Below the pieces are notes generated by a model, which saw only the letters and a list, made by a program, of their open reading frames with translations, had not been told where the DNA came from and made no database searches. DNA of 64,000 nt, taken from NCBI GenBank assembly GCA_947179485.1, contig OX359246.1:33294001-33358000 (forward strand), read 5' to 3'. The position numbers and the translations under genes are program-made. The stretch comes from Allacma fusca (lineage: Eukaryota > Arthropoda > Collembola > Symphypleona > Sminthuridae). Shown piece by piece: positions 1 through 64,000 of the stretch (positions are counted from its first letter, which is position 1; every line of letters begins with the position of its first letter).

Positions 1-4
1 ACAC

Positions 5-35
<31 letters not shown>

Positions 36-3000
36 TACATACAAAAACACACACACACCAATGCAATGTCACTTCTTCCACATTCCTTCATTCCAACTCA
101 CTCACACTTAATACAGAAGGAAAAGAATTCTGTACAAATCTGTACAGATCTCTATCCAATTCCATGTAAATCCGATCCCTAGTACTAACAATGTAGAAAC
201 TCAAAAAACAATTCCCCTGCAAAAATGTCCGTATCCGCAAGGCTAAGAAGCAGAAATAACTGGAATTATTACTATAATAGTGTGAAAAACAAAACTGAGT
301 GAGTTTTTAAGAAATTGAGCCAGATGTGATACAGAATGTACATAAATGCATAGGCACGTTATAGTAATTATTACCATAAAGGAATATCAGAGCAATGTCT
401 CTGCACACGAGGAGGAATATTTGGAGACATTCCCGTCTACACTTATGACAGTGTTAATTTTTGCCTTCTGTGGAATTTTCAGTGATATTTTGCTCCTTTA
501 AGGGTGCTTTCATATTGTACAGGAAGAGTTCACTCCTTTATATGTATCTACATATATGAAGGATTTGTATTTCTTAAAAAATTGATTTTTTATTGTTCTT
601 GGAAAAATGCTTTTTCAAAAGCTCAATTTGATTCCTTATAGCGGATGATATTATTTTGTAAATGTATGGATGGATTTACATGAGCTAAAAACTCAGGGCT
701 GTTGTGTTCAGGCATATATGTACATATGTATGTGTATAGGACATAGCTCTTGGAAGATAGGCTCATCTCAAATTTAATATTTCTTAACGGAGTTGAGTTG
801 AACTTTTGAGGAAACTAGAGATCTGAAAAATACTTTGAAGAGGAAACCTTACCTATTGAAATATATGAGAGCAGGGATTCAGAGTTCTGCATATATTCTA
901 ATGTATATTGAGAGTTTATGCATATAATAGGAACTCTATCTCAGATCTAATCCACCAAAGCCAGTGGCTGAGTCTTTTCTTCCTCGTTATTACAACTACA
1001 AGGGACATGATCCCCACCGACGTTTCCCCCCCCCTCTCCCTCCTGGAATCCCATGGATTCATGTGTACACTATAAACTTGGAAGAAATGAAATTTTTTAG
1101 GTCAATGGAAGAATTCAGATCGATATTCAATCTCGCTCTTGCTAAATGCACTGTCAAATTGTGAAAGTTCTCGGGAAACAGGACCCTCATCGGTTCCGTA
1201 CCTTTTAAATCTTTTTCATACCCTTCCCTATATATAGGTATAGAAACAGCACGTGTAAGGTAGATATGTACATACATAATTACATATACACGCTCATAAT
1301 AGAATATTTAACTTGCGGATTCCAACAGACATACTTTTAACTCCTATTTATAACTATGGGGCTGGATCCTTTCAAGTGCTTCCTGGGACAGTATAATTAC
1401 CTATGTACATATATATGTATGTATCTAAATATGCATCCATATGTATACAGCTTATTCATGTGTGTGTGTTCAATGTCAGTGTAAAATTGAAATTGCTCCT
1501 ATGTACAGGAGGTTTTAAAGGTAGGCGGATGTTATTGCCTCGTGAGGCTATAACTAATTACATAATTCCGGCCACACGTGTGCTGTGCTAATAGCATTAA
1601 AAAATATATGTTATGTATACACATGCATGAGGCACACTGCAGAGGGGGAACCTCCTCAGTTTAACGCAACACTTACAAAACTCCTGCAAATAATATTTAA
1701 GTATTAAGCCTATATATTCGCCTTTCTGTAACTACTACAGTACTGTAACTATGTATGTACGAATTAGAACCTATAAACTCTGAAGGATTTCTGCAATAAT
1801 TCCCTTTTTCAATTCTCAAGGAACCTGCCAATTTGAGATACTTTGTCATAACAAGCGAGAAGAATTTTTCACATTGAGTCTTGAGTCTTTCCTTTTAACT
1901 TTTATTTTTTTCCCTTATAGTTCCCCATTTAATAACATGCGTATCTTATTCCTTTAAAAGTCTCAAATTATTTTTAATGTAGGAGTCAGTCCCACACGTA
2001 ATAATGCAGTGAACATCATAGGATATAGAAGATGTTCTTTATCTTTGTGAATGTTAATATTTGCCCAAAAAAATTTTTTTTAAAGGAAGACACATTACAA
2101 AAAAAAATGCACATTAACATTACACATAGTCCATGTGTACAGAAATAGTTAAGTGTATATATCTATAGGCATTTATATAATTATATGCGTATAATTATGT
2201 ATACATAGAGCTCTGCTCAAAAGGAGTAGATACTTAAAGCTCGTATGGTGTTAACAGCCAGAGACTGTTAAGAGCCTCCGTACTGGTGTATTTTCCATGG
2301 GAATTCTCTCTCCAAGAAGCTCTTGGAATTTTCCCCTCAAATAATAATAATTGATGAATAAGATGAGGAGAGATGAGTGTGACGGACGAAGTAAGGAAAG
2401 GGGAATATGGCGTGGTCCTCTTCCTCTCCTCTGGTTCTGCAATGGAGATGGAGAGTGACAATGTGTATCCTGTGTGCAAGACACACCCGTTGACTTCCGA
2501 AGGATTCCATCCATAAATTAAGCATTGATTGACCAACCATGACATTACCTCCACAAGTTAGTCCCTACAAAAATATATGCCTATATAAAATATCATGTAT
2601 GTACATACATATACTTTCATACTCCCTGGGAGCGAATTAGTCTCAAAGACTTGACGCATTTATCTCATACATATGGAAGTTCCATATAAATAACATACAA
2701 TTTGGAAATACTCTCCAGACTGTGGAACTCCTCACATCAAGAATTAGGTGTATAAAAATAATTATTATAGACGGACGCTCAGGTGTAATTACATTGAAAG
2801 AGCATGTATGTACATAGCTCAAGATCTGTATTTTAAATCCTCTATTATTACACAGTGCATTTAAAAGGCTGCCATTTTTGAGTCTCTGCCCCAAGCCGGG
2901 CCTTTTTACTTGGGGAGTTGAAAGCAAGCCTTTTCCTTATTTTCTGGACCAAAGTTTTTGCCGGCCTTTGACGTAAGACACTTGCGTCACTTTTTCCTTT

Positions 3001-3103
3001 TTTTACTGTATACACACAGAGAGAGAGTGTACCTGGACTATAGTGAGGCTCTCACAGTAGAAAAACTGATTGTGAGTCTGAGTGAGTGAGCATAGAGTTG
3101 AGA

Positions 3104-3171
<68 letters not shown>

Positions 3172-4961
3172 CAAATAAAATAAGAGCAGACGCTGAGCAC
3201 GTGAGTGAGAAAAATCATTACATAAGCACATGCTACTTGCTATATTTCCCACACACACTGTACTTACTTATACTGTAACTGAAAAAGAACCACGGAGTCG
3301 GCAGCGGTCGTTAAGTAAAGGACAAACTCAGTTGTGCAATCTCAGCTGTTTTTATTGGGAAAATTATTTGTTTTTCACAGTTCTATAGATACATATGCAT
3401 GCCCACATGTACATACATACTAAAGTATAGGGATATACTCAACTTCAAAACCAAGGGAAATTTCTATTAGGGTTAGATACGCTTGTAAATGCCCCATGGC
3501 GTACGTACATATGTATGTACATATGTATGCTATATGTTTATGTCATAATTAATCTTATGCAAGCACACAAGTCAATGGGAACGTGCGCACTTGTATACAG
3601 TCTACTCATTTTATAAGAAGGGTCCTTAAAAAAACACAAGGAAACTTTTTCCTCCTTCTGGCTCTTCTGAGAAATGCAATATTAACAGTGTGGGACCAAT
3701 TTAAATATTTTTATTCCAGCAAAAAAAAAAAACTTTGCATTTTGTTAGAGAAGAAAAATTGTTTTGAGCTTTCAGGATTGTATTGTCGGAATAAGTTTCC
3801 CTTGTACTTTCGTAAATTCAAAATCTATGTATGTAAAAATTTCCATAAAAATGATAATCAAGAAAGGAAAAAGTCTAGGGATTAAATTCTGGTAGAGTGT
3901 ATATAGTATAATTATTAAGTAATGAAATTTTTTTGTAGAAATTAAATTATTCAAATGAGGAAGCTCCTTCTGGAAAAATAGATACGGGGTCTCAATTGAT
4001 AATTGTAATTCATTTGGTCCTGGGCTCTATTAAGTTAAATACCACATCCTGTTTATTAATGTCATAATTGTGGTTGATTTTGTTCTGGGGATATGTAAGG
4101 TGTACTCTGCTGGCTGGGAGTTGTAAGGTCAGTCGTACAATAATAATTATAATTAAGGTAATGACATCCTCATTATTACAGCCTAGGCTTTTTCTGGGCC
4201 CAGTCGCATCTCCTATACTTATAGTAGGAATAAGCCCTGCCGAATGACAAAACTACTCTCACAATTACTATTAACTGGAATCATTCACTTTTTTCCTGAA
4301 TGTTAGTCATCCCGACGTGCTTTTATAAAGAGGAGATCCCTTATATTTAAATGCCTTGTGAATGAAATGAAAAAACTGCATGTGACTGCCTATGTGCGTA
4401 TGTATATGCATGTCTTTTTACTACAAATGCCTGTATGAATAACTCAATTGGGAACTGGTTTTAAAGCTGAGCTATAATAAGTATATACATAAATTGAATC
4501 AAGTAATTATAAGCTCCAGCTGTGTATACGTGTGTGTACATATGGATTCACCGTAACTTTATTTGCTCTTCTCATAGGGCAGACGTCAGCAAGCTCTGGG
4601 GACTCGTGACATCAGCCGAGAGATTTACAATTATTTCTAAGTAAACACTTGTAGGGATTTCTTTTGTGGGAGGATTTTCAGAGAAAGCCGGAGGAACGAA
4701 GTTGTGCTCGAGCTAAATTATTTCTCGTATTTGATGTGCGTCTATAGTTTCTCTCTTCTTCTTTATTTTGTTTTTTGACGCAAGAGGAAATTTTAGTTGA
4801 ATCATTCCTATTCAAGGAAAGGATTTACTTGAAATTGGAAAAGAGAGGCTTGTTAGAAAAAATTGAGCATTTTTGAAGAGGGCGAAATTTTAATGGTTAA
4901 AATACTAATAGAGGGGTAATTATATATGGAAAAAATAAAGGAAATTTGCAAAATTGTTGCG
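1..4961. other. gene-poor intergenic region
   Basis: I see no convincing gene. Open frames here are short, lack splice-supported continuations and overlap low-complexity sequence. The first 60 bases are a CA/ACACAT microsatellite, and dispersed TATGTACATA-type runs recur through the whole region. A (GA)n tract is listed separately. The stretch could hold regulatory DNA or untranslated exons of a gene outside the window, but nothing in it proves that. Confidence 0.6.
3107..3169. repeat. (GA)n microsatellite
   Basis: This is an uninterrupted GA dinucleotide run of about 60 bases, flanked by imperfect GAGTGA and GAGTTGA units. Short serine/leucine-repeat reading frames over it are translation artefacts. 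Such GA tracts can bind GAGA-type factors in arthropods, but nothing local supports a function. Confidence 0.95.
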
Positions 4962-5035
4962 AGGCACCACCGGGATTCGAACCCGGGATCTCCTGTTTAC
5001 TAGACAGGCGCTTTAACCAACTAAGCCATGGCGCC
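4962..5035 (-). tRNA. tRNA-Thr (anticodon AGT)
   Basis: The 74-nt gene folds as a full cloverleaf on the minus strand. The acceptor stem GGCGCCA pairs with TGGTGCC and is followed by a T discriminator. The D-arm contains the A-box-like TGGCTTAGTTGG. The anticodon stem CCTGT/ACAGG encloses loop CTAGTAA, so the anticodon is AGT and reads Thr ACN codons after inosine editing. The T-arm contains the B box GGTTCGAATCC. No intron is present and CCA is not encoded. A TTTT run about 10 nt downstream fits RNA polymerase III termination. It closely resembles canonical animal tRNA-Thr(AGT). Confidence 0.97.
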
Positions 5036-7970
5036 AGATGTTTTGTGAGACTGGAAATTCTAGGAGTTATTGCTCATCTGAGCTGGTTTGTTGTACTCAT
5101 TTGAAGTAGATATGTATATATAGTATATACATTATGGAGCCTTTTACTCTCGTTGGACTAATTCCTTACGGCAGGACCACTCTCCTGCACGCTTATAACT
5201 CTTTTGACGCTGTTGTGGATGAGAAAAGTGACCGATTGAAGGTGAACTGGCCCGGTGTCGATCGTATGACAAAATATTGTAATAATTATTAGGTTCATAC
5301 ATATGTATGCTAAAAGGTGATTTCATTCATTAGTCTGTATATTTATTGGCGGGGCTGGGGTCTGTTTGATGTGGTTGTGGAGAGCTCTAATTTTCAGGCA
5401 CTTCAATTTGAATACCTAATGAGGGGAGGCGGTGCCAGACACTTACAATTAACGGAGATATATAGTAGTGCTTAATTGTTTGTAGGAATCAATTTTGAGT
5501 AGTTACTGTGAGCATTTAAATGGTATGGGAAATAACAGCAGTGGGGACTCAGCCCCATCTGTCTTTTGTGAGGATGTTTACACAAATATAGGAGCTGGAA
5601 TTTCAGGGGTATTGGATGGATTGTATTGGAAATTCGTTGATTATCCAAAGGAGTCCTGCGGTGCATATGCCAAATATACAAAGTGCAGGGTGTGATATTT
5701 CAAATGAGCTGTCAAGTTTAATGGAAATTTGTCGTATCATTCATTTCTAATGGAATTAATTGTATTTGAATGCTGACTACCCCAAAATGATAAATGGGAC
5801 AGACCTGTACTGGGATTTTTTAATACAGTAAATAATTGTATGAGAAATCTATGGCTAATTCGTATGCTGTAAACGTAAAACACTTTTACAGTTCATAGAT
5901 ACATTATTATGGCCCCTAAAAATATAGGTATGTTTTTAGGGGCGAAGTGACACAGAATGCACTTTTGTCATTGTCGCGATCCGAGCTTTTGTCTGTGTTG
6001 ACCATACCTGCGGATCCATTGTCAATATTAGACAGTTCAGACTTTTGCATGGACCTATAAGGAAGGCAGTAAATAGTCCATGGATTTTGGAGTCAGAAAT
6101 TTGACCTCATGTAATTAAACGACTACATATACAATCAGAGATAAATCAATGTCTCCAGATGTTACAGCAGGTCACCAGATGTCGCAGTGTACAAAGCGTT
6201 TGTGGCGTGCTGATAACGCTCAATTCTAAAAGTTGTAATGTTTAAAAAAAAATATTGTATTTTCAAAAACATGATGCGTTTCTGTGTCTAAGAGAGATCA
6301 ATTTTACAAAACTTACCCTGAATTTCTGAAGATAGAATAATTGCAGGTGTAATTTTATAATGACGATTCAATTGCCAAATAGTTCACTTTTTAGACAGAC
6401 ATTATGCGCTGGGCCAGGTTGGCTAATTGGAAATTAATTACCGTTAGAGCTGACAATTACTGGGTGTGTATAATTTGAAGGTATTAATTACCGGGCATGA
6501 CAAAGGCCATAAATACAGTCAACACAATTTCGTCATTAAGAGTGGGGAATTACCATGGTCGATTTGGTTAATCCGTATGATAATTATTCCGGTGTGACTT
6601 ATAATGGGACGCATTCACGTCCGTTATAGTGCGACTGCAGGGTTATTATATGGAAACTCTGGAGGTTTTAAATCAGAGTGAAGACTTGGGAATTTTCGGA
6701 AAAACTTTTAAATATTTATTTAATTTTAATTATACTTTCTCCAAATATTTCCAAGTAAACGTATTTTTATAACGAGACCAAAAAATAACCCCCAAAATTT
6801 CCTATTTTCCGCCTCTTTCTCACTTTCGCTTTGAAGTTGAATTTCCCCGCAACCTTGGTGTTGTTTGTACGGGTCATGTCCATAAACATAAATCTCAGCA
6901 ATGGCATCGGCGAGACAGTTCGTTGATAAATAATAAAATTGTCTGCAAAAAAAGTGTCAATAGGATGTTGGATAGGACGCGTCAATAGGATGTGCTGAAA
7001 TTGTGTGATGTAACGTTGTGTCCCTGAGTGCTGTTTTACACGTTGAATATTCACTAATTTATTTTACTTGCATGATATAGTGCCTGCTGATGACAGACTG
7101 TTAGATGTTGAAAGTTTGCATGTTAATTAAGCTTATTTTAATAAATCTTACGACACAAACCAAGTTTATGGATTCATATTGAATGCTAAATATTTTTATT
7201 CTGTGTTACAAGTATGTATATGTGGCTTTGAAAGTGCTGGATTAGGACTGTGTGAATGAAGTTTCCAGAACTGGTCAAAAACGAGTACACAGTAATTATT
7301 ACGTATAGTGATGAGTTGATGACCAGTTTTAATAAATTGAATATAAAAAGAGATTACCCGGTTATATAACCTTATCTACAAACAGATATGCATTTACATG
7401 TAATTTTGCATAATTACCTATGTGTAAAAAAATGACGAAGGCAATTGATTGGACAGTACTTGTGTTTGCTTGTTAGTTATACAAAGTCAGTGATATGCCA
7501 CAAAGTCCTTGATTCAATCCTACAATTAATAGTTGATTGGCTAATTTTAATTGTTAATTGAAAAAAAAATCTGTTATGTAGTGATAGTTTTCTAGCAGGT
7601 GTTTATTTTATTATTTGAAAGCACACAAATTAATATATACTGATTGTCCACATTTAAATAATCACATATAAATAGGGGAAAATGGAGAGTCAGCCAATTA
7701 GGGAAGATTCTGAAAATTTATTTCTAAAAGCGCTTCCAAAAAAAATCAACCTTGCAAATCCCTACCATAAAATTTCTTGCAAATTATTCTAAAATTTTGT
7801 GCGGGAATCAGAAATAATTAATTATGCATTTATAACCCTCCTTTTACTGCCTTTTAGTACTGAATTTTTTCAGGTGAGCAAAATTACCGCTTGTGTCATT
7901 TGTTTCAAATACGCAGTGATGTAATAAAATGTTGCAAATACAAAAATATTGTCTAAAAAGCAATACTAAC
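5036..7970. other. intergenic region without recognised gene
   Basis: No open frame here has codon structure, a recognisable domain or paired splice sites that I can support. The longest frames, near 5.5 kb on both strands and near 6.8-7.0 kb on the minus strand, are isolated. AT-rich spacer dominates. Confidence 0.5.
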
Positions 7971-9495
7971 TCATTTCCTGGATGCCAGCAGAAGGCCGAC
8001 GAGATTCCTTAAAACAAAGTCCACAAATTCTGGAGTGGAGGTTCTCTCGAGGTTCCGGAACCTCCCAACCCTGATGGCAATATTTGGAATGGACCGGGAT
8101 ATTTTCCAAATTCTCGAATTCCTCCGCACCCCTTCCTGTGAATTTACTTCTAAATTTACCAATTTCAATTTCTCCATTTCCGTAGGCAACTGGAAAGCGT
8201 CGTCGTACATTGCCACAAAAAATAAAATACTATCCATGGCTATCACCAAGTTCAGACAAGACTCGATGGGATGCAGGTTGTAAAAACTCAGTACAAAATA
8301 CAGCGTGGGCACCGCAGCGCCATTAAGTAACATTTTAAACAGAAATATAGAGGAAGAAAAAACTGAATTAAAAAGTTGAGTGATGAGCTGAAGCTCCCGA
8401 CAACGTTGGAATGACTGTAACGTTTCCTCAAGCAGTCGTACATTTTGAGTTCTAAATAAAAGCGGAATGTTTTCAGATTCAGGTTTTAAGAAATTGAGAC
8501 TTTTGAAGAAATTACCTCAAAATGTGTTGCTCGACAGATATTAAAGAAAAGATCCGTTTGAAAAATGCCAGTTGCATAAAAATTACAAAAGTGCAGACCA
8601 AAGTTGGGTTTACTAGGAATAGTGCTTCTAGAAGGGTGAAGCCGAAAAATGTGAAGGTATCCTTCAGATCCACAGGGAGCACAGATGAAATGTAGAGGAT
8701 TTTATTTGGTTGGAGCATAAAAATTATTAAATAGACGGAGATCCCAGCACAAAGATACAATGGTGTAGAAACTAGAATGAGTCGTTTGATTGCGTTGGAC
8801 AGGGACGACCAGGGGTGCCCAGTCTTGAAATTCCCACCTTATTTTATATATTGAGAAAATTGGGAATTTATTTAAGGATCCCAATCCAATGAAGGAATGT
8901 AAAGTCTTAGAGCTGTGCAAAGCAAATTTGCAGAAAATGCAAACTACAAAATACTTTTTGAACTCCTTGAAATTAAAAATCCAAACTACAAAATGTATTT
9001 TAAGTACTTATTTTAATTACATGTATTTTGGACAGCTCTGTAGACTACATTAATTGTTTACATACCTTTATCGTCGTAGAGGAAATTAAGGACACACAAA
9101 GTCGGGCCAGGATTTTTAACAAATAATAATGTGCTGATGAACACGGTGCACAGGAGCGCGCTGGCCTTTAAGCAATGAAAAGGTACATCATGGAGGTCAC
9201 CATGACTGACACTAAGAAAGTACTGAAAAAGCCGGAAATTTACAAAAATTGCGTTTATTAGAGTGAGATAGTGGAAGAAATAGAATGGGACAAGCTTTGC
9301 CCAGTTCCTTTCAATCGCAATCTTCTGGCTGCCCTTCTGGAATTTAAAAGGTAGAATTAAAAAACCAGAGGCAAATTTGAGGAACATGAAATTCCATTTC
9401 AGATCAGGATCGTAATTAGCTTCGCTCGACATTTTCGAATTCAAACTTTGGGGTGTTGTGGTCTTTGCCCATCGAACGTTGAAGGCTTCTTGCAT
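7971..9495 (-). CDS. gustatory-receptor-like seven-pass chemoreceptor
   Basis: Three exons join in frame: 9495-9066, 8837-8516 and 8451-7971, with phases 1 and 2 at the junctions, giving about 410 residues. That is the usual size of an arthropod gustatory receptor. Several hydrophobic helices are visible. Exon 1 holds FYFFHYLTLINAIFV and LLCTVFISTLLFV. Exon 2 holds a long pair around LYLCAGISVYLIIFML and FGFTLLEALFLV. Exon 3 holds a large loop and the C-terminal helices. The arginine/glutamine-rich loop that opens exon 3 resembles intracellular loop 3 of this family. The C terminus (FVDFVLRNLVGLLLASRK) does not carry the TYhhhhhQF signature of insect gustatory receptors, so this is a divergent member. 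The start at 9495 is the first ATG in the open exon. The protein would be a ligand-gated channel subunit in the sensory neuron membrane; the ligand is unknown. Confidence 0.72.
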
Positions 9496-10860
9496 TACGA
9501 ATTCGTCTGGGAACAGTTTGGATGGTTAGGATTGTGACTGGAGTTTGAATAAATGCTAACAGAATAGAGATAGGTGCTGGTCAGTTGTATTAAGCAAAAC
9601 CTAATGTCAACAGTCAGTTTGTGTGCAAACAGAAGCTGTAATAATTATTGCACAATTTAGGTGAACCGCGGTCTTGTAATTTGTTTCGTACGTTTTACGA
9701 CCTACATAAAGTTGAGTGACTTGCTCAAAATTTTTATTTTAAGTTCAAATTGACCTTTTATTTTATTAATTGATATTTATTTAATGATTTGGAAATAAAT
9801 GGGCTAGTATTTGATTGTTTTAAACGAAGGGTATTACAAAATACTTTATCCGCCTAGCCCATAAAACTTTTGAAAATCTCATTTTTCATTTACAGATACC
9901 AAGGAAGTGAAGTTCGAGTTTTTGGAAAATCCAAAAGATAATAATAATAAATTAATTACTAATGATTAAGAATTATATAAGACTCCTGCATTGACTACTT
10001 TAGACACAGGAGGCTAAACTGTCGTAGTTAGGTTTACCCTGAAAATGATTAATGTTGTTTATTGATCGAAAATTTTTAATAAATTCTTCAATATTGATTA
10101 TTACTAAAAATGTAGCCAGTAACGATGGGTAGGTCCCAAGTGAAATAAAATAGCATTTTAAGGCTGATCGATTGAAAATATTAACAAATAAGGAAATAAA
10201 TTCAAGTGATGACGTTCTATTGTGATTTTACTAATGCAATAATTATTTCTTTAAACGGGCAAAGATAAATCCTGTCAAATATTGTACTATCTAATATTAA
10301 ACATTAGTATTAGAACTACATACATCAAATTATACAATAAATATAGTTCAAGAATAAACGATCGTAAACTGTTTCATTACAGAATTTATGTGCACCTATA
10401 CTGCAAAAGCTAATTGTTTATTAGGAAATCACATTTTTCTCTAAAAATTTCAGGGGTAAGCAATGGCAACAACAGGTAAGGATACACAAAGAATTTTTTC
10501 TTTTAAAATAGATCCTTTTCAGAAAAATAGCATTCATTTGTTCGCTGATGCACTTGACAACTGAACTAGAAGAGTACTTACTTATAGCTTACACCAAAGA
10601 TGCTAAACTGATTTTACCTACCCCACATCCTAACTATACATTTGGTTTAGGAGGGGCCTTACTTCTCGCCTATTATGCAATTGCTACGGCCTATTACCTT
10701 ACCTACAAGTAGGCATTTGCTGATGCCTACATTTCTGCCTGTATAGGGTAACCGGAAGTGTAAGCCCCTTCCTACATGAGACCCTTCCCTATATTGTAGA
10801 AATAAATTATAATTTTACTAAAATTCATAATTATTACATTTTGCCGTTTTCCTAACAGCT
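9496..10860. other. intergenic spacer
   Basis: No gene is seen. Around 10,630-10,800 there is an imperfect inverted pair, AGGAGGGGCCTTACTT versus GTAAGCCCCTTCCTAC, which could be the ends of a small decayed inverted-repeat element. I cannot define its borders or a target duplication. Confidence 0.4.
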
Positions 10861-11575
10861 GTACCGATGACTGAACAACCATGCTTCTTAACATGTGCGT
10901 GTCATTGGGATGGGGGTGAGAAATTCGTTAATATTCCTTTTGGAACTTTCGTCAAGTTTGCAAGCTGAAATTGTCTTTTAAAAAAGTATGTATCCCTTTT
11001 GATATTGCTCAAATGCAAGAGATCCATGAGAGTTTCATGTGGGTCAAAGTTTGCCGTTAAATGTTTTTTATTTTCTCTAAGATTTTTGATTGCGTCCGAG
11101 TATACCTTTCTTGATACCACTGTGGAAGTACGAAATAAAGGAATGGCATGCGGTCTTCAATTTTCCCCTGCAAGGTGGACCGGATATCGCCGAATCGCAT
11201 ACCATGATCACTCATAAGAATGAGGACGGTGTCGTTCAGGTAGCCACCAGACTTGAACCATTGCAGGGTCTCCAGCAGGTGATGATCCCTAAATTGTCCA
11301 TAATTAAGTTTGTCATGAGTGAGGGCCGTGGTCCAAGTGAAATGGAAGTAACGTTGGAATTTGTTCATTGTAGTTGTCATTCCATTCATCAAATCCAATA
11401 GCACTTTAAAGCTATGGTAAAGGTTACGAGCACCTCCAGAAGATCTTCGTCGAATTAGCATATCCATTGTTCGTAGTAACGTATGGTGGTAATAATTCGT
11501 TGGAGGGTTAATAAAACCACGTTTTGTTAGGTAAAAATACCCTACCTGAACGCCATCCTCGCCGAAAGCTTTTGG
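10861..11575 (-). pseudogene. DUF229 (alkaline-phosphatase-like) pseudogene fragment
   Basis: This is a broken paralogue of the intact DUF229 gene just upstream, aligning with the middle of its last exon. The shared block includes TALTHD, LNYGQF, LMSDHGMRFGD and KIEDRMPFLYF, and nucleotide identity there is high, roughly nine in ten bases by eye. Compared with the intact copy there is a 2-base insertion near 11,105, after the QWYQE segment. A second frame change lies near 10,905, and a TAA at 10,890-10,888 replaces an Asp codon. The N-terminal exons are not found upstream, and similarity fades above about 11,575. The copy therefore looks like a recent, 5'-truncated duplication that has lost coding ability. 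Confidence 0.88.
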
Positions 11576-11590
11576 CAGCCTTACATACAC

Positions 11591-12416
11591 AATGCTACAA
11601 AAATATATCTTGTAAATTCCAACGACGTTATTAAATTATGGTCTGTTTGATAATCACATACTTATGTGGGTCTTCGTAAGTAACCAAGGTAAACTCTGTT
11701 GAATCTCGAGACGACATTGTAGCCGAACATAGAAACCTAACAGTTGTTGCAAGGAGGACACTTTTTTGCGCACAAACTGTGCGTAAATTAGGAAACTACA
11801 GTATAAGTATTTCCTTTTGAGATGAACTGAGCAGTAGGAGCTCTGGTGGGAGAATGTGTTCATATTCCTTTTTAATCAACATCAATTCAATAACCTTCCT
11901 GTATTAAGTGTTTTTAGCCATGTGTAGGTCTTATTATGTCGGCTAGGTCCATCTGTGAGGAATTTAACGAACCAACAATTTCCGTGAACGAGAGAAAAGA
12001 AATAAAGAAACGTTTAGAGCCGTGATGGCCGACATGTGGACCGCAGAAGATGAAGAAAAAACCGCAGAACATCCCATTGGCTATTGCAGATTGAATGAGG
12101 CGATTGGAGAATCTCCATGGAATAATTTGACTGATCCTGGATCTGTTTATTATGACTAGAGTTTCATGCATCATTTATGCAAACTACATTTACTTGCATG
12201 TAATTATTGAAGTTATCAAGTATGATATGCTGATATTGATATTACGTTTGTACAGTAGTACAATATTTCAATGAATACAACAATGTTGTTTTAAAAACAC
12301 ATTAATTTATCAAAGTTCTTAAGAAATATTAATATCTATAAGTTAGTGTTCGTACACCCAACAAATATTATACAATTAAAGTATTTGTTGTGTCAAAGAA
12401 TTTCTTTGTAAGTACG
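11591..12416. other. spacer between DUF229 copies
   Basis: Two minus-strand frames, about 11,654-11,863 and 11,914-12,174, are open, but neither aligns with the 5' exons of the intact DUF229 gene and neither has a recognisable domain. They may be decayed remains of the duplication or chance frames. Confidence 0.4.
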
Positions 12417-14921
12417 TTACCCACAATAACAATACTTTTTCAAATGTTCGTCCTGCATGCATCGACTCTGATGCCCGTAACTGCTGGTCCGGTCAATTTC
12501 CTCAGAGACCTCCCATGACCCATCAGTATGATGAGTGACCGTGGCTTCATAGGTACCCCCGCTGGGTCGAACTTTAAAATCAATATTATATCTAATTTTC
12601 TGCTTTGTCAACCGTGGGTCATTAAGGTCTCGAGGGATTTCCGACTCATCCCAATGAACATCATCCGAATTGTGGTGGACTTGAGCATTCAGCACAGAGT
12701 CAAAAACAAACTTATGACATTGTAAGTTCTTTGATATAATACCATTCAGCGTCTCCACAGCTTGACGTGCCCCTTCTATCACAATTTCATTCCCCTCCAA
12801 AATCAACGGTTTTAACTCTCGGCAAAGGCACCAATGACTGGAAAGCCCTGCTTCGTCACAGGTTCTTGTCAATGGGATCGAAAGAAATAAACTAATTCCT
12901 CTTGGAACGTTCCTTGAGGTGGCCAGCTTGAACTGTCGTTCCAATAGCGTATTCTTCTCAATATTGTTCAAATGCAAAAGATCCTTGAGAGTTTCGTGCA
13001 GGTCAAAGTGTGTCGTCAGAAGTCTTTTATTTCCTCTGAGGCGTTTAACTGCATCCGGATAGGTTTCCTGGAACCACTGGGGAAGTACAAAATAAAGGAA
13101 TGGCATCCGATCTTCAATTTTGCCCTGCAAGGTGGAACGGATATCGCCGAATCTCATTCCATGATCACTCATAAGAATGAGGACGGTATCGTTGAGGTAG
13201 CCCCCAGACTTGAACCATTGCAACGTCTCCAGCAGGAGATGATCCCCAAATTGTCCATAATTAAGTTCGTCATGAGTGAGAGCCGTAGCCCAAGTGAAAT
13301 GGAAATAACGTTTATTTTTGTTCATTGTAGTGGCCATTTTCTTCATCAATTCCAACAAAATCTCAAAGCTTAGGCGAGTCCCGTAACACATGTTTGCAAC
13401 CCCTTCCTGGGCCGTGTGACCGATTTGCTTGTCCATGGCATGTAGTGCAGGATGGTGGTAGTAGTCCGTGGGGGGGTCACGAAAACCCCGTTTCTCACAA
13501 CGAAATATCCCAACGTCATTGGCATCCTCACTGAAAGCTGTCCTGTAGCCCTCTTGAGAGAAATTCTTCCAAATGAATGGAACATCGTCAAAAAATTTGC
13601 TCACGTTCCAACCCGTTCTCTTGAGGTCCTTTAAGGAAAGACCACTTAACACTGGGACTGAAACACAGATTTTAATTGTATTTTTCTTAAGGAGGTCCTT
13701 ATATAAGGTCTAGAGAATAAATAAGGATTATGTCCACATTTTCCAGATAATTACAGCGTCCTCTCTATACAAGAGACGGCATTGTATTTTTTGAATCAAA
13801 AATATAAAAATAAAGGGATTTCGAGGCTTCACTTATAGAGAGAGAGAGCGGGCTGTAATATAAATTTTTAGACACTAACAAATAACAATTTACGGGTGTT
13901 CGGGAATGTGTTGTCAGCATTCTTGTTATATCCCCACATGCCAATGGCGGACAGATCATTGACCAGGTACGCATAGGAAGATTTAAAATTTCTCATGAAA
14001 TTCATATGGGAAACGGAATCCACCCCAAAAATTACAACATTTACCCTTTTTCTACCTGCGGGTTCTATGAATCTTGAATTTGAAAGGGGTTTCAATGGCA
14101 CGAGCCCAAATATGTCCAGGAGTGTGTAAGAGGCAATATCATTTTTTGTAGTGAGACACTTCACTAGTATAAACTCAAAATCTTGAGGAATTTTTGTTAC
14201 GTTACTGCTGATGAGATTGCAAGTAGTGGCTGTCCTATAAATAGAAGGAAAAAACATGAAGTTCAAACTCTTGTGAGAGAACCCGTAGTAAAAAAATTAT
14301 TATTGTTAATTCAATTAACTTGACAAATTATTGACATTCGGGCTGATGGGATTTTGCCAAAATAATTCATTCATGTCATAAAATTTCCAATGTTCGATCT
14401 CTTATAGTAAGAGTGCAGAACAGTACTAATGAATCTTGTATGGTTTAATTGCAAGGTATAGAACGGTCATTATTATTAAATTTGATTTACTCAATTTCCA
14501 TTTCTGAACCCCTCTTCCTTTCAAACTTGAGATAACAGCAACTGAAATAACCATCTTCTCTTGGATCCCGCAACTGAATCAAGTTCCCCTCATTGTCGGT
14601 AGTGAAATAACGTGGATGATCTGAGGAACAGCTTAAATTTTTGTCGGGCATCCCAATATATTTCTCGATCGAAGGATCGTAGGGATTAAGCTCTGGGATG
14701 TGACACTTGACGAGAGGAGATTTCAGAGATTTTTTCGAAGAAAAGTGAAAATAGTTGAGAGATATGTAGAAATTCCTTGCATAGGATAAGTAAAAAATAA
14801 GAGTGATCACTAGTATTGACCAGATTGCTACAGCAGACCTTACTGGGGAGGTTAATTTGCTGGAGGTAGTTACACGATTTAATTTGGCACGAAAATAATT
14901 TCTTTGTATAAAAGTTTTCAT
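12417..14921 (-). CDS. DUF229 family type II membrane protein
   Basis: Three exons, 14921-14491, 14234-13894 and 13657-12417, join with phases 2 and 1 to give about 670 residues, the normal length for the family. The chosen ATG at 14921 is the first usable one; upstream in-frame codons are non-ATG. A single hydrophobic segment near residue 40 (WSILVITLIFYLSYA) predicts a signal anchor with a lumenal or extracellular C-terminal body. The body shows the alkaline-phosphatase/sulfatase superfamily pattern of DUF229. VVIFGVDSVS marks the likely nucleophile strand. The exon 2/exon 3 junction rebuilds NTFPNTLPVLSG, a family hallmark, and LMSDHGMRFGD carries the metal-binding Asp-His. The substrate is unknown for this family; a secretory-pathway hydrolase or transferase role is inference. 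A truncated pseudogene copy lies downstream. Confidence 0.88.
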
Positions 14922-16377
14922 ATTTATAGTACTCAAGGATTTTTTACCCTTTTGCGCACGAGATATTTTTATGGTAGCTATAGGTATTCTATCGAATGAG
15001 TTTTGGGCGAGTTGTTTACAATTCAATCACATACCTTGAGGCGCATTTCATATTGAAAATAATTTGATGTCAATAGTCAGTTCAGTCAACTAATCAGTGA
15101 CAATGATATATGTGTGACTCCTTAGCCTCACATCCCAATTATTATTCTACTTAGGTATGTATTTTACAATTATTACATAAACAAAACATATTATTACAAT
15201 GTTCCATTCATATGCCCGTATACTCGTAAGACGTCATTTCTGGATTGGTACCGTACTCTATAGTAAATATTATTACGCACGTAATTATTAAAAGTATTTT
15301 GTGTTTGTTGGTAACTCTTTTGGTACATTGTCCTAAATCCAACGGGTTTCATAGGCACTGAGAAGAGTACCCTAACACTCCTACCTTACCTTGTACTACT
15401 AGCAACTAAACGACTACTGTTGATAATATTTTTTCTGCAACAGTTTCTATACAGCCTTTCAGATCAGGGATATAGTACATAGTTCAAAAAATACGTTCAA
15501 CGTTCGTGGATACAATTTGTGATACTATTGGCTATTGGCCTTGGGTGATAAAGGTTGAACAAGGAAAATAAAGTTCCTATAATGATCACATTTTGTATTT
15601 TAAGAAATCTGGACTGGAGTTAATTTTTTGTATAACATGAGAACTATTAAACGCTACAGCGTAAAAGAAAGCTAAATGGGGAAAATGCTAGTCTATAAAT
15701 AAAAATGAGATGTTAAGTGGGTAGTGGTAACAAGCAATCTGAAAACTAACAGGAATGTCAAAGTGCTGTGAATGTTCTCGTAGGTGAAATACACACATAT
15801 ATTAAAGAAACTGCAAGTTATCAAAAGTTACAAATTATTATTCCAACATGGCCCTTTCACAACCATTTCGTTTTCTTTGATCACGTACACACACATGTAT
15901 GTATGCTTGCTTCGTGAATGTACAGGGCAGAGCGCTATTTTTGCATTACAGAATAAAATTTATTTAATTACAGCTACAGTTACAATGGTACTAAATTAAT
16001 GAGTAATTCCAACCAGACACGTATGTATATCGTCTGTTAAACTATTGGCTACAGTTTCTGGTTTTTTTATTTTAATAAAATATACAAAGGCAATAATTAT
16101 ATCTTAAAATACCCACTAAATTTCAACTTATTAATAATTATTACACATACATAGATACATACTTACACATGCATAACTAATGCGAAAGAGAACATGTATA
16201 TTAAGGGGTTAGCCTGACAACCAAATGTTTAGTATATATTGCATTTTTGAGAATGTTTCATGACCGGATCAAGCTTCACATTAATATCAAGTTGGACACC
16301 TATCATCAAATGGTTAATAAATACGTTAGAAAACATTTCCAAAGAATAGTTTATCTATTTTATACTCTTAAACGCCT
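14922..16377. other. intergenic spacer
   Basis: The stretch probably contains the 5' region of the DUF229 gene and the 3' untranslated region of the minus-strand zinc-finger gene. I see no coding exon. TATGTATGT-type microsatellite runs occur near 15.9 and 16.1 kb. Confidence 0.4.
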
Positions 16378-17637
16378 TCACAATCCCATAATCTCATCCA
16401 CAAATGGAGCATGATCAGTCCCTACGGAAATATGTCCTAGTGGTTGTGTTTGAAAGTGGCCTTTCTGCATATGAGCATTCAGTCGTTCTTTCCTTGAGAA
16501 GCTCTTGTCACATTGTTCACACCTGAAAGGGCGTTCCCCCGTATGGATTAATTTGTGCCTTTGAAGGTGATGGTTTCGACTGAAAGTGTGCCCACAAACG
16601 TCACAAGCAAATGCAAATATCCTATTAGGATTCTTCTTCCTCCCCCTTTTCCCTTTCGGTGGCACAGACACGCTCACACTAGGAGTTAACTTAGGAAGCT
16701 TCATCTTTCCAACGAAAAATTTCGGATCGAAAGTCGTATTGTTTGAAGCCGCACTCAAATTCTCGGGATTAGGCACCTTCAGAGAAACCGGCAATGGAAC
16801 TAATTTAGGCAACGGAGGAGTGCTGACTGGAACACTCTCTAAACCTGGCACTGGTACAGTCTTCCTACCCGCATGAACTTGCATATGAAGGACCAGCTCA
16901 TCTTTAACTTTGAAACAGGCCGGACACTCCCCACATTTAAAAGGCTTCTGCTTCGCATGTACCTTCGAATGAAGCTCGAAATTCTTTTTCCTGGAAAAGG
17001 CCGTCAAACAAAGGTCACAAAAGAAAACTTTCTGCTCCACCAGATGAGTCATTTGATGGCGGGAGAGGTGCCAGCGACTTGCAAAGGTTCCCCCACAAAC
17101 ATCACAACTGTGGGGACGGTCTCCAGTATGGATCTTCACATGTCGGTTGAGCTGACTCTTGAACCGGAATTTTTTCGGACAGATCATACAACCAAATTGT
17201 TTGGAGAGGATTGTGTTCGACCCTGTAGGGTGAAAACTAAGAATACTACTCAATTCAAAATTATTACTAATAGGCTTCTGATCTGACGAACTGTCATAAG
17301 GCTCATTGTTCATGTTCGGGCAGTCTTCCATATGTTCTTCCAAGGAATCCTCGGACTCAAACTCGGCATGACAGTAGGGACAACTTGTGTCATCCCCTTC
17401 TACTGGCTCCGTCTTCACCACCGGCTCAAACTGGAAGATATCTGAGGGCTGAACGGTCTCAATCATCGTCATCGGGTCATTCGAATTCGAGGAGTCGGTG
17501 TCATCATCTCCCCATACTTCCGTATCTTCTTCAAACATTTGGTCCATCTCTAGCGATAAGTCAGGGATCCCGGCATTTAGAGAGCTGTCACGCGTCAGTC
17601 TGATCTTCCGGCTAGGTTCTTCCGGATCCTTAGCCAT
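16378..17637 (-). CDS. C2H2 zinc-finger protein (six fingers plus one CCHC-like)
   Basis: A single coding exon encodes about 419 residues from the ATG at 17637; the frame upstream reaches only a non-ATG codon before an intron acceptor at 17644. The N-terminal 80 residues are acidic. VKTEP near residue 85 fits a sumoylation site. A CxxC...H...C motif (CPYCHAEF to EHMEDC) spans about residues 86-106. Four classical C2H2 fingers follow at about 148-255, with TGDRP and similar linkers. A Pro/Val-rich spacer ends in the AT-hook-like basic patch KGKRGRKK. The last two fingers, at about 343-394, are joined by a perfect TGERP linker. This is a nuclear DNA-binding transcription factor; the target is unknown. 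It shares the N-terminal CCHC-like finger with the next zinc-finger gene upstream, so the two are probably paralogues. Confidence 0.93.
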   Translation of the reverse strand: MAKDPEEPSRKIRLTRDSSLNAGIPDLSLEMDQMFEEDTEVWGDDDTDSSNSNDPMTMIETVQPSDIFQFEPVVKTEPVEGDDTSCPYCHAEFESEDSLEEHMEDCPNMNNEPYDSSSDQKPISNNFELSSILSFHPTGSNTILSKQFGCMICPKKFRFKSQLNRHVKIHTGDRPHSCDVCGGTFASRWHLSRHQMTHLVEQKVFFCDLCLTAFSRKKNFELHSKVHAKQKPFKCGECPACFKVKDELVLHMQVHAGRKTVPVPGLESVPVSTPPLPKLVPLPVSLKVPNPENLSAASNNTTFDPKFFVGKMKLPKLTPSVSVSVPPKGKRGRKKNPNRIFAFACDVCGHTFSRNHHLQRHKLIHTGERPFRCEQCDKSFSRKERLNAHMQKGHFQTQPLGHISVGTDHAPFVDEIMGL

Positions 17638-17940
17638 GGGATATCTGGTCAGTACAGAATAATACACACTATTTACATATGTATATTACTTTAAATTCGA
17701 AATCTTTCCCATATATTCATTATTTAATCCCTCCCAATCAAAATCCATTTCAAATACAATACTAAAACAACTATACTCATCCCTCATTCAAAATAACAAT
17801 CAATCAACAGAACCCACTTTCAACACTAACCATTTCAATTTAAAAATACTTAAATGAAAAAATTCTGGAAACGTCAACAACTATAAATTATAAACCAACA
17901 ACAATACATTCTAAACCATTAATACACACTGACAACTTAC

Positions 17941-17967
17941 CTATTGTTTCTTAACGTAAAGCGCCAT
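17941..17967 (-). promoter_or_regulatory. short uORF in the 5' untranslated exon of the zinc-finger gene
   Basis: Upstream of the coding exon a strong donor (AATAG|GTAAGT) at 17,941/17,940 matches the acceptor at 17,644, defining a 5' untranslated intron. An eight-codon uORF, ATGGCGCTTTACG onward, ends with TAG exactly on the last base of this exon. It could dampen translation of the main frame. Confidence 0.45.
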
Positions 17968-19824
17968 GTTTCCTCAATCACTGTGACATTGACATTACAT
18001 GATTCATCCAAAATCCACAGATTGAATTAACTCTTGATTCACAGTCAACAATAAATTATTATTAGCCTTAGTGCTAATTAATCAGCAGTCTCACTTTTTG
18101 TATTGTAGTAATTATCGGTATGCTATAATTATTTATTTGTAACCCTAACGTGTGTGTAACTACAGTTTAAAAATACTGACAGTTCTCAATTTCGACATTT
18201 TTCAAATTAATTGCGTTCCTTGGGAACTATTTTAATTGCAGTCGTGCTGAAATACGTACGCAATGTTTAAACTGTTCGATATGTTAATTAGTTGATAATT
18301 TGTACTTAAACTACACTGTATGAATAAATGCACACAAATCAAATTCAAGGCAAAGTGTCTTCCTAAATAAATTATTTTGTTTTGAAATGTAATTTGTTAC
18401 TCCTTGTACATACAGGTGGTGGTTGTGCATTGAAGGCTTCAGTTCAGATTGCAGAATTCGGAGGAGCACAGGAGCTCTAAGCTCTGAGCTAGAGCTTTAA
18501 TAATGAAGGGGAAAAAAAGAGTGATTTGAGTTTCCCCCCGAAATGCTCAAGGATATATGAGCTTCAATGGATTTGAGGGATTTTGTCCGATTTGGGTTTT
18601 GTTTTTTTTTGTTGGGTCATCAAATAATTTTTTAAAGCTCTTCTGGAAATGAACAACATCTGTGCTATTGATGTATGAAATTAAAATACAAATAGTCCGT
18701 TATCAGTGCTGGTATAGTTACAGAGAGTTGGTGTTTATAAGATGTGAGTTAGGACTTGGAGAGCTGATGAAGTCATAAATATAATGAATAATAATTTAAT
18801 TAAAATTAAATTTTATATTGGATCACTATGACAGTGTATCACTTGACTGTAGCTTTATTATTGCTACTGCAAGGTACATAGAACAAACCGTATACGTAAT
18901 TATAAAATAAAAATATTCTGACAACATCATCACATTACGTAATTAAACATTTACTTAATTTTTAAAACCAAATGTATATTTTAAAAATATTACAGGGGTC
19001 CGATTTCTGCAGTATCACCTGGGGACCTGGGGATATAATTGTATTCAATAAAATTATTAAGGATTTTTCCAAAATCATCTATTTATTTTGACAAAATCGA
19101 GCATGTTCGGGGATTTGATTTTTGACAAGAACGGATTTTCAGATCCTGCTGTTTTTTTAAGTGTTTTTTTTTTGCGTTGAGAAACCAGGAATTCTGAATT
19201 TTATTGTAAAATAGGGATTTTTGGAATCCTTGACGCAGGGGAAGGTACAGAAATCGGAGGACTGTAAATATACAAAAGTACTAGATCACGTTTAGGAATT
19301 ATGGCAGTCATCAATATGGAGTAACCAGTAACTACAAAAAAAAAGATTTGAGAAACACTAAAATATTTTTTTTAGAATAAGACAAGACTATGGAAATAAA
19401 GTTGAGGGCTATAAAGGATTAGCTTTTCTGTAATCTAGTTGTACATAATTGGGATCTGTGGTAGTATATATGTAATTAGGTGCCTGCGGACAATAAATTT
19501 ATTTGGGTTTATGCGATTTCATGGACTGAAATTGAAGAGGTAAAAATACAGTGTGTGGGATTAGGGAATGAATGGAGATTGTAGCAAAATTACGATATGA
19601 TACACACAGTGTAACGGTATAATTAAATTTACAGTCGCTAAAATAAAGAGGAGTTACATTAAAAGAGCATAGCAGTAAGAACAAGTGAAGTGGGTACAAT
19701 ACAAAAATAGGGAGTTTAATACTACCCAGATGATAGAATACAAAAGGATTGTATAAACAAGTGTAGATATTTCTTAGGAAGCACAATGTGGATCGTGAAT
19801 GTATACGTATGAATGTTGGAGAAA
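17968..19824. other. intergenic region between the zinc-finger genes
   Basis: This holds the putative promoter of the 16.4-kb zinc-finger gene and the 3' flank of the 19.8-kb one. No further exon is visible. The CT-rich minus-strand frame at about 19.5-19.8 kb has no domain and is probably 3' untranslated sequence. Confidence 0.4.
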
Positions 19825-21266
19825 TTAATCGCAGATTATAACATCAACTTGGCCACCTTTCCCCCCACCCCCAAGGCACCCTGGGTTGTCGGAGCAATGG
19901 ACGTCCAAGTCCTTTTGCCGATTGTAGCATTCCCCGCAGATGGTGCAAGAGTATGGGTATTCATTGACATGGGTCTTTTCATGATCCTCGAGGTAGCTTC
20001 TCAGGAAGAAGGACTTATCACAAAAACTGCAACTGTATGGTTTCTCAATCTCGAGCCGATGTTGCAATTCATGCTCTTCAAGGAGCTCCTTCGAAGAGAA
20101 ATCCCGAGGACAACGGTCACAAGGGTACCTCACATTTTCCGGGAGACGGGCTGAACTGGATTTCCTTCGCTTTGGAGGAGGAGATGGTTGCTTGTCTATA
20201 CTAACATTTGCTGAAAGCTCAGAAGTAGAAATTAAATTGTCCTTCTCCAACCACAAATGAACAGCGTCCGGAGAGAGTAAATGGACATTGTATAAATGTC
20301 TCCTTAGAGATCTTTTCATGGAAAATTTCTGATTACAAATACCACAGAAAACCCTTGAAGATACTTTTGGCGGTTTGGGAGGTGATTTAGGAGATTCCTG
20401 AGGTTTAGTGAGTCTATGTCCATGAATGATTCTTTCATGAGCTCGTAACCCCGGTAATGTATCGAAGCGTCGAGTGCAATAGTCACAAGAAAATTTGTTA
20501 ACTTTCCTTTGGTACGAGTCCTCAGGACTGAAATCCGGGTCTTCATCAGAGTCATCATCTTCATCGGAGTCAGCTTGAGATTCAAGGTTTTGCGTGACCA
20601 CAGCGATTGCACTCCGAATTCCTTCACAGTACTCCAAATGCTCTTGGACACAATCCTCCGTGACATATTTTTGGCTGCATTTTGGGCAAGTATAATAAGT
20701 TCCAATTTTCGGATCCGTCTTTTTCTGGATCTTGAATTCCACCACCGGTTTTATGTCCGGAGTGCTACTAATTTTTTCAAAGGTGATTCTGTCAGTTGGT
20801 AACCCCGTCAATGGACTCAAAGCTTCCGAACAATCTGCCTCATATAGAGAGTCCGGTTCTGCGGGTACTTCGTCCGGATCTTGACCTTCGTCTCGATCTT
20901 GACCTTCGTCTATCAAAAGCTGAACTTCTGGTGACGGGGGGATTTCCAACGATGTTGGAATTTCTGGTGAAGGTAGAACTTCTGGTAAACTGTCATCATC
21001 TTGATTTATTACCTCTCCCTTGTCCGATTCGGGGTCCTCGACCACTGCTGAAGATTCCAACGAATACGCACTCAGGATTTTTACATGGTCATGCTCAGAT
21101 TTGATTTTTGGATTTGAGATTGGGATCTCTTCGGAGCTACTCGAGTTCTCATCCATTTCCGGCACTTCCGGGGAATTCTCTTCTGGCACGGGGGAATCCT
21201 CCGGTGGTTTTTCTCCAACATCTTTACAACTAATCAGTTTGGTTGTTGTCCCAGTAAATTTCTGCC
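19825..21266 (-). CDS. C2H2 zinc-finger protein, long 3' coding exon
   Basis: One long exon carries the visible protein. Its acceptor is at 21,266 (TAACAG|GGCAG), and the frame is open from there in phase 1 to the stop at 19,825. The first in-frame ATG is at 21,156 (MDENSSSSEEIP), which would give 443 residues. Because the frame is open further up, an upstream coding exon could supply the real start. The N-terminal half is acidic and proline-rich with EIPxSPE-type repeats and an IKSE motif. A CPKCxxKY...H...C finger like that of the neighbouring gene is followed by a D/E run (SDEDDDSDEDPDFS). Four C2H2 fingers come next (CDYC, CGIC, CDRC, CSFC) and a last CTIC finger with an atypical CxxNPGC end. 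It is probably a nuclear transcription regulator and a paralogue of the 16.4-kb gene. Confidence 0.88.
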
Positions 21267-23564
21267 CTGTTATTTACAAAAACCACATGTCCATGTCAAC
21301 ACTTAATTAATTAGTGTAAGGTTTCCACAGTTACAGAAATATCATGTAAGCAACAAAAATTACATATGCATGCACATATTCCAACATTAACTATACAATG
21401 AATTTTAATTTCTGCAAACATTACATCAATAATAAAATTATTATTGCTTCAAAAAATCTTTACAAACCATCTTTTAAAATTCCATCGGATGACCGCAGCA
21501 CAAAAGCCATTGGGGTTGAAATGATTGGTTACCAATTCACTACAGTAATAGTCGCCTTTAAAAAGCTTTATATAATACAAAATCACAGGAAGGTTCTAGA
21601 AATAAAAATTACCCCTAGTTTTTCAATTGTCACGTATTAATTCTGCTCTTCGGTATAATGTCTTGAGTGAATAAAATAAAACATTGAAAAATATCAACAA
21701 ATATTTCCTTCCCGCCAAGTCTTTGCTCGCAGTGTTTAGATGTACTTTACAATTTACACTTTGAGACAAGACTCATCCTAACTCACAAAATAAATCAATA
21801 ATATTTAATTTGAAGGTAATGTAAAAATTTCCAAAATAAATTTTTGTAAACTTCAAAAATTATCAAAACTGACCTACAAAGGGTCTTAGTTTGTTTTTAG
21901 TTATCGTATGGTCACTGGTCACTGCGCAGGGGCAAAATGAGACAAGGAACAAAGTCGGGATTTTGTTCGGGGAAGTTGGGTTTAGGTTTTTCATTTTGGA
22001 AATTTTAAAAAAGTAAAAAAAAAAGTGGGTGCATATACATTTGTTGAAAATTTTATTGGTTTTTGTGGTATTTTGCCGCCAGGGGTCGGATTTTTGTGGG
22101 AAGACGAGAAGATTCTTCTCAGGTAAGAAATATTTCTTGCAGGGAGAATCTCAAAGGGAAGGGATTCTTTTTTTTTGCGAAAAGGGATTTTTTTAATCCG
22201 TTGATTTTGCACAGGCACAAACCTTAAATAGAATATTTATTGTCCAATGGATTATGCCCTACGCCTGTCAAAATAATTTCAATTAAATCCGTTCAATCCG
22301 TCCGGCTTACAATTAGCCTTTGGACAGTCAAAGCAGATCTCTTTGGGCCACTCTTTGGAATTCCAGGATTTGGAAAAATTATTTACATGGCTGTTTTTTC
22401 AATTATTTCTGAGATTTTCTGAATATTTTCAGAGACTTCATGAGTAAAGTTGAAAGTGGACGGGACAAATTCTGACAGTTTTTATATTTAATGTTCTTCG
22501 TCTACACTTTGACTCTAAAAATTTGCAAAGATTTTTATACATATTTCGTAGGAAAACAATGAAGAATGAGTGTGTCCCTTCGATATACTTACTCAATTTA
22601 GTTGGCTTGGTATTTTGACATTCGTTGACAGCTACCTCACAAACGAATAGGATGTTTCGGTGTTTATTTTTGTTTGAGTATATCTTGTGTTGTTATTACA
22701 AAATTAGGGACAATACTTTAATAAGTTAAGGAATAAGTAATAATTATAGTAGTAATTTTATTAGTTCTACAATTATTATACGAATCACCTGTAATTATTA
22801 ATAAATGCAGTGTGGCTTTACCGACCTACGCTATGAGTAATTAGTTATAGGGGCACAGTGAGACAAAACTCTGTATTTGTGCCGAGCCGAGTTGCCAAGC
22901 ATTCACAATCACAACATTGTAACATGCAAGATGTTAATTATTTTTACAGTAAAACCAGTCTGTTTGTTAGTAAAATGTCCAACTCTTATTGCCCTCTAAT
23001 AAATTCACCAAACATGATATTTTCTTCAAATGTACCCATGACATAAATTTAACAGATTATAGACTTATGTTCATAGGCGCCTATGAACAGAATGGCAACT
23101 GGAAGTGAGTCAAATTTCAAGTACACATACTTACTTGTATATTGTTCCCAAACATTTTTGCATGAAGATTACCCGAATATGCTAACAAATGAACATATAT
23201 AAGTAATATTCATTTGATCACATTACACGTGTTTCATCCACTTACGAAGAAAAACTCTCAGAAAGTAAGTACATGGTTTAAATTGATTTGCGTGCTTAAA
23301 TCCGAGATAACATGAAACCGGTTGCCTAAACTGATTTAATGATCCCTTTCTTGATTGATTAAATGCTCTATCCTACTTCCATAAATTTGTACCCACGAAA
23401 TTTCTACTTAAGGAAAGCTACTGTTAATTCCAAAGTTAATAGTCCTCTGTGAAGATTCACAGGTGCAGGTGACGAGCTAACCAAAATATTCCCCATTTAT
23501 TTTAGATTACCTCTGGGATTCAAAGTTATAAAGTCTAAAATATTTTTGTAGCATATCAAGAAAA
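21267..23564. other. 5' flank of zinc-finger gene and promoter region of the CRAL-TRIO pair
   Basis: A candidate untranslated exon on the minus strand ends at about 22,593 with a strong donor (TTGA|GTAAGTAT) and contains an ATG TCA AAA... TAA mini-frame. It may be the first exon of the 19.8-21.3 kb zinc-finger gene, but I cannot prove the link. No coding exon is recognisable elsewhere. Confidence 0.35.
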
Positions 23565-24711
23565 ATGAAAAAATTGATTCATTTACTGTTTCTTGTGGCA
23601 ACTGCTTACAGTATAAAGGAAATTCCTATTCCTGATTATGGTCAGACGGATGATACGGTAACATTAATACTTCAGTCAATTAATTGTATTTTAGCTCATT
23701 CAACAAAATATGATTGTTTTTGACCTGATTCACTCATCCTCACCTTAGATTTTGCAATGGGAAGCTCCAGAAGAAACTAAACGAGACTATCCCTATTATC
23801 TTAGTGGATATGATGAAGACGGTGCTGCAAGTAAGTTCTAATCCGAACCTTCCAAAGCCTTTACAATAATGTTGTAGAAATATTACTTTCATTTTTTTAA
23901 GTTGTAATAACATTTTCAAAATTTGAATCATTGTTTGTAACCAAAGTCTGGGTAGCCGAACTGGGAAAGTGGGACACGCGTAAAGCCACTGAAGGTACAC
24001 CAGAGGGCCTGCGAAACTACAAACGAAATGTAATTCAAATGCTTAAGCGGATTTCGGGAAAAGAAATCAACCAGGAAAAAAGAACATTGGTCAACGAATT
24101 TTATTTCATAATAGATATGGAGAAATTTGATTCCCGTCAAAGTTCAACCCGGGAATGTGAGTCTATTTTATCTGTAGTTTGTAAAAAAAATTCGTTTATC
24201 TATATTTATACTCCTATACCTCACTCCAATTAAAAGTTATAAAAACAAATCCTAGCAATATGACATTAATACTATTGCAATCCAATTATCTGAAGAATGG
24301 ATAACGAAAAATAGTATTTTCGTAATTTGTTTATTTTAGCTTTAAACCTGATGCTCTGGGTTGCTCGGCAAGCGGACCAGGCTTTTACAGACAAATTAAG
24401 GGCAGCTTACATTGTCAATGGTAATTACTTTTGAGGATTTTAACACCTGAAATAAGCCGAAGTGAGATTTCTATTAAAGATAATTTAAAACCGTCAATTT
24501 TCATTTCTTTGAAATTATAGCTAACTACGTCTTCAACAAGGTATTTGAACTGATGAAACCACTTCTTGGACGGGCGTTGCATAAAGTTGAAGTACATGGC
24601 ACGAATAGAAACATCTGGATCCCAAAGCTTATGAAACACTTTCCAAAAGAGCAGGTTCCAGCTTGGTATGGAGGTTCTAAAGAGCACAAACCTCTGAAAG
24701 TTTACGGATAG
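23565..24711 (+). CDS. secreted CRAL-TRIO (SEC14-fold) protein 1
   Basis: Five exons join cleanly: 23565-23657, 23749-23830, 23947-24156, 24340-24420 and 24521-24711, with phases 0, 1, 1, 1, giving 218 residues. Exon 1 encodes a signal peptide (MKKLIHLLLFLVATAYS). The rest matches the CRAL-TRIO lipid-binding fold: YPYYLSGYDEDG, WVAELGKWD, a strand FYFIIDMEKF, the helix LWVARQADQAF, then ANYVFNKVFELMKPLLG and the C-terminal VEVHGTN...WYGG. The helical CRAL-TRIO-N domain of cytosolic members is missing, so the protein is short. It should be secreted or lumenal and carry a hydrophobic ligand; the ligand is unknown. A tandem paralogue follows 1.9 kb downstream with the same exon phases. Confidence 0.88.
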
Positions 24712-26609
24712 GTGTCGAAGAGAAGCTTTGTAGTAATTATGTACATATATAATTAGTGTTACACGAGGCTCATTTATCGGAAAGTAATTCATGGCGCACA
24801 TTACACTAACAATAAAAATTAACTTACGGGGTGTAATGTGCCGGAAGCAATTTGCGTCAGTGTTATATACAATAATTGGATTGTTTCATGTTCTATGACA
24901 TTTGTCTCGTATTGTTTTTATTTAATTGCGTTAAAGAGTATAATAAAATTTCTGTCATTTAATTTCACTCTTGAATTGGTAACATCACATTGATGTCATC
25001 AGTTCAGTTTTAAGCTCTGGATCGTCCCATCCTGTTATCGTGGAACGTTAAATCAATATTGTACATATTTATAATCAAAGTGTTGCACATCCATTCTGCC
25101 CCTCCAGTTCACACAATTAACTTTGTGTGTGAGATTATTTTCGGATTCTCCTTTTTTTATATTATCCTTGTCCAGAGTTTTCGAAATTTGTTTCACCCCG
25201 CTGGTCCCCACACTCAGCGGTCAAGAAATTGGGACAATGTCAAATTTATTTGAGCATAAATACTTTAAAATTGTGAAATGTTTTACTCGAATTGCATTTC
25301 GATTCGATAATAATAATATTGCAATTTGCAAAATCAATTTGATGCTCATTTCTTGAGAATTTAAAGGATTGTCCAAGAAACACAATGCAAGGCTTCGGCG
25401 TTGAATACTTTACGCACAGGAAGCAAAAGTGTGAAGTACAGTTTAGCTTATCAAAAAATTAGAAATTTAATAACATTTTCTGCAAAATGGGGCACTTTGG
25501 TTTAAAAATACCTCAATCTGGTCCATATAGTTCCGCACTGACAATGAGAAGAGTCCATGGGCTAGGGGCATGGGACATGGATCTAACTTTCCTTTATCTG
25601 GAAGACATTTCACATTTTGCTTAAAAATGGAGGACTTGAGTATTTTTTACCCCTGTCCATTACATTGTCGGGGGGAGGGAAAGGTTTGGGACATCTTGAT
25701 CATACGTACGTAATTTTATGCATTTTTGCAAGGCTGCATTTCCCTGTAGCCTGTGTGCATTTCCTGCAGAATAAATAGCTTCCAAGGAATCTGCTCACAG
25801 GGATGTAGGAATATGATCAATGATGAACTCCCTACAAACCCATTCGAAATCAAAGTAATTAATAACTATCGCAGCTTGTTGTAACCAATTGTAACCTGGT
25901 GCAAAGCAATTCCTTGATTGCTTGTGAATTGTGATATTGTAAACCTACACTGGGTGTAGTTTCAGTGAGTCTATTAATTTTTTATCGAGATATTTAGCTC
26001 CCAGAGTCAAGCTACCTTGACGGGTTTGGATCTAGTATTGCAGATAAAGCTGTGTAACCACAATATATAGACACACGCGATTCATTTAATAATTTTTACC
26101 CATCACTCGAAATGATGTTCAGTATTAGAAAAAAAAAACCTTCCCACAAATAAACTTGCTTTTCAAGTTTACTTCAGTTTGCATATATAATTTGCGTGTA
26201 TTTTTATGCGCTAGCCTAGAAGTAGTTTCCATGTAGGTGACTTATTTAGGATTGAGCTAATAAATTTCAATAATTATACATATTGTAAATTGTTCTGTTT
26301 AGAGTTGCTATTGTTGTAAAATCCGTCAGTCATAGCAAATTTCAAGGTGAAGTGTGAGGTACTTAAGTTCCTATGCAGAAGCTGGAAATTTGTACGGCTG
26401 GCAAAGCGTCCCGATAATAATTAATAATTATTGTTACTTATGATTATACATTTCATCAAAATGTTTCCACCCCTAAAAAATAATTACTTCAAATTTTCTG
26501 AATAAAAACAGTGTAAATTATAAATTATTATCGTATTTTACTCTTGGAATAGCATTGAAGAAAATACTACTAACGAATTACAAGTGTTCGAAACTCTTTC
26601 AATCCAGAA
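24712..26609. other. spacer between the two secreted CRAL-TRIO genes
   Basis: The first part is probably the 3' untranslated region of gene 1, with AATAAA-like signals near 24.8 and 24.95 kb. The rest includes the promoter of gene 2. No other exon is seen. Confidence 0.4.
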
Positions 26610-27743
26610 ATGAAGAATGATTGGGAATATTTTCTTACTTTCCTTTGGATTGGCACTGTGCCAGTTTGGTCTACGGCAATAATAACTGAAGTTCCAGATT
26701 TTAAGGATATCAGTAATGAGGTTTGTTTTTCTTTTAATTATTGCTCAAATTGCCGAATAAAAATGGCTTTAAAAATAAAATACTATTCTATTTTATATAA
26801 ACTTAAGAAAATATTATTTCCAAATTTTGTCTATAGATTCTAGAATTGGAATTGCCAAGAAACATAACGGAGGGCTACCCTTATTACTTGAGTGGTTTTG
26901 ATGAAGAAGGATTACCAAGTAAGTTGAAACTCACTCCTTGGACTTATTTTACTTACACTTAAGGTAAATAAACTGTCGAGAACTGTTTTGCACCAGCGGA
27001 AATAATTTCATTGTAAATTCACAAACTTCCTCCGCCCTCAATACAGTTTGGGTGGCTGAGATTGGGAAATGGGATTCTCGAAAAGCTGCAGATGGGCCTC
27101 CAGAGGGTCTCCGAGATTTTAAGCTGAATTTGATCCAAATGTTCAAAAGATGTTTGAACAAGGAAAAAAGTCAAAGTAAAGAGGCTACGCACGAGTTTAT
27201 TATGCTCTTTGACTTGGATGGTTTTAACTTTTATCAGGTCTCCTCTGCCGCTGGTAAATCACTGGGATTAAAATTTTATGGGAACAAAAAAGTACAATTT
27301 GTTACCTCATAGATTGTCTGGCCTGGAAATTAAATATTTCTAATTTAAATGATTTTAATCTCACTCTTTCAGCACTCAAAACCTATTTGTGGATAGCTCG
27401 TCAAGCGGAACAAGCACTAACAGAAAATGTCAAGACAGTGTATATGATTAATGGTAATATGCTACAATATTTTTATATTAATTTTTAGCTCATTGAAAAC
27501 TTACATATCGCTGGGAAAAAAAAGCACTACAATTTACTCCCATTTATTCCAGCCAACTTTGTATTTAAGAATCTTTTCACAATTCTGAAGCCGGTTTTGG
27601 GTCGGGCAGCGTACAAAGTTGAATTACACGGGACGAATAAAAATGCATGGACAGGAAAACTTTTAAAGACTATCCCGAAAGACCAACTTTCGGAGAAGTA
27701 TGGAGGGTCACCGACACACAAACCCGTTGAAGTTTATGGATGA
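26610..27743 (+). CDS. secreted CRAL-TRIO (SEC14-fold) protein 2
   Basis: Five exons, 26610-26720, 26837-26918, 27047-27253, 27373-27453 and 27553-27743, join with phases 0, 1, 1, 1 to give 223 residues. Exon lengths 82, 81 and 191 are identical to those of the upstream paralogue and exon 3 is one codon shorter. A hydrophobic N-terminal stretch (YFLTFLWIGTVPVWSTA) serves as signal peptide. Conserved blocks are GYPYYLSGFDEEG, VWVAEIGKWDSRKA, FIMLFDLDGF, LWIARQAEQAL, NFVFKNLFTILKPVLG and KVELHGTNKN, ending in KYGGSPTHKPVEVYG. The CRAL-TRIO-N helices are absent. The product is a predicted secreted lipid-binding protein that arose by tandem duplication. Confidence 0.87.
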
Positions 27744-28357
27744 CCTTCTGGAAATACAAAATTACAAATCCTCATAGGCATGAGTATACAGATTTAACAA
27801 AATTGATAAAACACTTTGGCAGGGAAAGTTTTTGCAATTAAAGCGATGATAATAAAGAGACGTAGACTGAAATTCGCCTCATTGGAAATATTGACATAAT
27901 TGCTTCTATAAATGTTTAAAGTCATTAGTTGTTAAAAGTTCTTCTGACTACGGTGACAAGGAACCCCACAATGTAGTTTTATCTCAGAATTCCAATCCTT
28001 GAATATATAGGTACTGTAATATTTATCCTACGATCTAAAGTTAGTTGCATTATCCTATTACGACTCTTCTTATTTTTAGAGATGAGATGGAGCTGCATAA
28101 AGAAAATAAACTGCTACAAGGTCTTTGTTTAAAATTATTGTACAAACGAGTAGTCAATTTTGTTTACTCGACTAAATACATACAAATCGAATCAATTCGT
28201 TATTATCCTGTACATTTTAACTTTCAATGACAACCTTCAAAATATTTGACTATATAGTACTTATTCATAATAATATAAAATATTTAATCAACTAAAACAC
28301 CAATGTAACCCTAAGAATCGAACTCCCATGACTGTACAACACCTGACATCTTTTATT
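27744..28357. other. convergent intergenic spacer
   Basis: This lies between the plus-strand CRAL-TRIO gene 2 and the minus-strand cytochrome b561 gene and probably holds both 3' untranslated regions (AATAAAG near 27,850). No gene is seen. Confidence 0.45.
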
Positions 28358-31300
28358 TTAGGGTATTGATATCAGTTTATCCCAAGTGCCACTTTTGAGC
28401 TCGCATTGGAATCTGTGCCACATTGGCTCAGTGGTTGTGGTTGTCCTGTTCCTGTCAGCAATGAGCCATTCGTCGTACTTCCAAATACAGTTGACACATG
28501 CGTCCGAAAAAATCCCTCCTTTGTAACCCCCATTCATGCACATGTAAATAGCGCAAAAGACCATTAATATGCATAAGATCGCCAGCAGGATAATCCGTGG
28601 TAATTTCATCGGCATATAAGGTGGAACTTTCACGGCTTCAATAACAGGAATATACTTCCGAGCTGGTTTCAACTTCTTGCTGAGGTCTGAGAGGATCTGA
28701 AGAACCATGGCGACTATCCAAATGATCAAGGCCAAAATGAGCATTACCAATGTAACTACAACTATTTCGAAACAAGCGGTGGACAAAAGAACGGCTGCAA
28801 CTGCAAACACCCCAAAAAAATATATTGATATTAGTCCTAGAATATTTGGTCACTACACCCTTATCATCTTCTCTGATATTTTCACAGTATTACTCAGTAT
28901 TTAAATACTTACAGGCCAGTACGACAGACAGATACCCACAAATAGCATGGACAAGAATCAATATAAACCTTAATCCAGCTGCACTGGGCCGCCACGGTCC
29001 CATTAAACATTCCACATGAAAGAGTACTACAGCCAAACCACCCACGATCTTATGAATAATAATCACTTGATCTCGTTTTGTATCAATGTCGAATTCTTCG
29101 TACGCTGGCAAACGAGGTGACTGACAAATCCCCAAAACTACAAGAAGGGACAATCATGCAAAACAATTCATAGGCCTTTGAAATAAATACGGACAGCTGC
29201 ATAGTCAAATGAAATTGAGTATCTGGAAAAATTTTGTGAGTAAACAATAATTATTATTATTACTGACCTAAACCAATATATATGGAAAGCTTCGCTGCAT
29301 ACATTAATCCAAGGTGGGCCTGAAAGGAATTTTGGGTTAAATGTGAGAGTTATAATAAGTTATATTAAAAGTAAATATATTATTATAACTCTCAAAGCCA
29401 ATACAACAGTATTTTCAATCTCACATAACACATAGCTTGAGATATAAGGTAAATGAAGGCTTAATTATTACACGCTCCCAAAACATTTCCTGCTTCGAAG
29501 TGAGCAATAAGCTTTTGTCATAAACGTTTCGTAATTTTTTGTTAAAAACTCATTAAGGATGCCAACATTGCTGATACTAGTTGCCTAACTGTTACGCAAA
29601 TATTTCCAATTTCTCAGGACAAAAAAAAAATCCCACGCTGTACAAAAACACTGGGCCATAAGCTTGTGGGAGCTAGAACTGTCCCCGAAGCCATGAAAAT
29701 ACATAATTATACAAATTGAGGGGAAACCATGATTTCCAGCTCAGTTGGCTGATACATAGGCTTTATATGAGAGAGGAAATATTTCGTTGAATTTATAATA
29801 TTTATACAGGATTAGCTCTTGACATATGAACACATTACCCAAAGCCACCATCCAACAAGTAAGCACCCGCCGCCAGTTTCCTTCCAGTACCTTGCAAGAT
29901 GAATAGTGATATTTCCTATGGCAATTAGTCCTATGATCATTGCAATTCCATGAACGCGTCTTGTCATCTAATTGAACAGAAAAAATTATTATAAAATGTG
30001 AAAGGCATAACGGATATTTTGGGAGAAACAATAATGCATAAAAATCTACGAAATAAGACACAAGACAAAAATTACATAAGATCTTCTAATAAGTCTCCTC
30101 AATGCTTCACGTGTGAATTCATTGTCATCATCGGTACAGTCCTCGCAAGCACTCGAATCTGCTTTACTAGGGTCCGTCACACCTGGCGACTGATTATTGA
30201 TGTCATCATGATCACATTTGGATCGCATGGGATATCTGCACACTTTGTTGGAGATGAACATAGACCCTTCATCCCTCCATTTCTTTTTATAATCCTTTTT
30301 ACTCGCAAGGGTACAAGCGTCATAGTCATCATTAATCCGAATGGAGGTTTTCTCTCCATTAGCAACCAATCGAAAGTGGATTTTAACAGTGTGGCAATTG
30401 AAGGATTTACGAAAATCCACATGGTATGGGTACGGCTGTAAAATGAAATAATCAGGATATCAAGTACATTCAACAATCATGATGAGCAATGCTGTAAGTA
30501 AAAGTTACCATTCCATCTGGAGAGTCTGAAAAATAAAGAGAACGGATCTAATGGTGAAATATATTCTTAAATAAAGGAAGCTTTATAAGCACAGAATTTA
30601 ACGGATTTGAGAGTAATATACAAGAGAATATATAAAGCTGGGCCGTACCAACAAATCCATGATCAATTACTCCTGTTTTTGAGTAATCCCTTTTACCACT
30701 TCTCGGGATTACGAGAAACCTATTTTGTCAATACAAATAAGCCTACAAATTTGTTTCATCCAGCTGGATAAGCCAGTCATTTTGATATGAATATAGGAGA
30801 AGACGTATTATAGCAATCCCTAATATTCCAAAAATAATTAATTTCAGGGTCGAAGTTAAGAATATAAAATATAAAGGCATTTACATTAATTGGATCATCT
30901 GTGTTTGACGGCACGTGATATCCAGGTAGTTGTAGTTCATGTGAAATTGGGTCCTTGATGTGTCATGAGCATACACGTACACATTTGGATGCTGCAATTG
31001 TCCGTCAATCCCATAATTTCCATGGGAAAAAAAAATTCTTGCGATAATTACTCAAATCAAGTATAGAACAATGCATCCAGCAAAAATTACTCTAATGTCA
31101 ATCTGAATCAAAACTTACTCGGACATGAAGGTAAGTTCGTCTTCGGCACGGAATTGCTGCCGCCTTGTTTGCACCGATTACTGTCGTATTTCCGTTTGCT
31201 AGTTCTAGAGCTTTCCCTTGACTTGCATCTTCCAGATTAAGATCTGGGTCTAGACAGTCCTTGCATCCAAACTCCAGGTCAAAATTACCATAGGCCATCC

Positions 31301-32083
31301 CATATGGATTAACGTTTGCTTGAACAATGAGCCCCTTTAGTGGGAGTTTTGATTCGATTAAAATATGCATCCACTGATTCAAATACTCCATTATGGGGTA
31401 CTCATTACGGGGAAGATTTGTTACTATCCGAAACCATTTAACCTGGAAAATTTACCACAGTCAATTTAAACCAACCCTTATTCGTCCTTCTTAAATTATT
31501 AAGTTGTCACCTACTAGAAAAATGGACAACCTTTGACCTCCATACGATCGAACTGATATAACCACTTTGGGAATGCTTCGAATTTTGATGTTAAATATTT
31601 TGTTAATAGAAATATGGATAACTGGAGACGGGGGGGGGGTATTAGGGTAAAAATGTTATTTCAATTTGATGTTAAACTATTTTCTACGTCTCTTTCGGAT
31701 ACATACAACTACCAAAACTTTACCCTAAAATTTGATGTCTCTAAATAGGCAAAACGAAAATAATTAAGTTGAAAACCCCCTTATTTCAAAACTATTCAAA
31801 GTATATACATGGAACCCAGATGTGGCAACTAAGAATATTAAAAAAGGCTTGTATAATCAAATTATATAGTTTTGCTTACACTTTTAATTAGTCCAACTCC
31901 ACATTCGGGACACTTGGTTTGTTTAGACGGTGAATGCGTTTGCTTTTTAGAATCGTCAAGAGCTTTGCTTAAATAATCAGGTGCCCATTTCAGATCATTT
32001 GCATATTCCATCAAAGTATCCGCTGGAATATTAAATACCATAGTTAAACAAACATAAATACATAACAATCTACTTTTTGACAT
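28358..32083 (-). CDS. cytochrome b561-domain membrane protein with large ectodomain (FRRS1/SDR2-like)
   Basis: Eight exons join in phase: 32083-31880, 31442-31119, 30953-30885, 30435-30076, 29967-29839, 29319-29268, 29137-28913 and 28800-28358, giving about 600 residues. Residues 1-22 are a signal peptide. The cysteine-containing ectodomain (about 23-318) includes LKGLIVQANV and GNFDLEFGC, loosely like a Reeler domain, but I cannot assign it firmly and see no clear DOMON domain. From residue 320 the cytochrome b561 core follows. Its four helices carry the expected haem-ligand histidines in RRVHG (325), WAHLG (364), IIHKIVG (408) and LVHAICG (443), plus the conserved WRP after helix three. 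Two more hydrophobic helices and a CxxC-containing tail follow. The family passes electrons from ascorbate across a membrane, typically to ferric iron. The exon 3 acceptor (ATCAAG|GAC) is weak and was chosen because it keeps the frame. Confidence 0.82.
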
Positions 32084-32586
32084 TGTAATTTTCTTACAAT
32101 TCGAGGGAACTTCAATAAAATTGTAACTTTGATGGGCTTAGCTGTAAATGCAAATGAACTTTAGAATAAAAAAACTAATCAATCAATAGGTATGTGGTGT
32201 TTTGGATTACAAAATGTTTTTAAAATTATTTTTTTGAACAACATTGGCGTCCAATAATTTTCGGTTTGTCCAAATTTTTGCCATGACTGCCGGCTCGATT
32301 ACATTAACATGGAAATAATTTTAAATTTATATTAGGTTGCCAAGAGATAAAGTCGCTAGTTGGAAACAGAAACAAAATCTGTGGAATAGAATGAACTACT
32401 TTTCATCATACAAACCTTTCACAAAATTTCTAATTTTTTTTGTGGGGCTTCTACTAAGGGATCTTCGGAAAAATCCTTCAAATATCTACTGGGAAGACCC
32501 TGGCGGAGTGGAACCCCAAGGTTGCAGGGTGAATGGCTACCTCGGGTATACGTGGATTATTCTCATGAAAGTTCTTTACAAAAGCC

Positions 32587-33488
32587 TTATTGGACTTTAA
32601 CGATGTCGAATCCAACCAAATTGCCAATATCCGGAAAATCAAGTTCCCGGATTTTTGCAAAAGGATCACCAAACATGGACTCGTGGATCTGCTTGTAAAG
32701 ACACAAAACAGTTAATCTTTAACGGTGTCAAATCCCAACAGCGAGCGTTATAACGGGTAAAAATACAACAATCCGGATTTGCTGAATTCAGACAACTTCG
32801 ATAGCGGATACTCCTAAAAACCGGTTAGGACTGCAATTACACACGAATAGGACCACGGATACCAGAGATATAGCAGTCAAGCTTCAACATTCTGAGGCTA
32901 GGACCAACTAAAATCCCTCCAGTTAGCGGATATTTTGATATTTATTTTGGAGAGACCTCTTAAGTACAGCCCCACCAGGAATTGCAATGAATCCAGGCAT
33001 AGTACAAAGTTGGAGCCGATTTGATTTCTAGAGACTCGTCTTGTTTATTGCCTGGATTACAAAAACGAGATTGTATCCACATACATTCAGTAATATCCTC
33101 ATCGGAAAACAATCCAGTATCAATCAGTATCCAAATCGATCTGAAATAATTAGCTTAACAGGGGGGACCAATGATTATGACCTTTGGAATGGGGACTTAC
33201 AAGTAGGACACTGGGATGGGAAGAGGCTACCTAAAAACCTTTTCCGGAAACTTCCCCATGTTGGTAATAATGCTTTCTCAAAAATCTGGTATTCGATGAA
33301 GAAAATTGTAAATTGAAAATATTAAATAAAACAATATCCGGATACATACAAGTAACACAGAATGAATAGGTGCGAGCAAGGGGGGATTGATCTGGATTCG
33401 CACCGGGCAGCACGGCGGCGTCGTCCGGGTATCCGTTAAAGACAATTAACATTAAAACAATGTCGTACTTCATCAAGGAAATCCCCAT
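32587..33488 (-). other. unassigned cluster of exon-like segments
   Basis: Several minus-strand pieces look coding but I could not join them into one gene. At 33,488, just after an acceptor (TTTTCAG|ATCATGG), an ATG opens a signal-peptide-like start (MKYDIVLMLIVFNGYP) followed by a GC-rich stretch (DDAAVLPGANPDQS). A second exon-like block at about 33,286-33,202 reads IFEKALLPTWGSFRKR and ends at a CTT|GTAAGT donor. A third, at about 33,143-32,965, reads through WILIDTGLFSDED to a stop, but in a phase that does not follow from the second. A terminal-exon-like block at 32,688-32,587 (acceptor ACAAGCAG) reads FAKIRELDFPDIGNLVGFD and ends in TAA. A diverged copy of that last block lies at about 32,712-32,790 with an internal stop. 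The cluster may be a decayed gene or an unrecognised rapidly evolving one. Confidence 0.35.
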
Positions 33489-33886
33489 GATCTGAAAATC
33501 AATAGAATCCGATATAAATCCTGATTATCCAAGGTAATTTATGGGATTTTTTGGTAAAATACTCCAAAAAATCCATTTTTATACTTACAATATCGCGCAA
33601 GGTAAACTTCCGTTCCACTTGAAATATCCAGTCCTGTCGAAACAAACGAGACACAATACTCAACCCCGACTTACTTGGTCCGTTTTCATCAAATTAGTAA
33701 CAATTCAAAAGAACAATAACATGAAAAATGCATACCCGAAAATACTCAACAAATATGTATGTATTACAAATGACAATTTTTATGCGTTTCGTTGATTTTC
33801 TAGGGGCGGTCCAATCATTCGAAAGGATGTGGAAATACTGCCGAGCTGCCGATGACAATCGCCGATGCAGAGCTGATAGCTGATAA

Positions 33887-35672
33887 CACTGCTGCCCTAG
33901 TCTAGTCAGACTTGACTAGGAAAGTCTAGACTTGACTAGACTAGGAAGAAAAATGGACGTAAAAGAATAGACTAGACTTGACTACGAATGGTGTTACTAT
34001 TATGTGACTTGACTAGAATAGACTAGGGCAACTTGCGAAAACACAGGACTTGACTAGACTTGACTTGCATGACTCCATGGAAAATCTAGTCAAGTCTTAA
34101 TTACTTGAGGCTCCCTCATGTAGCTGAAAATCACAGCTAGAGAGCCAGAGTGAAATTCCAGTACAGTTTACCATGCTTAAGTAAGTACATGATTTTCGTT
34201 TCGATAGAATAAAACATGAAATTGTCCTCTGAGTCACGTGGAAATGTTTAGGGAAAACTAGTTTTTAGTTAGTTTCTTCCTTAACAATGGAATTGGTCAT
34301 AATGAAAGCTACATTACATTTCCTACATTTCATTTTTGGAAAAAAAAATCTATGAATACTCTTCAAATTGCAACTAAAATTAAAAACACAATTATTTGGG
34401 ATACGCTTTCCTTCCTGGTGGAGGCCCTCGATCATAAACTTGGTGTGATTATGGTAGTTCACACTACACAAACTTCATTTTCTTGTACCAGGAAAAATAC
34501 CTGGTATACTACATTGTACCAGGCACTTGTTGAACCTTGAATACAGTTGACGTTCTAATGGAGGAAATTGTATAACTACAACATATATAATCAGCGATTC
34601 CTGCGAGAGGCCCCCCAATCCTAAGAGATTCTACCCACAAAACAAGTTTAGTCACTGCACTAGGAATATTATTCTTTACCAATTCACGGAAGTTCCACCA
34701 ATTATATTTTAACCCCACCGAGAACATAGTTGGTAATAATTGAAGGAAAGCAGGGACTAACAATGAGAAATAACGTACGTTCCACCAAGTATATTTCACC
34801 CCACCGAGAGCACAGTTGGTATTATTTGAAGAAAAACTGGTTCTGTCAAAGAGGAATCAGATATCACTTCGCTTACATATTCATGTATTAAATTCAGCCA
34901 TAGATCAATTCCTTATACTCTGATTCACCCCCAAAATGTTAGTGTATGTTTACTAATCCCATTTAAATTCCTGGCTTCTTTAAAACACTCAATGTAGCTT
35001 ACGAGATTGCTCATTGTCAGAACAAATTTGTCTTCATTAATGCCAAGTTTGTTTCCAGTGGAATCAAAACATGTGATTCCTTGCTGTCAGCACCTGTTTC
35101 AGAAAAATTACTACCACCAATGCTGCTGATACATCCAAAAAACACTCGGTACAACTTACGTATTTTGTCATTGTAATTACCAGTATACTTTCAATTAGTA
35201 CCAACCACACACCTGGTACTTCTTCCGATATATTAGATAGGAAAGTTGAACCACTACTTAATAAATTGACAATTGTTGATTGCTCAAAAATATTATACTT
35301 ATATTGATGTTGTAAACGACACGTGTTGTTTCTCATTTATACAACATTGCATGCAAATTAACATGAGTTAATTTTTTGCTAGATGTATTCTCTAAAATCT
35401 GAAAAAACAATTCTGAAAAAAAACTCAAGATTGTGCAAATAACATTTTTCATGCATTGCTAGTCAAGACGGAGGAAATTTTGCAAAAAAATATAATGTGA
35501 CTAGGGGAATAGACTAGACTTGACTAGGGAACCAGCTGAAGAGACAAGACTAGGACTAGACTTGACTATTGTTACTTAAACATATAGCTGACTTGACTAG
35601 ACTTGACTAGTTGCGGTTCTAAGCATTAAAGAGTAGACTAGACTTGACTAGGTAGCCTGGCGGGCAGCAGTG
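33887..35672. mobile_element. hAT-type transposon, 1,786 bp, apparently non-autonomous
   Basis: The element begins CACTGCTGCCC and ends with the exact inverted copy GGGCAGCAGTG, an 11-bp terminal inverted repeat. The flanks carry a perfect 8-bp direct duplication, GCTGATAA, at 33,879-33,886 and 35,673-35,680, the hallmark of hAT insertion. Both ends are packed with GACTAGACTTGACTAG-type subterminal motifs, the usual transposase-binding array. The interior has short frames only and a direct repeat (GTTCCACCAA...CCCACCGAGA, near 34,695 and 34,780). No hAT transposase motif is recognisable. Confidence 0.92.
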
Positions 35673-35680
35673 GCTGATAA

Positions 35681-36404
35681 TATATTATCGCCGCTGTGAA
35701 TTAAAAATTCCCGCCAGTAGGTTATGGTTCAATATTCGAAGCTCCGATGTAGGTTTGTTATCATTGAGTTCTCCTCTTATTGACAGTTGAGCCATTGATC
35801 AGGATTTAAATCATTCCTTGATCAAACCAGATCCAGGTACTCATATATTAAGACCCAAAGTTGAACTCTAATTCGATCAAAACTTGTACCAGGTCATGGA
35901 ACTTCTTGTGGAGCACTGAGGTCAATATATAATATCGAGGGATTACTCCTGGCCTCTACCAAAGTTAAACTGAGACCATGAGACTATTTGTTACCCTCTG
36001 AAGTTTTTAAGAGATGATATTCCAACTACATAAAAATGCATTGAGGTCAATATATAGGAGGCCATTTGAAGCTTATATTGAAAAAGTAATTCCCTGCTAC
36101 GGTGCAAATTGTTTTTTTTTAGGTTTAAGTAATGTCCATAAAAAATTTCATTGAAATCGGACCCGTAGTTTTTGAGTAATTGTGCGGAAGGACACACAGA
36201 CGTACGGACGTAAGAACAAGGCTATTTTACCAGGGGACTGACGCCACCCTAAAAACCCCATTTGGACTACTCATCCCATCATAAGCTTTGACATCAACCC
36301 CAATTTTTCCAAAAAAACATTTTTATTTAGGTAGTCGAGCTGAGCTCATTACTATATTGACATTACAGAAAAATACAACCATAAGCATAAAAATTCCTAA
36401 AAAT
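35681..36404. repeat. spacer containing an interspersed-repeat remnant
   Basis: Around 36,120-36,250 the sequence reads TTTCATTGAAATCGGACCCG..., then ACACACAGACGTACGGACG. This style of degenerate block is common in decayed arthropod transposon tails and is not coding. Nothing else is recognisable between the hAT element and the prolyl hydroxylase stop codon. Confidence 0.45.
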
Positions 36405-39400
36405 TTATTGATATCTGGATCTGGACTGTCCATTTACAATGATCTCATATATACCCTCAGGTTTCAAATGACACTGCAGGTGGTGCTGTTCACTTTCAAA
36501 GAAATCCCGAGCAACAACTATAGTTTTGACAATTTAAAAAAAAAATGTATAAGCTTTGAGCTTTAAAATAGGCAAGGATTTTGTGGTAGTTTCATACAAA
36601 ATAAAATGTTGTCTATTTATACTGGAACACACTTACTCCATTTCTCCCCGAAAACAATAGGGCAAGAGGCATGCTCCATCCTTGGATTTATTTTCCCAGA
36701 ACTGTGAAAGTTGTAAAAATATATTCCAGATCCTTTTCTAGGCGTGACTTTAAGGCCTATTCGATGAAACACCGTTTCTCCACCCTTCTCCACATCTGAA
36801 ATCTGGAATATGGGGACAGAGCAAGGCAATTAATCTTAGACATACGAACTGTATATTGAACATTTAATATTCGGCCAACACAAACATGTTTACAAATGAG
36901 ATCTATCACGGGCGATTTATTTTAAAAACTCAGACTCCGGAGCAAGTTTATATTTTAGCGACACACATTAAGTTTGCATAACACCCTTGTATAGCCAGAC
37001 TTACGTAGAAGATAAAAGACGCCACATATTTGTCGACATTCGGGATTTCCTGAAAAGACAAGTAAATTTTGTGGTTGAAGTATTTTAGGGCAAATGCAGT
37101 AAACATTTTATAATAAATCAAATTAAATGTATGTATAGACCATCCACCCCATCATAATGTCGTCCTCGGGCAGTTCCGGGAGGGTAGGCGTAGTAATAGA
37201 AAGGAAGGCGTGAGGAAGGCTTTAATGCTTTTAATTTTGAAAGCCTATTCATTGACCCAACTGTCCTAGCAGATTCCAAATACGCAAGTTTTTTATCCTC
37301 TGACCCAATTATTGCACTTTTCAAGGGATCAAATTCCCCATTGCTCATTACAATCCGGAACGAGTTCTCTTGCCCGTAATTTCTTAAGTCCTCCATTGCT
37401 CTATCACTGAGGACATCATAAAACTGGACGATATCGGGGTAGGGATGGATGGAGAGGAATTCAGCTTTGATCGGCCCAATTTTGTAGCTACTGTGGATTT
37501 CTTTTTCGTACCAGCAAAAGAGCTTTGACTTTTGTTCATTTGTCTAAAAATTTACAAAAAACATTTGCTGAGGATTTGAACATTTGACGGGTATTTAACT
37601 GTGATATCAACATACATTTAAAGGCTTATTACTTGCTGAATTTTACCCCTACAAACGCCCCATAACATGTTATCGTAGTTTTTGCTCTCCGTTATATTTG
37701 CTTCAAGTTCCTGGTACATCATTGATTTCCCAGTGATTCTTTGATCCCGATTACGTATTTCACTTAAGGGATTGTGAAAAAAGTGATACTTTGGAAATTT
37801 CTCTTGAGGAAGTTCTTTGTCATGCTGATTACAAAAATAAGATCGTGTATTACATTTTAGAAGATATATTTGTAGGAAAATATGTCTTGTAACTGCTTGC
37901 AAGGTATACAATTTTGTTTTGAAAGGATTTTGAGTGTTTACATTTTAAATGAACTTACAAGCATTTCCGCGTTGGCTAATTCATCGTAAACCTCCTCGAT
38001 TCTTACGGAATTATCTGAGGTGTTTTCCGTAAGATATAGTGAATGTTCTAGCCATTCTATCCCGGAAGTGAAGAATTTTTTCGAAGTTCCAAGTTTACCA
38101 ATAAGAAAGCAGTCGAGGGCATTTAAGCTGATTCTTGAGTCAACGCCATCTATAAGACCCGCCGCTACCTGGGGAAAACATGCAAATACAATATTTAAGT
38201 AAAGGGAAGGTGAGCATTTTTGAAACAAGCGTTTTTGGGAATCCTGCATATTTTGTATTTGATAATTATGTAAATTTTAAAATCTCCGTATGTGACAGTT
38301 AAACAATTGTTTACATCCTTCACGTCTAAGTCATAGACGAATTGAATTTTCAAGATTATGAACATGGCATCTTCATAGTCGACCTCTGATGGCCCATCCG
38401 TAATGCTGTAAAAACGGTTGACTAACGAAACAATTTCTAAAAGGATAAGAATTAATAAAATTATTGAAGCACTATAGACATGAGAAAAAAACTGATTAGG
38501 AGTTGAATAATCACTGATGTAGCATAAGAGCAAGAGTGTGATACAAAATTTCTTCAAGACTAAAACTTACGTAATTTAATGTGATTCCCAACGTGTGGCG
38601 AATCCAGAATCCAGGGGAAATAGTAAAGATGAAAGCGCGACAGAAGTTTGTACACAGCTACTGGATTTAGTGACACTTTCTTTGCTGCTTTCACATCATT
38701 GTGCGGTAAGTCTTCCAGATTTTCTACGAGTTTTTTAGTGGATTCCTCAAAGTTCTGAAAATACCTGGAATTATTTAAAGATGTTGTTACGACAAGATGT
38801 TTGATAAGTTTTGATAATAGCTCAAGTTGAAAAATTTGCGTACATTAACACGTCTCTGTTCTTAGTTTCAAGTTCATCTCTAAACGTTCCTCTTGTGGCG
38901 TCAAGGTTCGTGTGGTAAATTTCCTTGAGACGCGGATATAATCTCCATTCCAGCTGAACCAAATCCGTCATTCCATTTAGTGAGATTACGGAATATTTAT
39001 GGTATTTTTTACCTTTTGGAAAAGTCGGCCCTTCTCGAGATTTTCTGACGCTCTTATGGGCATCTTCTGGACGCTTCTGAAAATACTTTGATAAATTGGG
39101 CCGTTAAAATTGACAGTGTAAGAATAGGTGTAAGTCTTGGTTTCTAAAAGGTAAGTGAACTGTAGAAATAAAGGTTGCAAACTTACTTTGCCATTGACTG
39201 GGAACTGATGCCTCTCATTTTTTCTCAAAGTGTAGTGTCGCCCAAGAAATGAATCTTTCGGGAGTATCAACTTTTTTGCAACTGTTTGCCAGGAAAAATG
39301 TTAAATTACCTTTTCCCATTACAAATAATTGTGTCAAATTGTGTAATAATTTACAAAATTTTTATTTTACCCCATTTTTCGCCAAAGGAAAGTGGGCATA

Positions 39401-42062
39401 TGCCATGTTTTGTAACATCGTCGACGCCGCCATCTGAGAACTGGTTAAACCAAAATAGCGCCGATCCACTAACTGGTTGTGAAGCAACTTTTGCATATGG
39501 GAAAACAATATTTCCTTCTTGTTTAATGTCTTCCAACTGATGGCGAGTATAAGGACACAGGAAAATAGTTTTTGGCAATTTTTTAAGTATCATATGTGTG
39601 CGTACGAATATTACGAATTAATATGTACACAGTTGCTTATAATGTAATAATTGTAGCTAGTGTGTTTTCTGCTTAGCGTTCTAATTGAATTTTTACACAT
39701 GTAAATGTATTTTATGGGTAGAAAGTCTTACATGGATCAAAATGGTTGCTGATGGATTCTCTCCTAGAATAGTCTCAAATGTGGGGGATACCTATTTACA
39801 AACAGCAATGGGTCGAGGATTTCAAAAAAATTTTAAACTGTACGCTTTTTAAAGCAAAATTTTAAAATATATTTGCAATTATTGGTAATAGCAATATCAT
39901 ATGTGTAGTTATGCAGAATTAATATTCAAACCTTCTCCATCTTTGGAATATAGTGACTTCCAAAGGAATGGGTTTCAATGTGTAAGAATTCCGAAGCATT
40001 TTTATTTATCAACTGTAACCGTTGAAAATAAAGTCCCATGGTTTTAAGCAATATGGTTTCGTTTGGATACAAAACTCGCTTTAGCATTGTTTCTGCAGAC
40101 CTTCGATTTCTTTTGCCTTTACGGAAATTTACGGGTGCACCAGGTTTCTTTTTAGAATCTGACATTAATCTTTGAACTTGCTTTGTATTCAGAAAGTCAT
40201 ATATTTGCACAATATCCGGGTTCCTGGCCAATAGTTCAATTTTAACTGGACCTATGGCGAGGCTTGGGTGTAATTTGAACTCATTCCAACAAAACAAGGT
40301 TGCTCGGTCTTGCTCGTTCTGTATTAATAAATAATCGTCACGATACGTGATTTACTGAACTTGAGCTTAACAAGCCATTTGGAATAATCGAGCTTAAGGG
40401 AATTAATACCTGAGCATTTTCACCGGAGCATAACTCAATGTAATTCAATATCTCAAAATACTTCCCCCGTTTTGAAATGTTTCCTTCGTTAGTTAAATTC
40501 CGCTCCAATTTCCTAACCCGCTTGTAATCTTGAGGAATATAATGTCTAATCTTCCGGCTAAAAAATCTCTGGTCCATTTCTCCCCTCCTTTTGCGATCGA
40601 AACGTACGTTGTGCTGTAGTGCATTAAATACTGTATTAACTTCATAGGGTATATAATATTATTTTGCTATTAGACAAAACCCAGTGTCATAATTATTGCA
40701 GAGCTGGGTATTACATAATTCTAATAAAATATTAAGTGTTGTAAAGAAATTTAAACCCCACAATTCAAGTAGAGCATTGTACTAACTATTTCTATAGTAT
40801 TTTGAAGTGCAAATTGAATGTTAGGAATACTGGATTTCCCATCCGAAACTGCCTTCTCTTTAGCAAGCTCCAACCACGTGATTGCGCCCGCGAACTGGTT
40901 CCTTTCAAGAGCTCGAATGCCCATTTCGTAGCAATGAATCGAGTTAAAGGAACTGGGGGCACGGAAGTGTGAGAGGACACCATTGGATATCTGAAAAATT
41001 TATTGTGAAGAGGCATCAAGGTGAAATACATTTAAATAACGCGCGTATTTTACACAAGCAAAAATATCAAAAGTTGTTCCGTTATTACAACTAATTGTAA
41101 GTTTTTTTGGCAAAATTATTTTTTTAAGGTATATGATTCAAATTTTGTCCCTCGAGGCAAAAGCCAGAGGGGTCTGTTAAACATTTTATATAAATGAGAT
41201 ACAGCGTTCTCTAATTATTTTAGACTGGGTAAATCATGGCAAGCAAAAATTAAAGCTCTCTTACAATTGCGCCCTACAAAACAGATTGTCCAAAAATATT
41301 TTGAGCATATCTCTACTATGAACTCGGGAGAAATTTACCTTTTCAGAGTCATAACTGTAAATCAACTGAAGCGTTACAATTTTCTCAATAGCAAGATCCA
41401 GGTCATCCATCTGGGGCCAACGTGCCTTCCAGAAGTACAGTATTATGTACAGTCGTAACATATCTATGCCGGGTAAAATTGGGGAATTATCAGAGGAGCA
41501 GTCATGGGTAAGACCACAGTAACGTATAACGTATTATAATTAGAAACAATGTTGACATGCGCTATTATTATAATATGTATACCAAATCCTTGGGAGGATT
41601 TATGGATCACCAAATCACGAAGCAAAATATGGATCCTCCTAATTAATCTGTAGGCACAAATTGGGCTTTGAGAACAAGGTATCCCTTCACGACTCATATT
41701 CTGAGAGTGGAATATGGAAGGAGCCGTTGTTTCTTCAAAATCCTTTATGTACCTAATTATGATTAGCAAAATGTCATTTCTCGAGCAGGGTTTCAAAAAA
41801 TCCGGACAGCTTTCAAAACTTACAATTTAATTGGATCCGTTTCCCCCAAATTGTTAAATACCATTGCTTCGGAAGAAGCCAAGGATTTAAAATATTTTGC
41901 AATTTTCAATTCAAACCTCACCAAGGATTCTAGATCCAAAACTGACTGCGTGTATAAATTCCCGATGTTTTGACTCCCAATTAGTTGAATGCAAAACACC
42001 AGAGGGACAAATACGGAAAGTCTTATCTTGAATACGTGATAAACAAATAAATGAAGGATCAT
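36405..42062 (-). CDS. tandem-fused prolyl 4-hydroxylase alpha-like protein (two units)
   Basis: Eighteen exons join in frame to about 1,106 residues. Unit 1: 42062-41824, 41752-41583, 41463-41339, 40990-40787, 40613-40410, 40318-39932, 39791-39732, 39536-39371, 39281-39187. Unit 2: 39076-38844, 38764-38571, 38436-38315, 38168-37959, 37824-37633, 37543-37148, 37049-37005, 36802-36637, 36517-36405. Exit phases in both units are 2, 1, 0, 0, 0, 0, 0, 1. Each unit has a P4H-alpha N-terminal domain, a helical peptide-substrate region ([10 protein letters not shown] in unit 1) and a 2-oxoglutarate/iron dioxygenase domain. Only unit 1 starts with a signal peptide. Unit 1 has lost the iron ligands: HxD aligns with K440-M-E442, while H507 and K517 remain. 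Unit 2 keeps H996-Y-D998, H1058 and K1068. Family members hydroxylate proline in collagen-like chains in the ER with PDI as beta subunit. The join 39187/39076 is inferred from phase, splice sites and the absence of a second signal peptide. Two separate genes remain possible. Confidence 0.82.
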
Positions 42063-42515
42063 TTTTCCAAAATTCGGGAAACAACCCGTTATTTTTAGCT
42101 TACGCCGGAGACACAACCTTGCAGAAAAAAGTGTGTCTATGTCAAAACTTTTTCAATTACAAATAGGGTCTCACTTTCCAAACTATTTTTATGCGGAACA
42201 ATGAATACAATTGAATGTTTACAAAATTAATTAATTCAACGGGCTTTCACAAAACATAGCTTTATTTTGTTGTGTAGAAAGTATTCCAAGAATTTTAGTA
42301 AGACTTATTGTGCCCTTGATTGACATAAGTTCAGAGCCATAATGACTCGCGTTACCTCTGTAAGAGGAGGACATTATAGTTGCATAAAATTTTTGCCCCA
42401 ATTATTCCTGAAAACAAGAGCTATACTCGTTGGTAAACCATGCATTCGTTAAATCAGGGGTTGCTCACGTACATATGTGTGAGTATTAATTGTCATACAT
42501 TTCCTTAGATATGTA
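42063..42515. other. spacer between prolyl hydroxylase and isoprenyl diphosphate synthase genes
   Basis: Both flanking genes are on the minus strand, so this holds the promoter of the first and the 3' untranslated region of the second. No TATA box, exon or other feature stands out. Confidence 0.4.
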
Positions 42516-44781
42516 TTAACGGTTTCGTCCAATAAGCGTTGCGAGCAAGTCATAAAACAAGGGATGAAGTGCAGTCACAGATAATTGCTCCACTTGTTTG
42601 CAAGTCCTTTCCAGTATTTCCTGCTCCCAGCATTGGAATAATTCAGGGATACCAATTTCTCTGTAGAGATTCTTAACCACTGCGACTTTGTCCTGGTCCT
42701 TGTCTCCATAATTTTTCTATTTAAAAAATTCATTTTTTAGTTCTATTTGTATAAACGGGGTGACTCAAGACCTTTTCCTCACCTTACCCCATGTTGCCCA
42801 TGGAAGGTTCAATAGCATGTAAAATTTATTCAATTAGCCCCTGTAATAATTACTTTACACTAAAAACCCAGTTTGCTAAAATGTATAATTTCATTTGATA
42901 TTGAATATAATTTTATTATTACCAGTAAAACTTGACGCTGATTGGCAGAACACTTCTCTAATGCATTGACAAACAACCATGTGCATTTCCCTTCTTTAAT
43001 ATCCGTCCCAATCTTCCCCATGAGCTTCGGGTCCACAAAGCAGTCCATGAAATCGTCTTGGATGGAGTAAATGAGTCCAATGTCCAAAGATAGCTCCTCC
43101 ACTTCCTCAAATGCTTTCAAATCTTTAATTCCATTCTGAAAAATTTGACCGGACTTTAAATTGAGCCTTTTAATTACACTGGGACTAAATTTTAAATTAA
43201 ATTTTGAAATATTACAAATGTATTTGACCACTAACCTTTATCATAGACGTGGCTACAGGGGAGTAGAAAGTGTAGTAGCCATTTTTGAACCTCATCATAC
43301 TCTTGTAGAACTCCATGTTGTACCTATTTGGGAGTGTTGACAGTTATGTGAGTAATCATAAGAAATAATGAATAGATAATTCTGATTGTGAGATACGGCT
43401 AGCCGAAAAGAAACTCACATTTCATAATTTTTATGAGTGGCATTCCTAACATCCCTGCATTCCCCATACATGCCAGCATGAACGATGAAGCTGTACAAAT
43501 CCACCAGGTCCGTGTAGTAGGTGGTGTTCCCAAAATATTTGGGCATTAGCATGAAGGGTGAATTAAGAAGTAAAAGACCGTCGTTCAGAGCCCCCATCCC
43601 CTGGTTATTGACTTTGTACCAGCACAACCGATCCCTCCTGGTGTCCGACTCATCCATTATATCATCCACCACGCATGCGGCTGCCTGACCCTATTTTTTT
43701 AATCACAGAAAGAAGATTCAAAATTATTTGAAAATCGCTGGGTCAATTTAAACTCTTTATATTTTATAAGCAAAATTATGACAATTAAAAAAAATATGGG
43801 ATAGTATTTCAAAATATCATTAATTGCAATAAGCTAACAAATTTTTGAATCTTTGCAAGCGTTATTTTGAAAAGCGTTTATATATTTAAAAATTTTGATA
43901 ATTATTATTACGCCTACAATACGAGAATTTTGCAGAATATTTATATAAATAAATTTCAAATGAGAAATTAAAGTGCGAGGTGAAGCATCCTGTCCTAATT
44001 ATTTCAATATTTCAAAATTAAAGATGGCTTCCGAATTTAGTTCCCAAAGCCCTGCTTTTATAAAAGAAAATGTAGAGCGGGAGTTCTTACCAGTTCAATT
44101 AGCCAAGCAAGAATATGAACCTTGTGCATGTTCTCAGGTGAGGTATCATTACTTAAATATTTGTCGGCCAGAATCACTTGGAAGGCCCTGAAATAGAACA
44201 ATTTTGATTTAAATTTTTTGAGGATCTGATAATAATCCCAGCTTGAATAAATTCGCAGCTATAAGCCTTGCCCCTCATAAAGATATTTGATGTGAAGGGT
44301 ATGAATTATTATAAAATCTTTCAGTACCTAATCCCTTTACCATGCGGAGTATTGTACTTGATAACTTCCTCCATCCAGCTATTGGTCTCAGGCATCACTT
44401 CAAACCCAGACAGGGATGTCAAATCTTGAATGATTTGGGGTAAGTGACTCCTCCATGCTTCAATTTCGGCAGGTGCTATTAATTTTTGTTTTTTATTCAA
44501 CAAATCTAAAAAAAAACAAATAAAACTTACTCAGGTTATCAGTAATAATAATAATATTACAAGTATTAATCACACTATAAGGATCAAAGATGTAAAAAAA
44601 TTATAACATATCAAAATCCCAAGAGGAAGAATTTTAATTATTTTTATTTACCTTGAAACCTCTGCGAGTCAAATATAGCTGGTGGATATCTTACTTGTGG
44701 AGCCAGCTGACTTATTTTTCGTTTCCCAGTGACTTGACAAAGTAAATTAGAAGTTAGAAGGTGTCTCAAATGGGATGTCAT
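42516..44781 (-). CDS. short-chain isoprenyl (farnesyl-type) diphosphate synthase, probably mitochondrial
   Basis: Seven exons, 44781-44652, 44505-44328, 44187-44091, 43690-43419, 43323-43236, 43135-42923 and 42716-42516, join with consistent phases to 392 residues. The N terminus (MTSHLRHLLTSNLLCQVTGK) is basic, hydroxylated and acid-free, like a mitochondrial presequence. The first aspartate-rich motif is DDIMD at 144-148, followed by the diphosphate-binding TRRDRLCWY. The second is DDFMD at 282-286, followed by GKIGTDIKEGKCTW. The C terminus (LFYDLLATLIGRNR) ends where farnesyl diphosphate synthases end. Both Mg-binding motifs are intact, so condensation of isopentenyl diphosphate with an allylic diphosphate is expected. 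The two residues at positions -5 and -4 before DDIMD, aromatic in typical animal farnesyl synthases, are Ala139-Ala140, so the product may be longer than C15. The start is the first ATG after the upstream spacer. Confidence 0.9.
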
Positions 44782-47700
44782 AACTCCACAAAAATTTAAA
44801 TACTACTGTCAAAACTGGTATAGATATATTTGATGACCGAAAATTTTATAGCTTCTTCAACGACCGCTCTACGCTTTGGAACTGAGCCACGGCTCAATTC
44901 TGCTTCTTATTATTTTCTGGTAAGATAAAAAAATTAAATTGAAGAAAAATGAAGACTATACTTGATAAAAACAAAGAGGAAAAAAAACTTGTAGGAAAAT
45001 TTGTATTCTTTAGAGTATGACACGGGAAGGTATTAGCCCTCTTTTTGTTCTCACACAATCTCCCTTTAATAATTCTCACAATCTTATAGTGATTAGTTTT
45101 TGATTTTCTGTGAATACTCACCCAGGTTCATCTGCCTTTACTGTACGCGCGAGCCTGGCTCTGTGAAATGCTCACATATGTAATTGCATACTGACCAGAA
45201 TTTTTCTCTCAACGAAAGTTTTTCATACTGATATTGGAAAGCCCAGCCAAGACCTATAATAATTTTAAGGCCCTTGCGTGCAATAAAGAGACTTAAGTTC
45301 AGCTTGTACATGCACAGTATCCGAGGAGATATATTAAAAGATAATTCTCGAGTTTCCCTTGCAAAGGCCCGCTCTGACAAAGTGGTCTTTTACAATGGTG
45401 GACATGCAACGTAAAAATTACAAATGATTGCTCGGATCCACACATCTACATGCTTTTACATGTAGGTAATTATGAATGTATGGGTGTATGTATGTATATA
45501 ACACAATAACTAAAGGAACTCTGGTAGATATATCCTTTTTCAATCATGTACGTGCTCTGCAAATTCCATCTTGTTCTAATAAGCTCCCAAGGAAAAAAAA
45601 ATACAGGGGATGATTAATATATCTATGTAATTACAGATTAGAATAAGAAGCCCCATCAAGAATTTGACGTGTATTTTGGTAGGGCAAGAAAATTGTTTGA
45701 AGTATCTACATATTTCAATAAAAGCAACTTGCAATTATGTTAGATCCATGTGTTGGATCAATCTCCAAATTTTTGTAATCTTCTACTCCAACGCTGACCT
45801 TTGACATTGTAAGGAGCAGAGTGTATTGGGCAATTAATCCAAACAATGGATCTTCCAATGTGGGTGGAAAAAATGGGGAAAAAAATTATTACAAATCAAA
45901 TTTCCCTGTATTTACATAAATATATCCACGACGACAGAGCTCAAGGGAGTGAGTATATTGGAAATGCATAAGTGCTTTAGTAAAAGGCTGGGATCTGTAC
46001 TTTCCCACGGACATTAACCAATATTATTACAGTACGTGCTAGAAAAGACACGAACATTAAATTTGATGGACAATCAGGAGGAAATAAATCTACAGCTATC
46101 TCTGCTCTCCTACCATATGTACTTTGTTCCTTGAGTTTGTCTTCGATCGTCTGACAGATTTTCCAACTTTTCAGCCCCTATTGGGGTCTGCGACATCACT
46201 TGTTTTTTTTTTGCTCCTTCCAACAACTGGTTTACCTTCATTTGTGTAGTTATGTGTGAGCCGATGGCCCATAGACAATACATCTTTTATAAAGGATCAG
46301 TAAAAAGGGGATGTGTCCATGTTACTTTTATTTCTATGTAAACATTATATGTATATATTTGTTTTTATTTTAAAACGTCCATATGTTACAGGGAAGCATG
46401 ACAGCGTATAGGGAAATGAATCAAAAGTGATAAGAAATGTAAGCCTAGTAACCTAAAGGAAATTTTCATTCCCATCCGCGTGTCATTCTTCATCGTTACA
46501 ATGAGTCATTGGATTTTGCCCGTGGATAGGGATAAATGATTTCCCAATATGTCAGCTTCACTCGTACTTTACTAGTGGTAGGGTGAGAAGGATAAATTAA
46601 ATGGGGAAAAGTCACGAATAAATTATTCAGAATTTGAGAAAAAATCTACTGTCGCCGACAAATCAGAGGGCGAAACCGAACCCCGTCAAAAGCTCAGGGA
46701 GATGATATGAAAAACAAAATTAACACAGCTGTAAGAAGAAACACAGTAATTACTTTTAAACCTACCATATGTAGGGAAAATGAATGGTTGTAGAAATTCT
46801 CTATAGGTGTTATCTGAACAGTAAAAGTAAGCAATTTAATTACTCATAATTACAAACATTAATTCACAAAATATTCCTTAAATTTATTCCCAAATGATCT
46901 CGACTAATTTACTGAAATGCAATTAATTGCGCATTCTCAATATCAAAATAATTAATTAAACCCGAAATAATAATAAAAAATTAATACATCTAATTTTGAA
47001 TCAACTATACATACATTGAAATACAAAATAACATCTTAATTAGTCAAAGGAATCAGGTTAAGCGCAGAAAGGTTTACAATATTTACAATTTCCCTTGACT
47101 CTCTGACCTCAGAACGCTGAAGGATTTCTTTCTGGAACTTCACCTCCCGAATTCACTCCGGAGTGAAATCCCATGACCTTACAAACGTACTTCATTCCCT
47201 CACAATATTAGCTACAATAGTTAACATTAACATTCATCTTTTCTGTTCTTATTATATGTAACGACCATCAGTAACATTATTAAATTCATAGCTTTCATTG
47301 TTAACATTTGTAGAGACCACATTCAATTTCATTATGTTCATTATAAACACCTGTAGTAATATCAGGACCACATTTAACGACAGCATGGTTGCCCCAAGCT
47401 TCAGAAATAACGTCCACTACCTCCATAACTTCCTCCTCATTGGTTATCATCTGCTCCACAGCCTCGGGCATAAGTCCTTACCTGCACTCTTACGTCTGGG
47501 CTTCGTTAGTCAACGAGATCTACTCTTGCTAGAACGACTTCACACAACGACAAAAGTTTTGGACATAATTATCGTGCAATAAAATAAATATATTTTGGCA
47601 GTCGACTTGAAAATTTCTTGGCAATTTTGGAGAAAAATTGTTTGAAAATGCCTTGGCATTTTCATTGCTGTGACTTTAGCTTATGTCGCAACACATAATG

Positions 47701-50146
47701 TGGATAAGAATAAATACATATGTTCATTTTTATTGCTGGAATTTTAAAGTCTTGCTGATAGACGTTGATGTCCTAAATATTAGGGATATTGGTCGAGGTG
47801 TGGAATATCAGTGTACACAATATACTGCATTTGTAGTGAAGATTAATTCAATCGTTTAGATGAAATGCACTTGGATGTCCTCGCTCATATTGGACATTGC
47901 AATTTGTGAAACACCTGTAATTACATGAGATGACAAAATGCTAATAAATAATTAAATTATCTTACAACTATTTTTCCAAATTATTGGCTACATCAAATGA
48001 ATTCCTTTCATCCCGAGCAATATGATTATGTATGCCTGTAATTACATGTAATTATGCGTATTACTTATGGGCGTTCAGACGTATTTTTTTCTTTGAACCC
48101 TTACAGCAATTTTGTCTTCACACAAAACAAAAACTAACAAACAATAAACCACAAAAAAGCGCTTTGCTCAAAATATTTGGGATTGTTACAATATCTGTAC
48201 TTATACAGCTCACGTACATTCCTTGTTGCTTCAAATGATTAGATACTCAAAAAATAAAAGTAATGCGGAATGATTCAAAACACAAATGCTACGTTTGAAA
48301 TATACATACACAGCTAGGGTGCGCCCCATGTCCTTGTTCTCCCCATTTAATCCACGTAAGAGAACAACGACACCAGAATTCTCCCATTTTGAAGCAAATT
48401 ATTTTCCAGATTATTCAAAATTTGGTTTGTTCAGCTAGGACAAAAACTGAGGTCATAAATAAGAACGTGAGGCAAAGTTGAAATTTGTTCATCGTGCGTC
48501 GGCATTATAGACAAGTCCTTGTTCACGGGAGTTTCACAATTTCAGAAATTGTTCAAACGTTCGCTTGTAGGAAATTGCATGAGATTTCCGGCAATCTACA
48601 GTACATCACACAGGTCGCTACATTGAGAATTGTAGACATGATCCGTTAAGAACAGAGAGCAAGGTTGGGAAAATTCTTGTTCAGAGGGAAAGATATGGAA
48701 AGGATATAAGATCTTGCCGTTTTTCCATGGACGGTCTATTTTTCATAAAAATATCCCAGAACAATACACTTGTAGCAAATTTCATGGAGATTAATTTGAC
48801 CCTAATGCCACCTTCATAGGTTAAAAATTGCGATCTAAGACCTAGACGGGTAAGGAAACAATGCTATACTAATTAAATTGATAATAATGAACGTAAGTTA
48901 TCTCCCTACGGTTTGACTCCAAATAAATGAAATTAAGTAATTATTTTACACACCCATAAGTTAAACTGGTTGCAAAGAACAAACGAAACAAATGCAAAAT
49001 ACAAAAAATGTACTGAGAAAATACAATCTTGAATATTATAAAATACATATAATTACGCAAATTACTTTCCAGTACTATTTCAAAGTACTGGGGAGAAATT
49101 TATACCCTATCCAAAATGCAGTCCGGACATTAAATTGCTCAAAATCATAAGTTGAGATGATGTTGTTGTGAGATCATATGAAATACAAGCGTTCCTTCAT
49201 GAGTGTTCTACCTGTCAAGTAGTATCTACGTTTCTTATTTTCAATTTTCTTGTCCGGGTTCACATCTCACATCTAAATCCCAGACACAAGGAAGCTTATG
49301 TGTAAAATACCAAATTGAATTCCCACGTATGCACTTGCTATATGTTATAAATACTCTAAAGTAAAAAAAAGCAAGACAAACATTGCTCAAAGGAAATATT
49401 CATTTCTTAACAAGTTTGAGTCTAGAAAATAGGGAAAAGTTTGACGTAATGCTGGCTCTGATTGCATTTATTCCTGTTTTCCATAATTTTTGTAATTCCC
49501 AATAATTTTCAGAGTAAGTCCAGAACGAATCATGTGTAGACATAATTATTTCCTAGTCACCCCCATACGTATGTATGTACGTGCATAATTACCACCATAC
49601 ATATTGACAATGCATGCAAGTGCAAGCACTATGCATAGACGGAAGAGTTAATCGTTTAGAAACATGCGACAAAAAGTCTGTACATAGTTAATATTTTTTG
49701 ACCGTGTTGTCTTATAATTGAATGCAGCAAAGCACCAAAGTACATGTACACTGGACTATAGTACTGTCTCATCACAAAATTGGGATCTCCGCCTCCTACA
49801 TTGTCTCCCGAGAGGAATTTGGCTAGGGATCCCAATAAGGATTTAATTGAAGAGATCAGGAATTTCCAGACTTGCCAAATAAATAATATAAACACTGCAC
49901 GCATGATGCATTACATCAGACGTAACTGGCCCTCATCCCTGGACAGGTGCTCATAAACTTCCAAACCGAGTTCACACACTAGTCTATTATTTAATTTTGA
50001 CAGCCAATTACATTCCACCTATAAAGTTTGCGCTTGAATTTCCAAGGTGTAGAGAACTCATCAAAATATAGGAATTTTACGGGGTAATAACTATAAGGTT
50101 GCTTATATATTGTCACCTACGGGGATTCTGAGTATACCCAAAAGTC
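44782..50146. other. long intergenic region
   Basis: No supported gene is found in about 5.4 kb. Frames near 45.1-45.4, 47.3-47.6 and 48.0-48.2 kb are isolated, lack domains and have no matching splice partners. From about 49.8 kb a block begins that is partly conserved upstream of all three SEC14-like genes. It contains GAGGAATTTGGCTAG and CCTGGACAGGTGCTCAT and is described in the findings. Confidence 0.45.
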
Positions 50147-52810
50147 ATGAGCAAGAATAAAATTTTTATAAATGGCAGTGAGAAGGAAATTACCAAAGTG
50201 GAGGCTGCAATTAAAAAGGTGAATTATTACAAGTTACATTTTGCACTAACTATAATCCTCACAGTGTTCTTAAATCTTTCCATAATTTATTACTCTAATT
50301 TTTAAAATTTTTTAATTTGACCTAACTCAATGTTTTTTGCTGCAGTTACGAGATGCAGTGGAAGATCTAGTGACAAACGATAACCACGATTATGAAGATG
50401 ATTACAACTTGCTCCGCTGGCTCAGAGGTAAATTCCTTCGTGTCCTTCCTTAACTTTTTTAATGTTTTCTTTCATGGAAATTAAATTGTGCATTTTAATA
50501 ACAGAGCCTAAGTTTGCACATAGCATATTGGCACAGAAGCAAAAGCGTTAGAGAATTGTGTCCGTGACTTAGAAACAAGCATTTTTTTTAGAAATTTTTA
50601 ATTAGTAAAAATTTGTAATACTGAATAAATGAGCTACTGAAAGAGCAGTCTCTATCTAGTTCCTTAACAGATGTATAGATCCTGTAAATATAGATAGTTA
50701 AAGTGGAGATACTTAATTTTGCATATTAGCCAAAGGCGTGTAAAAAAATAATTCCGACTTAAAAACTTGTCCTTGGTCAAGTCATCAGAGTTACTCGGAA
50801 TTTGAAAGGGAAACGTTCTTACACTTTGTGTCTAATCCTTACAGCACAGAACATGAATGTGAAGAAGGCTGAGAAAATGCTGAGAAATGTAAGTGTCATT
50901 TTTTGTGTATGGTAATAATTTTTATGGGAAAGGTAGATACACATAGAGTACAAGATCTGTTACATACTACTGGGATCACCAGTGTATTTAATAGCCTCAG
51001 ATTTAAGTAAAATATTAAAGTAAAGAAAGTGACGCATGGGGTACATACAATATGCTTCCGTAAATTCTAAAAACTCAGGCCCATGCTTGGAAACATGAGA
51101 ATAATGTGGAGCAACTTGTGTACGAGGACTTACCCATTGACATGATTGAGCAGTTCCCTATTTACGTGGATGGAATGTCTGAGAATGGGACTCCTGGTAA
51201 GTTTTTGTGTGTAATTAAATCCATGATAATATTATTATTGGGATAACTATAATTTTCAAAGGAATAATCGTCTTTGGGCACTCCATTTCAAAAATATTTT
51301 TTAGTGGCATCAGTCCAAGCGGGGAAAGTAGATTTTGCCGGCCAGCTAAAGTTAATGGGTAAGGAGAGGGTTCTACGATACTGCATTCAGATTTTTGCCC
51401 AAGGTGAGAAGTTTATTTTGGAATGTAACCGGAAAAGTACGTCAAATGAGCCCTTGCATGAGAATAGTTTCAAAGGGGCTATTGCAATTGTGGATTTTGA
51501 CCGGTTCTCCTACAGTCAGATCCGATCTATTGAAGGTAATTATTTTTATTACGTTCATATACTTAATTACAATAAATAATTTCCAGCAAATAAAGACCAG
51601 TCTCGTCACATATACAATTGTAATGTAAGAGACTTGAATGTCGTGGACAATGCTAGCACTGGACACTACAAGGCGGACAATTTCCCCAGTTTTGTTCAGG
51701 AAAATTGTGTCCAGTGTTTTTCTAAGACCACATTGAATTGACATGTACATTTGACAGTGGACGTCTATTATAATCAGACTGGATAAATTTTATAGTACAA
51801 AATTCTGTCCTGAAAAAATCCCTGGTCAACTAAACAAATACAAATTACTGTTGAATTTGTATAAAAACCAGTCAACGTGAAACGACGGGTAGTCAAGAAT
51901 TATTGGAATTTCCAGAATCTGGAGAATTTTGCTCAGAAATATTTTAAAAAGTGAATTTATTAATTGGTCAAATTTTTACGAACTTGCAAATAAACTATTT
52001 CGGTTCATCAAAATCGAATCGTCCAGGATTTGTTCTGGATAAAATTCCTTGTTCCTGGACAAAATCCTCATAACTGCTTGACAGAATTGAAATAAAGATA
52101 AGTAGGAAAAACGCTATGCAAATTTTAAAATTGTGTCCAGCCAAGTTTCTTGACATGAGAAATTATTATGCAAGCAATTTAATTACATATTTACTGGTTA
52201 ATCGAAAATTAAAAGACAAGTCTTGCGTATAAAAATTACGTATAGCGTAAATGTGATTTTAAAGTTTTACGTTTAAGCTTTTACGGAGGCGAATGGTAAA
52301 TTGCCTGATGTTTGTTTATGTGTTGTAGCCATTCGCACAAGCATTGAGGTTTGCAAGATTATGATGAACTACTTCCCGGATCTGGGGTCTGAGATGTACT
52401 GCATAAATTGTGAGATGATAAATTTGATTTGATTTTTATTCTATATTAGATGGAAGGAAGCTACAGGATTGAATTGGCTGTTAATTGCAAGTTTTACTTA
52501 TTATTAGTCGCCTATATCTATTCGTACGTTGCACGTGGATCACATCAAGTTGGTTTCTTTGGGATATCATGTGACAATGAAATTATTGCGTATAGGTAAC
52601 TCTGTTTCTCGAGCTGCCCTTCGAATATTGAGACCAATCCTGGAGACTCAGAACTTGACATTTCAAGTTTTCGGCACGAACGAACTTGAATGGAAGGAAG
52701 CTATTTTGTCAAAAATCCCGGCTCATCAAATTAGACCACCTTTCGGAGGGACGAGATTGGACAAACAAATTCTTGTCAAACCGGAATACCTTATTCGCTC
52801 TTCGTCTTAA
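50147..52810 (+). CDS. SEC14-like CRAL-TRIO protein, tandem copy 1
   Basis: Seven exons, 50147-50218, 50346-50427, 50845-50888, 51079-51196, 51305-51535, 52329-52409 and 52596-52810, join in phase to 280 residues. The N-terminal part is a CRAL-TRIO-N helical domain with the typical YNLLRWLRG ... MNVKKAEKML ... WKHEN. The lipid-binding domain follows: VDFAGQLKLMG, IAIVDFDRFSYSQI, IEVCKIMMNYFPDLGSEMYCIN, LRILRPILE, and the gate/C-terminal FQVFGTNELEWKEAILSKIP with RPPFGGTR. There is no signal peptide, so the protein should be a cytosolic lipid-transfer protein. The last acceptor (GCGTATAG|GTAAC) was chosen by phase and matches copy 2. Confidence 0.9.
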
Positions 52811-53253
52811 AATATAAGTGCTTTATATGGTTCTCGTGCAATCCGATACATCCTCGTTAATCATGATAGTACACTTTCAGGATTTCAAAATTTGTAGCGT
52901 TTAATTAATGTTAATCGTTACGCACGTACGTTTTGCAATTTTGTAAATAGATTTTTTTTTGTTACAACAAAGTTGAGGTCCCTGTTTACCTTAAATGATT
53001 CGATTAATGATAATAAAGGGATTGATAGTGATTTAAAATTTTAACAAGTCTACAAATTCAAATGTTTGAGTATTCATGGTCGGCGTGTCGTCAGAATGTA
53101 AAAAAATTATCTAACATAAACTCCTTACCATGTAGATGTGCAAACCACTTCGAATTTTTAATTTTTCGGTATTTCGAGAAATTTTTAAAAATTTCAAAAA
53201 TATAATTTTAGCTTTAAATCTCGCTTGCACATGGAGTTGTGCAAACTGCAAAC
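52811..53253. other. 3' flank of SEC14-like copy 1
   Basis: This probably includes the 3' untranslated region. From about 53,130 a diverged repeat unit starts (GCAAACCACTTC...), which recurs at about 53,844 and 53,953. No gene is seen. Confidence 0.4.
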
Positions 53254-53841
53254 CAGGGACGGGAATTCGAATTCAAATCGGAATTAGAATCGGAATTATA
53301 TTCAAAAAATTCGGGTATCCGAATCGACATTGGAATCGGAAAAAAATTCATTAAGGTATTTGTATCCAAAATCGGATTCGAATAAAAACAAGAGTATTCG
53401 AATCGGTATTCGAATATTTTTTTATGAATTCCGATTCCAATAAAGTGTCAATTTCATTGGGTTTTATACTGCCACGTACGAGAAAATGTTCATAGGAAGC
53501 ATTTTTTAAAAGCCGCACACATAATATTATAAAATCCAAAGACAAAGTAATGAACGTTTGGCAAAGGAAAAGTATATATTTAGCTTAGAAACGCTTAATG
53601 CGTTATGTATCGCTTATGTTTTTGCGATTAAATTGTTCCGTTGAATAAATTCCCATTTTTTATAAGAATATCCGAAAAGTATTTGAATCGGAATCCAAAT
53701 TCCGGAAGTATTCAAATATATTAGAATCCGTATCTGAATTCAAATTTTTAAGTATTAAAATAAGTAATTAAAATTGAAATCGAAATTAGAAAGTATTCGA
53801 ATCCGAATTTAAATCCGTATGTTTCCGATATCCCGTCCCTG
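53254..53841. mobile_element. hAT-type MITE, 588 bp
   Basis: The element has terminal inverted repeats CAGGGACGGGA...TCCCGTCCCTG. It is bracketed by a perfect 8-bp target duplication, CTGCAAAC, at 53,246-53,253 and 53,842-53,849. Both subterminal regions are rich in GAATCGGAATTCGAATAC-type motifs. It has no coding capacity, so a hAT transposase elsewhere must have mobilised it. It sits inside a local repeat unit. Confidence 0.93.
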
Positions 53842-53849
53842 CTGCAAAC

Positions 53850-56033
53850 CACTTCAAATTTTCCAATTTTCGAAGTTTCAAAAATTATAAAGATATACAA
53901 ACTATGGGATTGCGTTTTAAACTTCACTTCAATATCTCAGCATGCGTGTATGCAAACCAGTTCAATTTTTTCAGTTTCTGAAAACTTTGGAATTGTTTCA
54001 GAACGAATTTTGCTCATAAAAAACAAAATTGCGCTACCACAACAAGCTGCGAAATTACTCATGTCAAACGTATACGACGCCTATCGCTTCGCTCATTGAG
54101 CTGTCGGTCAACCGATTGCAATTTACGATTTTTTGACCTAAAGTCTTGAAATCGGGTAAACTATTGTAAACGATCACAGTGCACATATTTTTAAAAGGTT
54201 ATATACTTCAATAGCGCTTTAAAATCGCTCGAAACAATGTTGCTATGATCTCGCCCCAGTCACTGTATAAGATCCGTAATTCTTGGCATCACAACCTCGT
54301 AAACGGGAAAACACTACTACGGTACACCTTAAATTTTGAAATGGTCACTAGAATTATTTTAGAATAGATTTGTATATATACTAATTAGTAATAATCGATT
54401 CTGGTATCTATGCTACAGTTAAATATAGGATATCGCTTACTGCGCTATAAATATTTTTTGTTAGTTTATTTTAGGTTCGTGTTCAAGTCACTTCCTAATC
54501 TTTACTTCAATATGACCAAGTACTGGTAAAATATTTGTACCCGTAAATTAATTATAGTCTATTAAAATATTTAGTCTTGAACGCGATCTTGACTTGAGCT
54601 ACGAAATCATGCTCAAGACCATGGACCATGAAACATCTGGACATGACTCGAAACGTTCATGGTGTTGACACCATATACTTGACCTAGACACGAACACGAA
54701 CTTGACTTGAAATACTCGTGGTACTTGAAATACACTTGTGTGCAGCTCTGGACATATCCCGAGCAGCAAACATACAGTAAAATTACTACAACCCTTCAGG
54801 AATTTTGTAATGCTTTTTATAACACTACAATATGAATTAATAAAAATACGAAACATTGCTAAAAAATGTGAAATATTTTAAATCGAACTCACACCTTAGA
54901 CAAATCAAAATAGAATAGTTCTAAATGATCATTATTTAGTTTATCTAAACAGTAACAAACACAACACAAATTCCTCAAGGAATTTATAAGCTTTAAAAAC
55001 TGCAGTCATCCACATCAAATAAATAAATGCATTTTTAAAAAGACACTTGGATTTCAAGTATTTTGTGATATTTTCTCCTCACGTGTACTTTGCACATGTA
55101 CATAGAATGTACTGTACAATACAAACATATACACATATTACAATGATTACAAACCAAATTTTGCCTGGAGATAATAGATTTAATGTAAATAATTAACATT
55201 TTTATTACTTATTGCCAGTAATGTATATACTTCTCATCTTTCTTGTTTCAATCCCAGAGACATAAAGAAGCTCGATCTATAAATATCATTGAATTCAGAT
55301 TCCATACAATTTTCCAAATCTTTGACAAAGAAAAGGCTGGATATCTTTACATCCCAAATAACATAATTGAATTCTATAATAAGCCAATCCATATCAACTG
55401 ACAAAACCAGTTTAAAAGTCTATGGGAAAAATCAAGTTAGTATGTAGTTTTTTGGTAAAACATTCTAGGTTTAACCATTGTACTACAATCATAGATTTAA
55501 TTACTGCCTTGCCAGCACAACTGTAGCTGTGAAGCAAATCAATAAAAAATGTATACGAAACTATCCTATTTACGTCTTCTTTGGTTCTCACATAAAAAGG
55601 ACATATTCACATTGCTTCCACGTTTCCAATGTATGTACATATGTACTGGAATACTCTATCAAGCATATTGTAGCTCCGATGTCGAAATTTGCCTCCTAAC
55701 TGTGACAGGAATTTAGCTGGGGGTGTTACTAAGGAATTAATTGAAGTAAATTGGATTTTCCAGACATGCACTGAAAACAATAATAATGAATTCCTGCAAG
55801 GTACATTGTACGAGACGTCACTCACCCCCATCCCTGGACAGGATCTCATCAACTTCAAGACGGATTTCATACACTTGCTAGCATTTAATTTGAACAGTCA
55901 ATTGCACCAACAATAAAATCTGCTCTTGAAATTACAATTTATACAGAACAACAAACCATATAAATTTTACTGGCTAATAATTAATAAGCGTCCTGGAAAT
56001 TATCCTCCCTGAATTCCGAGTATAACCCAAATC
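53850..56033. other. spacer between SEC14-like copies 1 and 2
   Basis: It contains repeat-derived sequence at about 53.85-54.2 kb, a region with ACTTGAC/CTTGAAAT motifs at 54.58-54.74 kb that may be one end of another decayed hAT element, and AT-rich spacer. A conserved upstream block lies at about 55.6-55.9 kb (see findings). I support no gene here. Confidence 0.4.
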
Positions 56034-57998
56034 ATGAGCAAGAATATTATTCCAAAGGGTAGTGAGAAGGAAATGACCAAAACGGAGGTTGCCATTAAAG
56101 AGGTGAATATCAATTTACAAATGTGCTACTAAAGATTTCTTTTCTCATAAATAATTTCTGTTACAATTTAAATGACATTAATTTTGACCTAACTCAATGT
56201 CGAATTCAGTTACGAGAAGCAGTGAAGGACCTTGTCACAGACGATAATAAAGAGTACGAAGATGAGTACAACTTGCTCCGTTGGCTCAGAGGTAAATATT
56301 TACATACGTGCTTTGTGTTCACTTTGTTTTTACACAAATGTTTTTTTTTTTCAGTGTATGTAAGCTCATGGAAATTAAATTGTGCATTAATTAAAACTAC
56401 ATACACACTTACCATTGGCTTAGAAGGGACAGCGAAGTAATGTAATATTATTTTTGTATCATTTCAGCACAGAATATGAATGTGAAGAAGGCTGAGAAAA
56501 TGCTTAGAACTGTGAGTACATTTTTTATTTATGGTAATTATTTTTACAGAAAAGTAAATACACATAAAAAATATTGTCAAAATGTATTATTGGGATCATC
56601 AGTAATGACATTTAATAAAATATAATTAAAGGGTCCCCTGTCTGAGCACTGTTTGCTAGATAAAGATACTTGTATGTTTTTGTAATAAGAATTTATTTTT
56701 ATTCTCGTTAAAAAAATTCAGGCTCATTACTGGAAATTGGAGAATAATGTGGCGGAACTTGTGTATGAAGACTTACCACTGGATATGATTGAGCAATTCC
56801 CAGTGTTCGTGGATGGTATTGCTAATGATGGGACTCCTGGTAATTTCCTTAATAGGTGTTATGAAATATGTACATAATGACATTGTATAATTATTACATT
56901 AAATTATACCATAGATTTTAGTACACTGTCGTTGATACTCATGTTTTAGTTTTTAAAATTCTATGTTCATTGAATTATATCGTTGCTGAAGAGGCAAAAT
57001 GGTCTATGTGCTGTCCAAAGGCATGAGCACCTAGACCATTTTGTCTGTTTAGCAATGTTATCAAATTATTTTCATTATTGAAATACTAATGTTTCCTTTC
57101 AAATGCATTTTACAATCAGTGTCATCAGTGCAAGCTGGCAAGATAGATTTTGTTGGTCAGCTCAAATTAATGGGTAGGGATAAAATTCTCCGATACTGTA
57201 TACAAGTTTTTGCACAATCTGAGAAATTACTTTTGGATTTTACCCGGAAAAACAATGGGAATAAACCTATCCATGAGAATAGCATCCGAGGGGCGATTGC
57301 AATTGCGGATTTTGACCAGTTCTCATACAAACAACTCCGATCGATTGAAGGTCTGGTTAAGCCTGTATTGTTACATTTTTATTTAGTTATAATTAGTTAT
57401 AATTAATTACGTATAATCAAAAATCCGTGGTTTTGTATTTTAGCCATTCGCATTGGGATTGAAGTTTGCAAGATTATGATAAATTACTTCCCTGATCTGG
57501 GATCTGAGCTGTACTGCATAAATTGTAAGGCAATCATTTATTTGTTACATTTTTTACGCTCTCAATTCAAAGGTCAAGGTTAAGAGTGATGAGGTACAAA
57601 ATACAATAGAAGTTATATTGAATCAAATGTTGAAATGTACAGAGGAGCTATGCTGTGCACAGCTCGTATATCCGTTGATTTCAGTCAGTTTCATGTTCCA
57701 ATCTAAATGCACAGGTACCACAATTGCTGGGATTGGCTTAAAGTTAGTGAGACCCATTCTGGAGAGTCCGAACTTGAAATTCCACGTATTTGGCACGAAT
57801 CAAGATGAGTGGAAGGAAGCAATTTTGTCAAGAATCCCGGCTGATCTGATTAGACCACCTTTCGGGGGAACAAGGAATGATGCACAAGTTCTAATCAAGC
57901 CGGATTGCCTTATTCGACCTACTTCTCAAAACAAGTGTTCTAGTGATGTTCCTATCCATTACACAAATAATATTTCAACATGTGATGAAAATGTCTGA
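56034..57998 (+). CDS. SEC14-like CRAL-TRIO protein, tandem copy 2
   Basis: Seven exons, 56034-56102, 56210-56291, 56468-56511, 56722-56839, 57120-57350, 57444-57524 and 57715-57998, join to 302 residues with the same phases as copy 1. Exons 2 to 6 have exactly the same lengths (82, 44, 118, 231, 81). It shares the CRAL-TRIO-N signature (YNLLRWLRG, MNVKKAEKML), VDGIANDGTP, VDFVGQLKLMG, IAIADFDQFSY, YFPDLGSELYC and FHVFGTNQDEWKEAILSRIP. The last exon runs about 26 residues beyond the end of copy 1 in a Ser/Thr/Cys-containing tail. The product should be a cytosolic lipid-transfer protein. Intron 4 contains a microRNA-like hairpin at 56,981-57,057. Confidence 0.9.
56981..57057 (+). ncRNA. candidate intronic microRNA hairpin
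   Basis: Two 32-nt arms (56,981-57,012 and 57,026-57,057) pair without bulges around a 13-nt loop. I count 27 Watson-Crick pairs, 3 G-U pairs and 2 mismatches. The arm centre is AAAATGGTCTATGTGCT against AGCACCTAGACCATTTT. The dimensions are those of an animal pre-microRNA, with room for about 22-nt 5p and 3p products. It lies on the sense strand of intron 4 of the SEC14-like copy 2 gene. I do not recognise a known family. No expression evidence is available, so a chance or transposon-derived inverted repeat is still possible. Confidence 0.6.
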
Positions 57999-60463
57999 GA
58001 TTTATTATTGTAGTGTATTTTTCTTTATGTTTCTTAAGCCATTGACTATAATTCAGTGTTGAATTTAAAAGGGTTGTTTTACGGGAATAAAAAATAAGGG
58101 TGCAGGTACTTATTATTAAAAGAATTGGAAATTTGTACTCTCATCGGTCTCATCTGGAAGATTTTTATTCACTATATCATTTCAATAAAATCTTTGCAGT
58201 TTACTTCCAATGGATCTGGTATCTATGGCTCTTACTCTCTAGCTTTTCTAGATTCATGGAACTAAATTATTTCCAATCATTTAATGTCTCTTTCCAAGAA
58301 AAGAGGAGCTTGTGAAATTACTGACTCGACAAAAGATTTTTTGGAGAGATAATTAAACTCTGTCAGTACAAAACAATTATGTTTCAAGGGACGAAATTCC
58401 ACAATGCATAGGTATTCCATAGATGAGGAATTAATAATAAAAAAGATTCCATTTCCTGTGTATCAAATTGTTCGGCTCAGATTCAGTCAAAACCTATTTT
58501 ACTGTTTGCATTTTAGAGATGTGTATTTTTCTGAGATTGCGTGAGCACGTTCTTAATTGGACGCCTTTACTATTGTAATACATGACATATCCTAGACTTT
58601 AATCTTACTTTTGAACTTCAAGCGTATTGTTTTCTAGGTTCACATAGTAATTTGTGGGGTTAATTATGGGATTGTTACTTACTCGACGTAAAATGTTTTT
58701 AAGAGAGACACTCTCTCTTAAAAACAATAATGTTTCAAAGGATTAAATCGCATATTGTATACGTACATATTTATATACGGGAATTAATAAGAAAGAAGAG
58801 CACGTGTTATTTTTTCCGCATCAACTTGTCTCACAATCAAAAACCTATTTGACTGTTTACACACTATTAGACGTGCGTATTTGTATTCTTCAATTCCGGG
58901 ATTGTGTAAGCACGCTCATAATAATATTGTGTTTTAACGCTCATGTTTTTATAGATATCATATACCCTGTAATCTGACGTTGTCTGAACTTCAAAAGTAG
59001 CAGTTCTGGGTTCAAATAATTTGTAAAAGTGCAACACAAGTTCTCCGAACAGATTATAATTTTTTTAAATTTCTAGTCTTGAATCCGGGATTTGTGGGAC
59101 TTGTTAACAGAAAAATCACACTAATGTATATGTAGATACTGCTTTAATGACAGCACATACGTTGTGTGTAGGAGTAGTCCATTTATACCTGTACTACGTA
59201 CATATTTACATACGTTATAATTATATTACTTAGGTTTTAAATAATAGAGTTTGTTGACTGTTTTTAGGGGAAGCAGTAGCGCCCCTAATGCGTTAGTTCG
59301 TACAGTCTGTTCGTCTGTCTGTAGGATATATAACACAAGAACTATACATTGAATTTTGTTGAAACTGGGTACACATACATAGTCTCCATGCATAAAGCCT
59401 GGATCATTTCTTAGATGAGCTCAATCAGCTCAATTTTTCGGAATTACCCTGATTTTTTGTTCAAAGTTGTACAAAAGTGTGTTAATAAAATACATAGTAA
59501 TAAATATAAACGCATTTAAAACAATTCAGTTTTTTCCCAAATTATTCTTGAGGAAATGCTTTTGCATTTACCAAATTTTGTTTAACATTAGAAGCAACTA
59601 TGCATAGATCGTGGGCCCGTATTTAAAAAGAATATTTTTTATCGCTTCTTCACGCAGGGAGGAGCTTCTAACCAATAGTGTAATAAAAGGATATCTATGT
59701 TTGAGTCATGTACGTAGATATGAGTTCATCCACAAACATTTTAATGTGCACCAGTCTGCGTGAGCGTTTTACTGACTAAAAGTCAACACTGACTGGTACA
59801 TTTAGAGACATTTTAGGGTATTTATAAGGGAACGTACAATAGTTACCAGCTTATGCTGTTACATCCTATAATGGTCTTTTAGTGACTCTCCTTAGTGACT
59901 TACTTAGAGCATAGTGTTACTATTTTTGTTCCTTCACTGGTGGTTCAAAAAAGAAATAAAACGAAGAATGAAAAATATGAAGCAGCACTATGACACATTA
60001 TTACTTCATTTCCATTCAAATATAGCCCTGCAAAATCATCAAGGCTTTGCTCAACAATTCTACATTATCTTCGATTATTGATTATTTTGAACAATGAATT
60101 ACAAAACTCTCAAGGAAAATGGTACAGGGTCTCAAACACAAAATCTGTCAATCAAACCATAAAACTGAAATAAACTGGTTTCCTAATTGACATTTTGACT
60201 CTAAATTTGATACACAATAGCTTTAATATTTAGTCAACTGTGACAGTACAGAGTCTATAAGAATGCCAGGAAATTCTGGGAAATGGTCAGTACTTCTCAA
60301 GTTCGACTCCGGACCGCTCAATATCCATTGCGATCCAGTGTTTTAGATTCCTCAAGACACGATGAGTTCAAAGTAAGGCCCTTTTGTTGAATTTATTTGA
60401 GGGTATATAAACTAAAGCTTCTCTAATTCATGAAAGACGTCCTTGAAGTTTTCTAGGGCTCTG
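57999..60463. other. spacer downstream of SEC14-like copy 2
   Basis: It holds a diverged direct repeat of about 250 bp (58,315-58,570 and 58,672-58,920). The second copy contains a perfect 15-bp hairpin. A transposon-tail-like block lies at about 59,260-59,480 (GTTCGTCTGTCTGTAGGATA). No coding exon is supported. Confidence 0.45.
58315..58920. repeat. diverged direct repeat with internal perfect hairpin
   Basis: Segments 58,315-58,570 and 58,672-58,920 share a colinear series of words: ACTCGAC, ATGTTTCAA, GGAATTAATAA, CAAAAACCTATTT, ACTGTTT and TGAGCACG/TAAGCACG. The second copy carries TGTTTTTAAGAGAGA, a 3-base loop, and its exact inverse at 58,694-58,726. This is probably an old tandem duplication of non-coding sequence. 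Confidence 0.65.
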
Positions 60464-60735
60464 ATGAAATGTCTGGTAGTTTGCTACTTTGTGATTTTGT
60501 CAATGGATTTTACATCCGTCCAGGGCTATTATTACGGAGGTCGTATGGTAAGTTGAGAAAATCTCCCCTAACTATTATAAATCGACGTGCTTTTTATACC
60601 TAACTAGCTCTTACTAATTAACTCTTTTATTAGATCGGTTGCTTACCACAATTGCACCCATGTTTCTCGCATTCTCCGTGTTGCAGTCATTATTGCGATC
60701 TTATTTCAAGACGCTGCTTGGGATATGGCCGTTAA
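60464..60735 (+). CDS. small secreted cysteine-rich peptide with inhibitor-cystine-knot spacing
   Basis: Two exons, 60464-60547 and 60634-60735, join in phase 0 (ATG|GTAAGT ... TTATTAG|ATCGG) to a 61-residue precursor. Residues 1-21 form a signal peptide (MKCLVVCYFVILSMDFTSVQ). The mature part has six cysteines in the order C-x6-C-x5-CC-x3-C-x6-C, which is the inhibitor cystine knot (knottin) framework. It ends GYGR-stop, so trimming the Arg and amidating on Gly could give a C-terminal Tyr-amide. Knottins serve as neuropeptides, antimicrobial peptides, enzyme inhibitors or channel ligands; nothing here tells which. The gene sits alone between SEC14-like copies 2 and 3. Confidence rests on the coincidence of signal peptide, splice sites and cysteine pattern. 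Confidence 0.75.
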
Positions 60736-62800
60736 GGATATGATTAATATTCTCAGAGTGAAGAACAATTTCTATCGTTGTCTTTGGTCTTATCGACTCG
60801 CACTATCTACAAGTAACATTAGTTTCATTCTATAATATGGAAAATGTTACTCAGGTCAGTATATGCACACTTTTTGATTGAATTTTGATTTGCTTTCAAA
60901 TTGTATTACTGCCTGAATCAATTGGTGAAATAAATAACATTGTTACTTTAGTTGATATTTATTTAAACCGCCATGTTGTGTCTAGTACTAGAGCATTGGT
61001 GTCTCAACCTGTACATGGTAGCCTTAAGATAATACCACAGGAACACATTCTGTTACAAAAACGAAGGGTATATTTGCACAGCAGCTCGGTCTTGGCAGCT
61101 AGAACAAATTCCATCTTTGAAATTTTTTGGGGGCGAATTGAGATGATAAGAGCCTCTATCGGAGACGTTATTAAACGTGATCAATTTTAATTTTTTGAGG
61201 TCAACGGTATCAAAACACGCATGAATTTTGAATACGAAGTAGTTTTGGTCAACAGCATCGTCACAAATGAATGGGAAAAATAAAAGTTGAAGCACATATT
61301 TAACAACATTCGCATTTACACTTCTCCCTTGTATTTTATGCATATATGGTATCACCGAGTAAAGTCTTTAATACATCCGAAGGCTACGTCTATCCCGCCC
61401 TTCAATCGTCAACCATTTTTTATAAATTTTATGAACCATTCCCTTAACATTCTGGATAAAATTCAGCCTAACTTCCATGTTCCCTCTCTGGGCTGAAAAT
61501 TGGTCAGTCGCCTTCGAAGGCTGGATATGTCTGATATAAACTGTCCCTAAAGCAATGACCATCTTTGGTAAAATCCTAAAGGTCAAAGGTGGTCGGAATT
61601 GAATACAATAATTAGTTAACATTTAAGTTTGGTGCAAAACGGCAAAAGTCTAAGCAATTGGATTCAATCAGTATTCAAAGTACACAGAAAAAGTAACTAA
61701 ATATTCGTAAATATAATTTTATTTCGTTTTAACACAATTACTTTACGAAAACTCCAAATAGTTTTGTCATACGAACGTTACTACTATTTTTTACGAATTG
61801 TCTTTCCTTGTTTAGGAAGTTTGAGTATGTATGTTTAGTACAATCTGGAATGCGTTCATTTTCTTTAAACCGGGAAATTTTGTTGCCACCAAAGTATTGA
61901 CCCTAGAATTTTAGCAATTTTATGACCTTGCAGCTTGTAACTACTCTTTAATTTAAACATATTGTGTTTAAACATATTGTGAGCTAGTAAATCTAATGAT
62001 CTCATTTGTGTAGGATTTTTCCTTCAAAATTCTACAAAATGGACTCTTGAATCTCACCTCTTCATATGTAGTTCCCAAAGGAATTGATTTATAATGGAAC
62101 CAGTCCAACGTCTAACAAAACAAGTTTCACTCTTTGAGAATGGACAAGTCAGTATCTAGTTTTTTGCTCTGATTTTATCTACAGGATATATCTTCCCATC
62201 AAAATGATTCTATAAAAATAGCATACAGTGACTACCTACCCATAAGCTGTGTGTACTATAACCATTACACTGCTTTCATAGAAGTAGTTACTACAAGGAT
62301 AGAACTGCATTATCTCTGTAGGAAATCCATTAAAAATACGTAAAAACTGACCTTCATACGTATTTTTAGGTTAGTTCAAATTATTGTAATGGTACGCCAC
62401 AAAAATGCTACCTTCTTCTACATCTCTCTCGTACTGAAATGATATTTCAAGTATTGTAGCTCCAGTCTCTGTTCCTTGATTCCTTATTGTGAGAAGAAGA
62501 CTTTTTGTAGGGGATGCCACTAAGGAATTAAATACCGTGAATTGGATTTTCTAGAATAAAATTATACATATCAAAAATTCACACGAGGTACAATTTAACA
62601 GGGGTAAATAAATAGCTGCAGAGCAATCCATCCTGGTCAGGTGCTCAAAAAACTTCAGACGAATTTCATTCCCTTGTAAGATTTTAATTTGAATAGTCAA
62701 CTAACTACGAGGTTCTAAATAATAATTAAAATCAAGCCTGCTCCTGATATTTGAAGGTATAAGGAAATAATTCAAATACAGAAATTTTACTGTCTCATTA
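60736..62800. other. spacer upstream of SEC14-like copy 3
   Basis: Frames at 60.9-61.6 kb lack domains and splice partners. At about 62.44-62.8 kb lies sequence related to the upstream regions of SEC14-like copies 1 and 2, including CTAAGGAATTAA, GTGAATTGGATTTTC and CAGGTGCTCA. No other gene is seen. Confidence 0.4.
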
Positions 62801-63801
62801 CCCAGTCACTCGAAATGTATAGGATCCTACATGTAAAATCTATAGGATAAAAGTATCAGATCTGCGGACGATATCTCAAACGATTTTCTTACAGGATCCT
62901 ATACTATCCCATAGTTACTAATCCCAACCTCGCATGGGATTTTCTCTAGCTTGTCCTATAGTTGAAAATTTATTATTATCTTATGCGCTTCTCTACTTCT
63001 ACTCCATTTTCCTCCAAAATTAAAACTACATAACCATCTTTACTACAGTTAGCTTAATTTTTAGACAATTGTAAATATTCTAAATATTTACAATTGTCTA
63101 AACAATTAAGCTAACTGCCATTAACGTTTTCATACATATACATTTCCTCAAATTGTCAATAGTAATACACCCTACACTGCAGTTCTATGTAGAAATAACA
63201 TGTAACACTAGAAAATAAAATTGCAGCCACAAGTAAATAATTTCACGTATAAATTGAAAAAAAGAACAATAACAATCACACACTGGTTATATTTTCCGCT
63301 TGTCTTACTATTACTAATTGTAAGTTAAAATTGAAACAATCTAAAGAACAGGTAAGTCGATTTGGTGTTCATCACAACCAAAGAACACGTGAATGACAAC
63401 TGCTGTTGATTAAGTATGGCGAATTTGGCGGTTATAATATATGTCTTGTACAAACGATGAGGAGCGCAGAATCCTTGTCAAAGCAAGTACAGGATTTTTA
63501 TAAAAATGTCCTATGGTACCCGAAACCATAGGATTTTTCTGAAAATGTCCTATAGAACTCGAACTTGCTGGATATGCGGCACCCAACTTATAGGATTTCT
63601 TTAAAAACTTCCTATGGTGCCCCCAGCTTATGGGATTTTTCTGAAAACTTCCTATGGTACTATATCTTATAAGAATCGCGTGCCAGTTTCTGACGAGCTG
63701 AATGATTTCTATAAGATCCTATATGGCTTGTGGGATTTCTGGTACATTTTCTCACAGAAATTGCATCCTATAGGAATCCCATACAGTTTGAAGTGACTGG
63801 G
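62801..63801. mobile_element. 1.0-kb TIR transposon flanked by TA, non-autonomous
   Basis: The left end CCCAGTCACT-CGAAATGTATAGGATCCTA mirrors the right end, whose reverse complement begins CCCAGTCACTTCAAACTG and continues TATGGGATTCCTA. A TA dinucleotide abuts both ends (62,799-62,800 and 63,802-63,803). The corresponding place upstream of SEC14-like copy 2 lacks the insert: there TTTTACTGGC leads almost directly into TAAGCGTCCTGG. Internal features are several AGGATTTTTCTGAAAATGTCCTATGG-like units at 63,490-63,660 and a palindrome at 63,046-63,117. No transposase is encoded. The TA duplication would fit a Tc1/mariner-type mobiliser. Confidence 0.82.
63046..63117. repeat. 72-bp near-perfect palindrome
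   Basis: CAGTTAGCTTAATTTTTAGA and its continuation fold back on TCTAAACAATTAAGCTAACTG with a loop of a few bases around CTA. It lies inside the 1.0-kb TIR element and is a structural part of it, not a separate gene. Confidence 0.8.
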
Positions 63802-63873
63802 TACTAAGCGTCCTGGAAATTATCATCTACATGCTTGAATTGTGAAGAATACAAAATCCTGAGCACGAAGAAA

Positions 63874-63927
63874 ATGTCAAACGGCTGTGAGAAGGAAATT
63901 ACCAAAGTGCAGATTGCAATTAAAGAG
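63874..63927 (+). CDS. SEC14-like CRAL-TRIO protein, tandem copy 3, first exon (cut by window end)
   Basis: The exon runs from ATG at 63,874 to a donor (AAAGAG|GTAAATG) at 63,927. It encodes MSNGCEKEITKVQIAIKE, aligning with the first exons of copies 1 (GSEKEITKVEAAIKK) and 2 (GSEKEMTKTEVAIKE). The ancestral start codon position now reads CTG (CTGAGCACG against ATGAGCAAG). The in-frame ATG five codons downstream takes over. Later exons lie outside the window, so whether the copy is intact cannot be judged. Confidence 0.8.
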
Positions 63928-64000
63928 GTAAATGACAATTTACAAATTGAATAACAGGCATTCCCAGCGCTCCTAAATAATTTTAAGCATAATACAGTAG

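Follow-up and report, generated by a model that had tools for sequence, protein, structure and literature searches.

A predicted chain of two joined prolyl 4-hydroxylase alpha units in the springtail Allacma fusca, the first without its iron ligands

Gene model and the seam between the units

Within a window of 64,000 nucleotides of Allacma fusca DNA, the whole stretch that was analysed, we rebuilt from the minus strand a single reading frame of 18 exons that encodes 1106 amino acids and ends in a stop codon at 36405, in line with an earlier note that had joined 18 minus-strand exons in one frame across two prolyl 4-hydroxylase (P4H) alpha units. Unit 1 begins in exon 1 (41824..42062, 239 nt), which holds the start codon, the sole signal-peptide-like start of the chain (signal peptides were judged by hydrophobicity, with no predictor) and the beginning of the N-domain. 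This domain (Pfam P4Ha_N, unit 1 residues 40-185) runs through exons 2 (41583..41752, 170 nt) and 3 (41339..41463, 125 nt) and ends in exon 4 (40787..40990, 204 nt), where the expected peptide-binding region begins. Exon 5 (40410..40613, 204 nt) is followed by exon 6 (39932..40318, 387 nt) with the first half of the catalytic domain, exon 7 (39732..39791, 60 nt), exon 8 (39371..39536, 166 nt) and exon 9 (39187..39281, 95 nt), whose last residues are FPVNGK.

The seam exon, exon 10 (38844..39076, 233 nt), joins a linker to the opening exon of unit 2, lacking a signal peptide, and leads to exons 11 (38571..38764, 194 nt; P4Ha_N, unit 2 residues 79-191), 12 (38315..38436, 122 nt), 13 (37959..38168, 210 nt) and 14 (37633..37824, 192 nt). 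The catalytic domain of unit 2 lies in exon 15 (37148..37543, 396 nt) and is followed by exons 16 (37005..37049, 45 nt), 17 (36637..36802, 166 nt) and 18 (36405..36517, 113 nt), the last ending in TAA, with a possible poly(A) signal, AATAAA, 77 nt past the stop (36322..36327, minus strand). Exit phases read 2,1,0,0,0,0,0,1,0 for unit 1 including the seam and 2,1,0,0,0,0,0,1 for unit 2, so that the agreement between units reported earlier was reproduced by the rebuilt exons. The introns are of the GT-AG type, with a weak donor (GTGGAT) after exon 15 that the public model of the window gene, P0001, uses at the same junction. Feeding a spliced aligner our own 1106-aa protein returned identical borders, which tests the aligner and is not independent evidence.

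The units are separated by a phase-0 intron of 110 nt with a GTAAGT donor (39077..39186, minus strand), and the 39187/39076 seam of the earlier note recurred in the rebuilt frame. In P0001 the acceptor lies 9 bases further upstream, still in frame (exon start 39085), which adds YFQ and shortens the intron to 101 nt. Consistent with the claim that unit 2 has no signal peptide of its own, no start precedes MTDLVQ in its exon. A scan that required an ATG exon of 18-90 codons, a hydrophobic stretch within it and a donor in phase 0 recovered unit 1's own start alone on the minus strand, compared to one match in the plus-strand control, and neither AATAAA nor ATTAAA occurs in the seam intron.

Domains, iron ligands and PDI-contact residues

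Both units carry the P4Ha_N dimerisation domain, with scores of 33.1 bits for unit 1 and 38.1 bits for unit 2 at a Pfam cut-off of 25.3. The peptide-substrate-binding domain (TPR_P4H) gave a weak match in unit 2 (13.0 bits against a cut-off of 27.0) and none in unit 1, while the match of unit 2 to P4HA1 in the PDB ends at chain residue 195 of 239. Pfam returned no dioxygenase domain for unit 1 or unit 2 at E<=1, so assignment of the catalytic domains depends on matches to PDB 7zsc, which were found by sequence for unit 1 (E 4.4e-18) and for unit 2 (E 7.4e-21). Of the three regions that had been assigned to both units, the N-domain was recovered in both, and the dioxygenase domain was recognised through the PDB rather than Pfam, with the metal ligands missing from unit 1. 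The description of two complete units does not stand: unit 1 reads K440-M441-E442 (KME; codons 39935..39943, minus strand) in place of the iron-binding His-x-Asp (HxD) and keeps the distal His and the 2-oxoglutarate Lys in exon 8, and unit 2 retains an intact HYD metal motif (codons 37151-37159), the distal His H1058 (36671-36673) and Lys K1068 (36641-36643). The ligand loss itself is observed, and from it unit 1 should not function as an ordinary dioxygenase.

The two units also retain most residues expected at the contact with protein disulfide isomerase (PDI). PMC9676403 gives the PDI-contact residues of the CAT-PDI complex 7ZSC as Cys294/504, Cys311, Ile324 and Cys529 in P4HA2 numbering, and we assigned their equivalents by motif and alignment. 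All were present in unit 2 of the window gene and all except Cys529 in unit 1, which thus retains three of the four assembly cysteines; at the expected PDI a-domain cysteine, it has Y535 (39232-39234, exon 9), where P0001 has Cys. Across the fused units, Cys294, Cys311 and Cys504 each had an equivalent in 10/10, and Ile324 and Cys529 each in 9/10.

Fused relatives and the origin of the joint

A joined frame with an equivalent phase-0 seam occurs in four other genes of the assembly, one at C8:10.89 Mb and three at C12:49.86-49.89 Mb. Members of this Allacma family share the joined frame, a phase-0 seam after ..PVNx(K/V), a seam exon lacking a signal peptide and a second unit that belongs to the unit-2 clade. 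The C8 paralogue matches the window gene in its 18-exon layout, phases and seam at an identity of 31-35%, and the three C12 genes agree in layout, phases and seam as well. Public models that span the seam were P0001, P0002, P0004, P0005 and P0006; the best match to P0002, as annotated, places an additional intron around the seam, in assembly DNA that we read as one open exon. Together, the same-seam genes and the seam-crossing models support, at the level of gene models, the covalent tandem alpha-alpha chain put forward by the earlier note. Using full fused chains as queries, we retrieved, among the matches read, two-unit proteins from A. fusca only, plus a three-unit fly model (P0003), in a search whose word filter limits its bearing on other springtails. 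Three further weak matches to a full-chain query, P0007-P0009, covered 9-10% of it. A protein search with alignment A2 returned P0001 alone and missed the known relative P0002, which makes it an uninformative negative.

Iron-ligand losses were tabulated in 4/10 fused units compared to 0/20 single units, the latter counted among open, nearly full-length models, and none of the seven chains read had lost both sites. With 19 single units (C9 left out), Fisher tests gave p 0.009 for 4/10 vs 0/19 and p 0.033 for 3/10 vs 0/19, with related rows that are not independent. Before counts and trees, we dropped cluster models 7, 11, 21 and 22 (frameshift or stop), the short models 8, 10, 13 and 14, the partial models L045:7266, L020 and L007, and L027 (a duplicate of model 1), while Condyl_b was removed from the second tree. 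Genes B and C lack the His in unit 1 and have an intact unit 2, and the HLK of unit 2 in P0005 is present in the assembly DNA. The idea of exactly one dead half per fused chain was rejected: unit 2 of P0002 reads HMN, whereas its counterpart gene in the assembly has HID and HHD, both intact. A dead half is not obligatory, as the C8 paralogue keeps both active sites in the assembly.

In three paralogues, the catalytic domain of the dead unit 1 is under constraint. For pairs of genes A, B and C, on which dN/dS was computed rather than on the window gene, this domain gave 0.33, 0.40 and 0.44, with bootstrap upper bounds of 0.49-0.59, and the live unit-2 catalytic domain of A/B, at 0.53 (0.26-0.94), was no more constrained than the dead one. 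Overall, these related fused genes suggest that the unusual design is real and has been maintained by selection.

The matching phases had been taken to show intragenic duplication, a conclusion they do not support because single-unit genes carry the identical series 2,1,0,0,0,0,0,1. The claim is further weakened by the trees, in which unit 2 forms a separate deep clade, and by four unit-2 genes in the genome, models 9, 19, 20 and 23, that each possess a signal-like start. A clade of U2_window and U2_paralog6 was rejected (p-AU 0.00134) because single unit-2 genes nest among the fused ones, a pattern that implies either a single fusion with unit 2 released later or several fusion events. In the first tree U1_window was sister to U1_paralog5 (87/88), but the larger tree placed the two in a fork that it did not resolve. 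Furthermore, the linker in the seam exon looks like a last exon carried by part of the single unit-1 genes: a terminal exon beginning YLPVP or similar occurs in 5/11 single unit-1 genes examined, was not seen in the other 6/11, and is recognisable in the seam exons. Judged by this similarity, the seam exon probably arose when the last exon of a unit-1 gene merged with the opening exon of a unit-2 gene.

A single-chain enzyme and pseudo-subunit

We propose, with a probability of roughly 0.7, that the window gene encodes an ER-targeted single chain of two P4H-alpha units, one of a fused family, in which unit 1 would be a pseudo-subunit and unit 2 the enzyme. In this reading, unit 1 would pair with unit 2 via the N-domains and recruit a PDI, and the linker of ~45 residues could permit such pairing within the chain. 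With hydroxylation carried out by unit 2, the protein would be the counterpart of an alpha2beta2 tetramer condensed into one chain, with a single functional site. The pseudo-subunit role appears most likely because unit 1 has kept its frame and most of its assembly residues. Two structure predictions were of low confidence (mean pLDDT 37.9 and 43.0) and too poor for use.

Gene predictors can merge neighbours, and the two units might be separate genes that were misjoined and are transcribed separately. An apparently unfused pair does exist in the C8 cluster, where unit 1 of the adjacent models 18/19 meets a stop 10 codons on and unit 2 has its own signal-like start, as do the other signal-bearing unit-2 genes. 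The window gene differs in that neither the exon of unit 2 nor the scan offers a signal-like start for this unit, and its one candidate poly(A) signal follows the final stop rather than lying in the seam intron; moreover, five assembly genes share the joined frame, and the linker across genes A, B and C differs in length by whole codons only, which leaves misjoining highly improbable. The seam intron could alternatively yield two products, since its frame stays open past the intron to 38986, so that keeping the intron in the transcript would append a tail to unit 1; retention or other processing might then supply a unit-1-only protein next to the fused chain. With no poly(A) signal within that intron, we regard a dual product as quite unlikely.

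If the fusion is genuine, unit 1 might still be a decaying passenger that lost its active site by relaxation and serves no role. The confinement of iron-ligand losses to fused genes among the tabulated models would fit such decay, as would the Tyr at the Cys529 position of the window gene. Against it stand the low dN/dS of the dead domains in genes A, B and C and, in the window gene itself, a unit 1 that is open across nine exons with its other assembly cysteines in place, and we consider a mere passenger unlikely. Extending the pseudo-subunit reading to the family, we see about even odds that a family of single-chain heterodimeric P4Hs evolved in springtails, with a covalent joint that allows one half or the other to lose its active site yet persist as a selected PDI-binding pseudo-subunit; each such chain would be an enzyme-pseudoenzyme pair in a single polypeptide, the inactive half being unit 1 in some genes and unit 2 in another.

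In Caenorhabditis elegans, PHY-1, PHY-2 and PDI-2 form a mixed tetramer whose two different alpha subunits are separate chains and both active. The springtail protein likewise pairs different alpha subunits, whereas its pair is covalent and unequal. OGFOD1/Tpa1 contains tandem double-stranded beta-helix oxygenase folds, the second inactive, and is not known to have P4H N-domains or PDI; it shares with the springtail chain two oxygenase folds of which one is catalytic, but belongs to a different family. The springtail units share with animal collagen P4H alpha (human P4HA1-3; 7ZSC; PMC9676403) the P4Ha_N domain, a catalytic domain that matches P4HA2 and putative equivalents of the PDI-contact cysteines. 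The animal P4H alpha chains known so far comprise a single unit and form alpha2beta2 tetramers, in contrast to the two units per chain, the loss of HxD from unit 1 and the weakly recognised peptide-binding domain found here. Isoforms PE and PF of Drosophila CG34041 have two tandem P4H N-domains per chain and no catalytic domain, according to PMC12340787; tandem N-domains are common to both systems, and of the two the springtail chain alone has a catalytic domain. In the fly Condylostylus longicornis, the public model LOC129611927 (P0003, 1429 aa) contains three P4H-alpha units, the middle one with PTD replacing HxD, a likeness of unit content in a model that may represent merged tandem genes. 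Among the literature matches listed, none described a tandem full P4H-alpha chain.

The rationale of the alpha2beta2 assembly, and whether it needs both active sites, are hard to test with identical subunits. Natural chains in which one unit is dead and the other intact, in several paralogues and with losses on either side, would offer ready-made single-site enzymes. The seam may further illustrate a route from a tandem gene family to a two-unit protein, in which the end of one gene became attached to the opening exon of the gene that follows, with loss of the signal peptide.

One frame across two units

The predicted fused prolyl 4-hydroxylase alpha (P4H-alpha) gene on the minus strand (36405..42062) contains the 18 exons listed in the earlier note, which upon splicing yield 1106 residues up to the stop at 36405, with GT-AG introns. 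Exit phases read 2,1,0,0,0,0,0,1,0 through unit 1 and the seam (39187/39076) and 2,1,0,0,0,0,0,1 through unit 2, and the two units share 23% identity over 478 aligned positions. P4Ha_N scored over the Pfam cut-off in both units. Neither unit gave a Pfam dioxygenase domain at E<=1, and the catalytic domains of units 1 and 2 matched human P4HA2 (7zsc) with E 4.4e-18 and 7.4e-21, respectively. Searching the window with queries from both units yielded no further P4H-like sequence.

In a protein search, the public model P0001, named Allacma fusca, matched at 99% identity across 60% of the query. Starting from the end of exon 6, it continues across the seam, where its acceptor lies 9 bases upstream of the previously proposed one; as its contig is 7,389 bases long, P0001 is not in the present assembly. 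The seam intron contained no poly(A) signal, one was present after the unit 2 stop, and a scan for alternative starts found none besides that of unit 1. With P0001 crossing the seam and joined frames in further A. fusca genes, the covalently tandem chain that the earlier note put forward is very probably real in the window gene, and in this species fusion is very probably shared by a gene family and no isolated case.

Upstream (42545-43690, minus) lie exons that, by an aspartate-rich motif, we take to resemble polyprenyl (farnesyl) diphosphate synthase; directly downstream (35500-35700) are repeated AGTCAAGTCTAGTC-like units, and similar letters also occur near a broken copy at 10.859 Mb of contig C8. 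Two related open frames at 11060-13709 (minus), with HFTWxTALTHDxLNYGQF and LMSDHGMRFGDIRSTLQGKIED in common, probably form a tandem pair from a single family.

Fused relatives and the origin of the joint

A C8 paralogue (C8:10890639-10884802) has 18 exons, the phases of the window gene, one signal-like start, a phase-0 seam and an open frame of 1081 residues. On contig C12, genes B (49887790-49881541) and C (49867902-49862583), each of 18 exons, and gene A, from 49878560 to the end of the examined stretch within the gene at 49872002, showed no stop or frameshift; the model of gene A counts 19 exons because the aligner inserted a 9-base exon. The public seam-crossing model P0005 mapped in seam order to C12:49511822-49519302, and at the level of sequence matches C12 carries further hits to unit 2 downstream of hits to unit 1. 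In the assembly (G000), 23 P4H-alpha unit models and fragments, several of them broken, cluster on one strand at C8:10.80-10.91 Mb (L028-L040), with more matches on C12, C5, C1 and C9, and the family is expanded in Allacma fusca. The top PF08336 match in the genome search was an intronless single-unit gene of 574 residues (L041, C9:25.93 Mb). A fly model from Condylostylus longicornis (P0003) has three units, the middle one missing the HxD histidine, and may be a real fusion or merged genes.

The seam exon starts with YLPVPKIP in the C8 paralogue, YLPIPKI in genes A and B, YLPLPEI in gene C, YLPIPNV in P0005, NLPVPRI in P0006 (another public seam-crossing model) and YFQKRP in the window gene. 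Downstream of 5 of 11 single unit-1 genes (models 2, 3, L043, L045, L046) there is an acceptor that leads into a short frame starting YLPVP or similar; no such frame was found downstream of the other six (models 1, 12, 15, 17, 18, L047). Four single unit-2 genes (models 9, 19, 20, 23) each open with their own signal-like sequence. Together, the YLPVP-like terminal exons, the seam-exon starts and these unit-2 genes suggest that the seam exon is probably a unit-1 terminal exon merged with a unit-2 first exon. In trees, all unit 2s formed one clade (100/100) with the single unit 2s nested within. A clade of U2_window and U2_paralog6 was rejected in a tree test, so there may have been a single fusion with later release of unit 2, or more than one fusion.

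Active sites and a putative pseudo-subunit

The description of both window units as complete proved wrong, as unit 1 carries KME in place of the HxD iron ligands; in a first alignment of 24 A. fusca units, it alone was missing HxD. Adding P0004-P0006, all public seam-crossing models, gave 30 units (10 fused, 20 single), with iron-ligand loss in 4 of the 10 fused versus none of the 20 single units. Besides the window unit, these were P0004 unit 1 (RND, distal Tyr), P0006 unit 1 (read from the public model as without HxD, with distal Tyr and the 2-oxoglutarate Lys lost) and P0005 unit 2 (HLK, present in assembly DNA at L051; the public model misses a stretch of unit 1). In the gene models, unit 1 reads RND in B and RKD in C, unit 2 of both genes reads HHD, and the C8 paralogue keeps both sites. 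Loss of both sites in one chain was seen in 0 of 7 chains (window, P0004, P0005, P0006, B, C, C8 paralogue). Since A, B and P0006 have the distal Tyr in common, the losses are not all independent.

Using our own script for the Nei and Gojobori counting method on genes A, B and C, we obtained pairwise dN/dS values of 0.33, 0.40 and 0.44 for the presumably inactive unit-1 catalytic domain (bootstrap 95% within 0.20-0.59), 0.28-0.36 for unit 2 overall, 0.31-0.32 for the live unit-2 catalytic domain (A vs B, 0.53; 0.26-0.94), and 0.56-1.23 for the linker over 26-29 codons.

PMC9676403 gives Cys311, Cys529 and Ile324 as contacts of the human P4HA2 catalytic domain with its partner PDI, and Cys294-Cys504 as an internal bridge. 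Equivalent residues are retained in most fused units, including those that lost iron ligands; within the window only Tyr535 (39232-39234) departs from this, a Cys in P0001 and possibly a polymorphism in a presumably inactive unit. Retention of PDI-contact residues in such units would fit a pseudo-subunit kept for assembly. We suggest, with a probability of roughly 0.7, that the fused gene would combine pseudo-subunit and enzyme in a single chain.
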